In this document: one piece after another, positions 1 through 64,000 of the stretch | Layout: each line of letters opens with the position of its first letter | Position numbering within the stretch: the stretch's first letter is position 1 | Source: Pseudovibrio brasiliensis | GTDB taxonomy: Bacteria > Pseudomonadota > Alphaproteobacteria > Rhizobiales > Stappiaceae | NCBI RefSeq assembly: GCF_018282095.1 | Contig: NZ_CP074126.1 | Location: forward strand, 2,738,501-2,802,500 | Direction of reading: 5' to 3' | DNA length: 64,000 nt | Position numbers and translations under genes: made by a program | Notes under the pieces: generated by a model | The model's database searches: none | What the model saw: the letters and a program-made list of their open reading frames with translations, nothing else | Told to the model about the DNA's origin: nothing

Positions 1-156
1 GTGACATCAACAAGACCAATCGCGTTGATGGCTATGAACCAATGGGAGTATCAGCTGCCAACACCTGTTGAAACCGGCAGAATTCTGCAGCGATCCATAG
101 CAATCGCAAGGGCGCCCCGCTAAAACAGATGAGCAAGTTTGAGCGGGGTACGATCA

Positions 157-1179
157 ATGCAACATGGTGGAGATCTTTCAAAGGCAATCGCCGAGTTTGG
201 CGGCACGCCTGAGGACTGGCTGGACCTCTCCACCGGCATCAATCCCGTGGCATATCCCGCAGCAGAACACATCACCTTGCGCGGTCTGACAGAGCTGCCA
301 ACAGAAGGCGCTGAAACCGCTCTTCTGGACGCTGCACGAACAGCTTACTGCGTTCCATCGCAGAGTGGTCTCACCGCAGCACCGGGAACACAAGCGATCA
401 TCACCGCCCTCCCATCTTTGCTCGGTGCGAAATCTTCCATCTCGATCGTCAGCCCCACCTATTCTTCCCATGAAGAAAGCTGGAAACAGGCTGGTGCCGA
501 TATCCATAGGATTGCCGCATCAGAGGCTCACAAGGCTTCGACCCAGCACCTATTGTTGGTGAACCCGAACAACCCCAATGGCCATATCTTCACAAAGGAA
601 GAACTCCTTCAGCTGGCAGCAAAACAGCAACAGGCAGGCGGTTATCTGATTATCGATGAAGCGTTCATGGACCTTTACCCGGATGCCTCAACCGTTCCGG
701 AACTAGCTGACCAGCCGATCCTCGTTCTGCGCAGCTTCGGCAAATTCTTCGGCCTCGCCGGTGTGCGTCTGGGCTTTCTGATTGGCTCCAAAGCGATCAC
801 AGCAAAGCTGCAAAGCCAGCTTGGCAGCTGGGCCGTCTCCGGTCCCGCACTGGATATCGGCAGCGCAACCCTTTCCGACCTGCGCTGGCAAGACGAAATG
901 CGCAATTTCCTGAAAACAGAAATGGAAATCTTCAACGCATCCTTGCAACAGCTGAACCTGCCAATTGTCGGCCAAACAGATCTTTACATCCTGATCGACC
1001 ACCCAAACGCCCACGCACTGCATAAAGCATTGGCAGAACGACACATCTGGACCCGCGTGTTCGACTACGCCCCAACCTGGATGCGCCTCGGCTTACCGGC
1101 CGATAAAGCCGCTAGGCAAAGGCTAGCAACCGCACTGAAACAGTCTCTGTCAGCGATTGAAAACCATGCTGTTCTTTGA
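157..1179 (+). CDS. cobC: Threonine-phosphate decarboxylase CobC
   Basis: A 340-residue PLP enzyme of the aminotransferase class I/II fold, matching CobC (CobD in Salmonella), which decarboxylates L-threonine-O-3-phosphate to (R)-1-amino-2-propanol phosphate for the nucleotide-loop linker of cobalamin. The N-terminus MQHGGDLSKA is typical of the family; NPNNPNG and the Schiff-base region LRSFGKFFGLAG (lysine in FGKF) are visible. A TTG lies in frame at 139, but ATG at 157 matches the family start and follows a GGGG stretch. The stop overlaps the start of cbiB by 14 bases, so the two are translationally linked. The family assignment is firm; exact substrate is inferred from the cobalamin context. 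Confidence 0.93.
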   Translation: MQHGGDLSKAIAEFGGTPEDWLDLSTGINPVAYPAAEHITLRGLTELPTEGAETALLDAARTAYCVPSQSGLTAAPGTQAIITALPSLLGAKSSISIVSPTYSSHEESWKQAGADIHRIAASEAHKASTQHLLLVNPNNPNGHIFTKEELLQLAAKQQQAGGYLIIDEAFMDLYPDASTVPELADQPILVLRSFGKFFGLAGVRLGFLIGSKAITAKLQSQLGSWAVSGPALDIGSATLSDLRWQDEMRNFLKTEMEIFNASLQQLNLPIVGQTDLYILIDHPNAHALHKALAERHIWTRVFDYAPTWMRLGLPADKAARQRLATALKQSLSAIENHAVL

Positions 1180-2137
1180 AGATACGCTCTGGATCGTTCT
1201 GCTTGCGATCCTGCTGGATGCTGTGATTGGTGACCCAAACTGGCTCTGGTCCAGACTTCCGCATCCGGTCACGTTGTTTGGCAAGCAGATTTCCAAGCTG
1301 GACAGCTGGTATAACAAATCAAGTTTCTCGGCAAAACAACGCAAAGTGAATGGCGTCATAACACTTGTAAGCCTGATTGCCGCAGCAGGTATCATCGGCA
1401 CCCTTCTCCAAACGACTTTGGAGGGAAGCTTCTTAGGCAACATCCTGCTGGCTGTGATCGGCATGACGTTGATCGCTCAAAAGAGTCTTTACGAACATGT
1501 CGCCAGAGTGCGTGATGCACTGAGATATTCCGGTCTGGCTGAAGCCCGCAAGCAGGTCTCCATGATCGTCGGACGCAATCCAGATTATCTGGATGAAGCC
1601 GGCGTCAGCAGAGCCGCGATTGAATCATGCTCCGAAAACTTTTCAGATGGCATTGTCGCACCCATCTTCTGGTTCGCTGTACTCGGTCTACCGGGACTCT
1701 TCATATACAAAGCAGTCAACACCGCTGACAGCATGATCGGCCATAAAAACGAAACCTACGAAGACTTTGGCTGGGCCTCGGCTCGATTTGATGACCTGAT
1801 CAATCTGCCCGCCTCACGCCTTTCCGGCCTGCTCATTGTGCTTTCTGCATTCATCTCAGGCCGCGCTTACAAAGCTGCCTTCACCACCATCATGAGAGAA
1901 GCGAAGAACCATCGCTCTCCTAATGCAGGTTGGCCAGAAGCTGCGATAGCAGGCGCACTGGGTATCGCTCTGGCGGGCCCCCGCCAATATGCAGAGTATC
2001 GCGTGGAAGACCCCTTCATGAACGCCAGTGGCCGTAAAGCAGCAGATGCAGATGATATCGATGGCTCCTTGAAACTCATGGGCATCTCTAGTGCCCTGCT
2101 GGCTCTCCTCATTGCCGCTGTTGCGTGGTTCATCTAA
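1166..2137 (+). CDS. cbiB: Adenosylcobinamide-phosphate synthase CbiB/CobD
   Basis: A 323-residue polytopic membrane protein of the CbiB (CobD in Pseudomonas denitrificans) family, which joins aminopropanol phosphate to adenosylcobyric acid. The N-terminal [36 protein letters not shown] and [12 protein letters not shown] segments are family hallmarks, with hydrophobic helices at the N-terminus, centre and C-terminus. ATG at 1166 is preferred over TTG at 1157. It overlaps cobC upstream and its stop codon overlaps that of convergent cobQ by four bases, so no terminator fits between the two operons. CobC supplies the substrate used here. Confidence 0.93.
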
Positions 2138-3612
2138 ACCCGCGACTGAGCAATCTCCCAAAGCGCATCCAGATCAAGATGCTCTTCCAGATGGTCCGCC
2201 AGCGCATCCAGAGCTTGTTCCACGCGGTGTTCATAGCCCAGCTGCGAAGTTGCCCCGAAGCCCTTCAGGAAAGCAGAGCGAAACGCATCAGAGCCAAAGA
2301 TGCCATGCATGTAACAGCCTGAAATCAATCCATCTTTCGAGACGGCACCATCCACATGATCACCCAGATCAACAAAAGGCCTTTCGCAGTCAGGTCCGTC
2401 TGTCCGTCCCACATGGATCTCATAGCCGGTCACAGATTCACCGCTTGGAATATGCCGCCCGGTCTTCTCAGTGGTTTCCTTATGAGGTGTCAGCACCGTT
2501 TCAACATCCAGCAAGCCAAGTCCATTAACAGAACCGGCCTCGCCTTCAATCCCTTCCGGATCAGCAATGGTCTTGCCCAGCATCTGATAGCCACCACAAA
2601 TGCCAAGCACCTGCCCGCCGCGACGCACGTGGGCGTAAAGATCAATGTCCCAGCCCTGAGCCCGGAAGAAGGCCAGATCGCCAATGGTGGACTTGGTACC
2701 CGGCAGCAGAACAACATCTGCATCAGCTGGCAACACCTCACCCGGCAGCACAAACTCCAGCGAAACATCGGCTTCCATGCGAAGTGGGTCCAGATCGTCA
2801 AAATTGGCGATACGGCTGATGACGGGAACGACAACCTTCAGCTTGCCGCGGCTGGTGTTCTCAGAAAGGTCCAACGCATCTTCCGCTGGCAGGTCCATCA
2901 CCTGCGGAAACCACGGCACCACCCCGTTGCAGGGCCAGCCGGTTTTGTCTTCAATAGCCGTTACACCTGAATCAAACAGTGAGGGTTCGCCTCTAAACTT
3001 ATTGATCAAAAAAGACTTTATACGTTTTGCTTCATCAGGTTCCAGCACCGCATGCGTGCCCACCAGCGAAGCAATGACGCCGCCGCGGTCGATATCCCCG
3101 CACAACACCACCGGGATGTCAGCAGCCTCCGCGAACCCCATGTTGGCGATATCCCCGCTGCGAAGATTGATCTCCGCAGGTGAACCGGCCCCTTCCACCA
3201 GAACCAGATCAGCCTTTGATTCAACTTCCGCAAAACTCTCCATAACATACTGGATAAGCGTGCCTTTTTGCCGACCAAACTCTGCACCAAGCAGCGTTCC
3301 AAACCGCTTGCCCTGCACAATCACCTGAGAGCCACTATCGCTTTCTGGCTTCAGCAGCACAGGGTTCATATGCACGCTTGTTGCAACTTTAGCACCGCGT
3401 GCCTGAAGCGCCTGTGCGCGCCCGATCTCCCCGCCATCAGCAGTAACAGCAGCGTTGTTGGACATGTTCTGCGGTTTGAAGGGCTGAACGGAAAGGCCCC
3501 GGCGCGTGAAAGCACGGGCCAATCCGGCCACAAGAACGCTTTTGCCCACGTTGGAACCAGTACCCTGTATCATCAGGGCCGGTTTTCTTATCCCCTTATC
3601 TAGTGAAGGCAC
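2134..3612 (-). CDS. cobQ: Cobyric acid synthase CobQ
   Basis: A 492-residue glutamine-dependent amidotransferase that amidates carboxylates b, d, e and g of adenosylcobyrinic acid a,c-diamide. The N-terminal ATPase has the P-loop-like [11 protein letters not shown], followed by the diagnostic [14 protein letters not shown]. The C-terminal glutaminase domain carries the nucleophile Cys339 in [10 protein letters not shown] and a late YEIHVGRT. The start is GTG at 3612 with no clear Shine-Dalgarno; it lies three bases after the cobO stop, so coupling is likely. It is the last gene of the riboswitch-controlled operon and converges on cbiB. Confidence 0.95.
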
Positions 3613-3615
3613 GAT

Positions 3616-4245
3616 TTAAAACTCAATCCCTTCCTGTGGCTTCACACCAGAGCGGAACGGATGCTTGATCTGCCCCATCTCAGTCACAAGATCTGCAATC
3701 TCGATCAGCTCATCCTTGGCATTACGGCCAGTGATAACCACATGAACATCTTCGGGTTTTTCATCACGCAGATACGCAACAACCTCTTCAAGCGGAATGT
3801 ATTCGTAACGCAATACAATGTTCAGCTCATCCAGCAGAACCATCTTGTGCTCACGGGAGCTGATCAGCTCTTTCGCCGCATCCCAGGCAGCATGCGCAGC
3901 AGAGATATCCCGCTGACGGTCCTGTGTTTCCCACGTAAAGCCTTCGCCCATACGCTTGATGGTGACGAGATCGGAGAAACGATCCAACGCCATGCGCTCA
4001 CCGGTCTCTAAACGACCTTTCACGAACTGGACGACAGCAACTTTGTGTCCGTGACCAAGGCTGCGGAAGATCATGCCGAAGCCGGCGGTGGACTTGCCTT
4101 TCCCCTTGCCGGTATGAACTATCAGCAACCCTTTCTCGATAGTTTTCGTCGCCATGATCTTGTCACGCGCCGCCTTCTTCTTGCGCATCTTTTCCGCGTG
4201 GCGGGCGTCCAGATCTGCTTCACTCATGTCTGTCTTCGTTACCAT
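3616..4245 (-). CDS. cobO: Cob(I)yrinic acid a,c-diamide adenosyltransferase CobO
   Basis: A 209-residue CobA/CobO-type ATP:corrinoid adenosyltransferase that attaches the 5'-deoxyadenosyl ligand to cob(I)yrinic acid a,c-diamide. The Walker A segment HTGKGKGKSTAGFG, AVVQFVKG, and LLDELNIVLRYEYI with the following VVITGRNA are classic. A basic N-terminal stretch (KMRKKKAARDKIM) precedes the P-loop. ATG at 4245 is chosen over 4260 because GGAGGGG inside the end of cobN is correctly spaced for it; one base then separates the cobN stop from this start. It acts after CobN and before CobQ, matching gene order. Confidence 0.95.
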   Translation of the reverse strand: MVTKTDMSEADLDARHAEKMRKKKAARDKIMATKTIEKGLLIVHTGKGKGKSTAGFGMIFRSLGHGHKVAVVQFVKGRLETGERMALDRFSDLVTIKRMGEGFTWETQDRQRDISAAHAAWDAAKELISSREHKMVLLDELNIVLRYEYIPLEEVVAYLRDEKPEDVHVVITGRNAKDELIEIADLVTEMGQIKHPFRSGVKPQEGIEF

Positions 4246-4246
4246 G

Positions 4247-7200
4247 TTATTCCCCTCCATCCATGAGTGCGCGTCGCAACTCTAACAAATCATCGTAGGC
4301 GCTGTTTCGTTTCGGCACCCACATATCTCGTTGAATGACCTCTAAAAATCGCTCGGTCATTTCCAAAAGCGCTGCGGAGTTCTTCTCCGCAATAAAGTCC
4401 CGCACCTCATCATCATAAAGATATGCATCATAGAGCTGATCGAAATGATGGTGCGAGACGGCATTGGTTGTCGCCCCAAAAGCAAAAAGATAATCCAGTG
4501 TCGCCGCCATCTCAAAAGCACCTTTATACCCGTGGCGCATGACACCGGCGATCCATTTTGGATTGGCAGCTCTCCCCCTGATAACCCGCCCGATTTCCTC
4601 AGAAAGCGTGCGAATGACAGGGCGTTCCGGGCGGGAATGGTCGTTGTGGTAGACGTGCGGGGCATCGCCTTTAAGCGTTTCAACCGTCGCGGCCAGACCA
4701 CCTTCGAACTGATAATAGTCATCAGAATCAAGGAGATCGTGCTCTCTGTTGTCCTGATTATGAATCACTGCATCAGCTTGAGAAAGGCGGGTGACCAGAT
4801 CTTCTTTGGCTTGATCGCCTGACCTAGATCGGCCATAGGCATAGCCTCCCCATTCAAGGAAACTCTCGGCAAAATCGGCTCGCTTATCCCACAGCTTCTC
4901 ATCAATCAAAGCCTGCAGGCCAGCCCCGTAAGCCCCCGGTTTACTGCCGAAAATCCGGGTGGCCGCCCGCTTACGCGCCTGTCCTTCGTCAATGCCTTTG
5001 GCCAGTAATCCCCCAAGCTCAGCTTGGTACCGCGCCGCTAATGGGTTGGCATCTTCCGGTTCATCCAATTCTGAGATTGCAGCGACTGCCGCATCGAACA
5101 GATGTATGAGTTGCGGGAAAGCATCGCGAAAAAAGCCGGAAATTCTGAGGGTTACGTCAACTCGGGGGCGTTGGAGTTCGGAAAGTGGAACAATCTCGAA
5201 TCCAGTAACACGGCCTGAGGCCTCTTCCCATACAGGACGAGCGCCGATCAAGGCCAAAGCCTGAGCGATATCATCCCCGCCAGTGCGCATATTTGCCGTT
5301 CCCCAGCAGCTCATGGCGATGCTTTGCAGCCACTCGCCGTGATCCTGAAAGTGACGCAGTATCAAAGCGCTAGCGCTTCTCTCACCCAGCTTCCAGGCGA
5401 CCTTTGTGGGAACGGAGCGAACGTCAACAGAATAAAAGTTACGCCCGGTTGGCAGCACATCAGGGCGACCACGGGACGGCGCACCGGATGGCCCAGGGGG
5501 GACAAACCGGCCCGCAAGGGAGGATAACACCCCCTCCACCTCAGCAGCACCAGACGCATCCACATCGCGCGCGATCTCGTGTTCCAGCGCCTCCAGCACC
5601 ACAGAAGTCGCTGTAAACTCTGAAGGAACCGCCCGCACACCAGAAACCAGCTCAAGCGCCAGCGCTTCCAGCCGCTCAACCGTGTCTCCACAGCTGCGCC
5701 ATGGAGCCTCTACCAGCTCCTGCAAAATGGTTGGCTGTGCACCTTCCCATGCCTGTTCAAATGCACAATCCAGCGGATCAAACACAGTCAGATTCAAATC
5801 CTCAGCAAGTGCGCGTAACAGACTGTTCTCATGAGGCTTTTCACCACGAGGCACGCGCAGCAAAGCCACGAGCAACTCAGCTCGTTGTGCTCCTGTCGGC
5901 GACTGCCCCAGAATGTGCAAACCATCACGGATTTGCAGCTCTTTCAGATCACAGAGGTAAGCATCCAACCGCGCCAGACGAGTGTCCTCATCCATATCGG
6001 AAGTCAGCCCGATATCCTTGTCCATCCCTTCACGTGCAGCAACGCCAAGTATCTCTTTTCCAAGTGCTTTCAGGCGGCGATGGTCCACGCCAGCTGCGAT
6101 GTAATACTCATCCAGCAGCGCTTCCAGCTCCAGAGCGGAACCGTGACTCTCGGCGCGGGCCAGCGGAGGGGTAAGATGATCAATGATCACCGAGGATAAC
6201 CGCCGTTTGGCCTGTGAACCCTCACCGGGGTCGTTGACGATGAAAGGATAGATATTCGGCAGCGGCCCAATCACCGCTTCCGGGTAACAAGCCTCTGATA
6301 AAGCTAAGGCTTTTCCGGGTAACCATTCAAGGTTGCCGTGCTTACCAAGGTGGATAAGTGCGTTCGCCTCAAAGCTGTCGCGTAGCCACATGTACCAGGC
6401 GAGGTAATGATGCGGCGGAACAAGCGCCGGATCGTGATAAGTCTCTTTAGGATCAATGTTATAGCCGCGCGCAGGCTGAATACCGACGGTCACATTGCCA
6501 TATGTCTTCAGCGCCAGCTGAAAAGAGCCGCCCACAATATGCGGATCATCCTCCGGCGCACCCCAGCGTTCCTCAATCCCCGCACGCACCGCCAAAGGCA
6601 GCTGAGAAAACAACTGCTTATAACGCTCCAGCGACAGCTCTTCCCCGCCTTTGCGTTGGTTTGCGTTGCTAAGTGCATTGGTTGGGCCTGCCAATAGGTC
6701 CTCTATCAACGCTTCAGACGTTTCTGGAGCATTCTCAGCAACGCCATAACCTTCTGTTTTCATGGCAGAAAAAAGATGCGTACAGGAGGCAGGCGTATCC
6801 AGCCCAACCCCGTTTGCTATACGCCCATCCTTGTTGGGATAGTTTGCGAGGATTATGCCGACTTTGCGTTCTTTTGCGTTTTTGTGTTTCAGCCGCGCCC
6901 AATTGGCTGCCAGCGCCGCCACAAACTGCACCCGGTCCGGTTTTGGCACAAAACGAACAAGAGAACATTGTGTCCTGACATCACGGTCCCCCTCTTCCTT
7001 AAACGAGATCGCGCGCGTCAAAAGTCGGCCATCAATTTCCGGCAGCACCACATGCATGGCAAGGTCGCGCGGGGATAAGCCCTGATCACTCTCCGCCCAG
7101 CCTTCTTCCGAGGAAGACGATAGCACAATCTGCAGAACGCATGCACCTGGATTGTCCAGCACCGTGCCGGAATGAACAGCGCCTGCGTTTGATAGGGCAA

Positions 7201-8001
7201 AGGCCGTGGCGTTCAGAACCACATCAGGCGGGCACTCTTCAAACACGCTGGAAACAACCGCCGCACATTCCGCCTGTTTCAGACTTGCCACATAAAGCAC
7301 CAGCGGGTTTATCCTCTGTGCCTCAAGCTCATGGCATAATGCCTGCACTGGCTCTATCGCCCCGCTCTGGTAGAGCGCCCGATAAAACACAATGGCTGCA
7401 ACAGGACGGCTCGAATCTTTCCAGCTCGCCCGCACATCCTCCAAGGAAGGAAGCGAATGCCCCTGCAACATCAGCCCCGCCCGCGGCAATGCCATAGGCT
7501 CAGTTGGTGCCTCAACAGGCAGCTCAGCAATCCGCGCCGCATAAAGCAAGGCACCAGAAAGGTTTTCAGCACCGCCTTCAATCAAATAGCGCCACAACAT
7601 CTGCGCGGTTTCCAGCGGAACGGTAGAACGCTTGGCGAGCTCCTCATCCCACTTGTCATCCCCCGGCAGCAGAACCAACTTCACACCTTCAGCACGGGCG
7701 ACAGCTTCCAGCCGCTCCACACCGTAGCGCCAGTATTCAACGCCGCCCAAAAGGCGAACCACCACTAGCTTGGAGGCCTGAATGCACTGCTCAATATAAA
7801 GGTCAACAGAGTACGGATGGGACAGCGCCAGAAAACTGGCAAGCCGCAGGGAGTAGCCCTCATGCTGGGCGTGGGCAGCCGCAAGGCCAGCAAGCTCTGT
7901 GTCTGCTGCGCTCAAAAACACAACATCCGCAGGCGTCTGCCCCAAATCGACAGCCTCTTCTCCATCATCCAATCGGCGTGATTGCCCGACAAGTACGTGC
8001 A

Positions 8002-8002
<1 letters not shown>
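4247..8002 (-). CDS. cobN: Aerobic cobaltochelatase subunit CobN
   Basis: A 1251-residue large subunit of the ATP-dependent aerobic cobaltochelatase (CobNST), which inserts cobalt into hydrogenobyrinic acid a,c-diamide. Length is normal for CobN. Family segments visible include HLGKHGNLEWLPGKA, GSFQLALKTYGNVTVGIQPARGYNIDPK and, near the C-terminus, MRHGYKGAFEMAATLDYLFAFGATT. cobS and cobT are not in this window. Its ATG overlaps the cobW stop by one base (TGATG), and its last codons contain the ribosome-binding site of cobO. The presence of CobN indicates the aerobic (late cobalt insertion) route. Confidence 0.97.
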
Positions 8003-9116
<1,114 letters not shown>

Positions 9117-9120
<4 letters not shown>

Positions 9121-9677
9121 AGGGAAATCTCCGGAAAAACAGCAGGCTTCAGCTGCAAAGGCTGACCAGCAGCAACAAACATCACAAAATGGCAGAGTTC
9201 AGCGATACGCTGGTTCAGGCGCCCAGCCTCATCACGAAAGGCGCGGGCCATGGCGTTTTCAGGCACAATGCCCATGCCCACCTCATTGCCAACAAACACA
9301 ACGGGGCATGGCGCAGAGCTAAGAACCTCGCGAAGCTGCTCAAGCTCCACGGTCCAGTCCCGCTCGGCATGCATAAGGTTGGAAAGCCAAAGCGTCAGGC
9401 AATCAACAAGAATGGCGCGCTCCGCATGGGCATGCTCTTTCAGCACGCGCACAAGCTCCAGCGGCTCCTCAACAGTGTCCCAAAGGTCGCCCCGCTGCAT
9501 CTTATGATGCGCGATACGTTCCTCCATTTCACCGTCAAAGGCCTGGCCTGTCGCAATATAAGTCGGGCGTCGCCCGCTGCTTAGAACCAGCTTTTCCGCA
9601 TATGCGCTTTTCCCGGAACGAGCGCCGCCCGTTACGAGACAATGGCGAACGCAAAGGTCGCCGCTCTGTTCAGCCAT
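9117..9677 (-). CDS. cobP: Adenosylcobinamide kinase / adenosylcobinamide-phosphate guanylyltransferase CobP
   Basis: A 186-residue bifunctional enzyme (CobP; CobU in Salmonella) that phosphorylates adenosylcobinamide and transfers GMP to form adenosylcobinamide-GDP. The P-loop VTGGARSGKS is at residues 15-24; YIATGQAFDGEMEERIAHHK and VDCLTLWLSNLM are family signatures, and FVGNEVGMGIVP lies near the end. It is the first gene of the cobP-cobW-cobN-cobO-cobQ operon, about 150 bases downstream of a cobalamin riboswitch, and overlaps cobW by four bases. No strong Shine-Dalgarno precedes the ATG, compatible with control of translation by the leader. Confidence 0.95.
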
Positions 9678-9824
9678 CTGGATTAGCTGATCAGCAAGTG
9701 CATGGAAGCCGAAGCTTCACTCAAAGAATATGAAAGTACAGCAGCTGTCTCGCACGGAGACAGGGAAATATGTGTCATGAGCACCTCTCGCCGTCCACCC
9801 GACAGCAGTCCTATGTCAAATCAT

Positions 9825-10030
9825 ATCTCCAGCCGGTCTCCTGGCTTGCGGCTCTGTCGATCACAGCCCCTTCCCAGCCTATCAAAAAGGCCAGTGGGAT
9901 TATCGCAATGATCTCGCCGCTCACAGTTGCGGGGGCAGCTGCGGCTTACTTCCATATATATGGAACCGCATTCCCGTTTAATCTTGTCATTCCAAAGCCA
10001 GAGCCGGAACAAAAAGAAACTGGAGTTCTG
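9825..10030 (-). promoter_or_regulatory. Cobalamin (B12) riboswitch
   Basis: Reading the minus strand, the leader contains the class-defining pieces in order: a GGGAATGCGGTTCC segment, GCTGCCCCCGCAACTGTGAG, a GCGGCGA extension, CCACTGG, a GGCTGGGAAGG segment, and GCCAGGAGACCGGC closing the aptamer. This order and spacing match the AdoCbl riboswitch consensus. It sits upstream of cobP, so adenosylcobalamin should repress the whole minus-strand cob operon. A short hairpin (about 9757-9775) with stem CTGTCTC/GAGACAG lies between aptamer and cobP and may belong to the expression platform; no uridine run follows it, which points to translational rather than transcriptional control. Confidence 0.93.
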
Positions 10031-10036
10031 ACCTTC

Positions 10037-10066
10037 AATGTGGGGCGCAATCAGCTCCCCTGTCAA
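10037..10066 (-). promoter_or_regulatory. Candidate promoter of the cob operon
   Basis: On the minus strand a perfect TTGACA (-35, 10061-10066) is followed after 18 bases by CACATT (-10, 10037-10042). Initiation would fall near 10030, just before the cobalamin riboswitch aptamer. The -10 match is weak, so the exact placement is tentative. Confidence 0.5.
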
Positions 10067-10210
10067 TTGTCTTTGTGAGGATTCCAACATCACCGGAAAA
10101 TCAAACCCGCAAAATCCGCGGTTTTTGGAGATTTCTGGCTAACCCCCTTGGATATCTCAATAAAAAAAACGAGAAACTGTCCACAAATCGAAAAATTCCT
10201 AAAAAACGAC

Positions 10211-10239
10211 TTGGCAAACACACCATGCCTCTGTAAAAA
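10211..10239 (+). promoter_or_regulatory. Candidate promoter for the tRNA-Asn cluster
   Basis: TTGGCA (10211-10216) and TAAAAA (10234-10239) are separated by 17 bases and end 44 bases before the first mature tRNA. The -35 is good and the -10 only fair. Confidence 0.35.
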
Positions 10240-10283
10240 CCTCCTCACGCAAACGGCGAGGCAAACTCGCAAGGGTGTCATGA

Positions 10284-10358
10284 TCCCCGGTAGCTCAGTG
10301 GTAGAGCAAGCGGCTGTTAACCGCTTGGTCGCTGGTTCGAATCCGGCCCGGGGAGCCA
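10284..10358 (+). tRNA. tRNA-Asn (GTT), copy 1
   Basis: A 75-base cloverleaf including encoded CCA. Acceptor arms TCCCCGG/CCGGGGA, D stem GCTC/GAGC, anticodon stem AGCGG/CCGCT around CTGTTAA (anticodon GTT), and T arm GCTGG-TTCGAAT-CCGGC are all fully paired. It is identical in sequence to the next two copies. Confidence 0.97.
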
Positions 10359-10398
10359 TTCTTTTTCGTTTGCAGCCATAACGGCAAGATCATCGTGA

Positions 10399-10473
10399 TC
10401 CCCGGTAGCTCAGTGGTAGAGCAAGCGGCTGTTAACCGCTTGGTCGCTGGTTCGAATCCGGCCCGGGGAGCCA
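10399..10473 (+). tRNA. tRNA-Asn (GTT), copy 2
   Basis: Identical to the copy at 10284: same stems, anticodon GTT, encoded CCA. It starts 115 bases after the first copy; the 40-base spacer is not identical to the next one except for the few bases just before the tRNA (GTGATC or TGATC). Confidence 0.97.
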
Positions 10474-10510
10474 CTTTTTCTGATTGCAGCCAATGGCGAG
10501 CACATCGTGA

Positions 10511-10585
10511 TCCCCGGTAGCTCAGTGGTAGAGCAAGCGGCTGTTAACCGCTTGGTCGCTGGTTCGAATCCGGCCCGGGGAGCCA
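10511..10585 (+). tRNA. tRNA-Asn (GTT), copy 3
   Basis: Third identical tRNA-Asn copy, 112 bases after the second. The gene is followed immediately by a run of seven T residues (about 10589-10595), which may end the transcript after the stable tRNA fold. Confidence 0.97.
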
Positions 10586-11298
10586 TCCTTTTTTTGAAAA
10601 TTCCCCTCTTCTTTAAATCAGCATTTCACCTCACAGAATACCTGCGCGCGCGTCTATCCCTAAAACAATAAAAATAATGGATAGAAAACCATGTTCACGC
10701 GCAGCGAAACCGCAGCACTATCAAGTGCCGCAGGCCGGAGAAACGGAACCCATCTGGGTAGATCTCTCTTCCGCACAAAAGCGGAGGCCCTCCACTTCGC
10801 CGCAAAACTCACCCTGATCCTGCATATGGCGACCAACTAGCCGAGCAAGCCCTCCCCAAATTATCGGGGAGTTCATAAGCAGGGAGAGCTGTGCATATCA
10901 CGCAGCACTTAAAGCAGCTCATAACAGGCCTGCGCACCCCACACAAAAGGGGCAGAAATGAAACGCTGTTCTTTCAAAAACTTAAGCCACTTGAAAAAAT
11001 AAGTGATTTTTTTGCCAATGAGAGAAACTGAGACATCCATCACAGTTCTCTCCATTTCATATAGCAAATCAACACAATGAAAATTTTACATAATAGCAAT
11101 TAAATAACCTGAAAGTATAAATACGCGAAACATAATTTATATACAATTATTATGACATAGATACTCTAAGTAAATACGTATACCTCTAATGTATCTGGTG
11201 CGAATTATCATAGTCACTACTTCGTGATGACTGTGTTACTGCACACAATAAGGCGCCCCCTCTGGGAAAGTTGCTGCGTGAAAGTCAGGGAGCCATCA
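10586..11298. other. Intergenic region, no convincing gene
   Basis: A 713-base gap. The first half has normal base composition and includes a 49-codon open frame (10691-10840, plus strand) without a Shine-Dalgarno, and a small hairpin with arms CTCCCC/GGGGAG near 10852-10872. The second half (about 11040-11200) is strongly A+T-rich and is likely the promoter region of the secreted-protein gene at 11299. An imperfect palindrome, AGTCACTAC/GTGATGACT, spans about 11211-11231. Confidence 0.6.
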
Positions 11299-11988
11299 AT
11301 GAGTAGTCTGTTTCCGCTGTGCGGTCTGCCGCACGTCTTGAATTTTCGCTTCGCAAAATCTGGTCTTCTTGCTGCCTGTCTCGCTGCGCCGCTCACGCTG
11401 GCCGCGCCTGCACTGGCAGAAACACCTCCTGCAACGGACCCGGCCACACCTTCCGGTCCGCAACTCATTGATAAATCCGAGGACGGCAACACCTACGCCA
11501 TGCCAGAAGATTACCTCGCCGTCACCGTCGCTCCACCACCCAAAGCCCCTTATGCAGATCCGCTGGAGAGCGATCTGTCCATCTGGGTGGGTGAAGTGGA
11601 AATTCAGGGCCGCAAAACCTTGTGGGTCGAACTGATCGATCAACACGGCGAAGTCATTTACAACTCCGAAGTCCAGCAGAACGAAACCCATCTCCTGCCA
11701 GATGGCAGGGCCATTGCGGTAACCGTGATGCAGCCAGACAGCCACAGCAAAGCCATGCAGTCGGCTGCTCTGAAGAAGGACCAGTCCCGCGTACCAACGG
11801 ATGAGCGCTTTGTGGTCACCCGCAAGGAAGCTTTTGCCCCAGCGTTGGATACGCAGGTGAACCTGCTGGAGGTGCAGCCTGTTCCAGAGGAAGTCCATAA
11901 TTCTTTCATGCTCCGCGCAGGAGAGAATGGTGAAATCCTCTGGAAGGCCACCAAAGACGCCATCTCTTGGCTGGAAAGCAGATCCTGA
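11299..11988 (+). CDS. Hypothetical secreted protein
   Basis: A 229-residue protein of unknown function. ATG at 11299 is preferred to upstream starts because AGGGAG is seven bases before it and a signal peptide follows (FAKSGLLAACLAAPLTLAA, with likely cleavage after ALA-E), so the mature protein is periplasmic or exported. The mature part starts with a Pro/Thr-rich stretch, then mixed alpha/beta sequence with VGEVEIQGRKTLWVELIDQHG and no recognised catalytic motif. It stands alone, flanked by an A+T-rich upstream region and an inverted repeat downstream. I do not recognise a family. Confidence 0.75.
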   Translation: MSSLFPLCGLPHVLNFRFAKSGLLAACLAAPLTLAAPALAETPPATDPATPSGPQLIDKSEDGNTYAMPEDYLAVTVAPPPKAPYADPLESDLSIWVGEVEIQGRKTLWVELIDQHGEVIYNSEVQQNETHLLPDGRAIAVTVMQPDSHSKAMQSAALKKDQSRVPTDERFVVTRKEAFAPALDTQVNLLEVQPVPEEVHNSFMLRAGENGEILWKATKDAISWLESRS

Positions 11989-12069
11989 CCGGAACCAGCT
12001 GCGCGCAAATCGATACTCTCTCAAATCGCATTTAGCGCGCACATTCGAACCGTACATACCCCGTGAGCA

Positions 12070-12106
12070 ATATTATTCTCCTGCAGAAATCCGAAGAGAA
12101 TAATAT
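12070..12106. repeat. Perfect 11-bp inverted repeat upstream of cysK
   Basis: ATATTATTCTC (12070-12080) and GAGAATAATAT (12096-12106) are perfect reverse complements around a 15-base centre. Neither strand has a T-run after the stem, so a terminator is unlikely; a regulator-binding site for cysK or a transcript-stabilising hairpin at the end of the preceding gene are the alternatives. Confidence 0.7.
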
Positions 12107-12235
12107 CCTAGTCTGACGCACCCTTTGGCAGCCCATTTCTTGTTCTTGTGGGGCCAGCACAGTAGCGTGGTCTCAAAAGGGATCGAATACCCGCATTTTG
12201 AAATTTATCCTGATACGAGTTATTTGAGAGACACT

Positions 12236-13273
12236 ATGGACACGCGCGCCTCTGCCATCGAAGCTATCGGCAACACCCCCCTCATTCGCCTCAAAGGCCC
12301 TTCTGAGCGTACCGGCTGTGAAATCCTCGGCAAAGCTGAGTTCATGAACCCGGGCCAGTCCGTCAAGGACCGCGCTGCGCTCTTCATCATCCGTGATGCT
12401 GTCAAACGCGGCACCCTGAAACCGGGCGGCATCATCGTGGAAGGCACGGCAGGTAACACCGGCATTGGCCTTGCATTGGTCGGCAACGCACTGGGTTACC
12501 GCTCTGTCATCGTCATTCCCGAGACCCAGTCTCAGGAAAAGAAAGACATGCTGCGCATTGCTGGCGCTGAGCTGATCGAAGTTCCGGCTGTTCCTTACAA
12601 GAACCCGAACAACTACATCAAAGTTTCCCAGCGCATCGCAGAAGAGCTGAACAGGACCCATCCGCAAGGCGCTATCTGGGCCAACCAGTTTGACAATGTC
12701 GCCAACCGTCAGGGCCACATTGAAACCACCGCTCAGGAAATCTGGCAGCAGACCGACGGCAAAGTCGACGGTTTCATCTGCGCAGTGGGCACCGGCGGCA
12801 CACTGGCTGGCACAGGCATCGGCCTGAAGGAAAAAAACCCGAACATCAAGATCGGCCTCGCAGACCCGCACGGTGCAGCACTGTACAACTACTATGCCCA
12901 CGGTGAGCTGAAGTCCGAAGGCTCCTCCATCTCAGAGGGCATCGGTCAGGGCCGCATCACAGCGAATCTGGAAGACGCTCCGATCGACACCCCTTACCGC
13001 ATTTCTGATGAGGAAGGCCTGTTGATCAACTTCGAACTGCTGCAGAACGAAGGCCTCTGCCTCGGCGGCTCTTCCGGCATCAACGTGGCTGGCGCTATCC
13101 GTCTGGCAAAAGAACTCGGTCCAGGCCACACCATCGTGACCGTGCTGTGTGATTATGGCACCCGCTATCAGGGCAAGATGTTCAACCCGACATTCCTGCG
13201 CGAAAAAGGCCTGCCAGTCCCGGAATGGATGGAACGCAAGTCCGACATCGCCATCCCGTTCGAAGCAGCCTGA
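12236..13273 (+). CDS. cysK: Cysteine synthase (O-acetylserine sulfhydrylase)
   Basis: A 345-residue fold-type II PLP enzyme making cysteine from O-acetylserine and sulfide. The PLP lysine is Lys44 in PGQSVKDRAA; the phosphate-binding and substrate loop EGTAGNTGIGLA and GTGGTLAGTGIGLK are clear. It starts at ATG 12236 (MDTRASAIEAIGNTPLI), where GAGAG precedes it; a longer upstream frame adds unrelated residues. At 345 residues it is longer than the 310-residue enterobacterial CysK and resembles the larger alphaproteobacterial form. sseA and metY elsewhere in the window are other sulfur-amino-acid genes. Confidence 0.93.
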   Translation: MDTRASAIEAIGNTPLIRLKGPSERTGCEILGKAEFMNPGQSVKDRAALFIIRDAVKRGTLKPGGIIVEGTAGNTGIGLALVGNALGYRSVIVIPETQSQEKKDMLRIAGAELIEVPAVPYKNPNNYIKVSQRIAEELNRTHPQGAIWANQFDNVANRQGHIETTAQEIWQQTDGKVDGFICAVGTGGTLAGTGIGLKEKNPNIKIGLADPHGAALYNYYAHGELKSEGSSISEGIGQGRITANLEDAPIDTPYRISDEEGLLINFELLQNEGLCLGGSSGINVAGAIRLAKELGPGHTIVTVLCDYGTRYQGKMFNPTFLREKGLPVPEWMERKSDIAIPFEAA

Positions 13274-13282
13274 CCGGCCTGA

Positions 13283-13302
13283 GGTGCCCGTTTTAGGGCA
13301 CC
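13283..13302 (+). terminator. Hairpin after cysK
   Basis: Arms GGTGCCC and GGGCACC with a six-base loop begin ten bases after the cysK stop. The following sequence (CGCTTTCC) has only a short T-run, so it is a weak intrinsic terminator or a 3'-end stabiliser. Confidence 0.5.
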
Positions 13303-13365
13303 CGCTTTCCGGTGAACGTCAGAAGCCCCGGCAACATGCCCTTAACGGAAAGCATTGCAAAATTC

Positions 13366-13405
13366 GCCAAGAGGTTTTGACCAATCCTCTTGGCACAGCT
13401 ATAAG
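13366..13405 (+). promoter_or_regulatory. Promoter with overlapping operator-like palindrome, upstream of cls
   Basis: TTGACC (13377-13382) and TATAAG (13400-13405) are 17 bases apart, a strong sigma-70-like promoter. A perfect 9-bp inverted repeat, GCCAAGAGG (13366-13374) and CCTCTTGGC (13386-13394), brackets the -35 box and part of the spacer. A repressor bound there would block polymerase. Initiation near 13412 would give a 24-base leader containing CAGGAG, supporting the TTG start of cls. Confidence 0.65.
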
Positions 13406-13435
13406 TAGGTCCTCGCATTACAGGAGTTGTAACGC

Positions 13436-14866
13436 TTGGAATCTTCATTCAGCCTCCTCTCCCTGATCGCTCTATTCAGTGTATTTTTCTACGCTTTGGC
13501 AGTGGTTTGTGCCATTCGCGAGATCATGTACTCCCGCACCTCGCAAGGTAGTATTGCGTGGCTGCTTTCCCTGTTTTTCATTCCAATGCCAACAGTTCCG
13601 CTCTACTTCATCTTCGCGTGGAAACGGCTGGATGATTACATTGAAGTGCGCGACGACATCTCCCAGATCGAAGCCGACGTCCTCAACCGCCACACCCCGT
13701 ATGTAGACGGCGCAGCCAGCAGCCATTGGCCCGTCCATACCCGCGTGGCGTCCGTCCCGTTTCTGGAAAACAACGCCTGCGATCTGCTCATCGACGGGCC
13801 TGCCATGTTCGCCTCCATCATCGAAGGCATCCGCACCGCCGAAAAGCACGTGCTCGTCCAGTTCTTCATTATCCGCGAAGACAGCATCGGGCTGGAACTG
13901 GCAGACGCTCTCATAGAGCGCGCCAAAGCAGGCCTACGCGTTTGTCTGCTTTATGATGATATCGGCTCCCGCTCCCTCTCAACCCAGTACATCACACGTT
14001 TGCAGGACGCTGGCGTCCGTGTCAGCGCGTTTAACAAACGCCACCGCCTCATGCGCATGCTGGGCCCAATGCGCCTCAACTATCGCAATCACCGCAAGGT
14101 GGTGGTCACAGACAGCAAGCACTGCTGGATAGGCGGCCACAACATCGGCGAAGAGTATCTTGGTCTCTCAGAAACATTCGGCCATTGGCGCGACACCCAT
14201 GTAAAAGTCTCCGGCCCCGCAGCTCTTGCTGCCACGCTCTCCTTCAGTGAAGACTGGCAGTTCGCCACCGGCAAAACCCTGCAACTGGAACTGCCGGGCA
14301 ACTTCCCGAAGGCAGAGGGCGAGAGCGTGATGGTGATGCCGACCGGCCCCGCCGACATTCAGGAAGATTGCGCCATCACCTTCGTGGAAAGCATTGCACG
14401 CGCCAAAGACCGCCTCTGGATCGTCAGCCCCTACTTCGTGCCGGGCATTGAGGTCCTCACAGCGCTCTACGCTGCCGCTCTGCGCGGCGTTGACGTGCGT
14501 ATCCTTCTGCCGGAAAAAGCCGACCACTGGCTCGTCTGGCTCGCCAGCTACGCTCATGCAGACAACCTCGCCAGCCACGGCATCAAGGTCTACCGCTATC
14601 TGGAAGGCTTCCTGCACGAAAAGGTCATCCTCATCGACAATGAGCTGGCAGGCATTGGCACAGTCAACTTCGACAATCGCTCTTTCAACATCAACTTCGA
14701 GATTACACTCTGGTTCACCAGTCAGAACATGATCAAGAAAACCGAAGAGATGCTGCAGCAGGATTTCAAAGGCGCCCGTCAGACCGACCGCCTCGAACTC
14801 AACAACCGCCGCTACGCCTTCCGCGTCCTCGCCCAGGCCGCCCGCCTGTTCTCACCAATACTTTAG
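13436..14866 (+). CDS. cls: Cardiolipin synthase
   Basis: A 476-residue phospholipase-D superfamily membrane enzyme that condenses two phosphatidylglycerols. Two N-terminal transmembrane helices (about residues 5-27 and 39-60, ending FIFAWKRLDD) precede two HKD motifs: HRKVVVTD within NHRKVVVTDSKHCWIGGHN, and HEKVILID followed by GTVNFDNRSFNINFE. The start is TTG at 13436 with CAGGAG ten bases upstream; no ATG or GTG would retain both membrane helices. It has its own promoter and appears to be a single-gene unit. Confidence 0.92.
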   Translation: MESSFSLLSLIALFSVFFYALAVVCAIREIMYSRTSQGSIAWLLSLFFIPMPTVPLYFIFAWKRLDDYIEVRDDISQIEADVLNRHTPYVDGAASSHWPVHTRVASVPFLENNACDLLIDGPAMFASIIEGIRTAEKHVLVQFFIIREDSIGLELADALIERAKAGLRVCLLYDDIGSRSLSTQYITRLQDAGVRVSAFNKRHRLMRMLGPMRLNYRNHRKVVVTDSKHCWIGGHNIGEEYLGLSETFGHWRDTHVKVSGPAALAATLSFSEDWQFATGKTLQLELPGNFPKAEGESVMVMPTGPADIQEDCAITFVESIARAKDRLWIVSPYFVPGIEVLTALYAAALRGVDVRILLPEKADHWLVWLASYAHADNLASHGIKVYRYLEGFLHEKVILIDNELAGIGTVNFDNRSFNINFEITLWFTSQNMIKKTEEMLQQDFKGARQTDRLELNNRRYAFRVLAQAARLFSPIL

Positions 14867-14954
14867 TCTTAATGAGGACAGTTCAGTAGACTTGCGCTGG
14901 GGCAGTAAAATACGTTAGGGCCAACTGAGAATAATAACCCAGAGGGCCTTTCGC

Positions 14955-15599
14955 ATGTATTTTGTGCCTGAACTAAGTGTGATGGCGGGTTTCACCCTTG
15001 CTGCCTTCATCCTGTCCATCACTCCTGGACCGGACATGACCTTCTTCATGAGCAAAACGCTCACACAGGGCCGCAAAGCCGGTCTAATGGCCATAGTTGG
15101 CGCAACAAACGGCATCATGATCCATGCGTTTCTGGCAGCCGTCGGCATCTCCGCGCTGCTTGCAGCGTCTGAGTTTGCCTTCCAGATCCTCAAAACAGTC
15201 GGCGCACTCTATCTGGTCTTTCTTGCTTTCCAGATCCTGCGCAACGGCTCTGCCCTCTCACTGGATGAAGGGGAAGCCTCTCGTGAAACACCTCGAGCCA
15301 TCTGGGCGAAAGCCGTCACGATCAACCTGCTCAACCCAAAAGTTGTGTTGTTCTTCGTAACCTTCCTGCCCCAGTTTGTATCTGCGTCAGATCCATACGC
15401 GACCTCCAAACTGCTGTTCCTTGGCTTCTTCTTCATCCTGCTGAACGTGCCAAGCAGTCTGGTCATGGTGTTTGGCGCTTCTGCTGTATCCAAGTTCCTG
15501 CGCAACTCCCCACGTGTGATGCGCATCCTTGATTACTCTTTTGCGGGCATCATGGCCGCCTTTGCAGTCAAACTGCTCAGCGCACGCTCCACCGCTTAA
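14955..15599 (+). CDS. LysE/RhtB-family amino-acid exporter
   Basis: A 214-residue inner-membrane protein with about six hydrophobic helices. The N-terminal FILSITPGPDMTFFMSKTLTQGRKAGL is the LysE/RhtB signature, followed by ALYLVFLAFQILRNG and AVTINLLNPKVVLFFVTFLPQFV. Such proteins export amino acids (homoserine, threonine, leucine, cysteine derivatives) by proton exchange. The substrate cannot be told from sequence; nearby cysteine and sulfur genes make cysteine-related export one possibility only. Confidence 0.88.
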   Translation: MYFVPELSVMAGFTLAAFILSITPGPDMTFFMSKTLTQGRKAGLMAIVGATNGIMIHAFLAAVGISALLAASEFAFQILKTVGALYLVFLAFQILRNGSALSLDEGEASRETPRAIWAKAVTINLLNPKVVLFFVTFLPQFVSASDPYATSKLLFLGFFFILLNVPSSLVMVFGASAVSKFLRNSPRVMRILDYSFAGIMAAFAVKLLSARSTA

Positions 15600-15666
15600 G
15601 ACATCAGTTAAAGGTGCGCCAAATCATTTCACAGCGCTCCTTTCCCTATCCATTTGAGATTATTCC

Positions 15667-16392
15667 ATGACAGAACATTTGTACCGAGAAGATGCCTACC
15701 TGCGCAGCAGTGAAGCGGCTGTAAATGAAATCACACCAGAAGGTGGCATCATTCTGGACCGGACCTGCTTCTATCCCAATGGCGGCGGCCAGCCGGGCGA
15801 CAGTGGCTCCATTGAACTGGAAGACGGCACACGTATTCCAATTGCGACCACCGTTTACTCCAAGGATCGCTCTCAGATCGTGCATGTGCCAGCAGAAGGC
15901 ACGCAGCTGCCAGCAGCCTTGTGCGCAGGCACAAAGATCACTGCGCACGTTGATTGGGAAACCCGCTACAAGCGCATGCGCGTCCACACAGCCCTGCACC
16001 TGCTTTCCGTCGTACTGCCATTCCCGGTCACCGGTGGTCAGATCAGCGATGGTACAGGCCGTCTGGACTTCGACATCCCGGAAGCCACACTGGACAAAGA
16101 AGAGCTCACAGGTAAGCTTCAGGAGCTCATTGCTGGCGACTATGCGGTCACGCAGGAATGGATCACCGATGAAGAGCTGGAAGCCAATCCCGGCCTTGTA
16201 AAGACTATGAGTGTAAAACCACCTATGGGCAGCGGGCGGGTAAGACTGGTAAGAATTGGCGACAACGTTGATTTGCAGCCATGCGGCGGCACGCATGTGT
16301 CCCAAACCGCACAGATCGGAACCGCTGCAATCACTAAGATTGAGAAAAAAGGCCGTCAGAACAGACGCGTCCGCATCCAGTTGGAGGACTAA
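15667..16392 (+). CDS. AlaX-type alanyl-tRNA editing protein
   Basis: A 241-residue freestanding tRNA editing protein of the AlaX-M type, homologous to the editing and SAD domains of alanyl-tRNA synthetase, which hydrolyses mischarged Ser-tRNA(Ala) or Gly-tRNA(Ala). The N-terminal beta-barrel part has FYPNGGGQPGDSG; the zinc-binding editing site is HTALHLL with the later CGGTHVSQ. No aminoacylation domain is present. It ends three bases before sseA and is almost certainly cotranscribed with it. Confidence 0.9.
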   Translation: MTEHLYREDAYLRSSEAAVNEITPEGGIILDRTCFYPNGGGQPGDSGSIELEDGTRIPIATTVYSKDRSQIVHVPAEGTQLPAALCAGTKITAHVDWETRYKRMRVHTALHLLSVVLPFPVTGGQISDGTGRLDFDIPEATLDKEELTGKLQELIAGDYAVTQEWITDEELEANPGLVKTMSVKPPMGSGRVRLVRIGDNVDLQPCGGTHVSQTAQIGTAAITKIEKKGRQNRRVRIQLED

Positions 16393-16395
16393 CAC

Positions 16396-17241
16396 ATGGC
16401 GCAGGATCCAATTGTCTCAGTAAGCTGGCTCAAGGACCACCTTGATGCACCCGATGTGGTCATCATTGATGCATCCTGGTACCTGCCTGCCATGGAGCGC
16501 AACGCCAAAAAGGAATATGAGCAAGAGCACATTCCCGGCGCTGTTTTCATGGACATTGATGAAGTCTCCGACCAAAGCTCCCCGCTTCCGCATATGATGC
16601 CGGAGCCACACGTGTTCTCATCTAAAATGCGCAAGATGGGCATTGGCGACGGCCAGACCATCGTGGTCTATGACGGCGCTGGCATCTTCTCAGCCGCACG
16701 CGTCTGGTGGATGTTCCGCGCCTTTGGCGTTGAGAGTGTCTTCGTTCTGGATGGCGGCCTGCCAGCCTGGAAAGAGGAAGGCTATCCGCTCACCGATGAG
16801 GTTCCAACCCGTCTTGAGCGCCACTTCACAGCCATGCTCAACCACGACATGGTGCGCAATCTGGATGAGGTGCAGGACGCACTGGACAGCAGCAGCCACC
16901 TTGTGCTGGATGCCCGCGCGCCAGAGCGCTTCAAAGGCCTCGCACCAGAGCCACGTGAAGGCGTGCGTGCTGGCCATATGCCGGGCGCCCTCAACCTGCC
17001 ATTCGGCCTGTTGCTGAACGAAGGCAAACTCCGCTCCAAGGAAGACCTGCAAAACATCTTCAAGCAGGTCGGCGTGGATGCATCCACCCCGGTGATCACC
17101 TCCTGCGGCTCCGGCGTAACCGCTGCCGTTATCACGCTGGCACTGGAGCAAGTCGGCTTTTCCAAAAACGCGCTTTATGACGGTTCCTGGACCGAATGGG
17201 GCTCCAGCGAAAAGACAGAAGTCATCAGCGAGCCAGCCTGA
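16396..17241 (+). CDS. sseA: 3-mercaptopyruvate/thiosulfate sulfurtransferase SseA
   Basis: A 281-residue protein with two rhodanese domains: an inactive N-terminal one (VSWLKDHLDAPDVVIIDASW) and a catalytic C-terminal one with the active-site loop CGSGVTA. CGSG(V/I)TA is the loop of 3-mercaptopyruvate sulfurtransferases rather than thiosulfate-preferring rhodaneses. Characteristic YDGAGIFSAARVWWMFR and LDGGLPAWKEEGYPL are present. It follows alaX by three bases and ends before a strong bidirectional terminator. It likely handles sulfane sulfur from cysteine breakdown in the cytoplasm. Confidence 0.92.
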   Translation: MAQDPIVSVSWLKDHLDAPDVVIIDASWYLPAMERNAKKEYEQEHIPGAVFMDIDEVSDQSSPLPHMMPEPHVFSSKMRKMGIGDGQTIVVYDGAGIFSAARVWWMFRAFGVESVFVLDGGLPAWKEEGYPLTDEVPTRLERHFTAMLNHDMVRNLDEVQDALDSSSHLVLDARAPERFKGLAPEPREGVRAGHMPGALNLPFGLLLNEGKLRSKEDLQNIFKQVGVDASTPVITSCGSGVTAAVITLALEQVGFSKNALYDGSWTEWGSSEKTEVISEPA

Positions 17242-17267
17242 GTTAAACCAGAATCATATTTGCAAGA

Positions 17268-17304
17268 AAGCCCTGCAAGCCATTGACTTGCAGGGCTTTT
17301 ATTT
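17268..17304. terminator. Bidirectional terminator between sseA and the convergent oxidoreductase
   Basis: A perfect stem (AAGCCCTGCAAG / CTTGCAGGGCTT, loop CCATTGA) is followed by TTTTATTT on the plus strand and TTTCTT on the minus strand. It can end both convergent transcripts; the minus-strand gene's stop codon abuts it. Confidence 0.92.
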
Positions 17305-17917
17305 AGGCGACAGCCAACTCTTTCTGCTTGGCAAGCGCATCCTGCTCACCCAGCTGAGCCGCTTCAGCAATCCACGCAGCACGCTCTTCCTCAGTTGACA
17401 GGTAAGTCGGTGAGAACATGCGGAAGCTGTGGTTTTCAAACCCGACAAAGTCGAGAATCTGAAGGCCCATCACCGTGTCATGAGCGCGATTATAAAGCTC
17501 ATCATAGTAGTTCGACGCAGTATCACTGGTGATCAACACCCGGGCACTACGCCCCTTCAGCAGCTTGGCTGGCAGCTCTTCACCTTCCACAATCTGGAAC
17601 GCAAACCCCGGCAGCAAAGTACGGTCCAGCATCCCTTTCATCGGCCCCGGCATACTGCCCCACCACAGCGGATACACAGGCACCCAATGCGTACACCAGG
17701 TCAGGTTCTCCTGAAACGCAACCAGATCCGGCTCCAGCCCCTGCCCGCCTTTGTAGTCACCCGACCGCAAGCCTGCATCAAACGCCATCGCACTCAGGTT
17801 CATCACACGAACCTCTGCCCCCGCCTTGCGCGCAGCATCCGCATAGGCTTCAGCAAGAGCATGCCCGAGACGATCTTCTCCGAAATGACCGCTAAACACA
17901 AAAATTCGGTTTGTCAT
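17303..17917 (-). CDS. Flavodoxin-fold NAD(P)H oxidoreductase
   Basis: A 204-residue protein of the NQO1/MdaB-like flavodoxin_2 family: FMN/FAD-binding N-terminus (RIFVFSGHFGEDRLGHALAEAY), the WVPVYPLWWGSMPGPMKGMLDRTLLPGFAF core typical of NAD(P)H quinone reductases, and a C-terminal SPTYLSTEEE. Such enzymes perform two-electron reduction of quinones or electrophiles. It is divergent from a TetR regulator; three copies of one palindrome lie between them, so repression relieved by a quinone-like or electrophilic ligand is likely (inference). Confidence 0.86.
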   Translation of the reverse strand: MTNRIFVFSGHFGEDRLGHALAEAYADAARKAGAEVRVMNLSAMAFDAGLRSGDYKGGQGLEPDLVAFQENLTWCTHWVPVYPLWWGSMPGPMKGMLDRTLLPGFAFQIVEGEELPAKLLKGRSARVLITSDTASNYYDELYNRAHDTVMGLQILDFVGFENHSFRMFSPTYLSTEEERAAWIAEAAQLGEQDALAKQKELAVA

Positions 17918-17933
17918 GGGAACTCCATTTATT

Positions 17934-17995
17934 TGACTGCGGTCAACTTATTTTCAAAATATGACTGGAGTCAATTTATTTTTTGACCATAGTCA
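17934..17995. promoter_or_regulatory. Three-copy TetR operator array (TGAC-N4-GTCA)
   Basis: Three 12-bp palindromes of the form TGAC-N4-GTCA lie at 17934-17945 (centre TGCG), 17962-17973 (TGGA) and 17984-17995 (CATA). Centres are 28 and 22 bases apart. They fill the intergenic space between the oxidoreductase and the divergent TetR gene, the expected place for an autoregulated repressor of both genes. Confidence 0.8.
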
Positions 17996-18017
17996 CTTTA
18001 TCGAATTTGAGGGAACC

Positions 18018-18605
18018 ATGCTTCAGGGCAAACAAAAACGCGCGCAAGAAACCCGCCAGCGCATTCTGGTGGCCGCCACGGACCTGTTCAATCAGGGCAA
18101 CTTCAACGCGGTCAGCACAGAAAGCATCGCGGAGCAGGCCAACGTCTCCAAGGGCACGCTCTTCGCCCACTTCGGCGACAAGCTCGGCCTGTTTGCAGAG
18201 ATAGGTTTGAAGGAGCTCAGAGCTTGTGTGGAGGGCCTTCATGAGGAAGCTGAAACAAGCACGGCAAGCGGCCGCGAGCAATTGAATCACTCTCTCATGA
18301 AGATTCTGCAGTACTTTGAAAAACAACCAGAATTCCTACGCATCTTCATCGACGTCGCAGGCTGGGAAAAAGGTGGCCGGGCAGAAAATTTCCTCGATGT
18401 GGCAGGAAGCATCGACAAGCTATTTCAACGCTTCATCGAGAAGGGTCAGCAGGATAAATCCATCCGCACCATGGATCCAAAACTGGGCGCCGTTTCTGTG
18501 CGCGCATTCATGATCCACGCCGCCATCAGCCGCGTCTGCGGCGAATATCCAACCACGGAAGAGCAGCATACCGAAGTGGGCAAACTGCTCTCCCTCGTGC
18601 TCTGA
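18018..18605 (+). CDS. TetR-family regulator (divergent to the oxidoreductase)
   Basis: A 195-residue TetR/AcrR-type repressor. The N-terminal helix-turn-helix is TRQRILVAATDLFNQGNFNAVS followed by ESIAEQANVSKGTLFAHFGDKLGLF; the rest is the variable ligand-binding helical domain. ATG at 18018 is preferred to one at 17961: GAGGGA is correctly spaced before it, and the upstream start would place operator palindromes inside the coding region. Probable targets are itself and the divergent oxidoreductase. Confidence 0.9.
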   Translation: MLQGKQKRAQETRQRILVAATDLFNQGNFNAVSTESIAEQANVSKGTLFAHFGDKLGLFAEIGLKELRACVEGLHEEAETSTASGREQLNHSLMKILQYFEKQPEFLRIFIDVAGWEKGGRAENFLDVAGSIDKLFQRFIEKGQQDKSIRTMDPKLGAVSVRAFMIHAAISRVCGEYPTTEEQHTEVGKLLSLVL

Positions 18606-18611
18606 TCTGCG

Positions 18612-19415
18612 CTACACGCCGTAAACGTCAAACGCAGTTTTAGGCATTTTGCCGCCTGTGAGTTTCGTCAGCACATAGGGCCGCGTGCCCTTCATATGAC
18701 TTGCTGTCTCAAACTCTAGCACCTCAATCACCCCATCCCGCGGGTGCTTGTGCATAATCTGCTCCACACTGGATTTCGCCATCCGGCGATGCCCTGCGCC
18801 AAACAAATCACACATCGCCCCCCGGTTCACCAGATACGCCTCACCTCCATGAGCACGCGCCGACACGTAGGCATTCAGATGCAGTGCAATCGCATCCCCC
18901 ACCTTGTGCACCGTGTCCCTGTCATGCCCACAGCTGGTAAGATGGTTGCACGCCACCTCCGCCCCGGAAATCGCAAAGCAGCACTCATGCACCTGCATCT
19001 GGCGATTGTTGATCAGCCCACTGTCATGCAAAATCGCTGCGGAGAACAACAGTTCCCGATCAAACGACACACCTGCATACTCACCCAGCAGCACCCCGAA
19101 CAGATAAGTTCGCCAACTGTGATGCAACAGCCTTGCATCATGGGTCTCCACCGCAAAATCCAGACTATCGCGCACCAAGGAGGTCTCAGTAGGCAACAGC
19201 GCCTCCAGCTCTGAGGAAACCGGCGACAGCAATCCGAGCCGATCCTTCACTGTATCGCCCAGATCCACTAGCTGTGTGCGCACCAGATTGCCAACAAGCT
19301 TCAAATGCTCCAGCCGCGTCATCCGCCCTTTGCTGTAAGCTCCAGTCCTCTGGCCCCAGTTCAGGCTTCCCATCACACGCTCAGAGGCTCCACAATGCTT
19401 TGCCGTTTCAGACAT
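18612..19415 (-). CDS. HD-domain protein (cyanamide-hydratase-like)
   Basis: A 267-residue cytoplasmic protein with an HD metal-binding domain. LLHHSWRTYLFGVLLGEYAG supplies the first histidines and AAILHDSGL the HD pair; HLTSCGHD and LHLNAY are later. This arrangement resembles the cyanamide hydratase/Urea1-like HD proteins more than cyclic-nucleotide phosphodiesterases. The substrate is unknown. It is divergent to a second TetR regulator, across an 87-base gap with a large inverted repeat, and may be that regulator's target. Confidence 0.75.
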   Translation of the reverse strand: MSETAKHCGASERVMGSLNWGQRTGAYSKGRMTRLEHLKLVGNLVRTQLVDLGDTVKDRLGLLSPVSSELEALLPTETSLVRDSLDFAVETHDARLLHHSWRTYLFGVLLGEYAGVSFDRELLFSAAILHDSGLINNRQMQVHECCFAISGAEVACNHLTSCGHDRDTVHKVGDAIALHLNAYVSARAHGGEAYLVNRGAMCDLFGAGHRRMAKSSVEQIMHKHPRDGVIEVLEFETASHMKGTRPYVLTKLTGGKMPKTAFDVYGV

Positions 19416-19442
19416 AACTCACTCTTCCAATAGCAAAAATAA

Positions 19443-19502
19443 TTATGTACCGTATCGCATCAATATATAGAGCTTAATATTTTTATGCGAAGCAGTACAT
19501 AA
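19443..19502. promoter_or_regulatory. Long inverted repeat between the HD gene and the TetR gene
   Basis: Left arm TTATGTAC-CGT-ATCGCAT (19443-19460) and right arm ATGCGA-AGC-AGTACATAA (19485-19502) match at 15 of 18 positions in inverted orientation, with a 24-base A+T-rich centre. The right arm ends exactly at the ATG of the TetR gene (19503). It is likely a pair of operator half-sites for autoregulation. Confidence 0.72.
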
Positions 19503-20120
19503 ATGAGTACATCACGACCACGTGGGCGCCCCCGCCTCTATGATAAAGAGATCGCCCTAACCACAATGCAGCGTATTTTCTGGGAAAATGGCTTTTCTGC
19601 CACCAGCCTGGACCAGATCTCCGCGGAAACCGGAATCAACCGCCCAAGCCTTTATGCCGCCTTCGGCTCCAAGAAAGACATGTACATAAAATGTCTGGAG
19701 CACTTCGCAGAGATGATGGGCAAACGCACCGAAGCCGCTATCCTCTCCGAGCCTGACCTTTCCAAAGGCCTTGAGAAGGTCTTCATGCAAGCCATGGAGA
19801 TCTACCGGTCAGAAGCTTCCATGGAAGACGGTGGCCCGCTCGGCTGCTTTGTCACCTGCACTGCCCCAGCAGAGGCTGGTGCGGATGAAGAGATCAGGGA
19901 AGTGCTGAGAATGGTCCTCGACACCATCGACCAGTCCATGCGTGAAACCGTTGAAGTCGCCATCAAAGATCAGAAAATCCAGCCAAGACAAAGCGCTGAG
20001 ATCACCGGCCACCTGCTGGGTTGCCTGCTCAACGGTCTCTCCCTGCGCGCCCGCTCAGGTACCTCGCGCGAAGAACTGCAACTCACGGCCAAAGCAGGCA
20101 TCTCTCAAATCCTCGCCTGA
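19503..20120 (+). CDS. TetR-family regulator (divergent to the HD gene)
   Basis: A 205-residue TetR-type repressor starting RPRGRPRLYDKEIALTTM, with the DNA-binding helices FWENGFSATSLDQISAETGINRPSLYAAFGSKKDMY. The RGRPR arm is common in the AcrR/ComR-like subgroup. There is no Shine-Dalgarno: the inverted repeat abuts the start codon, so the mRNA may be nearly leaderless. The ligand domain has a cysteine-containing CFVTCTAPAEAGADEEIR stretch also seen in related regulators. Likely targets are itself and the HD-domain gene. Confidence 0.9.
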   Translation: MSTSRPRGRPRLYDKEIALTTMQRIFWENGFSATSLDQISAETGINRPSLYAAFGSKKDMYIKCLEHFAEMMGKRTEAAILSEPDLSKGLEKVFMQAMEIYRSEASMEDGGPLGCFVTCTAPAEAGADEEIREVLRMVLDTIDQSMRETVEVAIKDQKIQPRQSAEITGHLLGCLLNGLSLRARSGTSREELQLTAKAGISQILA

Positions 20121-20161
20121 CGCCGACAAGAACACATCACACAACACGCCGCCCCATCGGC

Positions 20162-20199
20162 AAAAAAAGAGAGCACCGGTTTTCAGGGCCGGTGCTCTC
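20162..20199 (-). terminator. Intrinsic terminator of the SGNH-hydrolase gene
   Basis: On the minus strand GAGAGCACCGG / CCGGTGCTCTC closes an 11-bp stem followed by seven T residues (20168-20162). It lies 22 bases after the stop of the gene at 20221. On the plus strand no T-run follows, so it does not serve the TetR gene. Confidence 0.9.
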
Positions 20200-20220
20200 A
20201 CGTCAACTCACCTGTTTGGT

Positions 20221-21249
20221 TCAGGTCATGGCGCCATGGGCAACCAACGCCTGATCAATCGCCATCTTGAACCGGCCCGCAACCTTGGCAAAGCCGTCAG
20301 ACGTGCCGTGGATCTCATCCACCCAATCCGTCAGGTTCGGCATGGCACCCCGGCAGTCCACTACAATCACATTGGCATCCGTCGCCGCCAGATCATCCAG
20401 CATGGCATAAAGCTCATCCAGCATAGCGCTGATGATCTTCCGACCTAAAACACTCGGGATGTTGCGGTCAGACAGCGGTTCTCCCAACCACTCATCCTTT
20501 GCTGCATGCAGCGGATCGCGTGTATCTCCCTGCCACTTGTAAGGGAACACGTAATCATAACCATGCACGAACACAGGCATGTTCTGCAGCTCAGAAACCC
20601 CGCGAATGTCACTAATCACCCGCTCATAGGCTCCTTTCAGAAAAGCAAGCTTCTCATCAAAGGCCGCGCGATTGATATGCCCGTCCACATCATTGATGTC
20701 GCCATTGAAGTCCTGAAGAATGTCAAAGAGAACTGCAACACCCGTATCCGGATCTTCGCCGATAATGTCATTTCCGGCAGCTGAGAACAGGAAGCCGGAG
20801 ACCTTGTCCTTGTAATCATACAGCGCGGAGAAATATTCCCGCCGCCGGGCACGATCAGGGCCGTAGACCATGTTCTGCGCTGTATCTCCCGCAGCACCCA
20901 GCGAGTAGATGTTGTAGTGCTCACTCAGATGATCAATCACATCGTCAATGATAATTGGAAACTGGAACCAGCTGTCCCCTTCAGAGATCAGCATAGGCCG
21001 TTCAGGATGATCCTTCATGGCTTCTTTGAAGCGCCAGTATCGGCGAATGCGGGAGGCCCAGTTACCGATCTGAAGAGCATTCTCAAACTCCTCATCAATC
21101 TCGGTCATCTCCACCAGTTCCGGCTTCACCTGGAACTGTATGTCGAATGCACCCGTATGCCGCACAACCCTGCAGTATTTCAGCAGTTGTTCTTCAGGGA
21201 CACTCGGATCACGAGCTAACTTCAGAAACTCATCATATGTAATTTTCAT
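20221..21249 (-). CDS. Putative SGNH-fold hydrolase, function unknown
   Basis: A 342-residue protein. SGNH/GDSL-type blocks can be traced: SEGDSWF (Ser93), GAAGD (119-122), SAAGNDI (Asn160) and DEIHGT (Asp311, His314). An N-terminal region of about 85 residues (starting MKITYDEFLKLARD) precedes the hydrolase part and is rich in acidic and aromatic residues. No signal peptide or membrane helix is present, so it should be cytoplasmic, unusual for this esterase fold. It is divergent from a trypsin-like peptidase across 97 bases and has its own terminator. Substrate unknown; a shared role with the two adjacent peptidases is inference. Confidence 0.75.
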   Translation of the reverse strand: MKITYDEFLKLARDPSVPEEQLLKYCRVVRHTGAFDIQFQVKPELVEMTEIDEEFENALQIGNWASRIRRYWRFKEAMKDHPERPMLISEGDSWFQFPIIIDDVIDHLSEHYNIYSLGAAGDTAQNMVYGPDRARRREYFSALYDYKDKVSGFLFSAAGNDIIGEDPDTGVAVLFDILQDFNGDINDVDGHINRAAFDEKLAFLKGAYERVISDIRGVSELQNMPVFVHGYDYVFPYKWQGDTRDPLHAAKDEWLGEPLSDRNIPSVLGRKIISAMLDELYAMLDDLAATDANVIVVDCRGAMPNLTDWVDEIHGTSDGFAKVAGRFKMAIDQALVAHGAMT

Positions 21250-21346
21250 AGTATTCCCCCTCTACGATTAACTATTAAACTTTACACAAGAGGTGAGTTT
21301 ACGGTTAAGCTTGCCATATGCAGATAACAATTTAAAGGTACATTTC

Positions 21347-22462
21347 ATGACCCTTAAATTACAGAATTTAAACAGTGTATTACTTGAAAAAGCAGCTCGA
21401 CGACTACGAGATCGAAGCGGGGAATTAAAGAAGACCCGCAGCGCAATTCTGGCAGGAACACAGGCAGAGACAGACAGCAAGGAACGGTTGGCACTCTACA
21501 ATCAACGCGCCGCCACGCTAGCTATGTCCGAAGGTCAAACCGCGCCCGTTCAGAGCCCGATCTTTGAAGAAGAAAAGCCAGACCTCACCAGCATTGGCAA
21601 GGAAGCTCTGATCGGGACACAAAACGATCTGCTCCCCATCGAGTTTTTTGAGTACGGCCTCTATGCCGCTCGTTCTGTTGGCAGAATTGAGCATGTGGAA
21701 GGATTAAGGTTCGGCACAGGTTTTCTGGTGGGCCATGGTCTGATGATGACCAACCATCATGTTCTCAGCACGCCAGAGGACGCCAAAGCCCACTTCTTTG
21801 AGCTTGGAGCAGAAACCAACCGCATTGGCAACCAAACACCCTCAAAGATCTGCTCCATCGATCCCAACCGCTTTTTCTGGGCCAGTGAGGAACTGGACAT
21901 CGCAGTGGTGGCCGTGGTGGATGAAGATCCCGGCTTCATCCCGCTGGATCATTACGGATGGCATGCCCTCATCCGCCAGCAAGGCAAAATCAAGAAGGGA
22001 GATCCGATTAATATCATTCAGCATCCCCTTGGCCGCAACAAAGCCGTGGTCGTTCACAACAACCACCTTCTGCATATTGAAAATGGAACTGATGCACACA
22101 TGTTTTGCTGGTACTCCGGCGATACACAGAAAGGCAGCTCAGGTTCTCCCGTCTTCAACAACCGCTGGGAAGTCGTCGCCGTCCACCATATGGCCGTGCC
22201 GCAAACCAACGCTGATGGTGCTATTCTGGACAAACACGGCAATCCCCTCACCCGCGCTCAGGCCCGCCGCAATCCATCCCTCATCGCCTACGCCGCCAAC
22301 GAAGGCATCCGCACCTCCCGTATTGTCAGCACACTGGAATCCGCACAGTTCACCAAAGCCCACCACGCCGACATACGCGACTTCCTCCTGAAATCCTGGA
22401 GCAGCCCCGGTGCCCAACGCAGAGGCCTGCGCGCCGCAGTAAGAAGCGCACAGGCTTTGTAG
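21347..22462 (+). CDS. Trypsin-like serine peptidase, cytoplasmic
   Basis: A 371-residue protein with a chymotrypsin-fold domain in its middle and C-terminal parts. The triad is His138 (TNHHVLS), Asp184 (ELDIAVVAV) and Ser265 (KGSSGSPVF); GTGFLVGHGLMMTNHH and NIIQHPLGRNK are typical of this bacterial trypsin-like group. The first ~85 residues are charged and helical (LLEKAARRLRDRSGELKKT), probably a coiled or partner-binding region. No signal peptide is visible, so it probably acts inside the cell. ATG at 21347 is favoured over GTG at 21293, which adds a poorly conserved-looking stretch. It is divergent from the SGNH gene and convergent with the cysteine peptidase gene. Confidence 0.82.
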   Translation: MTLKLQNLNSVLLEKAARRLRDRSGELKKTRSAILAGTQAETDSKERLALYNQRAATLAMSEGQTAPVQSPIFEEEKPDLTSIGKEALIGTQNDLLPIEFFEYGLYAARSVGRIEHVEGLRFGTGFLVGHGLMMTNHHVLSTPEDAKAHFFELGAETNRIGNQTPSKICSIDPNRFFWASEELDIAVVAVVDEDPGFIPLDHYGWHALIRQQGKIKKGDPINIIQHPLGRNKAVVVHNNHLLHIENGTDAHMFCWYSGDTQKGSSGSPVFNNRWEVVAVHHMAVPQTNADGAILDKHGNPLTRAQARRNPSLIAYAANEGIRTSRIVSTLESAQFTKAHHADIRDFLLKSWSSPGAQRRGLRAAVRSAQAL

Positions 22463-22494
22463 CTCCGCAACATCATTTAGTGGCAGGACCCAGG

Positions 22495-23298
22495 TTAAGC
22501 ACCCAACCGAATCCAGATGCCCGGAAACTCATAGGTGTTCGGCCCAATCTTTGTGGCAGGCTTTGCAGAAGAGCTGGTCTGCGGCTTGAAGTTGCCAGTG
22601 GTCGCAATTTCAAGAACGTCACCAGTCGCCGGGTCGTAAATCATGGCCTTGTCCGTGTCCGTCAGATGACGCGTGCCAGCAACCCAGTGCATCGTATTAG
22701 TACCTGCATACTGCACCAGAATGAGGTTCACCTGATTTGTCTGGAACGGAATGCTGGTCACTGTAGACTGAGTGACAGTCTGGCCAAGCTTGTTCTGGAT
22801 CAGGTCTTCTTCACGATTGAAGAGATAGCCACCAGCTGCATTCAGAACCTTGAAGTTGTTGAACAGAGCTTTGCCGAATGCAGTGTAATAGGTAATGTTC
22901 TTTGCCAACCCCGGAGCGATCGTTTTAGCAACAGCAACCATACCCGAGGGGCTGTTCTCCAAATCAAGCGTTCCATCGTTCTCTTTATAAAGTGCAGTTG
23001 GGTTTGGTGAGGCAGTCAGGTCAAGTTCCAGATTTCCTGAAACTTTGTAAGTCTGCTTCGTCACCACCTCAGCAATCTGCAAGCGATGATAAATAAGATG
23101 GCTCAGCCGCCATAAATTGATGCGCCCGGGATCGGTTGTGACATCATAGCCTTTGGTGAGATCAGCCGCATTGAGCGTATTGACGTCGGTTGCCTTGGGC
23201 AGAAAGCCAAGTTGTGCAAGAGCTGCATTCACACAATAAGCACCACAGGATTTAGGAGAATGCTGGACGATGCCGGCATAAAGATCAAAGTCTGCCAT
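22495..23298 (-). CDS. Putative papain/C39-like cysteine peptidase
   Basis: A 267-residue protein. HSPKSCGAYCVNAALAQLG near the N-terminus has the CG-x-x-C-x-x-x-AL pattern of papain-fold peptidases with Cys18 as likely nucleophile. MHWVAGTRH would provide the histidine and MIYDPATGDV the aspartate. The order Cys-His-Asp agrees with C39/NlpC-like folds. No secretion signal. ATG at 23298 is chosen because AAGGA precedes it; a longer upstream frame runs through a terminator and is not plausible. Peptidase activity is inferred from motif order only; an inactive homologue or transglutaminase-like protein is possible. Confidence 0.62.
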   Translation of the reverse strand: MADFDLYAGIVQHSPKSCGAYCVNAALAQLGFLPKATDVNTLNAADLTKGYDVTTDPGRINLWRLSHLIYHRLQIAEVVTKQTYKVSGNLELDLTASPNPTALYKENDGTLDLENSPSGMVAVAKTIAPGLAKNITYYTAFGKALFNNFKVLNAAGGYLFNREEDLIQNKLGQTVTQSTVTSIPFQTNQVNLILVQYAGTNTMHWVAGTRHLTDTDKAMIYDPATGDVLEIATTGNFKPQTSSSAKPATKIGPNTYEFPGIWIRLGA

Positions 23299-23383
23299 TT
23301 TGTTTTTTCCTTGTTGAGAGCAATGCTCTGCAAGGAAAGACGTGACAGCACCTGTGCTGTGAAATTTCTCGGCATCAAAAACG

Positions 23384-23413
23384 AAAAAAGCCCCGCTGAA
23401 GCAGCGAGGCTTT
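23384..23413 (-). terminator. Intrinsic terminator of the aap operon
   Basis: Minus strand: AAAGCC-TCGCTG / CAGCG-GGGCTTT forms a GC-rich stem with one mismatch, followed by six T residues. It lies 22 bases after the aapP stop and upstream of the start of the cysteine peptidase gene. Confidence 0.9.
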
Positions 23414-23434
23414 GAACTTGGAACCCTGACCAGA

Positions 23435-24235
23435 TCAGTGATTGAGGATCTGGGAGAGGAACAGCTGAGTACGCTCATGCTGCGGATTGGTGAAGAATGG
23501 CTCTGGCTCATTCTGCTCAACAATCTGACCCTGATCCATGAAGATCACGCGGTTTGCCACTTTACGGGCAAAGCCCATTTCGTGGGTCACGCAGAGCATG
23601 GTCATGCCCTCTTCCGCCAGACCGATCATCACGTCCAGCACTTCCTTGATCATCTCAGGATCAAGCGCAGATGTTGGCTCATCAAACAGCATGACCTTTG
23701 GGTTCATGCAGAGCGAACGGGCAATCGCCACACGCTGCTGCTGACCACCGGAAAGCTGACCTGGATACTTGTTGGCCTGCTCAGGGATCTTCACGCGCTC
23801 AAGATAGTGCATCGCAATCTCTTCAGCCTGCTTCTTCGGCATCTTGCGAACCCAGATTGGAGCCAGTGTACAGTTCTCCAGAATGGTCAGATGCGGGAAA
23901 AGGTTGAAGTGCTGGAAGCACATACCCACTTCGCGGCGGATCTCATCAATCTTCTTAAGATCAGAGGTCAGCTCGATACCGTCAACAACGATACGGCCCT
24001 TCTGATGCTCCTCAAGGCGGTTGATGCAGCGGATCATGGTTGATTTACCAGAACCGGACGGGCCACAGATAACAATACGTTCGCCGCGCATAACCTTCAG
24101 GTTAATGTCACGCAGAACGTGGAAGTCTCCGTACCACTTGTTCATACCTGTAATCTCGATAGCCACATCGGTATCGGATACATGCATTTTAGAGCGGTCC
24201 GCCTGGATATCTTCAGCGAGGTTTACGTCACTCAT
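23435..24235 (-). CDS. aapP: General amino-acid ABC transporter ATPase AapP
   Basis: A 266-residue ATP-binding subunit of a polar amino-acid importer. Walker [11 protein letters not shown]-loop [11 protein letters not shown], signature [12 protein letters not shown], Walker [13 protein letters not shown] and switch H in VTHEMGFA are all intact. It is the last gene of aapJ-aapQ-aapM-aapP. The combination of one binding protein, two long dissimilar permeases and this ATPase is the Aap arrangement of rhizobia-like bacteria. Confidence 0.95.
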
Positions 24236-24272
24236 TTTTATAACTCCGAATTTTTAGGCATGCACCAGGCGA

Positions 24273-25391
24273 CTAGCGATGGCCGGTATGCAGTTTGCGT
24301 TCCAAATACATCGAATATCGGGACATTGCAAAGCAGAAGATAAAGAACATGAACGCGATAAACGCATAAAGTTCCACAAAGATACCATTCCAACGTTGGT
24401 CAGCAAGCGTAGGCGCAACCAGTCCGAGAGGATCCATAAGGCCAATGATCAGCACCAGAGTGGTGTCTTTAAACAAGCCAATAAAGGTATTCACGATTCC
24501 TGGGATGGAGATTTTCAGCGCTTGCGGCAGAATAATCAGACGCATGCTCTGCCAATAGCTCAGCCCCAACGCATCCGCAGCCTCATATTGTCCCTTCGGC
24601 AAGGCAGCCAAACCACCGCGAATAACTTCCGCCATATATGCACTGGCAAAGAAGGTCACCATGATGACAACACGCAGCACGATGTCGAAGTTCACACCCT
24701 TCGGCAGGAAGTAGTTGAGCAGCACGTGCGCAACAAACAGAAGGGTAATCAGCGGCACACCGCGGATGAATTCAATGAAGATCACAGCCAGTGACTTCAC
24801 GATCGGCAGATTGGAGCTACGGGACAACGCCAGCACAATACCAATCGGCAGCGAGAACGAAATACCGGAAACACCAATGATCATGGTCAGCAGCAAACCG
24901 CCCAGCTTGGTGGAAGACACTGGCTCAAGACCAAAACCACCCCAGATCAGCCAGAACGCCACAAATGGGTAGGTCATGGACGCCATCAGCGCAGCACCAC
25001 GCTTCGGCATGCCGTCCCAAAGAGCAGGAACCAGAGCCACAAACAGCAGCACAAAGGCCAGAATTGGACGCCAGTACAGCTCAGTTGGGTAGAAGCCGAA
25101 CAAGAACTGATGATAACGCTCACGAATAACCGCCCAGCACGCACCATTTTCTGTCAGCGCGCGGCACTCATCCAATGAGTTCGCATTCCAGACCGAGTTA
25201 ACAAACGCCCAGTTGAACACGCCAGGAACAGTCGAAAACACCACAAAGATGGAGAGCAGTGTCAAAACTGTATTCAGCGGTGACGAGAACAGATTTTCAC
25301 GAGCCCAGCCAACAGCGCCAGTTGTGCCCTGGGGAGGCGGCAACTGAGGCTTTTCAGAGGTCGCGACAAAGGCGAAATTATTTTCACTCAT
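24273..25391 (-). CDS. aapM: General amino-acid ABC transporter permease AapM
   Basis: A 372-residue inner-membrane permease. An N-terminal helix is followed by a periplasmic insert (about residues 60-110, with cysteines in DECRALTENGACWAV) and a C-terminal HisMQ-type permease domain whose EAA loop reads EAADALGLSYWQSMRLIILPQALK. The long N-terminal part separates AapM from ordinary 220-residue permeases. It starts one base after the aapQ stop and pairs with AapQ in the membrane. Confidence 0.93.
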   Translation of the reverse strand: MSENNFAFVATSEKPQLPPPQGTTGAVGWARENLFSSPLNTVLTLLSIFVVFSTVPGVFNWAFVNSVWNANSLDECRALTENGACWAVIRERYHQFLFGFYPTELYWRPILAFVLLFVALVPALWDGMPKRGAALMASMTYPFVAFWLIWGGFGLEPVSSTKLGGLLLTMIIGVSGISFSLPIGIVLALSRSSNLPIVKSLAVIFIEFIRGVPLITLLFVAHVLLNYFLPKGVNFDIVLRVVIMVTFFASAYMAEVIRGGLAALPKGQYEAADALGLSYWQSMRLIILPQALKISIPGIVNTFIGLFKDTTLVLIIGLMDPLGLVAPTLADQRWNGIFVELYAFIAFMFFIFCFAMSRYSMYLERKLHTGHR

Positions 25392-25392
25392 G

Positions 25393-26595
25393 TTAGCGCC
25401 CCTTCAGCTTTACGGATTCATTGTAAACATTCATAACCGCGGAAATGCTCAAAGAGATCAGCAGATATGTCGCCATCAAGAGCAGCATGCACTCCATCTC
25501 ACGGCCCGTCTGGTTCAGCGTAATGCCGCCAAGTGTACCCGTCAGATCCATATAACCAACCGCAATCGCCAAGGATGAGTTCTTGGTGATGTTCAGGTAG
25601 TTGGAAATCATTGGTGGAATGATGATACGCAAGGACTGCGGTAAAACAACAAGGCTCATTGTCCGCTTAGGACGAAGACCCAGAGCATAGGCTGCTTCGG
25701 TCTGCCCTTTACTGATCGCCATGATGCCTGCACGGACGATTTCCGCAACAAAGGCTGCAGAGTAGATGGAAAGCGCAAACCACAGAGCAATAAGCGGCGT
25801 ACCAACTTTCAGGCCACCCTTCAGGTTAAAGCGACCGGCAACAGGGTAATCAAGACCAATCGGCATACCAGCAGCAAAGTAAGCCAAAACAGATGGCACA
25901 ATCAAAATACCAAGCGTGATGTAACCAACTGGCAAAATCTGACCGGTAGCTTCCTGACGCTGACGTGCCCAACGACGGAATACAAAGATGCCCGCGATCG
26001 ACGCCAGCAGGACTGCAACAACAATCTGATAGCCACCGTCAAAGGTCAGACCAGGAATATAGAAACCACGGTTTGTTGCATAAACCGCCCCTTCAATAAC
26101 TGGTGCTTTGACAGCCTGCTTTGGTGTCGGAAACACATGAATGAAGACAGCGTACCAAGCCAGAATCTGCAGCAGCAGCGGTACGTTACGAACGCCTTCA
26201 ATGTAAACCGCCATCAAGCGGGAGACGACCCAGTTATTGGAGAGACGCAGAACACCGACAAAAACGCCGATGATTGTCGCAGTCAGACATGCCAGAAAAG
26301 CAACGAGCAGCGTGTTGAGCAAACCAACAAGTGCCGCTTTCCAGTGTCCGGAAGCGGATGTGTAGTCCACCAGGACCTGACCAATGTCATAGCCTGCTGG
26401 TTCGTATAAGAAACCGAAATTGAAATCTTTGCCAAGTGCTTCGAGGTTCTCGACAGCATTGCCGATGAGCATCATCACAACTGACAGAGCAACGATGAGC
26501 GCGATAATCTGGATCGAATAAGATCTGTATCGAGCATCTCGCCACAGTTGCGACAACTGGAAGCTATTATCGGCTGGTACGGTTGAAGTGCTCAT
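25393..26595 (-). CDS. aapQ: General amino-acid ABC transporter permease AapQ
   Basis: A 400-residue permease with eight or so transmembrane helices. The HisMQ domain is split by a large insertion between helices (residues about 160-240), typical of AapQ; the EAA loop is TEAAYALGLRPKRTMSLVVLPQSLR. It follows aapJ after an intercistronic hairpin and is immediately upstream of aapM. Substrates of the Aap system are a broad range of L-amino acids. Confidence 0.93.
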   Translation of the reverse strand: MSTSTVPADNSFQLSQLWRDARYRSYSIQIIALIVALSVVMMLIGNAVENLEALGKDFNFGFLYEPAGYDIGQVLVDYTSASGHWKAALVGLLNTLLVAFLACLTATIIGVFVGVLRLSNNWVVSRLMAVYIEGVRNVPLLLQILAWYAVFIHVFPTPKQAVKAPVIEGAVYATNRGFYIPGLTFDGGYQIVVAVLLASIAGIFVFRRWARQRQEATGQILPVGYITLGILIVPSVLAYFAAGMPIGLDYPVAGRFNLKGGLKVGTPLIALWFALSIYSAAFVAEIVRAGIMAISKGQTEAAYALGLRPKRTMSLVVLPQSLRIIIPPMISNYLNITKNSSLAIAVGYMDLTGTLGGITLNQTGREMECMLLLMATYLLISLSISAVMNVYNESVKLKGR

Positions 26596-26624
26596 AAGTA
26601 GCCCGCCTTATTTATTATGCTTAG

Positions 26625-26657
26625 AAAAAAGGGCGCTGTTATCCTGCAACAGCGCCC
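26625..26657 (-). terminator. Attenuator-like hairpin between aapJ and aapQ
   Basis: Minus strand: GGGCGCTGTT / AACAGCGCCC, a perfect 10-bp stem, followed by TTTTTT. It lies about 24 bases after the aapJ stop and 30 before aapQ. Such hairpins let binding-protein mRNA exceed permease mRNA, by partial termination or 3' stabilisation. Confidence 0.9.
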
Positions 26658-26680
26658 CCTTTTGTCAGATCAAGGTCAGA

Positions 26681-27703
26681 TCAACGGAACGGAGGTGCGT
26701 ACTGAAGACCACCTTCGGTCCACATCGCATTCAAACCGCGAGCAAGGTTAACTTTAGTCTGTGTACCGAGGTGACGCTCGAACACTTCACCGTAGTTACC
26801 AACTGATTTGATAGCTACGAGAGCGAAGTCGTTACCCAGACCAACGGATGCACCCATTTCACCGGAAGCACCAAGCAGACGCAGTACTTCTGGGTCTTTG
26901 GAGTTCGCAGCCATGTCGTCTGCATTCGCAGCGGTGATGCCTTTTTCTTCAGCAATCTTCAGCGCGTTCAGAACCCAGCGACCAATGTCTGCCCACTGAT
27001 CGTCGCCATGACGGACAAGCGGACCGAGTGGCTCTTTGGAGATGATTTCAGGCAAAACGATGTGGTCGTCTGCGTTCTCGAAAGTCGCACGCGATGCTGC
27101 CAGACCGGATGCATCAGTGGTGTACACGTCACAAGCATCTGCAAGATAATTTGCACGACCTTCAGTGTTTGTCTCGATGGACAGTGGCTCGTAAGACATG
27201 CCTTCAGCTGTGAAGTAGTCAGACAGGTTCAGCTCAGTCGTAGTACCGGTCTGGATACAAACGGTTGCACCGTCCAGCTCTTTAGCAGAAGCAACGCCGA
27301 GAGACTTCTTCACCATGAAGCCCTGACCGTCATAGTAGCTCACACCCAGGAAGGTGAACTTCAGGTCAGCGTCACGGGAGAATGTCCAGGTGGTGTTACG
27401 GGACAGGATGTCTACCTCACCAGAAGCCAGCGCAGTAAAGCGGGTCTTACCAGTGGTTGGAGAGAACTCAACAGCATCCGCGTCACCCAGAACAGCAGCA
27501 GCTACCGCACGGCAGTAGTCAACGTCGAAGCCCTGCCACTTGCCGTTTTCGTCAGTGTAGGAAAAGCCTGCAAGACCAGTAGAAACCGCACAACGCAGTT
27601 TACCGCGCTCTTGCACGTCTTCAAGAGTGCCAGCGGAAGCTGCGGACAAAGAAGTCGCTGCGAACGCTGCACCCAGCGCAACTGGAAGGATCATTTTTTT
27701 CAT
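26681..27703 (-). CDS. aapJ: General amino-acid ABC transporter binding protein AapJ
   Basis: A 340-residue periplasmic solute-binding protein. The signal peptide is MKKMILPVALGAAFAATSLSA; the mature protein begins near AGTLEDVQERGKLRCAVSTG and contains GFDVDYCRAVAAAVLGD and RFTALASGEVDILSRNTTWTF, typical of the AapJ/BztA group. ATG at 27703 is preferred to an upstream start since GAGG is spaced well and the signal peptide follows directly. First gene of the operon. Confidence 0.95.
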   Translation of the reverse strand: MKKMILPVALGAAFAATSLSAASAGTLEDVQERGKLRCAVSTGLAGFSYTDENGKWQGFDVDYCRAVAAAVLGDADAVEFSPTTGKTRFTALASGEVDILSRNTTWTFSRDADLKFTFLGVSYYDGQGFMVKKSLGVASAKELDGATVCIQTGTTTELNLSDYFTAEGMSYEPLSIETNTEGRANYLADACDVYTTDASGLAASRATFENADDHIVLPEIISKEPLGPLVRHGDDQWADIGRWVLNALKIAEEKGITAANADDMAANSKDPEVLRLLGASGEMGASVGLGNDFALVAIKSVGNYGEVFERHLGTQTKVNLARGLNAMWTEGGLQYAPPFR

Positions 27704-28281
27704 AGAATTGGAGCCTCTTTTTTTGTCCAATTTTAAAATTCATCACCGGAAGTAGCAGGCTGTTTCCTTTCTCCTAGGAAAACATCCGAAACAAACACGT
27801 CAGCGCGTGCCCTTAAAGCCCCCCTATTGGCCTCAACCACTCCTCGACAAGCATTCGATGATATTTCTCTAAAAACGTCAAGAGGTTTTTATTAATAAGT
27901 TAGTCTACGGGGTGCTATTCATCAACGATTGCAAAGTTTCTATGCAATTTATATCTCAACTGCACGCGCTTTAACCATTAACCAAAATCACGAAATATAG
28001 TTACGTATACAACAGCAAACAAATTAATCCAAACAATACTGAAATAGAGAGGAAATATTACTTAGATTACAAGCGCAATGAAAAAACTAACCTTGAAAAC
28101 TGACCGCAAATTATGAGCAATTTTCTTCAAAAATACGTATTTCACACTAACCTTTACAATCCAATTGCCCAAATAATACGCAATAATACGAAAAACCCAC
28201 GAGGAAGTCTATCTTCCCCATGGGCAAATAGCGTTCAGCTATGTAGGTGTATTCAGGCTGCATTTATTGCGGATAAATCGC
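27704..28281. other. Intergenic region upstream of aapJ
   Basis: A 578-base A+T-rich gap between aapJ and the LAB_N gene; both are on the minus strand. It holds the aapJ promoter region and a short palindrome TTTCTCCTAGGAAAA near 27767-27781. The last ~350 bases contain no gene or hairpin that I can support. Confidence 0.6.
27853..27881 (-). promoter_or_regulatory. Candidate aap promoter
   Basis: Minus strand TTGACG (27876-27881) and TCGAAT (27853-27858) separated by 17 bases, about 140 bases before the aapJ start. The -35 is good; the -10 matches four of six. Confidence 0.38.
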
Positions 28282-28602
28282 CTAGAAATTCGGGTCCTGA
28301 CGTTTTTCCTTGTAGATAAGCCATAGATTTCGGAAATAAATGATCAAACCGAGGCCTTGTCCCGCAATAAAAACAGGGTCCTTCTTGACGATCGCGTAAG
28401 TCAAAAGAAGCGATCCGCCCCCAATGGAGAAGAACCAGAAAGCCACTGGAACGATGGATCGTCCCACCCGCTCCGAAGCAATCCATTGGATCATGAAGCG
28501 CATCATAAACATGAACTGCGCCACAAATCCCCAAAGGACCCAAAAATCCCACTGGGCTACAAAGACGTCGTAAACCCACTCATAAAGACCAGCCAGCATC
28601 AA
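28282..28602 (-). CDS. Lipid A biosynthesis N-terminal domain (LAB_N) membrane protein
   Basis: A 106-residue membrane protein with three hydrophobic helices. FWVLWGFVAQFMFMMRFMIQW, PVAFWFFSIGGGSLLLTYA and GQGLGLIIYFRNLWLIYK match the LAB_N domain, found at the N-terminus of some LpxB proteins or as a freestanding SMR-like protein. It is the last gene of a four-gene set, its start overlapping the GT2 stop by four bases. By context it probably handles or flips a polyprenyl-linked sugar (inference). Confidence 0.85.
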   Translation of the reverse strand: MMLAGLYEWVYDVFVAQWDFWVLWGFVAQFMFMMRFMIQWIASERVGRSIVPVAFWFFSIGGGSLLLTYAIVKKDPVFIAGQGLGLIIYFRNLWLIYKEKRQDPNF

Positions 28603-29375
28603 TGTGCCTCCTTCGCTGGAGACTTGTCCGACTCAGTCACCATCACCACTTCGGGAATAACTTTCCGACGGCGGCGTAACCACCACACCCCGAAGAGATC
28701 CAATACGCCCACTAATGCCCGGTCAAAGATTCCATATTTGGAAACACCGTGCTCTCGCTCCCGGTCCACCACATCCACATGAACAACGTCATATCCTTCG
28801 CGGATCACAAGGGCTGGCAGGAAACGATGCCAACTGTCGAAATAAGGGAGCTTCAAAAAAACATCCCGGCGAAGCAGCTTCAGACCACACCCGCTATCAC
28901 GCGTATTGTCTTTCAGAATCGCCCCACGCAGCTTGTTGGCAGCTTTAGATGCATAACGCTTAAAGACACTGGCCTTGCGACCCAGCCGCTGCCCAGCAGC
29001 AAGCCCCACATGCTCACCACCCTTTTCCATCGCGGCAAGCATCTCGCGGTAATAGATAGGATTGTTCTGCCCATCCCCATCAATCGTAGCCACATAAATG
29101 CCCCGCGCATGAAGCAGCCCGGTGCGAACAGAACAACTCTGCCCACCAGACCGCCTATGATGGATCACCCGTAGAAAACCGTTTCTCTCCGCATATTGCT
29201 GGAGCACATCAAGACTGTCATCAGTCGACCCATCATCAACAACGATTACCTCAAACCGATACTCTTTCAGCGCCTCAGCAATCTCATCCAGAAGCGGAGG
29301 AAGATTATCTCTCTCATTCTTCGCAGGGATAACGACGCTTACGTCGACTTCATGTACAGCGGCACTCTTGGTCAT
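28599..29375 (-). CDS. Polyprenyl-phosphate glycosyltransferase, GT2 (DPM1/ArnC-like)
   Basis: A 258-residue GT2 enzyme. SVVIPAKNERDNLPPLLDEI, VDDGSTDDSLDVL, RRSGGQSCSVRTGLLHARG and TIDGDGQNNP are the dolichyl-phosphate-mannose-synthase-type motifs. There are no C-terminal transmembrane helices as in ArnC or GtrB; the C-terminus ends SDKSPAKEAH. It would load a sugar on undecaprenyl phosphate for the GT83 protein of the same operon, as RgtE does for RgtD in Rhizobium. The sugar is unknown. Confidence 0.86.
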   Translation of the reverse strand: MTKSAAVHEVDVSVVIPAKNERDNLPPLLDEIAEALKEYRFEVIVVDDGSTDDSLDVLQQYAERNGFLRVIHHRRSGGQSCSVRTGLLHARGIYVATIDGDGQNNPIYYREMLAAMEKGGEHVGLAAGQRLGRKASVFKRYASKAANKLRGAILKDNTRDSGCGLKLLRRDVFLKLPYFDSWHRFLPALVIREGYDVVHVDVVDREREHGVSKYGIFDRALVGVLDLFGVWWLRRRRKVIPEVVMVTESDKSPAKEAH

Positions 29376-29427
29376 TCCAGCTACCCCTACCCTGAGACGG
29401 AACTCCGTTCAGGCCAGGGATAGAAAC

Positions 29428-30486
29428 CTAGTTGGCCCGGAGTGTCTCCGATTGTTCTTGTACGGGAGAAGAACTGCCAGATTGCGCTGCACGCCAGTTC
29501 CGCAAGCATATTGAAGCTGAGAAACTGCTCATGATGGGTTGCACACCACCTTTGCTGTCGAAGGCAAACCCAAGTCGCCGACGCGCCATCCATCGCGCAC
29601 AGCAATAAGAAAATGCTCCGCCAATGATGATACCAGCCACCACATCGCTCGGATAATGGGCACCTACAATCACTCGACTTGCAGCAATCCAAAGCCCCAA
29701 CACGGCAAGCAACCACCGAAGCCTCGGTGCAATAAGCGCAAGAGCGACGATGAGAGCACCAGCTGTTGTCGAGTGTCCGCTTGGAAGGCTAGAAAGCTTT
29801 GCTTCCCATGCAAAAAAGTCGAAATACAACGGCCCCGTTTCATCAAACAAAGTCGGCCTTGCCCGCCCGATATTCCATTTCAAAGCAATGGCAAGCAACC
29901 CGCTCGCAGCGACAACAAAGAACAGATAACTCCCGTATATCGTCAAATACGACACTGCCATCTTTCTACGAAACGCACGGGGCTGCCAGCCTCCAAAAAT
30001 CATTGCTAGAATCCATAGTCCAGTCGGAATGAGAACCCAATCAGACTTGCCTACATCAGTAATCACTTCGAAAATATTATGATAGGCAACAGGCAGTTGC
30101 CGCGCCCAAATCGGACTGCTGTGATCAAGGAAAACCATAGCCAATCCGCAAAGCGCTATAAGCAATGCTGCAATATTCTGAGGTTTGACGAGAGGCGGCA
30201 AAGCAGTCGCGTCACCAATGCTCCGCTTCTTTCGATTTCGTATGATTGCGCGCGCCTGCTTCAGCTGCATCCGCGTGTTGCCACCAGCAACCTGCATTAA
30301 AGCGTGCAGCCGATGGAAGAAAGACCGCTTAGTCTCTTCACCCTCTACGCGACGACCATCAGTTTCTTCCTGCCGCTCTTCCCACTCAGCATCAACAGCA
30401 TCACGGTTCAGATCAGCCTGTTGTTCGTTTTTCTGTTTTTCCCGTTCTGGGCGCTCTAAAGTGTCTATGGAGCCGTCATTAATCAT
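29428..30486 (-). CDS. PAP2-family lipid phosphatase
   Basis: A 352-residue membrane phosphatase. The first ~90 residues are hydrophilic and highly charged; the membrane part follows. The three PAP2 motifs are visible: KWNIGRARP, LPSGHSTTAGA and SRVIVGAHYPSDVVAG. A polar C-terminal tail of about 40 residues follows. Its start overlaps the stop of the GT83 gene by four bases. Known relatives include LpxE/LpxF lipid A phosphatases and undecaprenyl-diphosphate phosphatases; the GT83-GT2 context favours lipid A or another glycolipid, but sequence alone does not decide. Confidence 0.88.
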   Translation of the reverse strand: MINDGSIDTLERPEREKQKNEQQADLNRDAVDAEWEERQEETDGRRVEGEETKRSFFHRLHALMQVAGGNTRMQLKQARAIIRNRKKRSIGDATALPPLVKPQNIAALLIALCGLAMVFLDHSSPIWARQLPVAYHNIFEVITDVGKSDWVLIPTGLWILAMIFGGWQPRAFRRKMAVSYLTIYGSYLFFVVAASGLLAIALKWNIGRARPTLFDETGPLYFDFFAWEAKLSSLPSGHSTTAGALIVALALIAPRLRWLLAVLGLWIAASRVIVGAHYPSDVVAGIIIGGAFSYCCARWMARRRLGFAFDSKGGVQPIMSSFSASICLRNWRAAQSGSSSPVQEQSETLRAN

Positions 30487-32228
30487 TGCGCCGCCCCACC
30501 CGCAGAAAAAATATGTACCAGCAATGTTTTACCGCCATTGATATTCAGGCCGGATACACTTGATACCTCTGAAGTCTTCATCCCCAACAGAAGAGCTTCT
30601 GCATCAAACCGATCCAGCTGCCGTCCTTCCACCAGCACAATTCTGCAAGTCCCGGAGGATACGCCCGTCTCCTGCCCTCCATTTGCCAGAAAACGCGCTG
30701 CAGCTTCTGCGCCAAGTAGCTTTGTTTGCGTGCCCTGCAAAAATACGAAGCTGGGCTCATAGAAACCTGCTGTAGCAATCTCTTTCCATTCACAGCCTGG
30801 AAGCTGATCAACCGCTTCCACCAGACGGGAGGAAATCCAGATTGTTGACAATGCCGGGCCTGAAAATGCCCAGAAGCCAACGAACATCAGCACTGCGGAA
30901 ACGCTTGCACTCGGCAATGCAGAAACAAGCTTTCCTTCAAACAGCTTAGAGGTGGCTGATAACGCAGCAATGACAGCCAGCCCACACAGCACCACACCGG
31001 GGGGAGACGGCCATAGATCAAGCAGCAAAGGTCCAACAACAACGGCAATCAGGATACCCAGCGGCACCAGTAAGAACAAAGCAGCTGAAGCAAATCGCCA
31101 GCCAACACCGGCACTCGCTGCTCTATCTGTCATCATCACGCCTGCAACCAGCAACGCCAGAACAGGCATCATGGGCAAAGTGTAATGAGGCAGCTTTGTT
31201 GAAACCAATTCAAACACGACCCACGACGGGATCAGCCAACACAACAAGAATCTATAACAAAATTTACTCAATTCTTGCCTAATCCCCTTAAAAGTCGCAA
31301 GGAGAAAAGAAGGGATTGGCCAGAAAATAATGAAACTGATCAACAGATGCGTGAGCGGCGGAGCCCCATGAGACTCCCGTCCCGTCCCCACCTTGCCCCA
31401 CAGATCTCCACCCAATGCATCCCTGAAGAAGGCACCATCTGTCTCTATGTAGATAGCCACCAACCACGGTGAAACCAACGCAAGAAACAACAGCAAACCC
31501 GTAATTGGCGCCAGCCCTCGAAGCCAGTAGACCCTTCGCTCCCAGAGGCATAAAGATAAAACCGTCAACCCGCTGACCATGAGAATAATCGGCCCCTTGA
31601 TCAGAGTGCCCAGCGCCAATCCTAGCCAGAAAAGCAAAGCTGAAGACCACACCGCTGATCGTTGTTGAGCTAGCCATACCCGCGCCAACGCACCTTGTGA
31701 GAGCATCACACAGGCCAGCAGTACCGCGTCCGTTTTCGCTAAATGTGCTTCAACATTTAAGATGAGAGCCAAAGCGATCAGCAACGCCGCGATAAAACTC
31801 TCCTGTTCCCTGAAAAAGGCTCGCGCAGTCCAGTAACTCAGCAAGACTGCGGCTATCGCCCCGAGTACGGAGGGTACTCGATAAACCCAGATTGGGGCGC
31901 TTTCTCCATATCCCAGAAGCTTCGCCACACCCACCTGAGCCCAGTAGATGCCTATGGGCTTCTTATTGCGCGCCAGTTCCTGAAAATGAATGGAAACATA
32001 ATTGCCTGTCTCCATCATCTGCTTGGAGGCCTGCGCAAACCGGGGCTCATCACGATCCAGAGGCGGAACAGAGGTCAAGCCCGGTAGATAAAGGCATAAA
32101 CACACAACCAGCAAAACAAACGGTGCCAGCCAGTCACGTCCAACAACACGAAGCCACCATGCCGTTGGCTCGGATGATCTGGCCTCCTCCCCATCCACGG
32201 GTACTGCAAGATTCATTTGCGCAGACAT
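30483..32228 (-). CDS. ArnT-like GT83 glycosyltransferase
   Basis: A 581-residue integral membrane glycosyltransferase using a polyprenyl-phosphate-linked sugar. The periplasmic catalytic loop region has PPLDRDEPRFAQASKQMMETG and HFQELARNKKPIGIYWAQ, as in ArnT and Rhizobium Rgt proteins, then about eleven hydrophobic helices and a C-terminal periplasmic domain. Start: ATG at 32228 has AGGGCGG upstream and gives a short cytoplasmic tail; an in-frame ATG at 32339 adds an odd extension. Probably adds a sugar to lipid A or core. Confidence 0.88.
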   Translation of the reverse strand: MSAQMNLAVPVDGEEARSSEPTAWWLRVVGRDWLAPFVLLVVCLCLYLPGLTSVPPLDRDEPRFAQASKQMMETGNYVSIHFQELARNKKPIGIYWAQVGVAKLLGYGESAPIWVYRVPSVLGAIAAVLLSYWTARAFFREQESFIAALLIALALILNVEAHLAKTDAVLLACVMLSQGALARVWLAQQRSAVWSSALLFWLGLALGTLIKGPIILMVSGLTVLSLCLWERRVYWLRGLAPITGLLLFLALVSPWLVAIYIETDGAFFRDALGGDLWGKVGTGRESHGAPPLTHLLISFIIFWPIPSFLLATFKGIRQELSKFCYRFLLCWLIPSWVVFELVSTKLPHYTLPMMPVLALLVAGVMMTDRAASAGVGWRFASAALFLLVPLGILIAVVVGPLLLDLWPSPPGVVLCGLAVIAALSATSKLFEGKLVSALPSASVSAVLMFVGFWAFSGPALSTIWISSRLVEAVDQLPGCEWKEIATAGFYEPSFVFLQGTQTKLLGAEAAARFLANGGQETGVSSGTCRIVLVEGRQLDRFDAEALLLGMKTSEVSSVSGLNINGGKTLLVHIFSAGGAAQ

Positions 32229-32506
32229 AACCGCCCTGCTGCCCTCCACGCTCTCGGGAAAAACGGAGCCAAGAGCAAATTGCTCCCCCGAAACAATAAG
32301 CAGCACATCATCTGGAACCCATTCCCCAAAACTCCTCACTCAATACTTGCACCATCCAATGCTTGGACAGCACCGTTGGTTTGGAAGCTGAAGACGACCT
32401 GAAACACAGGCCCTCAGCCTCCATGGAGTAGCCGAGATCAAATGAAGCTGGGAATTACGTGGATTAATCCTGGCCTGTACAGTTTCGGCCCAAATTCCGC
32501 CCTAAA

Positions 32507-33097
32507 ATGAAATCGACTAATCGGGCATTTCGGGAAAAGCGCGTGACATTGGAATTTAAGGGAACTGCAGCCCTGCTGTTGGCTGCAATGCTGTCTGGCT
32601 GTGCAAGTCTGGGTATTGATAGTGCAGAAAACGTTGAGCTGCAGCACATCGCAATCAACAAGCAAGAAGCTCTGCGCCAGACAAACGCGTGGCGGGCCAA
32701 ACACGCCCTACCCCCAATCAAGCTCGATCCGCATCTCACGGAAGTTTCGCAGAACATGGCAGACCACATCGCCAGCCTGGATTCCCTGAAGACGCGGCGT
32801 CATTCCTCCTCCAGCCTGCTCAGCCGTACCCAGACCAACGGCTACAAATCCTATGCAGGAGCTGAGAACCTTGGCGCTGGCTACGCCAACATTTCAGCGG
32901 CAATGAACGGATGGAAGACCTCCCCGGACCACAACAAGAACCTGCTGAACAAGCACGTCACCCACATGGGCATTGCCCGCACCAACAGGACAAATGGCAC
33001 CTATAGGAACTTCTGGGTGATGACACTGGCTGCTCCTCAGAAACCCGTCACGGCGACAGGCTTTACCACAGTCTCACTGCCGTTCCCTGTTCAATAG
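32507..33097 (+). CDS. CAP/SCP-domain lipoprotein
   Basis: A 196-residue lipoprotein: hydrophobic stretch GTAALLLAAMLSGC ends in a lipobox with Cys32, followed by a cysteine-rich-secretory/PR-1-like (CAP) domain. Family features are LRQTNAWRAKHALPPIKLDPHL, MADHIAS, and a late NHLLN-like DHNKNLLNKHVTHMGIA. The ATG at 32507 has no clear Shine-Dalgarno; GTG at 32543 with GGGAAAA upstream is an alternative start that keeps the signal. CAP proteins have varied functions, so none is given here. Confidence 0.85.
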   Translation: MKSTNRAFREKRVTLEFKGTAALLLAAMLSGCASLGIDSAENVELQHIAINKQEALRQTNAWRAKHALPPIKLDPHLTEVSQNMADHIASLDSLKTRRHSSSSLLSRTQTNGYKSYAGAENLGAGYANISAAMNGWKTSPDHNKNLLNKHVTHMGIARTNRTNGTYRNFWVMTLAAPQKPVTATGFTTVSLPFPVQ

Positions 33098-33100
33098 AGA

Positions 33101-33131
33101 CCCGCAAACAGGAACTGCGCGGGGGATTTTT
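33101..33131 (+). terminator. Candidate terminator after the CAP lipoprotein gene
   Basis: CCCGC (33101-33105) can pair with GCGGG (33119-33123), followed by GGATTTTT. The stem is only five base pairs, so strength is uncertain. Confidence 0.4.
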
Positions 33132-33307
33132 CTCCGCCCTTCCTTTACGCAAGTGCTGTTAGCACCCATATTCAGATCTCTACCGCCTATTCCTGCACAA
33201 GGCATCCTTCCCGCAGGCATTTGCGACCATTTATGAGTGACTGCTGTTTGGCTCTTTCTGCATTTCAGGAAGAGTAAGACGCTTTTACGTTTCATCGGAG
33301 ATTGAAT

Positions 33308-35356
33308 ATGAGCGAGACCGCAAAGGTTCTTCTGCAAGATTGGAAAACCCCGTTTGGACTTCCACCGTTCTCACAGATCAAGCCGGAAGACTTTGAGGGC
33401 GCTTTTGAAGAAGCCTTTAAGGCAGGCGAAGACAACATCAATCGCATTGCTCAAAATCCTGAAGAACCGACATTTGAAAACACCATTGCAGCCCTAGAGC
33501 TGGCTGAAGAAGCCCTCGAACAAGTCGCAAGCGTGTTCTTCAACCTCTCCTCGGCTGATACCAACGAAACCCTGCAGCAAGTCGAGCGCAGCGTTTCTCC
33601 CAAACTGGCTGCCTATAACACCAAGAAACTTCTCAACCCGGCCCTCTTCAAACGCGTTGAGACCCTGATGGCGAAGAAAGACACACTCGGCCTGACACCT
33701 GAGCAGGACCGTGTGCTGGAGCGTTATTACTCCATCTTCCACCGCGCTGGTGCTGGCCTTGATGAGACCGGCAAGTCCCGCATTGCAGAAATTAATGAAC
33801 GCCTCGCCACGCTGGGCACCAGCTTTGCGCAGAACGTTCTGGCTGATGAAGCCTCCTACAAGCTGGTTCTGGAGAATGAGAGCGATCTGGATGGCCTGCC
33901 AGAGTTCCTCGTCAAAGCCGCCAGTGCTGCAGCTGAAGAGCGCGGAGAGCCGGGCAAGTACGCCATCACCCTCTCCCGTTCCTCCATTGAGCCATTCCTG
34001 CAATTCTCCAAACGCCGTGACCTGCGCGAAGAAGCCTTCAACGCATGGGCAAAGCGTGGCGACAACGCAGGCGAGACCAACAACTCCGCTATCGTGCGCG
34101 AAACAGTGCAACTGCGGAACGAAAAGGCCAAGCTCTTGGGCTTTGAAAGCTTTGCGGCCTTCAAGCTTGATGATGTGATGGCCAAGACCACTGGCGCAGT
34201 CGATGACCTGCTCACCAATGTCTGGGGCCCTGCCAAAGCACGTGCACTGGAAGAAGCTGCCGACCTTCAGGATATGGCACAGTCCGAAGGTGATAACATT
34301 GAAATTGCTCCATGGGACTGGCGCTACTACTCCGAGAAAGTGCGCAGCGCTAAGCATGATCTGGATGAAGCTGAAATCAAACCGTATTTCCAACTGGATC
34401 AGATGATCGATGCGGCCTTCTACACCGCAACCCGCCTGTTCGGTCTCACTTTCAAGGAACTGCAGGGACAGGATGTTTATCATCCCGATGTGCGTGTCTT
34501 TGAAGTCTTTGACAAAAACGACGATCATCTCGGCATCTTTATCGGCGACTACTTTGCCCGTGCCTCCAAGCGGTCCGGTGCATGGATGAGTGCTTTCCGT
34601 TCTCAGCAAAAGCTGAAAGGCGACATCCGTCCCATCATCGTCAACGTGATGAACTTCTCAAAAGCGCCAGAAGGTGAGCAAACCCTTCTGACTTTTGACG
34701 ATGCACGCACGCTGTTCCACGAGTTTGGGCATGGCCTCCACGGCCTCATGTCAAACGTCACCCACCCCCTTGTGTCCGGCACCAGCGTGGCGCGTGACTT
34801 TGTGGAACTACCATCCCAGCTCTTCGAACACTGGCTGGCACAGCCAGAAATCCTGAAGAAGTTCGCCCGCCACTATCAGACTGGCGAAGTCATTCCGGAA
34901 GAGCTTCTGGAGCGTCTGCTCGCAGCAGCAAACTTCAATCAGGGCTTTGCCACTGTCGAGTATCTGGCAACCGCCATTGTCGACATGGCGATCCATAAGC
35001 AAGACGAGCTGGACAATCTTGATCCGGCTCAGATGGAAAAGAAGATCTTAGAGGGCATCCGCATGCCAAAAGAGATCATCATGCGCCACCGCATCCCGCA
35101 TCTCCTTCATGCCTTTGCTGGCGACGGATACTCTGCAGGCTATTACAGCTACCTCTGGTCAGAGGTCATGGATGCAGATGCGTTTGAAGCCTTTGAAGAA
35201 ACCGGCGATGCGTTTGATCCGGACACAGCCGCCAAGCTGGAAAAGTTCATCTATGCTGCTGGTGGCTCTCAGGATCCAGCAAAGGCTTACATGGACTTCC
35301 GCGGCAAGATGCCATCCATTGATCCATTGCTGAAAGGCCGTGGACTGGTCAACTAA
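33308..35356 (+). CDS. prlC: M3-family oligopeptidase (oligopeptidase A type)
   Basis: A 682-residue cytoplasmic zinc metallopeptidase of family M3 (OpdA/Dcp). The zinc motif is His471-Glu-Phe-Gly-His475 in FHEFGHGLHGLMS, with FVELPSQLFEHW following as usual and a C-terminal AGYYSYLWSEVMDADAF. The length is typical. ATG at 33308 has GGAG eight bases upstream; the in-frame TTG at 33302 is less likely. It degrades peptides and leader-peptide remnants. Oligopeptidase A and dipeptidyl carboxypeptidase are hard to separate, so the symbol is tentative. Confidence 0.92.
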   Translation: MSETAKVLLQDWKTPFGLPPFSQIKPEDFEGAFEEAFKAGEDNINRIAQNPEEPTFENTIAALELAEEALEQVASVFFNLSSADTNETLQQVERSVSPKLAAYNTKKLLNPALFKRVETLMAKKDTLGLTPEQDRVLERYYSIFHRAGAGLDETGKSRIAEINERLATLGTSFAQNVLADEASYKLVLENESDLDGLPEFLVKAASAAAEERGEPGKYAITLSRSSIEPFLQFSKRRDLREEAFNAWAKRGDNAGETNNSAIVRETVQLRNEKAKLLGFESFAAFKLDDVMAKTTGAVDDLLTNVWGPAKARALEEAADLQDMAQSEGDNIEIAPWDWRYYSEKVRSAKHDLDEAEIKPYFQLDQMIDAAFYTATRLFGLTFKELQGQDVYHPDVRVFEVFDKNDDHLGIFIGDYFARASKRSGAWMSAFRSQQKLKGDIRPIIVNVMNFSKAPEGEQTLLTFDDARTLFHEFGHGLHGLMSNVTHPLVSGTSVARDFVELPSQLFEHWLAQPEILKKFARHYQTGEVIPEELLERLLAAANFNQGFATVEYLATAIVDMAIHKQDELDNLDPAQMEKKILEGIRMPKEIIMRHRIPHLLHAFAGDGYSAGYYSYLWSEVMDADAFEAFEETGDAFDPDTAAKLEKFIYAAGGSQDPAKAYMDFRGKMPSIDPLLKGRGLVN

Positions 35357-35440
35357 GCATCAGCTAGTAAATCCAGAGACTAAGAAGGGCGGATCAATCG
35401 GTTCGCCCTTTACTGTGAGATCTGTAGGATCAGGCAACTA

Positions 35441-35543
35441 AAGCGTATCTCTGAAAAGTGGCCACCGGTTTTCAGATAAAGATACGTAAAAACAAAAGCT
35501 AAAGCAGATCAAGCGTTTCAGCTCAAACGCAAACTGCTTTAGC
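35441..35543. repeat. Interspersed palindromic intergenic element (rhizobial-type)
   Basis: Two adjacent inverted structures: CGTATC-TCTGAAAA...TTTTCAGATAAA-GATACG enclosing GTGGCCACCGG, then GCTAAAGCAG...GCGTTT...AAACGC...CTGCTTTAGC (35498-35543). The CCGGTTTTCAGATAAAGAT core resembles small mobile palindromic repeats frequent in Rhizobiales genomes. The second hairpin overlaps the stop codon of the DUF423 gene and on the minus strand is followed by TTTTGTTTTT, so it also acts as its terminator. Confidence 0.7.
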
Positions 35544-35958
35544 CTTTCATCATCCTGCTCAGGCCAGTCAGAAACACAAATAGCCACCCCAAAATCATCA
35601 GCATCCCGCCTGTTGGTGCTGCAAAATCAAACAGTTTCTCGCCAACAAACAAGCGCTGGGCAAGGTCTCCACAGAACAAGCCCACTCCAGCAAACAGCAG
35701 CAACATGGCAAAGGCGATGCCTTTGGAACTGGTAATACCATGTGCAACACCCAACCCGACAAAGGCGGCAGCATGCATCATGGTGATTTGGGAGATTATG
35801 CCCAGATACTGATTATCTATCGTATGAGAGCTGGCAGCTGAGCTCAGGATCGCAATGACACCGCAAAAACCACCAAGCGCCAATCCAAGACCAAGACCTT
35901 GTCCGAGTTTGGTGCGAGGCTGCTCCGCAGGCACCGCTTCACTTGCACTCTCCGGCAT
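35539..35958 (-). CDS. DUF423 small membrane protein
   Basis: A 139-residue inner-membrane protein with four hydrophobic helices after a polar 18-residue N-terminus. Features of DUF423 (YgdD-like) are AAFVGLGVAHG in the middle, the LFCGDLAQRLF region, and APTGGMLMILGWLFVFLTGL at the end. Biochemical function unknown. Convergent to the M3 peptidase gene; the interspersed repeat supplies the terminator and its stop. Confidence 0.86.
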   Translation of the reverse strand: MPESASEAVPAEQPRTKLGQGLGLGLALGGFCGVIAILSSAASSHTIDNQYLGIISQITMMHAAAFVGLGVAHGITSSKGIAFAMLLLFAGVGLFCGDLAQRLFVGEKLFDFAAPTGGMLMILGWLFVFLTGLSRMMKG

Positions 35959-36179
35959 GGCTGCTCCTTAATGTCCTATTCCAAATCACATACTGCGCGA
36001 AACACTTACACGCATCAACTGCATATAGGATAACCATCAAAAATTGCAAAACCTTCAGCAGCGCAACACGATGTTTAAAGAGTTCATGGGCCCATCCAAA
36101 CACATGCAAGCTCCCTAACCTTCTTGGTATGAATCAACACAAAGAGCACCGCATGGTCTGCATGCAGCGTTGAGCCAGA

Positions 36180-36545
36180 ATTCCCAAAGATTGGGATGAG
36201 CAAGGCGACAGGCAATGCCTGCGCATATGGTAAATTAGTGAGTCTTCAGCATCGGCTGTCGCCTTGCCTGGGCGTTTTTGCAGGAGGCTAAAGCCAGGGT
36301 CCAAAAGACACTTGGAAGACCTGAAGCGGTTGGAAAGCCTCAGGTCTCAGTGCTGGCGCCCTCTGGTCTGGCCGGACTTCCGCTATCCCTCAACACTGTT
36401 GGTGAAAGGGGAACCTCCACGAACCCGCTGGATGATACGTTACCTCACCCAGTAGCCCCGCCCGGCTCACACCAGCTTGAGGGGCGTTCCCACAAGCTGC
36501 CCATTCGCATGAACCTGCAACTCAGTATGCAGGCATTTTCAGAAA
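36180..36545 (+). ncRNA. Candidate structured non-coding RNA, unknown family
   Basis: A 720-base gap between genes holds about 360 bases with strong secondary structure and no plausible protein. Seen directly: GCAAGGCGACAG (36200-36211) pairs perfectly with CTGTCGCCTTGC (36256-36267), with CAGGCA/TGCCTG inside, and a GTTTTT follows. CAGCTTG/CAAGCTG (36474-36500) and CCTGCA/TGCAGG (about 36513-36532) are further perfect stems, the last followed by CATTTTC. Whether it is one RNA or several, and the strand, are inferred. It does not match RNase P, tmRNA, SRP or 6S RNA as I know them; mobile-element RNA is possible. Confidence 0.45.
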
Positions 36546-36678
36546 GGGGGATAAGTTCGCTGAAAGAAGACGATCAAACGGCTTGATCCCAGATACCTGC
36601 CGCAGCCCATACGCTTATTCTATAGCTCTCAAAAGAACCTTCTGCGATACTGTTCATCAAACAACGAACGGGCGGGTA

Positions 36679-37143
36679 ATGCAGGAAACTTTGACAATCT
36701 CAGATTTGGCTGAAGTTCCTCAGTTTTTGGAAGCAGCAGCCAAGGGTATGTGGCAGGAATGGTGGGAGGAAGAAGGTCACCCGATTGAAGACGTTTATGA
36801 CGAACTGCAAAAGAGTCTTAGTCCGGAAGCTCTGCCTAAAACACTGATCGCCCATCAAGGTGATGAGTTCCTCGGCATGGTCATGCTCGTACAATCAGAT
36901 ATGAGCAAACGCCCTCAATATACGCCTTGGCTGGCTTCACTGTGGATCTCACCTGATCACAGAAGAAGAGGTATCGGCGCGCAGCTGACAAAAGAGCTTG
37001 AAACACTTGCCACTGAACAAGAGTACCCTCACCTCTACCTCTTCGCAAAACTGAGCCTTCGCCGTTATTATGAAGGATTGGGCTGGCAGTGCATTGAAGC
37101 CGATGTCCGCGGAGTAGATATCTTTCACAAAGACTTAAGATGA
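36679..37143 (+). CDS. GNAT-family acetyltransferase
   Basis: A 154-residue GNAT protein. Acetyl-CoA-binding motif A is LWISPDHRRRGIGAQLTKEL (R/Q-x-x-G-x-G/A type); the C-terminal motif YLFAKLSLRRYYEGLGWQ is typical. ATG at 36679 has GGGCGGG just upstream; the longer frame runs through the RNA-like region. Substrate unknown. The neighbouring gene at 37205 (minus strand) is another, unrelated GNAT, and the two converge. Confidence 0.86.
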   Translation: MQETLTISDLAEVPQFLEAAAKGMWQEWWEEEGHPIEDVYDELQKSLSPEALPKTLIAHQGDEFLGMVMLVQSDMSKRPQYTPWLASLWISPDHRRRGIGAQLTKELETLATEQEYPHLYLFAKLSLRRYYEGLGWQCIEADVRGVDIFHKDLR

Positions 37144-37204
37144 AGCGGAAGGTCGTTTCATAAGCACCTTGTGCAGCCCCGGCCGTAGCTGTCTTTTTCA
37201 ACCT

Positions 37205-37663
37205 TCACAGCTCATCGCAAACATACCGCATCACAGGCAACGTCCGCCCAACTGGCAACGATGGTTTAGAACCCACCTCTTCAGCTCCCATGCGCTCATA
37301 AAACCCCTTTGCGTTTGGGTCTGAGACAATCGTAAGTTCAGGAAGCTTTTGCTCGCGCAGCCAATTCTGGATGAAAGCAAACATAAGACGGCCCGCACCT
37401 TGGCCCATCAGCTCCGGAGAAACCCAAAAGTCCTCAAGCTCACAGCTCTGGTCATCTTCTACCGAGATAGAGAAAACACCAGCAACGCGGCCCTGCTCTT
37501 CCAGAACCCAGAAAGAACGGTTCGCCAGAACATCCTCATCCACCAACAGATCAGGCAGCCACGCGGACATCATCTCCTCAGAGTAACCCCAGTGGCGCTT
37601 TGCAGAGAGGATGACCTCATTCATTTCAGAAAGATGCTGCGGAGTTGCTGCGATAATATTCAA
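37205..37663 (-). CDS. GNAT-family acetyltransferase
   Basis: A 152-residue GNAT protein with motif A FWVSPELMGQGAGRLMFAF and a C-terminal SDPNAKGFYERMGAEEVG. TTG at 37663 is chosen: GGGGG with a six-base spacing precedes it and MNIIAATPQHLSEM looks like a normal GNAT start; GTG at 37681 would place that Shine-Dalgarno inside the gene. Substrate unknown. It is 60 bases upstream of recJ on the minus strand but reads away from it in the same direction, downstream of recJ. Confidence 0.82.
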   Translation of the reverse strand: MNIIAATPQHLSEMNEVILSAKRHWGYSEEMMSAWLPDLLVDEDVLANRSFWVLEEQGRVAGVFSISVEDDQSCELEDFWVSPELMGQGAGRLMFAFIQNWLREQKLPELTIVSDPNAKGFYERMGAEEVGSKPSLPVGRTLPVMRYVCDEL

Positions 37664-37722
37664 AGACTTACCCCCTTTCACGATATAGGATCAGCCCTCG
37701 TCACGCACCAACACCCCAACAA

Positions 37723-39555
37723 CTAGGCGCCAAACTGGCCTTTGGATGGGTCTGCAACATCGATGATGCGTAAGGACGGCTTCGCCTGCCCCTGCCATGT
37801 ATCAACACTCAAACTTCCGGCAATATGTAAGGGCTTGCCGCGCGATTGTAAGAGCGCTTTGCCGTGTGGCTGATCTTCCGCCTTAAAGGCAATTGCCTTC
37901 AGATTGGTTCCGTCATTGCCGCCAAGCGTCACACTCACATGCCCTTGTCCAACCACTTTGGAGAACTTGATCGGCACCGATGGCAAAGCAAAAACAGGTT
38001 CTGCATGAGATGCCCCGTACGGCCCAGCCTGTTCCAGCATATCAAGCAGGCTCAGGTTTGCGCCAGCAGGTGTCAGCACACCATCAATAGTCAACTCATG
38101 ATCAGCAGAGGCCTGCTCCACATCCTCACCAAGCTGCTCAGTCAAAAAGGCTTCAAACTCAGGCACTTTATCTTTCTGAATGGTGAGGCCAGCAGCCATC
38201 GCATGGCCACCACCTTTCACAAGCAAGCCAGCCTCAACAGCAGCCCGCACAGCAGAGCCCAGATCAACACCCATGATCGAGCGCCCAGAACCTGTGCCAA
38301 CACCTTGCTCATTGAACGCCATGGCAAAGGCAGGACGGCGATAACGTTCTTTCAGGCGGGACGCGATGAGACCCACAACGCCCGGATGCCAGCCATCAGC
38401 ACCGGTCAGCAACACAGCTGGAGGAACAGTTCCCTCCATTTTCTGGAACGCTTGCCCCTCGCCCTCTTCCAACATGACCGCTTCCATCGCCTGACGCTCC
38501 TGATTGAGTCGCTCCAACGTGGCAGCAATACGCTCCCCTTCAGCCCGGTCATCAGAAGACAGCAGTTTCATGCCAAGCGCAGAATCGCCAATGCGGCCAC
38601 CGGCGTTAATGCGCGGCCCGAGCATATAGCCCAGATGATACGGCGTCGGCTTACCGCTCAACCGCGAAATGTCAGCAAGGCAGGAAAGGCCAACGTTCTC
38701 ACGCCGCGCCATCACCTTAAGCCCCTGCACCACATAGGCGCGGTTCAGCCCCTTCAGCGGCACCACATCACAGACAGTGCCAAGCGCCACAAGATCCAGC
38801 AGATCCATCAGACGCGGCTCAGCCCGTTGGGCAAACGCCCCACGGCGGCGCAGCTCTCGATTGAGCCCAACCAGAAACAGGAAAGTCACACCAACAGCTG
38901 CCAGATGCCCCTGCCTGGACAAATCATCCTGACGATTGGCATTAACCAGCGCATGAACTTCCGGAAAATTCTCATCCACCTGGTGGTGATCCAGAACCAC
39001 CACCTCAAGCCCAAGCCGCTTGGCTTCTTCAAACGCTTCGAACGAGGTGGAACCACAGTCCACGGTAATCAGCAGCCGCGCACCACCCGCATGCAACTGA
39101 TTGATGGCTGTCGGATTCGGTCCGTAACCATCAATGATGCGATCGGGAATGTAGACATCCGGCTCCACACCCAGCTGCATCAGATAACGCTTCAGCAGCG
39201 CAGACGAAGTGGCCCCATCCACGTCATAGTCACCAAAGACAGCGATCTTCACACCAGCCTGCAAAGCATCGGCAACGCGCGCGCAGGCTTTGTCCATATC
39301 AACCAGTTTGGATGGATCAGGCATCAGGTCTTTGATGGAAGGATTGAGGAAACCGGAGGCTTCCTCCAGTGGAACACTGCGCCCGGCAAGCACACGTCCC
39401 ACCACTTCAGGCAGTTCCGTTCTCTGGGCAATGGCAAGCGCCTGTGAAAGCCCCTGATCATCCAGCCGCTCACGCCACACACGTGCGCTCAAGGACTTTT
39501 TGACACCAAGAACGACACGTCGCTCAGCACTGGTTGCATCCAATGTCATAACCAT
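37723..39555 (-). CDS. recJ: Single-stranded-DNA-specific exonuclease RecJ
   Basis: A 610-residue DHH-superfamily 5'-3' exonuclease used in recombinational and mismatch repair. The phosphoesterase motifs are FGDYDVDGATS, LITVDCGSTS, LDHHQVDENFP and GPRINAGGRIGDS; DHHA1 GGGHAMAAGLTI and the C-terminal OB-like region follow. The first ATG at 39555 or the one at 39549 both work. It lies downstream of glpX on the same strand, with a terminator between them. Confidence 0.95.
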   Translation of the reverse strand: MVMTLDATSAERRVVLGVKKSLSARVWRERLDDQGLSQALAIAQRTELPEVVGRVLAGRSVPLEEASGFLNPSIKDLMPDPSKLVDMDKACARVADALQAGVKIAVFGDYDVDGATSSALLKRYLMQLGVEPDVYIPDRIIDGYGPNPTAINQLHAGGARLLITVDCGSTSFEAFEEAKRLGLEVVVLDHHQVDENFPEVHALVNANRQDDLSRQGHLAAVGVTFLFLVGLNRELRRRGAFAQRAEPRLMDLLDLVALGTVCDVVPLKGLNRAYVVQGLKVMARRENVGLSCLADISRLSGKPTPYHLGYMLGPRINAGGRIGDSALGMKLLSSDDRAEGERIAATLERLNQERQAMEAVMLEEGEGQAFQKMEGTVPPAVLLTGADGWHPGVVGLIASRLKERYRRPAFAMAFNEQGVGTGSGRSIMGVDLGSAVRAAVEAGLLVKGGGHAMAAGLTIQKDKVPEFEAFLTEQLGEDVEQASADHELTIDGVLTPAGANLSLLDMLEQAGPYGASHAEPVFALPSVPIKFSKVVGQGHVSVTLGGNDGTNLKAIAFKAEDQPHGKALLQSRGKPLHIAGSLSVDTWQGQAKPSLRIIDVADPSKGQFGA

Positions 39556-39589
39556 AGAAAGAAACTGCCCGATATCTCATAGAAATGCA

Positions 39590-39624
39590 AAAGCGGACGA
39601 GTGTTTGTTACACCCGCCCGCTTT
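39590..39624 (-). terminator. Terminator after glpX
   Basis: Minus strand: AAAGCGGGCGGGTGT pairs with ACACTCGTCCGCTTT (two G-U pairs), followed by a short T-rich stretch. The wobble pairs work only on the minus strand, so it ends the glpX transcript before recJ. Confidence 0.8.
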
Positions 39625-39652
39625 CATCAATTAGCTCGGTGAAAGACCGAAA

Positions 39653-40648
39653 TCAATCCAGATGGAACTTTTCCAACTGGGTATGCTTCGCTTCAATGAA
39701 ACGAACAGTACCGGTCGTAGAGCGCATCACAACAGTGTGGGTGGTGATATTGTCACGGCCCAGCTTTACGCCCTTCAGGAAGTTACCAGTGGTCACACCA
39801 GTCGCAGCGAACAGAACGTCTCCGCCAGCCATTTCTTCCATGGTGTATTTGCGATTGATATCGTCAATACCCATGCGGCCTGCACGCTCAACCTGCTCTT
39901 CGCGGGTGATCACAAGACGGCCCTGCATCTGACCACCGATACAGCGCAGAGCTGCAGCAGCCAGAACACCTTCAGGTGCGCCACCAATACCAACGTAAAG
40001 ATCGATACCGGTCTCTTCAGGATCAGTGGTGTAGATGATGCCAGCAACGTCACCATCTCCAATCAGGTAGATGGAAGCACCGGTTGCACGGATGTCGTCG
40101 ATCAGCTTGGCATGACGCGGACGGTCCAGCACACAAACGGTTACGTCTTTAACGTCACAACCTTTTGCTTTCGCAACAGCTGCAAGGTTTTCCTGAATTG
40201 GACGGTCCAGATCGATGGTGCCCTCAGGATATCCCGGGCCAATCGCGATCTTATCCATGTAGCTGTCAGGCGCGTTCAGCAGGCCACCTTCCGGTGCCAG
40301 CGCAATAACAGCGATGGAGTTTGGCATGTTCTTCGCGCAGATCGTGGTACCTTCCAGCGGATCCAATGCGATATCAACCTTTGGCCCGTCTTTGGTGCCG
40401 ACCTTTTCGCCAATGTAGAGCATCGGCGCTTCATCACGTTCCCCTTCACCAATCACGACGGTTCCGTCGATTGGCAGCTGGTTCAGTTCGCGGCGCATTG
40501 CGTCCACAGCAGCCTGGTCAGCTGCCTTTTCATCGCCCCGTCCACGAAGCCGCGCTGCAGATACAGCAGCACGTTCCGTAACACGTGCAAGTTCCAGTGT
40601 CAGAATACGGTCAAGAACGTCAGTTGCGTCCTGATGACTATCCGCCAT
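39653..40648 (-). CDS. glpX: Class II fructose-1,6-bisphosphatase GlpX
   Basis: A 331-residue lithium-sensitive-phosphatase-fold enzyme producing fructose 6-phosphate in gluconeogenesis. GEGERDEAPMLYIGE, DIALDPLEGTTICAK (metal site) and GIGGAPEGVLAAAALRC are family signatures. It sits between hom and recJ, 46 bases from hom on the same strand. Alphaproteobacteria commonly keep aminotransferase-hom-glpX-recJ together. Confidence 0.95.
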   Translation of the reverse strand: MADSHQDATDVLDRILTLELARVTERAAVSAARLRGRGDEKAADQAAVDAMRRELNQLPIDGTVVIGEGERDEAPMLYIGEKVGTKDGPKVDIALDPLEGTTICAKNMPNSIAVIALAPEGGLLNAPDSYMDKIAIGPGYPEGTIDLDRPIQENLAAVAKAKGCDVKDVTVCVLDRPRHAKLIDDIRATGASIYLIGDGDVAGIIYTTDPEETGIDLYVGIGGAPEGVLAAAALRCIGGQMQGRLVITREEQVERAGRMGIDDINRKYTMEEMAGGDVLFAATGVTTGNFLKGVKLGRDNITTHTVVMRSTTGTVRFIEAKHTQLEKFHLD

Positions 40649-40694
40649 TTAAACCTCTCGGGTGTCCTGTTTTCACGTTAAACGTGAGGAAGTT

Positions 40695-42020
40695 TTATTT
40701 CAGGTTCTCTATGCGTAACATCTGTGGCTTACCAGAGGTTACATTTTCAGCAGCAATTGCATCCAGAGCTTCGCGCACAGCCAGCTCAGTGGTCTCATGC
40801 GTGATAAGGATAACACTTCGCGGTGCTGCAGGATCGCTTACACCATCCTTATCATTTCTGGAATGCGGTCCACGTTGGACAATAGACTCAAGTGAGATGC
40901 CTTTGTCCGCCATACAGCGCGCAATTGTGGCAAAAGTACCGGCAACATCCAAAACAGCCAGACGGATGTAATAACCACCTTCATGCGCTCGCATACGCGC
41001 TGGAACATATGTCTCCAGTGTTGTCGCAGACTGACTAAACACTGGCATTGAAACATTGCGGGCAATATCGACAATATCAGAGATCACAGAGGACGCTGTC
41101 GCATCCCCGCCAGCACCCGGCCCAACCAGCACTACTTCTCCAACCGCATCACCATCAACAGCAACGGCGTTCAGCACACCATCAATGCGTGCAATCGCAG
41201 ATGACTTTGGCACCATGGTTGGGTGAACACGCTGCTCGATGCCCGTATCAGTGCGCTGAGCAACACCCAGCAGCTTGATGCGGTAACCAAGCTCGTCCGC
41301 CGCACGAATGTCAGCTGTGGTGATGGAGGTAATCCCCTCCACATAGATCGCATCCGCATTCACTTCGCAGCCAAACGCAAGGCTGGTGAGCAGAGCAAGC
41401 TTGTGAGCGGTATCAAACCCTTCAATGTCAAAGGTTGGATCAGCTTCCGCATAACCCAGCCGCTGCGCATCAGCAAGACACTCAGCAAACGACAAGCCTT
41501 CCTGCTCCATACGCGTCAGGATGTAGTTACAAGTGCCGTTCATGATGCCGTAAACACGGGACACATCATTGCCCGCAAGGCTCTCACGCATAGTCTTGAT
41601 GATTGGAATACCGCCAGCAGCAGCAGCCTCGTAGTTCAGGCTCACGCCCTTGTCTTCCGCAAGGCGGGAGAGCGCAATTGCATGCTTGGCAAGCAGAGCT
41701 TTGTTGGCTGTGACAACGTGTTTGCCGGTTTCCAGTGCAGTGCGAACACTCACTTCAGCCGGACCGTCCTCGCCGCCAATAAGCTCTACAAAAACGTCAA
41801 TCCCGTCGAACTTGGCAAGTTCAACGGGATCTTCAAACCAGGTCAATCCATCCAGATTAACACCACGATCTTTAGAGCGGCTGCGAGCACTCACAGCCAC
41901 TACTTTGATAGGTCGGCCACATCGATTGGCAAGAACATTCGCCTTGGCCTCGAGGATACGCACCAACGAAGCACCGACGGTTCCAAGACCAGCAACGCCA
42001 ACTTTCAAAATATCAGTCAT
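40695..42020 (-). CDS. hom: Homoserine dehydrogenase
   Basis: A 441-residue monofunctional homoserine dehydrogenase catalysing reduction of aspartate semialdehyde. NAD(P)-binding GVAGLGTVGASLV is at the N-terminus; VTANKALLAKH, GIPIIKTMRESLAGN and AGFDTAHKLA-like IEGFDTAHKLALL are characteristic. The C-terminal ~90 residues form an ACT domain (SLESIVQRGPHS), the feedback site for threonine. It follows the aminotransferase gene by 31 bases and feeds methionine and threonine synthesis, linking to metY. Confidence 0.95.
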   Translation of the reverse strand: MTDILKVGVAGLGTVGASLVRILEAKANVLANRCGRPIKVVAVSARSRSKDRGVNLDGLTWFEDPVELAKFDGIDVFVELIGGEDGPAEVSVRTALETGKHVVTANKALLAKHAIALSRLAEDKGVSLNYEAAAAGGIPIIKTMRESLAGNDVSRVYGIMNGTCNYILTRMEQEGLSFAECLADAQRLGYAEADPTFDIEGFDTAHKLALLTSLAFGCEVNADAIYVEGITSITTADIRAADELGYRIKLLGVAQRTDTGIEQRVHPTMVPKSSAIARIDGVLNAVAVDGDAVGEVVLVGPGAGGDATASSVISDIVDIARNVSMPVFSQSATTLETYVPARMRAHEGGYYIRLAVLDVAGTFATIARCMADKGISLESIVQRGPHSRNDKDGVSDPAAPRSVILITHETTELAVREALDAIAAENVTSGKPQMLRIENLK

Positions 42021-42051
42021 AAATACCCAGTATCTGTAGGTGGGCGGGCGC

Positions 42052-43263
42052 CTAAGCGCCCGATTTACTCAATTCCTCAGAATTGCTACCCGCGTCTTCA
42101 AAAAACTTTCGAATGCCACGTGCGGCCTGTCTGATACGCTGTTCGTTCTCAACCAGTCCGATACGTACAAAACCTTCACCGTGTTCACCAAAGCCGATTC
42201 CCGGAGCAACCGCCACATCTGCCTTTTCAATAAGCAGCTTGGAGAACTCCAAAGACCCTAGATGCTTGAACTGGTCTGGAATTGGGGCCCAGGCAAACAT
42301 GGATGCTTCCGGAGCAGGAATATCCCAACCGGCGCGTCCAAAAGAATCGATCAGCACATCACGGCGCTTCTTGTAGATCTCGCGCGTTTCACGAATGCAG
42401 TCATCAGATCCGTTCAGAGCAGACGCAGCTGCCACCTGAATTGGAGTGAACGCACCATAATCCAGATAGGACTTCACACGAGCAAGAGCCGCAATCAGAC
42501 GTTCATTACCAACTGCAAAGCCCATGCGCCACCCCGGCATGGAGAAGGTTTTGGACAAAGAAGTAAACTCAACAGCAATATCCTCTGCCCCTTCTACCTG
42601 AAGGATGCTTGGCGGAGGTACATCACCAAAGTAGATCTCAGAGTACGCCAGATCAGAAAGCACGTAGATCTCATGCTTGCGCGCAAATGCCACCACATCG
42701 CGGTAGAAGTCCAGATCAGCAACACTTGCTGTCGGGTTTGCAGGGAAGCAGAGAATAATTGCAATCGGCTTAGGAATGGAGTGAACCACTGCCCGCTCCA
42801 GCGCTTCAAAAAGCTCTGGTCCCGGAGTTGCCGGGATGGAACGTAGCGAACCACCTGCCATCAGGAAGCCGAAGGCATGAATTGGATAGGATGGATTAGG
42901 GACTAGCACCACATCGCCCGGCGCGGTAATCGCCTGAGCCATGTTGGCAAACCCTTCCTTGGAACCCAGTGTCGCAACAACCTGCGTATCCGGGTTTAGC
43001 TTTACACCAAAGCGACGCTCATAATAGCCAGCCTGTGCCTTACGCAGTCCCGGAATCCCTTTGGATGCGGAATAGCGATGTGTGCGCGGATTCTGCACAG
43101 TCTCCACCAGCTTATCGACAATATGCTTCGGAGTAGGCAAATCAGGGTTGCCCATACCCATGTCGATAATATCGGCGCCTGCCGCTCGCGCTTTGGCTTT
43201 CAGACGATTGACCTGTTCAAAGACATATGGCGGGAGCCGGCGTGTCTTGTGAAAGTCGTCCAT
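42052..43263 (-). CDS. PLP-dependent aminotransferase (AlaC/DapL-like)
   Basis: A 403-residue class I aminotransferase. IDMGMGNPDLPTP, HRYSASKGIPGLRKA, CFPANPTA and the PLP lysine in SLSKTFSMPGWRMGFA are visible. Orthologues upstream of hom are annotated as LL-diaminopimelate or glutamate-pyruvate (AlaC) aminotransferases; the fixed position next to hom suggests a role in the aspartate-family pathway, but the substrate cannot be assigned. First gene of the hom operon. Confidence 0.92.
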   Translation of the reverse strand: MDDFHKTRRLPPYVFEQVNRLKAKARAAGADIIDMGMGNPDLPTPKHIVDKLVETVQNPRTHRYSASKGIPGLRKAQAGYYERRFGVKLNPDTQVVATLGSKEGFANMAQAITAPGDVVLVPNPSYPIHAFGFLMAGGSLRSIPATPGPELFEALERAVVHSIPKPIAIILCFPANPTASVADLDFYRDVVAFARKHEIYVLSDLAYSEIYFGDVPPPSILQVEGAEDIAVEFTSLSKTFSMPGWRMGFAVGNERLIAALARVKSYLDYGAFTPIQVAAASALNGSDDCIRETREIYKKRRDVLIDSFGRAGWDIPAPEASMFAWAPIPDQFKHLGSLEFSKLLIEKADVAVAPGIGFGEHGEGFVRIGLVENEQRIRQAARGIRKFFEDAGSNSEELSKSGA

Positions 43264-43456
43264 GACGCGAGCCTCACTTTCTTCAGTATTTAGCGTTTCA
43301 AGCTATATTTTGATTTCCATTCAAAACCGGCCACGAGTCATTAAGGCCAAGTTTCCACGGCCTTTTAGCAGGTGCGAACATTTTTCGCATCATTCATGAG
43401 GCATAAACCCGACATTTTTTTAAAGTTTTCAAAGAAGACTGGAAACTTTAAATCCA

Positions 43457-43484
43457 ACAAAAAAGCCGCAGGATTCTGCGGCTT
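43457..43484 (-). terminator. Terminator of the small lipoprotein gene
   Basis: Minus strand: AAGCCGCAG / CTGCGGCTT with an AATC loop, a perfect nine-pair stem, followed by TTTTTTG. It lies about 100 bases downstream of the lipoprotein stop and upstream of the aminotransferase gene. Confidence 0.92.
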
Positions 43485-43583
43485 ATGGTCGAACATGCGA
43501 TTTCAACTTGAGAATTTAGACGGCTTTTCGCACAAAATGCACAACTAAAGGTGCATTCGCTACCCCCGCGAGAATGCGAAAGA

Positions 43584-43913
43584 TTATTGCGTCTGCGCAG
43601 CCTGAGATTGTTGCGCCTGCTCACCAGCAATCTGTTTCAGCTGGTCAGCGCTGCTTTCAAAGGTGTTGCCAATGCCAGCTCTGCGCTTACTTTCAGAGGA
43701 AATTGCAAGCAGATTAGCTTCGGAAGCAGCCCGTTGTTCCGGCGAAAGCAGATCGCTGGAGACTTCAGGTGGAAGTTCAGCAATACCAGTCTGCTTGGTA
43801 CCGTTGCCCTTCTCGATCGCTTCATACACCGTCAAAGATTCGCCCAATGCACAACCTCCAACAAAACCTGCCAGCACGACTGCGCTGCAAACTCGTTGAA
43901 ACTTAAGCAACAT
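43584..43913 (-). CDS. Small hypothetical lipoprotein
   Basis: A 109-residue lipoprotein: FQRVCSAVVLAGFVGGC ends in a lipobox, cysteine about residue 21, followed by ALGESLTVYEAIEKGNG. The remainder is polar and helical with a Gln-rich C-terminus (EQAQQSQAAQTQ). ATG at 43913 has GAGG upstream; a longer frame starts with a cysteine-rich stretch that is unlikely to be translated. No family recognised. Monocistronic with its own terminator. Confidence 0.75.
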   Translation of the reverse strand: MLLKFQRVCSAVVLAGFVGGCALGESLTVYEAIEKGNGTKQTGIAELPPEVSSDLLSPEQRAASEANLLAISSESKRRAGIGNTFESSADQLKQIAGEQAQQSQAAQTQ

Positions 43914-44452
43914 CTGGAACCTCGCGTTTGATCCGTCTACTACACAACAGCAGAGCACTTAACTTTAATTAAAATGCACTTAGCAGTTGCGTCATCCGTA
44001 GTCCACATATATTACCCTGTTAACAACACTTAGTTTATTACTCTAGGGCACTTCTTATTTACTGAATACAGAACACGATATTTTCAAATCATAACCGATA
44101 AATATTAAGAAGAAATATCTCAAGAATTCGGAGTATTCCCAGTTTTCCTCAAGAGTTAAACATCTCCATAAAACTTAAGAATAACCCAAAACTTCTCACA
44201 GTTCCGTAAGATCACTTTACTTGCTAAATACCTACTAAGAATCCGTCTAAGGACTAAGACGAGCCACATTGATTTTCACGTGCCTGTCAAATTTCTTAGG
44301 GATATACTCATTATGCCGTTTTTGTAGGTTAAGAGACCGCCGATAACGCATGAGTGTATGCGGCATATTTTTGAGTGCGGATAGCGGACACTGAATGTGG
44401 TTGGGTCTGGCGAGTATCTACCAGACACCTGATACGAGGACTGAGCAGGCAA
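43914..44452. other. Intergenic region between the lipoprotein gene and phaC
   Basis: 539 A+T-rich bases separate two divergent genes and should hold both promoters. A TATACT (44301-44306) could be a -10 box for phaC, but no good -35 lies at the right distance. I see no RNA gene or repeat here. Confidence 0.5.
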
Positions 44453-46261
44453 ATGACCGGTGAAGACACCAATCCAATGTTGCAGTACATCCTCAATAAT
44501 CCTGAGGAATTTGCCAAAAACCTCTCTGAAATAGCCGAGAACGGCGGCAAGGCTCTGGCGGCTTATCTGGAGCCTCGCGAGAAAGGCGAGGCAGCAACCG
44601 GAGGCACCGAAGAGCTCAACGCAGTGGTCAAGACCCTCGCCGAGGTTGGAAACTACTGGATGAAAGACCCTTCCCGTGCCATTGAAGCTCAGACGAAGCT
44701 CTGGTCCGGCTACATGAACATCTGGAATTCCACACTCAAACGCATGGCAGGCGAAGACAGTGAGCCCATTGTTGCTCCATCCAATGCCGACAAGCGTTTT
44801 AAAGATAGCCAGTGGGACGACAACAACTTCTTCGACTTCATCAAGCAAATGTACCTGCAAACCAGCAACTGGGCGGAAGAGCTGGTGGAAGGTGCAGATG
44901 AACTGGATGATCACACACGCCACAAAGCTGGCTTCTATGTGAAGCAGATCTCCAACGCCATGTCGCCCTCCAACTTCATCCTCACAAATCCGGAGTTGTT
45001 GCGCGAGACCATGTCCTCAAACGGCAGCAACCTCGTAAAAGGCATGAAGCTGCTGGCAGAAGACATAAAAGCTGGCCACGGCGACCTGCGTATCCGTCAG
45101 ACCGATCCGGACAAATTCGAAGTTGGTGTCAACGTTGCGGTGACGCCTGGCAAGATCGTAGAGCAAAACGATGTATGCCAGTTGATTCAGTATACCCCAA
45201 CCACTGAGACAGTTCTGAAGCGGCCACTGCTGATCGTTCCGCCATGGATCAATAAGTACTACATCCTTGATCTCAATCAGGAAAAATCTTTCATAAGATG
45301 GGCGGTTGATCAGGGCCACACAGTCTTCGTCATTTCATGGATCAACCCGGATGAGAAGCAAGCGCAAAAGAGCTTCGAGCACTATATGCGCGATGGCATC
45401 CTGAACTCACTGGAACGCATTCGCAAAACCACCCAGCAGTCTACGGTCAATACCATTGGCTATTGCGTTGGTGGTACACTGCTCGCGGCCACCCTCGCCT
45501 ATCTGGCAAGAATTGGCGAAGAAGACCGCATCTCCTCCGCAACCTTCCTCACCACACAGGTGGACTTCACCCATGCAGGTGACCTGAAGGTCTTTGTCGA
45601 CGAAGAGCAGATCGAAATTCTCGAGCATCGCATGGGGCAGAAGGGCTATCTGGACGGTTCCAAGATGGCGACCGCCTTCAACATGCTGCGCTCCAACGAC
45701 CTGATCTGGCCTTATGTGGTCAACAACTACCTACGCGGCAAAGATCCATTCCCGTTTGACCTGCTCTACTGGAATGCCGACAGCACCCGCATGCCGGCAG
45801 CCAATCACTCCTATTACCTACGCAATTGCTACCACAAGAACGCACTCGCCGAAGGTGAGATGGAACTGGCCGGGGAAAAATTGGATCTGAGTGAAATTCA
45901 GATCCCAGTCTACAATCTGGCAACAAAAGAAGACCACATTGCTCCCGCAAAATCCGTCTTCAAAGGCTGCGGTTGTTTTGGTGGACCTGTTGAGTATGTG
46001 CTGAGTGGCTCCGGCCACATCGCTGGCGTCGTCAACCCGCCATCCAAAGAGAAGTACCAGTACTGGACCGGCAACAAACCGGAAGGCTCTCTGGATGATT
46101 GGATGCAGAACGCATCTGAAACGGCGGGCTCATGGTGGCCACATTGGCAAAAATGGATTACATCTCAGGATGATAATCGGGTAAAAGCACGCAAGCCGGG
46201 CGCACGCCGTACAAAAATATTGGAAGACGCACCAGGCAGTTATGTTAAGGTGCGCATATAA
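44453..46261 (+). CDS. phaC: Class I polyhydroxyalkanoate synthase PhaC
   Basis: A 602-residue PHA synthase that polymerises 3-hydroxyacyl-CoA. The lipase-like box GYCVGG places the catalytic cysteine at Cys338; the aspartate (TKEDHIAP) and histidine ([13 protein letters not shown]) follow. The N-terminal domain ([13 protein letters not shown] to [12 protein letters not shown]) is typical of class I. ATG at 44453 is chosen; the longer frame adds residues unlike any PhaC. No phaR, phasin or phaAB is in view. The next gene, a small membrane protein, is 62 bases downstream. Confidence 0.95.
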
Positions 46262-46323
46262 CGAGAACATGCAGTGAGTCTGTCTGAAGCCACGCTGTTC
46301 TCATGGAATGAATGGAGGACAAC

Positions 46324-46917
46324 GTGGCAGGCGATCCTAAGCTTTCGCAGATGCAACCGCAGAAAATCGGCGGATGGGATCCTAGGCACGTACGTCACCT
46401 AAACACCCAAAGTGCTGCACTGACACGACTGAATAAGCCTAAAAGCCTGATTGTCAGAGCTCTTGTCCTGCCAGCATTACTCGCACCGCTCTGGTATCAG
46501 CCCACTCTTGGCTGGTTTTGGGCCATTGCATTATCCATTGCAGCAGTTGCGTGGGTCTGGATCATTCCACCCTTCGGCAAAAAGAACGTCGGCGCACAAA
46601 CCTGGACGCAAAAGGCTATATTGGGCGAACGCATGTGGCTCAACCGCATGTTCGTTCCAATCCCGGCACCCTACCATCAGAAAGCCCTCGCCCTCTTGGT
46701 CGTCGGCCTGATTGCAGTTGGCCTGGCCATCTGGGCAGCAGCAACCAACAACCTACCTCTCATGCTCACCGGCAGCATCATCGCTTATCTCGCCAAGTTC
46801 GCCTCACTCTTTGTGATGGTGAAAATCTTCGAGCACATGAAGAACGCCCACCCGCTCTACAAAAGCTGGCGCAACGTACCGGTCAACGACAACAGTCTGA
46901 AAGCAAAAGCCGGCTAA
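46324..46917 (+). CDS. Small membrane protein (DUF6653-like)
   Basis: A 197-residue membrane protein with hydrophobic stretches near residues 48-75 and two more after residue 115. A conserved-looking loop TWTQKAILGERMWLNRMFVPI and the ending HPLYKSWRNVPVNDN resemble the DUF6653 family; that name is from memory and only moderately sure. GTG at 46324 has GGAGG six bases upstream and is preferred to ATG at 46312. Function unknown; possibly cotranscribed with phaC. Confidence 0.72.
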   Translation: MAGDPKLSQMQPQKIGGWDPRHVRHLNTQSAALTRLNKPKSLIVRALVLPALLAPLWYQPTLGWFWAIALSIAAVAWVWIIPPFGKKNVGAQTWTQKAILGERMWLNRMFVPIPAPYHQKALALLVVGLIAVGLAIWAAATNNLPLMLTGSIIAYLAKFASLFVMVKIFEHMKNAHPLYKSWRNVPVNDNSLKAKAG

Positions 46918-46922
46918 ACCGA

Positions 46923-47828
46923 TCAGATCAGCAACGGTTCATCGACATCCTGCGCAGCCTCAGCCGCTAGTGCAACCCGTTCATCACGCCCCACTCGAAC
47001 GAACCAATAGTCGATACCTGACAGTTCCGGCTGCACCACTTCATATCCGTACGCAGACAGAAACTTGATCAATGCATCCTGCTGCGCAGGTCTGTGGTTA
47101 TGTTCAATGCAGAGGAAGTCAAACGTCCGGCGCGAAAAGTCTATTCCCTTCAGAACGTCCAGCTCACTGCCTTCTGTGTCTATGGAAATGAACGCGACAT
47201 GATCTGGAACACCATGCGCGATCAAGACATCCTCAGTCCGCGCGATCGGCACCTCAATCTCCCGGCCCGGCTTATCACCCACCTGCACCACTGAGGCCAT
47301 TCCCGAGTATTCTGGCGTATCAGCACAGAAGAACTTCAGCGCCCCTCCTCCGGAACTCCAGGCGGCCCGCTTATCCAGATGAGCATCACGCGCAGCACCA
47401 ATACGCTCCCAACAATCCGGATTAGGCTCCACCAGCAGACCAGACCACCCAAGCGCCTTCTCAAACAGGAAGCTGTTGGAGAGATGCGTTCCATCCCCAA
47501 CCCCAATTTCAACAAAGTAGCCCGGCTGCTGCTCATACCGCGGAAACAGCTTGAGAAAATGAAGCTCCTGAAAACGCTGAGCGCGGCTATGAAGGAAATA
47601 CTGCTCGGCCAAACGAGCAAGCTGCGGATCATGCAGCCCCAACTGCAGAACCTCTCCAAGCCGCCGCATATTGGAGAAGTCTTTGTGCTCTTTAAGATAA
47701 AGAACCCTGAGAGCCATCAGGTTCCTCTTGTCTAGCCGCAAAGCCAGACGCGCAAGTGTCCCGCTTCTCTTATGCGGTGCCAACGCCATCAAAAATGCTG
47801 AGAGAAACTTTCGCAACCACTGGACCAC
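46923..47828 (-). CDS. FkbM-family methyltransferase
   Basis: A 301-residue SAM-dependent methyltransferase of the Methyltransf_21/FkbM type. The SAM-binding motif is YFVEIGVGDGTHLSNSF followed by GLLVEPNPDCWERIG, and the later VAFISIDTEGSELDVLKGIDF is the family hallmark. GTG start at 47828. N-terminal ~100 residues may be an accessory helical region. Such enzymes methylate sugars, lipids or secondary metabolites. Monocistronic; convergent to the membrane-protein gene before it. Confidence 0.88.
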   Translation of the reverse strand: MVQWLRKFLSAFLMALAPHKRSGTLARLALRLDKRNLMALRVLYLKEHKDFSNMRRLGEVLQLGLHDPQLARLAEQYFLHSRAQRFQELHFLKLFPRYEQQPGYFVEIGVGDGTHLSNSFLFEKALGWSGLLVEPNPDCWERIGAARDAHLDKRAAWSSGGGALKFFCADTPEYSGMASVVQVGDKPGREIEVPIARTEDVLIAHGVPDHVAFISIDTEGSELDVLKGIDFSRRTFDFLCIEHNHRPAQQDALIKFLSAYGYEVVQPELSGIDYWFVRVGRDERVALAAEAAQDVDEPLLI

Positions 47829-47923
47829 CGCAGAACTCCGCCGCTGTTTTCATCCAACGTGGCAGCTAAAAAAGCCCGCAACAACTCCGCAATCTCAGTA
47901 GCCGCAAAGCATAGGCCAAACAC

Positions 47924-47949
47924 AAAAAGGGCCGCCCAATGGCAGCCCT
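47924..47949 (-). terminator. Terminator, copy similar to that of rpsI
   Basis: Minus strand: AGGGCTGCC ... GGCGGCCCT followed by TTTTT. The stem has one mismatch. It follows the gene at 47973 and is almost identical to the terminator at 48543. Confidence 0.82.
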
Positions 47950-47972
47950 AACAAGAAACACCCCCAGCAACA

Positions 47973-48422
47973 TCAAGCAACAACTTCAGTCGCCTGTTTC
48001 GCTTTGCGTCGGTACATAAGGGCAATCACAAGAACCACACCCGCAAAGGCCAGTTTTCCGCCGTAGGTCATCCAGAAGCCTAAATCTACTTCATTAACTG
48101 GCGGCAACTTGAGACCAGCACTTTGAGACACTTTCTCAACAAGCGCAGAAGGCCAAGCATAGTAGCTTTTATTATCCCCTCTAGTCATCCCTACATATTG
48201 CTTGTCGGACTGCCACAAGGGAATAAACATAAAGGAATAGTCTTTATACAACAGACCAATATCGAGCTGCTTACCATCCACATTATACTCTGCTGTATCA
48301 GGCAACTTTGCAATGACATGCAGCTTCTCACTGCCAAATGAAACTATACCTGAGCTTGAGCGCTTTGCATGCGCCCCTCCTGCCATCAAACAAAGCGCAA
48401 TCACAAAAAGTAAAAATCGCAT
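47973..48422 (-). CDS. Hypothetical protein with signal peptide and C-terminal membrane helix
   Basis: A 149-residue protein: signal peptide MRFLLFVIALCLMAGGAHA, a periplasmic region of about 95 residues, then one helix (LAFAGVVLVIALMYR) and a basic C-terminus. No recognised domain. It lies between rpsI and an FkbM gene on the same strand, bracketed by two nearly identical terminators. Function unknown. Confidence 0.72.
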   Translation of the reverse strand: MRFLLFVIALCLMAGGAHAKRSSSGIVSFGSEKLHVIAKLPDTAEYNVDGKQLDIGLLYKDYSFMFIPLWQSDKQYVGMTRGDNKSYYAWPSALVEKVSQSAGLKLPPVNEVDLGFWMTYGGKLAFAGVVLVIALMYRRKAKQATEVVA

Positions 48423-48542
48423 CTTGGCTCACCATTAATTTGTTTCAGAGTGTCCCTGAACACCACGAAGAGCATCCACACAACAGATCTGATAGAAATT
48501 AACGAAGGCCAACAAGCCTACAGATTTGACATATCCCACAGC

Positions 48543-48569
48543 AAAAAGGGCCGCCAAATGGCAGCCCTT
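48543..48569 (-). terminator. Terminator of rplM-rpsI
   Basis: Minus strand: AAAGGGCTGCC / GGCGGCCCTTT with one mismatch and a short loop, followed by TTTTT. About 30 bases after the rpsI stop. Shares nearly all of its sequence with the terminator at 47924. Confidence 0.9.
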
Positions 48570-48597
48570 TCCGTAAAACTGTTTCCAGTATCGCGTA

Positions 48598-49074
48598 TTA
48601 GCGCTTGGAGAACTGGAAGGAACGACGAGCTTTACGCTTACCGTACTTCTTACGTTCAACAACACGGCTATCGCGAGTAAGGAAGCCTTCTTTCTTAAGC
48701 ACAGCGCGAAGCTCTGGCTCGTAGAAAGTCAGTGCTTTGGAGATGCCGTGACGAACAGCACCAGCCTGACCGGAAAGACCACCACCAGCAACGGTAACGT
48801 TGATGTCGTACTGACCATCACGCTCGGTGAGCATGATTGGCTGACGCAGGATCAGCTGAAGTACTGGACGAGCGAAGTACTCGTTGTACTCTTTGCCGTT
48901 TACAACGATTTTGCCGGTGCCTGGCTTGATCCATACACGTGCGATAGCGTCTTTACGCTTACCGGTTGCGTATGCACGGCCTTGTGCGTCGAGCTTCTGA
49001 ACATGTACAGGAGCTTCGTTCTCAGCAGGGGCGATTGCGCCGCCCAGTTCCTCAAGGGACTGTAGCTCAGACAT
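48598..49074 (-). CDS. rpsI: 30S ribosomal protein S9
   Basis: A 158-residue S9 protein. [45 protein letters not shown] and [27 protein letters not shown] (ending in the conserved KR tail that reaches the P-site tRNA) are diagnostic. An acidic extension of about 30 residues precedes the core, common in alphaproteobacteria. Two bases separate it from rplM; they form one operon. Confidence 0.98.
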
Positions 49075-49076
49075 AA

Positions 49077-49541
49077 TTAACCCCTCTTCGCATTTTTAGG
49101 ATTCATGGCTTTAACGTCTACCACTTCTGGAGACTGGCCATCATGCGGATGCTCTGCAGAAGCATAAACACGCAGGTTACGCAGCTGCGCACGGGAAAGA
49201 GGACCACCTGGCATCATGCGCTGAACAGCTTTTTCCAGAACGCGCTCTGGGAAACGGCCTTCGATCAGCTGACGTGCGGTGCGCTCTTTGATACCGCCAG
49301 GGTAACCAGTGTGCCAGTAGTACTTCTTGCTCTGGTATTTTTTACCAGTCAGTACAACTTTATCAGCGTTGATGATGATTACGTTGTCACCATCGTCGAT
49401 GTGCGGGGTGTAGGTCGGCTTGTGCTTGCCGCGCAGACGGTTTGCGATGAATGCTGCCAGACGGCCAACAACAACGCCTTCTGCGTCGATCAAGATCCAC
49501 TTCTTGTCGACCTCAGCCACTTTAGTGGAATGAGTCTTCAT
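49077..49541 (-). CDS. rplM: 50S ribosomal protein L13
   Basis: A 154-residue L13 protein: [39 protein letters not shown] and the end of the L13 signature in [19 protein letters not shown] are visible. Length normal. First gene of the rplM-rpsI operon, with a strong promoter 96-124 bases upstream. Confidence 0.98.
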
Positions 49542-49636
49542 AAGATCTACCGTAGTTTTGACGGTTAAAATTCTTGGGAGAAATGCGTTCAGGCCCGAAA
49601 GAGCAGCTAAACGTGATAGCTCCGTGTAGGAACGGG

Positions 49637-49665
49637 TAGATACGCGAGGTTGCGCACCGCGTCAA
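49637..49665 (-). promoter_or_regulatory. Promoter of rplM-rpsI
   Basis: Minus strand TTGACG (49660-49665) and TATCTA (49637-49642) with 17 bases between. It gives a leader of about 90 bases before rplM, long enough for autoregulation, though no clear L13-like binding fold is identifiable by eye. Confidence 0.75.
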
Positions 49666-49772
49666 GAGCAAAAAATTACACACTCGAGCAAATTAATCAA
49701 CAAAATCAATATGATACAAAATAGGTATTATAATACCACACTTTTTCCGCATGAATCTGAAGATTCTGGAGC

Positions 49773-50267
49773 TCAGGAAACTCCGGCAGCACGCGCAGCA
49801 GTCAAAATAAGGTCATCAACCTGCAATTCATAAAAGACCCAGTTGGCACTATAGCAGCTGACATAATAGCCAACGCCCGCAAGGGCCACACGATATTCAC
49901 GCAAATTGATCGGAGTGAAGTGGGTTGGGTAAAAGAACCGCCACCGGCTGCGGGTCAAACGAGTCGTCAGCGTTGCATTGGCCAGAAGCAGATTGAAAAA
50001 CACCAGACTCACAAAAACGATCGGATCACCAATAAACGAGGTGTCCTGATAGAACATGGTCTCCCGGAACTCAGCAAACACCCGAGGCTCGCTAACCACA
50101 TAAAGATCGAAGAAGGCAGGCACAGCCAATATCAGAAGGATGTTCAGTGCAAGAAAGCCGATATAGCCAATCGTGGCGAGTAAGGAACCGAACCGCAGCG
50201 GCACCAAAAGGAAATCAAAAATGAAACCGAAAAACGCACGATAGAACACCAGCCCGCTCCCACTCAT
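49773..50267 (-). CDS. Hypothetical membrane protein
   Basis: A 164-residue inner-membrane protein with about four hydrophobic stretches (around residues 7-20, 30-55, 85-100 and 125-140). It ends in a soluble tail, DDLILTAARAAGVS. ATG at 50267 has AGAGGCGG upstream; a start ten codons earlier is less likely. No family recognised. Upstream neighbour is the divergent secreted metallopeptidase. Confidence 0.7.
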   Translation of the reverse strand: MSGSGLVFYRAFFGFIFDFLLVPLRFGSLLATIGYIGFLALNILLILAVPAFFDLYVVSEPRVFAEFRETMFYQDTSFIGDPIVFVSLVFFNLLLANATLTTRLTRSRWRFFYPTHFTPINLREYRVALAGVGYYVSCYSANWVFYELQVDDLILTAARAAGVS

Positions 50268-50552
50268 GCCGCCTCTCTCAGGTCTCCCCTCCTTCAAAAA
50301 ACGGCCTTTGGCTTTAGTCCCTGAATTTTAAGTGGCTTTTTACTTTTGGATCAACCAACAATTCAACTTTCAGGCAAATTTAATTCAAAAAATTCAATAA
50401 GCTGAGAGTTTTAGGCACTTCAACGCAGTGCACTTTTATGGAGCATATGCCCCTTGCATTGGATAACATGGGAAGAACACATTTCCATGCGGTAATCATC
50501 GAATCGATTACTCAATCCAAGATTGTTTTTTCAAACACGTGTTTTCCTGAAC

Positions 50553-51776
50553 ATGCGCCTCTCTCTATTTTCCTTCATGGCGGCCTTAAGCGCCACTTCT
50601 GCCTTTGCCCAAACACCTCCACTTCAGATCATTATCGAAGCAGATAAGACCCGTCCTGAAGTCGCAACGGCAACGATCACGCTCCCGGCCAAGCAAGAGA
50701 TCACACTGCTCGCACCGCGCGCGCAGTCTCAACCAAGCAACACCAACGCACTGCAACTCATGTGCGATGGAGTTGAAGTACTAGAACCATTTGGACGAGC
50801 GCTTTCATGCAAGGAACTGCAATGGAACGTCACCTTTCAAAATCCGCGTGAGGCCCCACTGGCTGTAGCAAACCAGCAAAACCTCTATTCTCCTCAAGGA
50901 TGGTGGAGCATCACGGAATGGAATGACATTCCTCGTCTCAAAACTCCTTCAACAGTCGAAGTGTGCGGCAAAGTCCAAGGTGGTGACACCACACTTAAAT
51001 GCGCAGCTTTGCCAACAGCAAATGAACCACCCCTCATCCTCTCTTGGGGTGATGCCGCAAAGACTCTAAGAACCACCCAAACCACCCTGACGCTTTACAA
51101 AGACGATCCGGCAGAAGCTCTAAAAGCCGACAACCTCCCTGCCCTTCAAAAACAACTTGAGTATCTGCAAAGCCTCCTTGGCGCTCCGACAACACCGGAA
51201 CAGAACATTGATCTGGTGTGGGTGGCCATAGACAAGAAGCTGGGACAAATCGCTGGTGCAGCTGGCAAACAAGCATTTCTGGCCAACTTCGCCACAAACG
51301 AAGGAAAACCGTCTCCAGAGGACATCGCCAGGCTTCATTGGGTTTCCGCCCATGAACTGTTTCACCTGTTGGCTACCACACCATATCCGCTCTGGATCTC
51401 AGAGAGCCTTGCTCAGTACTACGGCTACAAGTCACTCAAAATGGCGGGTATCCACTCTGAAAGCCCCATGGATCAATGGAAGGTTTTCAAAGAGCGTTTT
51501 CCGCATGCCGCAACAGGCCTGTATGAAGCACACTTGAAGGTCACAGGCGACAACGATCCAAGCTACTACCCTCTGTTCTACGTCAAAGGAGCCGCGTTCT
51601 GGCAAGCAGTTGATGGGGAGCTTCAAAGGCAAGGAACATCATTGGATCAACTCATGACAACATTTGAGGTGTTGCAGCACTCCACACACAAACTGCCTCA
51701 GTCCCTGCTCAACGCACTCAAGCAATCCATTTCAGAAGAACGCCTTCAGGAACTACAACAGCAGTTCCTTCTGTAA
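50553..51776 (+). CDS. Secreted HExxH metallopeptidase (Peptidase_MA_2-like)
   Basis: A 407-residue protein with signal peptide MRLSLFSFMAALSATSAFA (cleavage before QTPPL). The zinc-binding motif is His267-Glu-Leu-Phe-His271, and WISESLAQYYG supplies a third ligand Glu284, the gluzincin spacing of Peptidase_MA_2 rather than of thermolysin. The N-terminal ~200 residues are beta-rich (a likely Ig-like or M61-type domain) with paired cysteines. Expected to be periplasmic or secreted. The LRR gene starts 17 bases later and is probably in the same operon. Confidence 0.82.
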   Translation: MRLSLFSFMAALSATSAFAQTPPLQIIIEADKTRPEVATATITLPAKQEITLLAPRAQSQPSNTNALQLMCDGVEVLEPFGRALSCKELQWNVTFQNPREAPLAVANQQNLYSPQGWWSITEWNDIPRLKTPSTVEVCGKVQGGDTTLKCAALPTANEPPLILSWGDAAKTLRTTQTTLTLYKDDPAEALKADNLPALQKQLEYLQSLLGAPTTPEQNIDLVWVAIDKKLGQIAGAAGKQAFLANFATNEGKPSPEDIARLHWVSAHELFHLLATTPYPLWISESLAQYYGYKSLKMAGIHSESPMDQWKVFKERFPHAATGLYEAHLKVTGDNDPSYYPLFYVKGAAFWQAVDGELQRQGTSLDQLMTTFEVLQHSTHKLPQSLLNALKQSISEERLQELQQQFLL

Positions 51777-51793
51777 AAGCGACCGGTAACGTG

Positions 51794-52666
51794 ATGATAA
51801 AAGACAAACTCGATTTTCTGCCGTTAGATACCGTCCGACACCGGAAAGACGGCGAACCTTGCGCAGTTGCTAAAGGTGGCAATCTCACAGACCTGGCCCT
51901 GACGAAGTGCGGGCTAACCGCAATTCCCAGCGAAGTCTTCACACACAAGGCGCTGGAAAGCCTCTATCTCGGCGAGAATGCCATCTCAGAAGTCCCCGAC
52001 GAGATCTCATTGTTAACCAGCCTCAGAGAACTCTACATCTACGGCTGCAAACTCCACCGACTACCCGAAACACTCACTCAGTTGAGGCAAATCCAGATTC
52101 TGGACCTCAGTCACCAACCACTGGAATGCTTGCCCTCCACCATCGGCGCTCTGAAGCAACTGCGTGTGCTTTACGCCAGCAACACTGTCATGACAGAACT
52201 GCCAAACAGCATCGGAGAACTGACAGCACTGGAGTATTTTGGGTGTACAGACAACAACATCCACCAGCTTCCTGAAAGCATTGGTCAGTTAAAGAACCTC
52301 AAGGAGCTCCGTCTCTATGGCAACGGCTTGAAGGAACTTCCGCAGACATTCAGCAAGCTCTCAGGTTTACGAGAGGCCTATCTGCGCAACAACGCACTCA
52401 CCAAACTGCCGCCCAACATAAGTGATCTGAAGCAGCTGGAAATACTGGATTTGCGTAACAATCAGATCAACCAGTTACCAGAAGACATCGGAGGCCTCAC
52501 CAACCTCTACCAGCTAGATCTGCGTGCAAACCCACTTGAAGAGCTGCCCAACTCAATGAAAAACCTGACAAACTTGCGCAAACTGGACCTGCGCTGGACA
52601 CGCCTGACAAAAGAGCCAGATTGGTTTAATGATCTACGTGCTCAAGGCACACTGATCTATCTTTAG
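51794..52666 (+). CDS. Leucine-rich-repeat protein
   Basis: A 290-residue protein almost wholly made of about ten 23-residue leucine-rich repeats of the bacterial LPxxIxxLxxLxxLxLxxN type (for example LPESIGQLKNLKELRLYGN). There is no signal peptide, membrane helix or ligase/kinase domain, so it is a cytoplasmic binding protein, or it is exported without a visible signal. ATG at 51794 (a GTG immediately precedes it). It follows a secreted metallopeptidase by 17 bases. Such repeats in bacteria mediate protein-protein contacts; a host-directed role is speculative. Confidence 0.88.
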   Translation: MIKDKLDFLPLDTVRHRKDGEPCAVAKGGNLTDLALTKCGLTAIPSEVFTHKALESLYLGENAISEVPDEISLLTSLRELYIYGCKLHRLPETLTQLRQIQILDLSHQPLECLPSTIGALKQLRVLYASNTVMTELPNSIGELTALEYFGCTDNNIHQLPESIGQLKNLKELRLYGNGLKELPQTFSKLSGLREAYLRNNALTKLPPNISDLKQLEILDLRNNQINQLPEDIGGLTNLYQLDLRANPLEELPNSMKNLTNLRKLDLRWTRLTKEPDWFNDLRAQGTLIYL

Positions 52667-52681
52667 CCCCTTAAAAACAAA

Positions 52682-52729
52682 GGTAGCGATGCCTCTCACC
52701 TATCTTATCATAGGGAATGCATCGCTATC
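52682..52729 (+). promoter_or_regulatory. Hairpin covering the start of a small secreted-protein gene
   Basis: GGTAGCGATGC (52682-52692) pairs with GCATCGCTATC (52719-52729) with one G-U pair, and CCTAT/ATAGG (52699-52714) pairs inside. The ATG at 52717 and the AGGG before it lie inside the structure, so translation initiation of the gene at 52717 may be blocked or controlled. No T-run follows, so it is not a terminator of the preceding LRR gene. Confidence 0.65.
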
Positions 52730-53031
52730 TCATCATCATCCTGTCAGTTCTGCTGGTTGGAATCTGGAACGCACAAGCGCAGGAAAGCAAGTTTCGCAAA
52801 CGGCCCCGCAGCCTGTTCAAACAACCAGATTGCTACTGCACCAACCGCGGCAAGCGCATAGAACTCGGCGACTTCTCCTGCCTCTACGTCGATGGTACAT
52901 CCTACCTCGCCCAATGCCAAATGGCCCTCAACAACCCCATGTGGCGCAAAATACAGGACGGCTGCCCAACAACACGGCTAGAGACCAAGCAGCAGACTTC
53001 TGAGAGCCTGCAAAAGGCAGAGAGCAACTAA
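52717..53031 (+). CDS. Small hypothetical secreted protein
   Basis: A 104-residue protein with signal peptide MHRYLIIILSVLLVGIWNAQA. The mature part (about 83 residues) has four or more cysteines (CYCTNRGKRIELGDFSCLY, AQCQMALNN, DGCPTT), suggesting disulfide bonding in the periplasm. No family recognised. The start codon and ribosome-binding site are folded in a hairpin. It lies 50 bases after the LRR gene. Confidence 0.75.
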   Translation: MHRYLIIILSVLLVGIWNAQAQESKFRKRPRSLFKQPDCYCTNRGKRIELGDFSCLYVDGTSYLAQCQMALNNPMWRKIQDGCPTTRLETKQQTSESLQKAESN

Positions 53032-53097
53032 CGAAATGGCAGAAAATGAGGGGTCGTTGTCATTGTGCCAACGTGCACCTCGTTTATAGTGAGTGTC

Positions 53098-54120
53098 ATG
53101 CAGAAGACACCGACAGCCACCTCACACAACTCAGGAACGCACAATACACCTAAGCTCGTTCTTATGGTGGTCTTCGACGGCGCCATTGCTACAGATATCG
53201 CGGGACCGTTAGATATCTTTGCGTCTGCCTCACTCCTGAAAAACGAGCAGCCTCCCACCTACCAAGTTGAAATCGTTTCTTTGCATGGAGGCCTTGTAAC
53301 CACCTGGCCCACAAACATTCAGATGATGAGTAAGCCTTTCAGTGAGTTCGAGAACAGAGCAATCGATACGCTTCTGATAGCTGGCGGTGCGCACAAGTCA
53401 TCAGTCATCGAAAATCAGCCGTTTATTGACTGCATCAGGAAGGCAGCTCAAAGAGCCCGACGCGTTGCATCAATCTGCACCGGAACCTTTGCTTTAGCGC
53501 AGGCAGGATTACTTGATGAAAGATCCGCAACCACACACTGGAATTGGGCCGAACAGCTTCAGGAGCGCTACCCGAAGATAAACGTGCAACCCGATGCGAT
53601 CTACAAGAAGGACGGTCAGCTCTATAGCTCCGCTGGCATGACCGCAGGAATCGACCTTGCACTCGCACTGACTGAGGAAGATCTAGGACGGGAGACTGCA
53701 CTCAAAGTAGCGCAGTACTCTGTCATGTTCTTAAAACGCCCGGGTGGGCAATCGCAGTTCAGCTCTGTCTTGTCCTACCAGAAAAGTGATGATGTGCGCA
53801 TGATTGCACTTCAGGAATGGATTCTTGCCAATCTGCAACAAAATCTCTCAGTCGATCGCATGGCAGAGTTTTTGAATATGGCACCCAGAACGTTTGCTCG
53901 TTTTTTCAAGCAAAATGTCGGCACCTCACCGGCAAAGTATGTTGAAGAGATGCGCCTGAACACGGCGCGCCAATACATTGAGAACCCACAAACATCAATA
54001 AATGAGGTTGTCAGGCGATGTGGCTTTGAGAATGGCGAGAAAATGCGCCGCAGCTTCATACGCAACTTAGGCATCAGCCCTCAGGAATACCGCAACAGGT
54101 TCTGTAGCAGCCAACTCTAA
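53098..54120 (+). CDS. GlxA-like regulator (DJ-1/PfpI plus AraC-type HTH)
   Basis: A 340-residue transcription factor: an N-terminal DJ-1/PfpI-type amidotransferase-like domain (VLMVVFDGAIATDIAGPLDIF and SICTGTFALAQAGLLD), joined to a C-terminal AraC-type double HTH (MAEFLNMAPRTFARFFKQ and NEVVRRCGFENGEKMRRSF). GlxA-type proteins usually regulate nitrogen-compound or betaine/dimethylglycine metabolism. The next gene, 92 bases downstream, is another DJ-1-type protein and a probable target. ATG at 53098 is favoured by alignment of the DJ-1 fold. Confidence 0.9.
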   Translation: MQKTPTATSHNSGTHNTPKLVLMVVFDGAIATDIAGPLDIFASASLLKNEQPPTYQVEIVSLHGGLVTTWPTNIQMMSKPFSEFENRAIDTLLIAGGAHKSSVIENQPFIDCIRKAAQRARRVASICTGTFALAQAGLLDERSATTHWNWAEQLQERYPKINVQPDAIYKKDGQLYSSAGMTAGIDLALALTEEDLGRETALKVAQYSVMFLKRPGGQSQFSSVLSYQKSDDVRMIALQEWILANLQQNLSVDRMAEFLNMAPRTFARFFKQNVGTSPAKYVEEMRLNTARQYIENPQTSINEVVRRCGFENGEKMRRSFIRNLGISPQEYRNRFCSSQL

Positions 54121-54212
54121 AACACCAACAACGAAGGCATTGATGAAACCCGGAGCTTCTCCGGGAATGGATCATTGCGCCCTGATCACTAAGAAAGCAA
54201 AGAGGAACCCTC

Positions 54213-54941
54213 ATGAAAAAGCTAAAAACAGGTCTCTTCCTTTATCCCGGCATGACCATGCTGGATGCCTACGGGCCCCTTCAATTCCTGTCTTTTGTAA
54301 GAGGTTTAGAGACCTTTACGTTTGCTGAAAGCAGCGGCCCTCTGCCTTGCGATGCAGGTATCCAGCTAATGCCTGATTATAGTTTTGAGGACCGTCCAGA
54401 AATCGATATTCTTCTTGTTCCCGGTGCTGGAAATCCACTTGAGCAAATGCAAAACTCGCGCGTATTGGAGCACCTGCGCCAAGCCGGCGAAAACGCACAG
54501 TACATCACATCTGTCTGCTCAGGAGCTTTGATACTGGCAGAAGCAGGTTTGCTGAATGGATACGAAGCAGCAACCCATTGGGCCTATCGGGAAACCCTGG
54601 AAAAACTGGCTGATGTTACAGTCGTCAACAAACGCGTTTCAGTTGACCGAAATCGTATCACTGGTGGAGGCGTGACGGCGGGAATAGATTTTGCCTTATC
54701 TCTCACGGCAGAACTGTTCGGGCCTGAAGAAGCACAGCTTCTGCAATTGATGTTTGAGTACCAGCCCGAACCACCGTTCAACTCTGGCTCACCGGAAACC
54801 GCCAGCGCAGAAGCCGTAAAAATGGCCAGACACGAGGTCGCTTCTATCGCACCGGATCTTATGCAGTACGCCGAGGAGCGGAGTATCGCGAGAACGCTAA
54901 CAGCTAAACTCACTCAACACAGTGTGTCCCTTACCCCTTAA
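54213..54941 (+). CDS. DJ-1/PfpI-family protein (isonitrile-hydratase-like)
   Basis: A 242-residue DJ-1/PfpI protein without HTH. TGLFLYPGMTMLDAYGPLQFL and the nucleophile-elbow cysteine in TSVCSGALILAEAGLL are conserved, with GGGVTAGIDFALSL following. This subgroup includes isonitrile hydratase InhA. Preceded by AGAGGA at good spacing. Adjacent to the GlxA-type regulator. Its 3' end overlaps the convergent thioesterase gene by 11 bases. Confidence 0.86.
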   Translation: MKKLKTGLFLYPGMTMLDAYGPLQFLSFVRGLETFTFAESSGPLPCDAGIQLMPDYSFEDRPEIDILLVPGAGNPLEQMQNSRVLEHLRQAGENAQYITSVCSGALILAEAGLLNGYEAATHWAYRETLEKLADVTVVNKRVSVDRNRITGGGVTAGIDFALSLTAELFGPEEAQLLQLMFEYQPEPPFNSGSPETASAEAVKMARHEVASIAPDLMQYAEERSIARTLTAKLTQHSVSLTP

Positions 54942-55389
54942 ATGAGGCCGGTGGGATGGAATAGGTTGCGGTGGCGTGGGCGATCAGGTCATCGCTGCCT
55001 TCGCGAATGATTTCGCAATCCATAACCACAAGGCGCTTGCCACCTTTCAGAATACGGCACGTGGCGATCATATCGCCCGCCTCTGCTTTGCGTAGGAAGT
55101 TGATATTGATGTTGGTAGTCACCGCAAGCGCGTGCAGGCCCATATTGCCAAGCAGCACCACATAGGCGGCATAATCCACCAGTGCCATCAAGGATGGCCC
55201 GGAAACAGTCCCACCCGGACGCAGATGAACATCCCCTGCCTTCAACCTGACAATGGCTTTTCCCGGTAGAATTTCGTCGATGAAATATGCGCGCCCCAGC
55301 GCATGCATCTGCGGGAATGCCTTGTCCAGAAATTCCGTCAATTCTGCCGGACTAAACTTAACAGCAGGCGCCGCCACCTCACTGGTCAT
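54931..55389 (-). CDS. PaaI-type hotdog-fold thioesterase
   Basis: A 152-residue hotdog-fold protein of the PaaI/YbgC-like type. VHLRPGGTVSGPSLMALVDYAAYVV contains the usual G-T-x-S-G helix region, and TTNININFLRKAEAGDMIA is the signature beta-strand. It hydrolyses acyl- or phenylacetyl-type CoA thioesters. ATG at 55389 has GGAGGAGGG upstream, better than the start at 55419. It is divergent from the enoyl-CoA hydratase gene. Confidence 0.9.
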   Translation of the reverse strand: MTSEVAAPAVKFSPAELTEFLDKAFPQMHALGRAYFIDEILPGKAIVRLKAGDVHLRPGGTVSGPSLMALVDYAAYVVLLGNMGLHALAVTTNININFLRKAEAGDMIATCRILKGGKRLVVMDCEIIREGSDDLIAHATATYSIPPASFKG

Positions 55390-55576
55390 GAAGTCCCTCC
55401 TCCTCATGCAAGCCGACATACTGATATATGAGACTGCGATTTACCAGCTGAACAAAAGTTCTAAACCGTTGCGCTAGGCTCAAGTTTTGTTCACTCTGTG
55501 ATTTAACACTTAATCAAGGCCAGATAGCCTGCTAAAGGCATCTCAACGACTATTTTAAGCACGATGGAGATCCACC

Positions 55577-56407
55577 ATGTCTGACGCAGACACCGCAAAA
55601 GATCAGAGCGAAGCAGAGCGTCCGATGCTCGGCAAACTGCTGCACAATGGTGTTCAGCGTATCGTCATGCAGCGCCCGGAGCGCATGAACGCTCTGTCCA
55701 TGGCCATGATGAAAGAGCTTTGCACCGCCTTGGATGAAGCAGCAGCCAACCCGGAAGTACGCGTTGTCCTGCTCGGCGCAGAAGGTAAGGTGTTCTGCGC
55801 AGGCCACGACCTAAAAGAACTCACAGCAGCTCGCGCGGAAGCCGACGGTGGCAAAGCCTTCTATCAGCAGACATTCGACCAGTGTGCTGAACTGATGCAG
55901 AAGATTGTTAACCTGCCAAAGCCAGTCATCGCTGTCGTCACGGGTGTCGCCACTGCAGCAGGCTGCCAGCTCGTCGCCTCTTGCGACCTTGCTCTGGCGC
56001 TCGACACCGCCACCTTCTGTACACCCGGCGTCAACATCGGCCTCTTCTGCTCCACCCCAATGGTTGCCCTCACCCGCAACATTGGCCGCAAGCAGGCTAT
56101 GGAAATGTTGCTGACCGGTGAAAGCATTGATGCCTCCACTGCAAAAGAATATGGCCTGATCAACCGCGTGGTACAGGCAGACTATCTGGAAGTTGTGGTG
56201 CAGAAGTATGCTGAAGTCATCGGCTCCAAATCTGCCCTGACAGTCAAAACCGGTAAGGAAGCCTTCTACAAACAGGCAGATATGCCATTGGCAGAAGCAT
56301 ACGCTTACACCTCCAAGGTCATGGCAGAAAATATGCTAGCCAATGACGCAGAAGAAGGCATCAGCGCATTCCTGCAAAAGCGCACGCCGGAATGGAAAGA
56401 CAGCTGA
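55577..56407 (+). CDS. Enoyl-CoA hydratase/isomerase family protein
   Basis: A 276-residue crotonase-fold protein. RPERMNALSMAMMKELCTAL, the oxyanion-hole FCAGHDLKELT and the second CoA-site segment VTGVATAAGCQLVASCDLALAL are present; the two catalytic glutamates of classic hydratases are not obvious (A/C at the usual places), so hydratase activity is unsure. Resembles the ECHDC3-like or mitochondrial ECH-domain group. First of three consecutive plus-strand genes with DUF3052 and CoA-binding proteins. Confidence 0.85.
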   Translation: MSDADTAKDQSEAERPMLGKLLHNGVQRIVMQRPERMNALSMAMMKELCTALDEAAANPEVRVVLLGAEGKVFCAGHDLKELTAARAEADGGKAFYQQTFDQCAELMQKIVNLPKPVIAVVTGVATAAGCQLVASCDLALALDTATFCTPGVNIGLFCSTPMVALTRNIGRKQAMEMLLTGESIDASTAKEYGLINRVVQADYLEVVVQKYAEVIGSKSALTVKTGKEAFYKQADMPLAEAYAYTSKVMAENMLANDAEEGISAFLQKRTPEWKDS

Positions 56408-56430
56408 TCAGCTAATAAGGAGCGGCAAAC

Positions 56431-56886
56431 ATGGCAGCCGGGTACTCAAAAAGATCACTAGCCCAAAAACTAGGTCTGAAACCCGGCATGCACTGCTGGT
56501 GGCACAACATGCCACAGAGCGTTTCCGATGAAATTGCCGCAGGAGTTGACGATCTGGTCCTCCTGCCCACTCTGGAAACCGGCGTAAGCACTGCCCATAT
56601 CTTTGTAACAGGTCAAAGCGAACTATCAGATCTGCTGGGTAAGCTGCGCATGAAACTGGATGCAGACGGTATGATCTGGGTGTCATGGCCTAAAAAAGCA
56701 TCCAAAGTCCCCTCTGAGGTGACAGAAGATACAGTAAGAGAAATTTGCCTGCCTATGGGACTGGTCGACATCAAGGTCTGCGCCGTTGATGCAGTCTGGT
56801 CCGGTCTCAAACTTGTCATTCGCAAGGAGCTGCGTGCCGAGCATCGGCAAAAACAGCAGGCAGCCAGAGAAATTGCAGAGAGTTGA
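56431..56886 (+). CDS. DUF3052 family protein
   Basis: A 151-residue cytoplasmic protein matching DUF3052: AQKLGLKPGMHCWWHNMP at the N-terminus, MIWVSWPKKASKVPSEVTEDTVREICLPMGLVDIKVCAVDAVWSGLKLVIRK (region 85-135) as the conserved core. Function unknown. It follows the crotonase gene by 23 bases and precedes the CoA-binding gene by seven, probably one operon. Confidence 0.88.
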   Translation: MAAGYSKRSLAQKLGLKPGMHCWWHNMPQSVSDEIAAGVDDLVLLPTLETGVSTAHIFVTGQSELSDLLGKLRMKLDADGMIWVSWPKKASKVPSEVTEDTVREICLPMGLVDIKVCAVDAVWSGLKLVIRKELRAEHRQKQQAAREIAES

Positions 56887-56893
56887 TAAGAAT

Positions 56894-57334
56894 ATGAACC
56901 ACGATCACTATTCCGACGAGTACATTCAGAACATTCTGGAAAGCACCAAGACAATTGCGCTGGTCGGCGCCAGCAACAAGCCGGGACGTGCCAGCTTCCG
57001 CGTGCTGGGCTACCTGTTGGAGCAAGGCTACACCGTCTACCCAATTAATCCGGGACAGGCTGGCAACGAAATCGCAGGCGCAAAAGTCTACGCATCCCTG
57101 AGTGATCTGCCTGAAGCGGTCGACATGATTGATGTCTTCCGCAACTCAGAAGCCGCAGGCGGCGTCATCGATGAGGCCATCGCACTGCTAACACCTCCCA
57201 AAGCCATCTGGCTCCAACTGGGCGTAAGAAACGACGACGCAGCTGCACGGGCAGAAGAAAAGGGAATCAAAGTGGTTATGGACCGCTGCCCAAAGATCGA
57301 AATCCCGCGTCTGGCATCTGTTGCAGCCAGCTAA
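56894..57334 (+). CDS. CoA-binding domain protein (YccU-like)
   Basis: A 146-residue Rossmann-fold CoA-binding protein (CoA_binding_2). TIALVGASNKPGRASFRVLGYLLEQGYTVYPINP, VDMIDVFRNSEAA, and DRCPKIEIPRL are typical. ATG at 56894 is chosen; the longer frame runs through the upstream gene. Such proteins bind coenzyme A; exact role unknown. Ends before a strong terminator. Confidence 0.92.
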   Translation: MNHDHYSDEYIQNILESTKTIALVGASNKPGRASFRVLGYLLEQGYTVYPINPGQAGNEIAGAKVYASLSDLPEAVDMIDVFRNSEAAGGVIDEAIALLTPPKAIWLQLGVRNDDAAARAEEKGIKVVMDRCPKIEIPRLASVAAS

Positions 57335-57346
57335 ACACGCATTCTC

Positions 57347-57380
57347 ATGCGCTCTCGGATCCTTACACCTGAGAGCGCAT
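57347..57380 (+). terminator. Terminator after the CoA-binding protein gene
   Basis: ATGCGCTCTC / GAGAGCGCAT, a perfect ten-pair stem with a 14-base loop, followed by TTCACTTCTT. It lies 12 bases after the stop codon. Confidence 0.82.
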
Positions 57381-57506
57381 TTCACTTCTTAGAATGATTT
57401 TCCAATCCTTCACCACTAAAGCAAACAGAATTTCAAGCATCAAATAGCCGTCATATTGCTTGAGCTTTCTGCAAGAGTGAAGCGCGCTCATCTTTCCCTT
57501 CTGCGC

Positions 57507-57535
57507 TTGCCAACCTGCGGTTGCCCCCTCATAGT
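57507..57535 (+). promoter_or_regulatory. Candidate metY promoter
   Basis: TTGCCA (57507-57512) and CATAGT (57530-57535) with 17 bases between. It would give a leader of about 110 bases, which contains the imperfect palindrome GAAATT-ATAT-AAATTTC and a possible pseudoknot near the ribosome-binding site. Confidence 0.4.
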
Positions 57536-57654
57536 TCCTAGCGGGAAATTATATAAATTTCAGCAGAGAATGACGCGCCTGTTCCAAGGGTTTGCACGCC
57601 GTGCACCTTGCGCAACACCGCTCCATCCTGCAAGCGCATTGAAAGGACTGCCTC

Positions 57655-58938
57655 ATGAGCGAGAACACCCCAGGCTTTGATACCCTTGCAATTCACGCAG
57701 GCGCGAAACCAGACCCAACCACAGGCGCACGCGCAACACCAATCTACCAAACCACCTCATTTGTGTTTGATGATGTAGACCACGCAGCTTCCCTGTTCGG
57801 TCTTCAGGCGTTTGGCAACATCTACACCCGCATCACCAACCCAACCACAGCAGTGCTTGAAGAGCGCGTCGCAACGCTGGAGGGCGGCACAGCAGCTCTG
57901 GCAGTGGCATCCGGTCATGCTGCACAGCTCCTCACCTTCCACGCGCTTATGACCCCGGGCTGCAACATCGTTGCCTCCAAACGCATGTATGGCGGCACCA
58001 TCAACCAGCTCAACCATTCCTTCAAAAGCTTCGGCTGGGAAGTGAAGTGGGCGGAAGGCCTGGATGGACAGAGCTTTGCAGATCAGATCGACGAAAACAC
58101 CCGCGCCGTGTTCATTGAAAGTGTTGCCAACCCGGGCGGCGTGGTCATGGACATTGAGGGCATCTCAGCCGTTGCTAAAGAAGCTGGCGTCCCGCTGATC
58201 GTCGACAACACCATGGCAACACCATACCTCTGCCAGCCAATCAAACACGGCGCAGACATCGTGCTCCACTCCCTGACCAAGTTCATGGGTGGTCATGGTA
58301 ACTCCATGGGCGGTGCGATTGTTGATGCAGGCACATTCGACTGGGCAGCCTCCGGCAAGTACCCAATGCTGACCGAGCCGCGCCCTGAATACAACGACAT
58401 GCGCCTTTTCGAGACCTTCGGAAGCATCGCCTTCGCAATCTGCTGCCGCGTCCTCGGCCTGCGCGATCTTGGCCCGGCAATCTCACCGCAGAACGCATTC
58501 ATGCTGATCACCGGCATCGAAACACTGGCCCTGCGTATGCAAAAACATTCTGACAACGCTCTGAAGGTCGCCGAGTTCCTGCAAGGCCATCCAGCCGTCA
58601 GCTGGGTCTCCTATGCAGGTCTCGCAAACGATCCGTTCTATCAGGCACATCAGAAGTACTGCCCGAAGGGTGCAGGTGCTGTCTTCACCTTCGGCCTGAA
58701 AGGCGGATACGAAGCAGGTGTAGAGCTGGTGAAAGGTCTGGAGCTGTTCTCTCACCTTGCCAACATCGGCGACACCCGCTCACTCGTCATCCACCCAGCT
58801 TCAACCACCCACCGCCAGCTTTCTGACGAACAGAAAACAGCAGCAGGGGCGGGTCCAGACGTGGTGCGTGTCTCCATCGGCATTGAAGATGCAGCAGACA
58901 TCATCGCAGATCTGAAACAAGCACTTGAGAACGCATAA
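57655..58938 (+). CDS. metY: O-acetylhomoserine aminocarboxypropyltransferase (sulfhydrylase)
   Basis: A 427-residue Cys/Met-metabolism PLP enzyme making homocysteine from O-acetylhomoserine and sulfide. YQTTSFVFDDVDHAASLFGL, YTRITNPTTAVLEERVATLEGG and the PLP lysine in LHSLTKFMGGHGNSMGG identify the MetY/OAH sulfhydrylase group; length fits. AAAGGA is well spaced before the ATG. Homoserine comes from Hom (this window), sulfide handling links to cysK and sseA. Single gene with its own terminator. Confidence 0.94.
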   Translation: MSENTPGFDTLAIHAGAKPDPTTGARATPIYQTTSFVFDDVDHAASLFGLQAFGNIYTRITNPTTAVLEERVATLEGGTAALAVASGHAAQLLTFHALMTPGCNIVASKRMYGGTINQLNHSFKSFGWEVKWAEGLDGQSFADQIDENTRAVFIESVANPGGVVMDIEGISAVAKEAGVPLIVDNTMATPYLCQPIKHGADIVLHSLTKFMGGHGNSMGGAIVDAGTFDWAASGKYPMLTEPRPEYNDMRLFETFGSIAFAICCRVLGLRDLGPAISPQNAFMLITGIETLALRMQKHSDNALKVAEFLQGHPAVSWVSYAGLANDPFYQAHQKYCPKGAGAVFTFGLKGGYEAGVELVKGLELFSHLANIGDTRSLVIHPASTTHRQLSDEQKTAAGAGPDVVRVSIGIEDAADIIADLKQALENA

Positions 58939-59007
58939 CTCTCAAATAAATCAAAGACTTGAGATTGAAAAATGAATCAATCTCCAAGCTTTAGCTCAAA
59001 AAACAAG

Positions 59008-59032
59008 AAAGGCGCCCCAAGAGGCGCCTTTT
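59008..59032. terminator. Terminator between metY and ctaA
   Basis: AAAGGCGCC / GGCGCCTTTT stem with a six-base loop, followed by T residues on the plus strand; on the minus strand TTTCTTGTTTTTT follows, so it serves both convergent genes. Confidence 0.92.
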
Positions 59033-59071
59033 CGATTCTACATCAATCACTTATTCCAGAAACCGGAATCA

Positions 59072-60157
59072 CTATCTGAGCGCAGCTTCCTTTTCCCGGC
59101 GCAGCAGGCAAACCTGCTCAACAGCCAGCGCAAGAACAATCAGCGCCATCGCCTGATGTGCCAATGCACGATCCATCGGAACCATGCCAAGCAGAGTCAC
59201 GACACCGAGGAAAACCTGAATGACAATCGCAACCATCAACCAGCTGGCATTCTGCTTCAACGCAGCATCCCGGTTCCCGCGCATCAGATAAAAGCTCTGT
59301 AGGAATACAGCTACAACCAACACGTAGGCGACCATGCGATGCTGGAACTGCACCATCATCACATTCTCAAAGAAGTTGATCCACCAAGGAGACATGATGA
59401 ACAGGCCGGACGGGATAATCTGCCCATCCATCAGCGGCCAAGTGTTGAAGGTCAGACCTGCATTCAGGCCAGCCACCAGGGCCCCAAGGAACAGCTGGAA
59501 AAGCACCAGAGCAACCAGACCATACGCCCCCATCAGCCCGTCACCAAACACATCCCAGCCATCACGCTTTAACTCAGGACGTCGTTTGAGAACGCCAGCA
59601 AGGTAATACAGATAAGCAAACAGAATACACGCCACACTCAAATGCACGGCAAGACGGTACTGGCTCACATCAACCCGGTTCACCAGCCCGGAAGCCACCA
59701 TCCACCAGCCAATCGCACCTTGCAGACCGCCCAGCAGAAACGCGATCACAAGCCGTGGCTTCAACCAGGAACTGACCTGTCCGCGTGCCCAGAACCACAC
59801 CAATGGGATGAAGAAGAACAGGCCAATCACGCGGCCTAGCAGCCGGTGTCCCCACTCCCACCAAAAAATGCCCTTGAACTCATCAAGCGTCATCCCTTCA
59901 TTGAGAACCTTGTATTGAGGGATCTGCTTATACTTCTCAAACTCCTCTTCCCACTCAGCTGCGTTCAGCGGCGGAATAGCACCGTGAATTGGCTTCCATT
60001 CCGTGATGGAAAGGCCGGAATCCGTCAGACGGGTCGCCCCACCGACAACAACCATCGCCAAAATCAAAAAGCAGATGAACAGCAACCACACGCGAATTTG
60101 CCTGCGGTTGGATAGGTCTTTAGCGGAAAGATCTGAAGTATAGAACGGAGTAGACAT
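59072..60157 (-). CDS. ctaA: Haem A synthase (COX15/CtaA)
   Basis: A 361-residue polytopic membrane protein hydroxylating haem O to haem A for cytochrome aa3 oxidase. Eight hydrophobic helices; VVGGATRLTDSGLSITEWKPIHGAIPPL, WWEWGHRLLGRVIGL and RLAVHLSVACILF carry conserved haem-ligating histidines. This is the type 2 (alphaproteobacterial/mitochondrial COX15) form. Monocistronic, converging on metY across a bidirectional terminator and divergent from the DUF2842 gene. Confidence 0.95.
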   Translation of the reverse strand: MSTPFYTSDLSAKDLSNRRQIRVWLLFICFLILAMVVVGGATRLTDSGLSITEWKPIHGAIPPLNAAEWEEEFEKYKQIPQYKVLNEGMTLDEFKGIFWWEWGHRLLGRVIGLFFFIPLVWFWARGQVSSWLKPRLVIAFLLGGLQGAIGWWMVASGLVNRVDVSQYRLAVHLSVACILFAYLYYLAGVLKRRPELKRDGWDVFGDGLMGAYGLVALVLFQLFLGALVAGLNAGLTFNTWPLMDGQIIPSGLFIMSPWWINFFENVMMVQFQHRMVAYVLVVAVFLQSFYLMRGNRDAALKQNASWLMVAIVIQVFLGVVTLLGMVPMDRALAHQAMALIVLALAVEQVCLLRREKEAALR

Positions 60158-60447
60158 GACACCTATTCGAAGAGCTTGTTTGCCCCTATATATGTCAGAT
60201 CCGCAGCCAAATCAGGAAAAATACGCAGATCCTCACAGCAGTCTAGACAAATTACCTATAATTTTCAGGCGAAAGCGGGCCGCTCAATAGCACAGCGCTG
60301 TCATAGACTTAGAGGCCCACCAGTAGGATCAGATCAGCAAGACTTGCAAATTATCGGCAAGATCCTCTTGAAAAATATATGCATTTTGAACTATGGCTTG
60401 CGCGGAAAAGAAGAGCCCAATGCAATGAGGCTTTCAAGGAGAACTAT

Positions 60448-60651
60448 ATGGCTTCGCCAGTGCGCCGCTTCATCGGTATGATTTTTCTGGTCACGTTTGT
60501 GGTCGTCTATGTCTTCGTCGCCATGGTGATTGGTGATTTGACAATGGCAGACAAACACTGGTCTCTTAAGCTGATCTTCTTTGCAATCGCTGGTCTGATC
60601 TGGGTTATCCCGGCAGGCATGATCATCAGCTGGACCTATAAAAAGCGCTAG
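60448..60651 (+). CDS. DUF2842 small membrane protein
   Basis: A 67-residue protein with two transmembrane helices (about residues 8-28 and 40-62). ATG at 60448 has AAGGAG eight bases upstream; the first residues MASPVRRF and the ending ISWTYKKR fit DUF2842. Frequently encoded next to ctaA in alphaproteobacteria, perhaps linked to cytochrome-oxidase assembly; not shown. Confidence 0.85.
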   Translation: MASPVRRFIGMIFLVTFVVVYVFVAMVIGDLTMADKHWSLKLIFFAIAGLIWVIPAGMIISWTYKKR

Positions 60652-60672
60652 GTATTCTAGCGCTCGTTACCT

Positions 60673-61743
60673 CTACAGCCAGGACCGGGCGCGTTTCACC
60701 GCATGATAAGCCGCAAAGGCTGCCCCGGTCAGGTACACATCAACCATCCTCTGGTTTTGATGCAAGCCATTTAGAGAGACCCGCGGCAAATGATAGGGCC
60801 GTTCAAGGCTCTTTGCGCAGAGCGTTCCAGGCTGCGTTGTAACAGCCGCCTCAAACCCAAGCTCCTCCGCCACAGCTTCACACCGCGCATCAACCGCCTC
60901 AGCAAATCCATAAGGGTACGCCAGCATGGTTGGCTTCTTGCCAAGCCGCGCAACCATCTCCTCCTGCCCGGCCTGTATATGCCGCCGGATCTCTTCTTCC
61001 GTAGAAAGCCGTGCCAACATCGGGTGAGTATCGGTATGAGCACCCAGGCTCACCAGAGGGTCCTCGGCAAGCTCTTTCAGCTCCTCAAAGGAAAGAATAA
61101 GTTCCTGACACAGCGCTCGCCAGTCATGGCCATATCGCTCTGCAGCTTCCCGAACAACATCTCTTTGAGCGGTCTCAGGCACTTCGCTGATCAGCATGCA
61201 CCGTGAAGCTTCAAAGGCGGCTTCTTTCAGATCAAGTGACGAACAATCGTAGGTAAACTGCCGCTCACCATATCGCAGAGAAACACTCGTATTCTCGGCA
61301 ATAAGTTGCTCCAGAATAATCCACCAGAGTTCAGAGTTATGGTTGCTGTATTCGCTGCTGATGAAAATCGTGAATGGGACACCCAACTCCTTCAGGATTG
61401 GGTAAGCCACATCTCGGTTGTCTTTGTAACCATCATCAAACGTCAGAACAGCAAACTTGGAGGCAGACTTCTCGTCAGCTCGAAGCCGCTCAAGAGCAAC
61501 ATCCAATGATACAAACTCGTATCCAGAAGCTCTCACCTGTTTGACGGTTTCACGAAGAAACTCCGGCGTGACTTCCAAGAGCTTGTTGGGCTGAAAAGTA
61601 CGATCCGATGGGGGCAGCACGCGGTGCAGCGTAAAAATAACACCGTCACCAGCAGTCATCCCTTTTAAAAACCGAGCGGGACCACGACTGCTAAAAAGAT
61701 AACTCGCGCAACTAATAAATAAATGTTTGAAGGATTTCCGCAC
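60673..61743 (-). CDS. Polysaccharide deacetylase
   Basis: A 356-residue carbohydrate esterase family 4-type protein. AVLTFDDGYKDNRDVAYPIL supplies the metal-binding Asp pair and SLGAHTDTHPMLARLS the histidine motif; LAYPYG follows. No cleavable signal peptide, though residues 1-20 are moderately hydrophobic. GTG start at 61743 with GGGGG upstream. Deacetylates N-acetyl sugars of an exopolysaccharide or related polymer; divergent from a CelD-like acetyltransferase gene. Confidence 0.9.
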   Translation of the reverse strand: MRKSFKHLFISCASYLFSSRGPARFLKGMTAGDGVIFTLHRVLPPSDRTFQPNKLLEVTPEFLRETVKQVRASGYEFVSLDVALERLRADEKSASKFAVLTFDDGYKDNRDVAYPILKELGVPFTIFISSEYSNHNSELWWIILEQLIAENTSVSLRYGERQFTYDCSSLDLKEAAFEASRCMLISEVPETAQRDVVREAAERYGHDWRALCQELILSFEELKELAEDPLVSLGAHTDTHPMLARLSTEEEIRRHIQAGQEEMVARLGKKPTMLAYPYGFAEAVDARCEAVAEELGFEAAVTTQPGTLCAKSLERPYHLPRVSLNGLHQNQRMVDVYLTGAAFAAYHAVKRARSWL

Positions 61744-61897
61744 GGAGACCCCCTAGTTCCCAACCGAAATTGTATCAAGTTGTAACTGGGAATTATTTAC
61801 GATTAATTTCAATTTGGGTTGCTCTACATAGTTAGATTTGAGATTCATTAAGAGCTTGGGACTAATAATTCCTTGTATTTTATTTAGGGCATTCTCA

Positions 61898-63115
61898 ATG
61901 GCACTTCCTCAATCCACCGAAAAAAGCGAGAGCACATCATGCGCTGATCGCAAGACCACGCTGGATTTGGACCAACTTACCTTTCAGATTTACACCGGCA
62001 ATGATTTGCAGCAATTGCGAGCAGACTGGCTGGCATTGGAAGCAGAAGCCCAAGGAAGCGCCTATCACGCCTACGAATGGTGCAAAAGCTGGGCGCAACA
62101 CGTGGCTGCTTCCGAAAAAGCCACGGCGCTAATTGTTACTGGATACATCGACGAAAAACTCCACGTCCTTCTCCCCCTCGCCCTCCACCAGTGTCATCTG
62201 GCAAAAACGGCAAGATGGCTTGGCGAGGAGATTTTCAACCAGAACACAGGGTATTGGTCAAAGGAGCTGCTGGCCGCGCCACAAACTCATTTCCTCCGCC
62301 CTCGCTTGATTGCTGCGTTGAAAGCATGGGGAGTTGATCTCATCCATCTGGGCAACATGAGCTTTAAAGTGGAAGCCGCAGACAATCCTCTGGTACGTAT
62401 GGACGACACCACCAGCACCAACGCAATCTATCCGTTTGAGCTGAAAGGCCCGGCAGACGATTTTGTTAAAGCAAAACGCTCCAAAGCCGCCCGCAAAAAG
62501 CACCGCAGCAAACTGAGCAAGCTGCAATCTCTCGGCACGCTCACCTTCATGAAAGAAGCAACCTGCGAAGGAGCATCGGCCACTGTGGACGCGATGATCA
62601 AGCAGCGCGAAGTGCGGCAAGCCGAAACCGGTATTCCAACAGCTTTCGCCCTGCCCAACTATCAAAGCTTCGCAAGAGAGGCTTTCGCTGATCTGGCAAA
62701 AGAGGACAGCCCAACCAAGCCGCTGATCTATAGCCTGAAACTTGATGAGGAGATCATCAGCACCTGCCTCAGCCTCAAATCCGGAGAACGCATCTATTGT
62801 TACTGCACATCCATCATCAACGGAGACCTGATGCGTCACAGCCCGGGCGAGCTGCTCATGCAACACGTGATTGAGGACATGTGCGAGGAAGGCTTGGAAG
62901 TCTTTGATTTTGGCTTGGGGGAAGAACGCTTCAAACTGGCATGGGCTGAACCAGAATACCTTAAAGACTGGATCGAGCCCCTTACCTTTAAAGGCAAACT
63001 CGCGGCAGCTTTAGAAAGCGCTAAACTCAGTTCAAAACGCAAGCTCAGAAACAATCAGAGCTTCTGGCAGTTATACCGCCGCATCCGCGGAATGTTCGCC
63101 CGCCTGCAGCACTAA
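61898..63115 (+). CDS. CelD/BcsL-like GNAT acetyltransferase
   Basis: A 405-residue protein of the GNAT-superfamily CelD/FemAB-like group (Acetyltransf_6). FQIYTGNDLQQLRADWLALEAEAQGSAYHAYEWCKSWAQH (residues 30-70) is the conserved N-terminal segment; RSKAARKKHRSKLSKLQ and EVFDFGLGEERFKLAWAEPEYLKDW are conserved later. ATG at 61898; the in-frame ATG at 61838 adds a hydrophobic stretch that might instead be a signal anchor. Typical neighbours are exopolysaccharide genes, as here. Confidence 0.86.
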   Translation: MALPQSTEKSESTSCADRKTTLDLDQLTFQIYTGNDLQQLRADWLALEAEAQGSAYHAYEWCKSWAQHVAASEKATALIVTGYIDEKLHVLLPLALHQCHLAKTARWLGEEIFNQNTGYWSKELLAAPQTHFLRPRLIAALKAWGVDLIHLGNMSFKVEAADNPLVRMDDTTSTNAIYPFELKGPADDFVKAKRSKAARKKHRSKLSKLQSLGTLTFMKEATCEGASATVDAMIKQREVRQAETGIPTAFALPNYQSFAREAFADLAKEDSPTKPLIYSLKLDEEIISTCLSLKSGERIYCYCTSIINGDLMRHSPGELLMQHVIEDMCEEGLEVFDFGLGEERFKLAWAEPEYLKDWIEPLTFKGKLAAALESAKLSSKRKLRNNQSFWQLYRRIRGMFARLQH

Positions 63116-63150
63116 AACTCTTTTGAGAATAAGCTGTTAAATGGCAGTCT

Positions 63151-64000
63151 TTACGCTGCCATATCTACCTGCAACCACGCCGCAGCTTCATTGCTGACCA
63201 CACGCTCCACCTCAACAGGTGCCTTGGTGTGCTTCTCCAGAATGGAGAGCGCTTTTTCCAACTCAGGCCCTGCAGGAGAACCATCAGTCGCAATGATCAC
63301 ACGATCCGCTTCTGAGAGCATCTGCGCGCAAATCAGGCTTGGCTCGATAAGGCCAAGGTCAGCGACAATCACATCATAAGTCAGATCCAACGCTTCCATA
63401 ATCAGGTTATAGCGGCCACCATAAACCACTTCGTCCCGAATAGGCATAACACCTGATTGTATCACGTGCGCTCGGGAAACAGGATCGCGGTGGATCACAT
63501 TCGTGAAGGCAGCTTCCCCTTCCAACAACTCTGAAAAGCCCGGCTTGAGCGGCTCTGAACCATCTTCTGACTGCGGAACATCACCCACTTCCTCAAGCGG
63601 AGTTTCCTTCAAAATAGACTGAGCACCTTCCCCACCTTCGGAGCGCACTTCAACAACAACAGGCATGATGCCACGAGCAGCAATTTTACGAGTGCAGCTC
63701 AGAGCTACACGAGAAGAAAGGCTTTCGTCCTCAACGCTAAGCACAACAACACGGCTAACCTTTTCCAGTTGGTTTGCATTGTCTGCTTTCACTTCCTTCA
63801 AAGCGATAGAAGGGACTTCAACCTCGGGTTCTTCGTCTTCAAGCTCTTCATTAAACTCTTCAACTTCATCAATAACGGTTTCATCTTCCACGTCATCCTG
63901 AAGCTCAGCCTGCTCTTCTGTTAGCTCGTCTTCAGCAATCTCTTCCTCCTCAGGAGCTGGTTTGTCTTCCTCTTCTTCAAAGGAAGGCTTCAACTCAACA
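63151..64000 (-). CDS. Exopolysaccharide ParA/BY-kinase-like protein, C-terminal part (cut by window edge)
   Basis: Open on the minus strand to the window edge; only the last ~283 residues are visible. A strongly acidic region (Glu/Asp-rich, about the first 65 visible residues) precedes a ParA/tyrosine-autokinase-like domain. RVVVLSVEDESLSSRVALSCTRKIAARG occupies the P-loop place but has no GxxGxGKT/S, so nucleotide binding is doubtful; YDVIVADLGLIEPSL is a Walker-B-like segment. Resembles the C-terminal domain of Wzc/ExoP-type chain-length proteins in alphaproteobacteria. Start lies beyond 64000. Confidence 0.7.
   Translation of the reverse strand, partial: VELKPSFEEEEDKPAPEEEEIAEDELTEEQAELQDDVEDETVIDEVEEFNEELEDEEPEVEVPSIALKEVKADNANQLEKVSRVVVLSVEDESLSSRVALSCTRKIAARGIMPVVVEVRSEGGEGAQSILKETPLEEVGDVPQSEDGSEPLKPGFSELLEGEAAFTNVIHRDPVSRAHVIQSGVMPIRDEVVYGGRYNLIMEALDLTYDVIVADLGLIEPSLICAQMLSEADRVIIATDGSPAGPELEKALSILEKHTKAPVEVERVVSNEAAAWLQVDMAA

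Follow-up and report, generated by a model that had tools for sequence, protein, structure and literature searches.

Co-inheritance of divergent genes for an SGNH hydrolase and a trypsin-like peptidase in Pseudovibrio and unrelated genera

Three genes for hydrolase-like proteins lie side by side in Pseudovibrio brasiliensis, within the 64,000-nucleotide stretch of DNA analysed here (the window). Do they work together? A first-pass annotation proposed that all three form one functional module. Linkage and co-inheritance uphold this proposal for the SGNH and trypsin-like genes, whereas distribution and context speak against the papain/C39-like gene.

Table 1. Features of the locus, with positions counted from the first nucleotide of the window
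Feature	Position	Strand	Remarks
SGNH esterase, cytosolic, proposed effector (P0001)	20221..21249	-	342 aa, with its own N-terminal domain
N-terminal domain of SGNH protein	20998..21249	-	residues ~1-84; no Pfam match
Intergenic stretch, SGNH start to trypsin ATG	21250..21346	.	97 bases, divergent
Trypsin-like serine peptidase, proposed activator (P0002)	21347..22462	+	371 aa from ATG; triad H138/D184/S265
N-terminal region of peptidase	21347..21601	+	~85 residues; without named domain
Papain/C39-like protein (P0003)	22495..23298	-	267 aa; close to the pair, judged outside the module

The proteins of the locus

The three reading frames, and the motifs by which they were originally recognised, are present where they had been placed (Table 1). 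Hydropathy reveals neither a signal-like start nor a membrane segment in any of the proteins, in agreement with the earlier claim that none carries a signal peptide. A signal-like start is also found in 0 of 120 SGNH relatives (the best 120 of 515) and in 0 of 120 trypsin relatives (the best 120 of 3861). The SGNH and the trypsin-like protein do both have the stretch of about 85 residues noted before their catalytic parts. No NCBIfam model matches any of the three proteins above its cut-off, and the three contain neither a gasdermin match nor a nuclease domain, whether NucA-type or an MBL-fold partner. PADLOC has no match for P0001 or P0003; its best model for P0002 is RT-Protease_XI (2.6e-11), which covers the trypsin domain only, and this domain also yields the sole PHROGs match. 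A sequence search of solved structures returns two weak, chance-like rows for P0001 and none for P0003. The intergenic stretch between the SGNH and trypsin-like genes is presumed to be a two-way promoter, and no sigma-70-like match was found in it.

P0001 carries the Ser/Gly/Asn/Asp-x-x-His blocks and the flavodoxin-like fold of the SGNH superfamily, and all 23 aligned sequences share the block residues S93, G121, N160, D311 and H314. Although no Pfam model matches P0001 itself, Lipase_GDSL_2 is matched in distant fusion members of the family. The SGNH/GDSL esterases EstL5 (8ik1), Axe2 and Est24 share its fold and S-G-N-H catalytic blocks, but are only ~11-14% identical to it, and P0001 differs further in having the additional N-terminal domain and no export signal. 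This domain accompanies the SGNH domain in all 80 genome loci (the best 80 of 214), long fusions included, and was detected in 4 of 14 more distant plasmid SGNH loci and not in the other 10. In the structural model, segments 234-251 and 307-315, the latter containing the catalytic D and H, have pLDDT <50 despite their conservation. Such low values may merely stem from the shallow alignment (23 rows). Carriage of the SGNH gene by phages or viruses was considered and dropped, because phage records hold no match and a pattern search of viral contigs gave 28 matches, none of them confirmed.

The ORF list gives the trypsin-like gene as 21293-22462 (+), coding for 389 aa with GTG as its first codon. 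Translation almost certainly begins instead at the ATG at 21347, because a stop codon lies upstream of the equivalent ATG in four copies from the same genus (G002, G003, G009 and G015), and because the six closest relatives among the matches listed (P0131-P0136) are 371 aa long. With this start, the residue numbers originally assigned to the triad are correct, and the triad is intact in 36 of 36 sequences. Together with the match to Pfam Trypsin_2 (PF13365; 83.9 bits, cut-off 27.6), it places P0002 among the trypsin-like peptidases of the PA clan. Its N-terminal region is weakly to moderately conserved among relatives. T278 and H298 are also kept in 36 of 36 sequences, and we take a Thr and a His in the S1 pocket to be determinants of the glutamyl-endopeptidase-like subgroup (S1B). 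The best solved sequence relatives of P0002, staphylococcal ones among them, presumably belong to this same group. A preference of P0002 for cutting at Glu is one possible reading of these pocket residues.

Linkage, co-inheritance and genomic context

Among 61 genomes, our own included, the full SGNH family (E < 1e-100) and the trypsin family (E < 1e-70) occur in the identical 13, and in 13 of 13 the two genes are adjacent and divergent. Unrelated genera, and MAGs from other phyla, show the same order. Within the best 80 of 214 SGNH loci, a trypsin in any arrangement is present in 47: as a divergent neighbour in 35, on the same strand in 5, convergent in 1 and fused in 6. The count of 35 (34 + 1) includes L105 as divergent rather than fused, because the trypsin there is encoded on the opposite strand. 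Linkage across genomes, which the first-pass annotation had set as the test of a module, is strict for these two genes within the 61 genomes.

Evolutionary distances of the two proteins also agree (rho 0.64-0.70 overall). The comparison took 29 of the 35 divergent loci, leaving aside L068 and five more loci from Pseudovibrio, and 28 of these had RecA. For the 28 pairs the Spearman coefficient is 0.641, a value that 0 of 2000 permutations reach, compared with -0.079 for SGNH and RecA and -0.117 for trypsin and RecA. For the 22 alphaproteobacterial pairs it is 0.668, versus 0.141 and 0.083 with RecA. The strong correlation between the partners, with hardly any to RecA, therefore indicates that the pair moves as a unit. 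Genome comparisons establish the SGNH and trypsin-like genes as a genuine mobile, divergent pair that is co-inherited independently of the host tree. Co-evolution of the peptidase with its partner, a hallmark of nuclease-protease pairs (Tuck et al. 2025), is likewise seen here. Sequence comparison establishes that the two genes are linked and co-inherited as a unit that moves horizontally, that both proteins keep their catalytic residues and that neither has an export signal. Distribution is patchy: of 387 genomes in the class, 8 carry the pair, our own included.

It is scarcely credible that three unrelated genes became neighbours by chance. Linkage and co-inheritance exclude this for the SGNH and trypsin-like genes, although for the third gene it does hold on the present observations. 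The papain/C39-like protein is found in Pseudovibrio only, is absent beside a near-identical pair in G006, and lies among phage-tail-like genes in G007. On this distribution and context we reject the membership in the module that had been proposed for it; the gene is probably a local, Pseudovibrio-specific passenger. The papain fold suggested for the protein does stand, since the fold predicted for it matches that of papain-like peptidases, including C39 domains, and all 8 aligned sequences retain Q12, C18 and H204. Peptidase C39 is, we assume, an ABC exporter domain that cleaves leader peptides, whereas P0003 is a stand-alone protein with no other domain matched.

Papain-like proteins also precede SGNH-caspase genes. 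A relationship of the third gene to these was rejected: profile comparison gives a probability of 0.1, so homology is undetectable, with both alignments being shallow.

Location in a defence island, for which enrichment had been suggested as a check, is unsupported. The 98 neighbours at 26 pair loci include few defence-like proteins, with 16 PADLOC families at E <= 1e-10 represented by one protein each, as raw counts without a background set. One is a caspase, and the remainder match HTH_VI, CapH, RmrA, Csa3 and methyltransferase models, with methyltransferases making up most of the total. There is also no third conserved gene: among the matches listed, the most frequent ORF family outside the pair occurs in 5 of 27 non-Pseudovibrio divergent loci, three of the five from Pannonibacter, and extra families are thus confined to <=5 of 27.

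This context bears on two alternative readings of the pair. It could be an ordinary processing pair that kills nothing and handles a peptide, an ester or a storage polymer, or deacylates a cell product. Consistent with this, the neighbouring Pfam families at pair loci are mostly metabolic (best 25 of 84), and the nearest solved folds to the SGNH protein are carbohydrate and lipid acyl-esterases. However, patchy distribution, horizontal co-inheritance and the exchange of peptidases across clans described below are unusual for metabolism, and the lack of any further recurring gene family among the matches listed also argues against this reading, which we consider unlikely.

Alternatively, the pair could belong to a set of envelope-degrading hydrolases without signal peptides of their own, freed on lysis or delivered to other cells. 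In distant relatives there is indeed linkage or fusion to genes for M15, amidase, glucosaminidase, GH19 or murein endopeptidase proteins, and at L089 a Tle1-like phospholipase is encoded two genes upstream. Yet local models for M15, amidase-glucosaminidase and Tle1 detect nothing at the 35 divergent pair loci, and the listed matches include no other family that recurs with the pair. We regard membership in such a set as quite unlikely.

Peptidase exchange and possible gating of the SGNH protein

A trypsin, caspase, subtilase or CHAT peptidase is fused to or near the SGNH gene at 66 of the best 80 of 214 loci, as a raw count with no chance level attached. Besides the trypsins, these include 15 caspase fusions, 2 S8 loci and 2 CHAT loci. 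At L074, L081, L107 and L139 the partner is a trypsin-nuclease protein with a NucA-type nuclease domain. Comparison of these loci establishes that peptidases of other clans, or trypsin-nuclease fusions, replace the stand-alone trypsin around related SGNH domains. No peptidase partner was found at 14 of the same 80 loci, and in the genomes of L066, L067, L069, L071 and L072 this trypsin family is absent genome-wide at E <= 1e-15. A tree of trypsin domains, from which eight loci were left out as duplicates and a paralogue row of our own genome (a 45-aa ORF) was disregarded, places the nuclease-fused trypsins in one group together with two others (94/95).

The pair's role might be in defence or programmed damage. 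By analogy with the pro-nucleases activated by trypsin or caspase, and with gasdermins, we tentatively favor a model with the SGNH esterase as effector and an intracellular peptidase as its gate, and hold it to be possible, if somewhat short of probable. The trypsin-like peptidase and the esterase with its N-terminal domain, both cytosolic and made from divergent genes, would act in one pathway. The peptidase would be held quiet until a cue such as phage, a gene transfer agent or envelope damage, and would then cut or otherwise license the SGNH protein. Licensing might uncover an active site masked by the N-terminal domain or by flexible conserved loops of the SGNH protein itself. The active esterase would then deacylate the lipids or envelope of its own cell, leading to arrest or lysis. 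With regard to an active-site-blocking insertion, the predicted model offers its two low-confidence loops (234-251 and 307-315) as possible candidates.

The roles could also be reversed, with the peptidase as effector and the SGNH protein controlling it, perhaps through synthesis or breakdown of an acylated signal or inhibitor. Other architectures join related trypsins to nucleases in one protein, LypC acts at an upstream step of lysis (PMC13236601), and SGNH copies without a partner exist, so the SGNH protein may have a role of its own. Against this, the SGNH domain stays constant while the peptidases vary, albeit in loci gathered by SGNH and hence in a biased view. The SGNH protein as shared output therefore fits better, and we judge a peptidase effector to be improbable.

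A broader form of the favored model holds that proteins with this N-terminal domain and an SGNH domain are pro-esterases, a further class of peptidase-gated death effectors next to gasdermin pores, pro-nucleases and the phospholipases of CARD-NLR variants. They would act on the cell's own acyl esters, would be switched on by trypsin, caspase, subtilase or CHAT peptidases, depending on the partner, and would be candidates for the lytic effector of LypC-type systems. We consider this generalization possible but doubtful.

Comparison with known peptidase-effector systems

The closest precedents in the available text of Tuck et al. 2025 (PMC12799240) are pro-nucleases activated by trypsin or caspase. 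The nuclease-protease pairs of Hachiman, AVAST, Lamassu, DRT and canu loci resemble the window pair in joining a trypsin-like or caspase peptidase to a hydrolytic effector, proposed as such in our case, and in co-evolving and spreading between systems. In those pairs the effector is an MBL-fold nuclease, a defence enzyme carries the trypsin as a fusion partner and cleavage has been shown, whereas the window pair has an SGNH esterase beside a stand-alone, divergent trypsin gene, and cleavage is a prediction. As hallmarks the authors name co-evolution with the peptidase and active-site-blocking insertions, and they expect other enzyme classes to be under proteolytic activation.

LypABC of Caulobacter crescentus (PMC13236601, as far as its available text goes) likewise involves an alphaproteobacterial trypsin-like peptidase, one that is essential for lysis, and its locus lies outside a defence island. 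In LypC, a trypsin-endonuclease, the peptidase serine is needed for lysis and the nuclease is not, and the lytic effector is described there as unknown. Trypsin-endonuclease proteins also adjoin SGNH genes at L107 and L139. LypABC includes a CARD-like domain and an NLR-like ATPase, whereas neither these nor another NLR-like sensor was identified among the neighbours of the window pair as read from the ORF list. Other CARD-NLR variants, according to the paper, carry phospholipases or endonucleases in place of gasdermins, so lipid-cutting death effectors have already been described; the main text of that paper contains no word starting with hydrolase, lipase or esterase.

The NucA-trypsin "System 3" (Kaur et al. 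2020, PMC7159879) is also mostly alphaproteobacterial. In the available text its trypsin is coupled to other peptidases and hydrolytic effectors in a proposed proteolytic cascade, but its core is the NucA nuclease, which the window pair lacks. The paper also reports caspases adjoining alpha/beta-hydrolases, and it uses neither SGNH nor GDSL as a word. Bacterial gasdermins, as presented in the available part of PMC9612521, resemble the pair in that an effector gene adjoins an interchangeable activating peptidase, caspase-like or other, although the effector is a pore-former rather than, as we propose, an enzyme.

If the gating model is correct, bacterial proteolytic activation would extend from pore-formers and nucleases to SGNH esterases, which would then count among the additional enzyme classes considered possible by Tuck et al. 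The pair would be a ready two-gene test system of laboratory size, a rule of one SGNH protein with many peptidases would aid in finding more members, and the missing effector downstream of LypC-like peptidases might come into view. Even if its function is metabolic, a strictly linked, divergent and horizontally moving pair needs explaining.

No SGNH-peptidase pair is described in the titles and opening abstract lines of the literature covered, a set with most subscription papers and all bioRxiv preprints outside it. In the available parts of two further papers, an SGNH-like Pseudovibrio protein, PppH, belongs to a biosynthesis cluster (PMC11796379), and SGNH lipases are mentioned in another context (PMC12419801).

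Gene layout and catalytic features

The host genome comprises 6.03 Mb in 6 contigs, and its closest relatives with a name belong to Pseudovibrio. The first-pass annotation described a divergent gene pair, coding for an SGNH-motif protein and a trypsin-like peptidase, with a third, convergent gene for a papain/C39-like protein, and this layout is borne out by the coordinates in the table. The preferred start of the trypsin gene is the ATG listed there, because four same-genus copies carry a stop codon 5' of this position (codon 4 in G002, G009 and G015; codon 18 in G003) and the closest six relatives in the database each have 371 amino acids. The catalytic residues H138/D184/S265 named in the same annotation fit the numbering from this start, and the triad is unbroken in 36/36 sequences (35 divergent loci and the window).

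Coordinates of the window genes and of features at related loci
Feature	Location	Strand	Arrangement
SGNH gene	20221-21249	minus	divergent to trypsin-like gene
Trypsin-like gene	best start ATG 21347	plus	
Third gene	22495-23298	minus	convergent on trypsin gene
Third-protein relative (G007)	L026 1492-2274		between ORFs phage-tail-like by eye
Second, shorter trypsin-like gene (own genome)	L185 8814-9701 (G000:C1 about 3894313-3895200)		divergent from genes resembling PspA, NfeD-like and flotillin (names by eye)
Partnerless SGNH gene	L066 9947-11026		
TPR-S sensor domain-trypsin fusion	L064 11072-12727		convergent on stand-alone SGNH gene
Cyanobacterial plasmid cluster	L140 1468-7431		
Rhizobium plasmid stretch	L151 1267-14915		

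T278 and H298 (GTG numbering), presumably the Thr and His that mark Glu-specific S1B enzymes, are also present in 36/36 sequences, and we take the best solved sequence relatives to belong to that group. The peptidase is predicted to cut after Glu. Among the matches listed, hydropathy indicates a signal-like start in 0/120 SGNH and 0/120 trypsin relatives, and one membrane-like segment in 5/120 of the latter.

Linkage and co-inheritance of the pair

The co-occurrence and gene order expected of a module were found for SGNH and trypsin. Full-length SGNH (E < 1e-100) is present in 13 of 61 genomes (own included), and these are also the 13 that carry the trypsin family (E < 1e-70), the two genes being adjacent and divergent in every case; SGNH matches in another four genomes are all weak. 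A genome-contig scan returned 214 SGNH relatives, the best 80 of which were examined as loci. Trypsin accompanies 47 of these 80 (35 divergent, 5 same-strand, 1 convergent and 6 fused, the last being L074, L081, L108, L111, L113 and L119), and other peptidases are a fused caspase (15), a nearby S8 peptidase (2) or a nearby CHAT peptidase (2).

Such a peptidase was found neither fused nor near in 14 of the 80 (L066, L067, L069, L071, L072, L089, L104, L112, L116, L117, L118, L120, L121 and L123). Of these, L089 sits at the end of a contig, the Pfam scan did not extend to L112 or the Geminicoccaceae-like loci, L104 has a trypsin elsewhere in its genome, and L067 has an upstream M56 peptidase gene that was left out of the count. 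Trypsin of this family is absent genome-wide (E <= 1e-15) for L066, L067, L069, L071 and L072. In the L066 protein, the first catalytic block reads SECDSWGQFP instead of SEGDSWFQFP, a difference near the nucleophile.

The family is sparse in the class (8/387 genomes, own included), and hosts of the divergent pair include Alpha- and Gammaproteobacteria and metagenome-assembled genomes labelled Opitutaceae (L070) and Calditrichia (L088). In a set of 28 divergent pairs, the correlation between SGNH distances and trypsin distances is 0.641 (partial correlation 0.638; reached by 0/2000 label permutations), whereas neither follows RecA (-0.079 and -0.117, respectively). RecA gives the values expected of it, 0.12 within Stappiaceae and 0.81 for alphaproteobacteria against the far groups. 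The corresponding SGNH-trypsin, SGNH-RecA and trypsin-RecA values are 0.668, 0.141 and 0.083 for the 22 alphaproteobacteria alone, and 0.697, 0.036 and 0.011 when L070, L088 and L100 are omitted. This pattern indicates that the pair moves between hosts as a unit.

The site 3' of an amino-acid transporter ATPase gene, which we take to be AapP, varies within the genus. It holds the pair in G000 (own genome), G003, G006 and G007. In G002 the third gene is there together with the end of the trypsin gene, and in G008 the site leads straight to a TetR gene (45% identity to that of the window). G005 has a different gene in this place, and G001 and G010 have ORFs resembling transposases by eye. The phage-tail-like surroundings of the third-protein relative in G007 suggest that its C39-like family can be prophage-carried. 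The shorter trypsin-like gene at L185 has relatives in 10 same-genus genomes, 9 of which have the pair.

We consider the pair real with high confidence; at the sequence level, the comparisons establish its linkage, co-inheritance, intact sites and cytosolic nature.

A possible activation mechanism

The trypsin-like peptidase might activate the SGNH esterase, which would then harm the producing cell. Confidence in this mechanism is moderate. The proposal draws on three precedents: activated pro-nucleases, LypC and NucA-trypsin systems. Pro-nucleases activated by trypsin or caspase form co-evolving pairs, and the authors think further proteolytically activated enzyme classes possible (PMC12799240); Caulobacter LypC lysis requires the trypsin serine while the nuclease is dispensable, with an unknown downstream lytic effector and a locus outside defence islands (PMC13236601); and NucA-trypsin systems occur mainly in alphaproteobacteria and are proposed to be driven by a proteolytic cascade (PMC7159879).

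Three observations count against this mechanism: the partnerless SGNH copies, the few defence-like neighbours and the lack of an identified sensor beside the pair among window neighbours read as ORFs. The neighbourhood set held 98 proteins from 26 pair loci, called by a simple codon-position rule; 16 PADLOC families matched at E <= 1e-10, one protein each, as raw counts without a background set. Of the 84 Pfam families of the neighbours, the 25 listed are mostly metabolic.

Pairing of a peptidase with a hydrolytic effector is already known, as are lipid-cutting death effectors. In the titles and abstract starts of the papers listed, we found no description of an SGNH esterase as the partner. 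According to PMC13236601, gasdermins give way to phospholipases or endonucleases in other CARD-NLR variants.

Exchange of peptidase partners

All partner loci were gathered by SGNH, and partner counts are raw, without a chance level for comparison. One and the same unit of N-terminal domain (NTD) and SGNH domain is also seen with other peptidase clans: it is fused to caspase, in part also to M15, in L122 and L124-L137, and occurs with subtilase in L102 and L106 and with CHAT in L109 and L110. Many of the trypsins that adjoin SGNH genes or form part of them are fused to nucleases, to EEP in L101, L103, L108, L114 and L119 and to NucA in L074, L081 and L107. Judged by these domain combinations, the peptidase partners of NTD-SGNH are interchangeable.

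A gene for a large protein with a papain-like domain and an alpha/beta-hydrolase-like part (by eye) lies upstream in 12/15 NTD-SGNH-caspase(-M15) loci, L124, L126, L127 and L130-L133 among them, and likewise in L074 and L081. This is possibly a second peptidase-esterase pairing. The hydrolase part reads GHSAG in L074 and L081, and its serine is substituted in L124, L126 and L138. The L064 fusion and its SGNH neighbour may represent a form of the pair with a sensor attached.

Among 14 plasmid SGNH records examined of 34 found, a domain scan placed trypsin, caspase or S8 beside or fused to SGNH in nine (L138-L144, L150 and L151) and only an M15 gene in L148; the scanned domains are absent from L145, L146, L147 and L149. 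The L140 cluster combines a trypsin-SGNH fusion with GH19, amidase and murein endopeptidase genes. The L151 stretch carries annotations for a C1 peptidase, a trypsin, a YEATS-associated-helix protein, a caspase (SGNH-caspase by domain scan), EEP and a cardiolipin-synthase-like gene.
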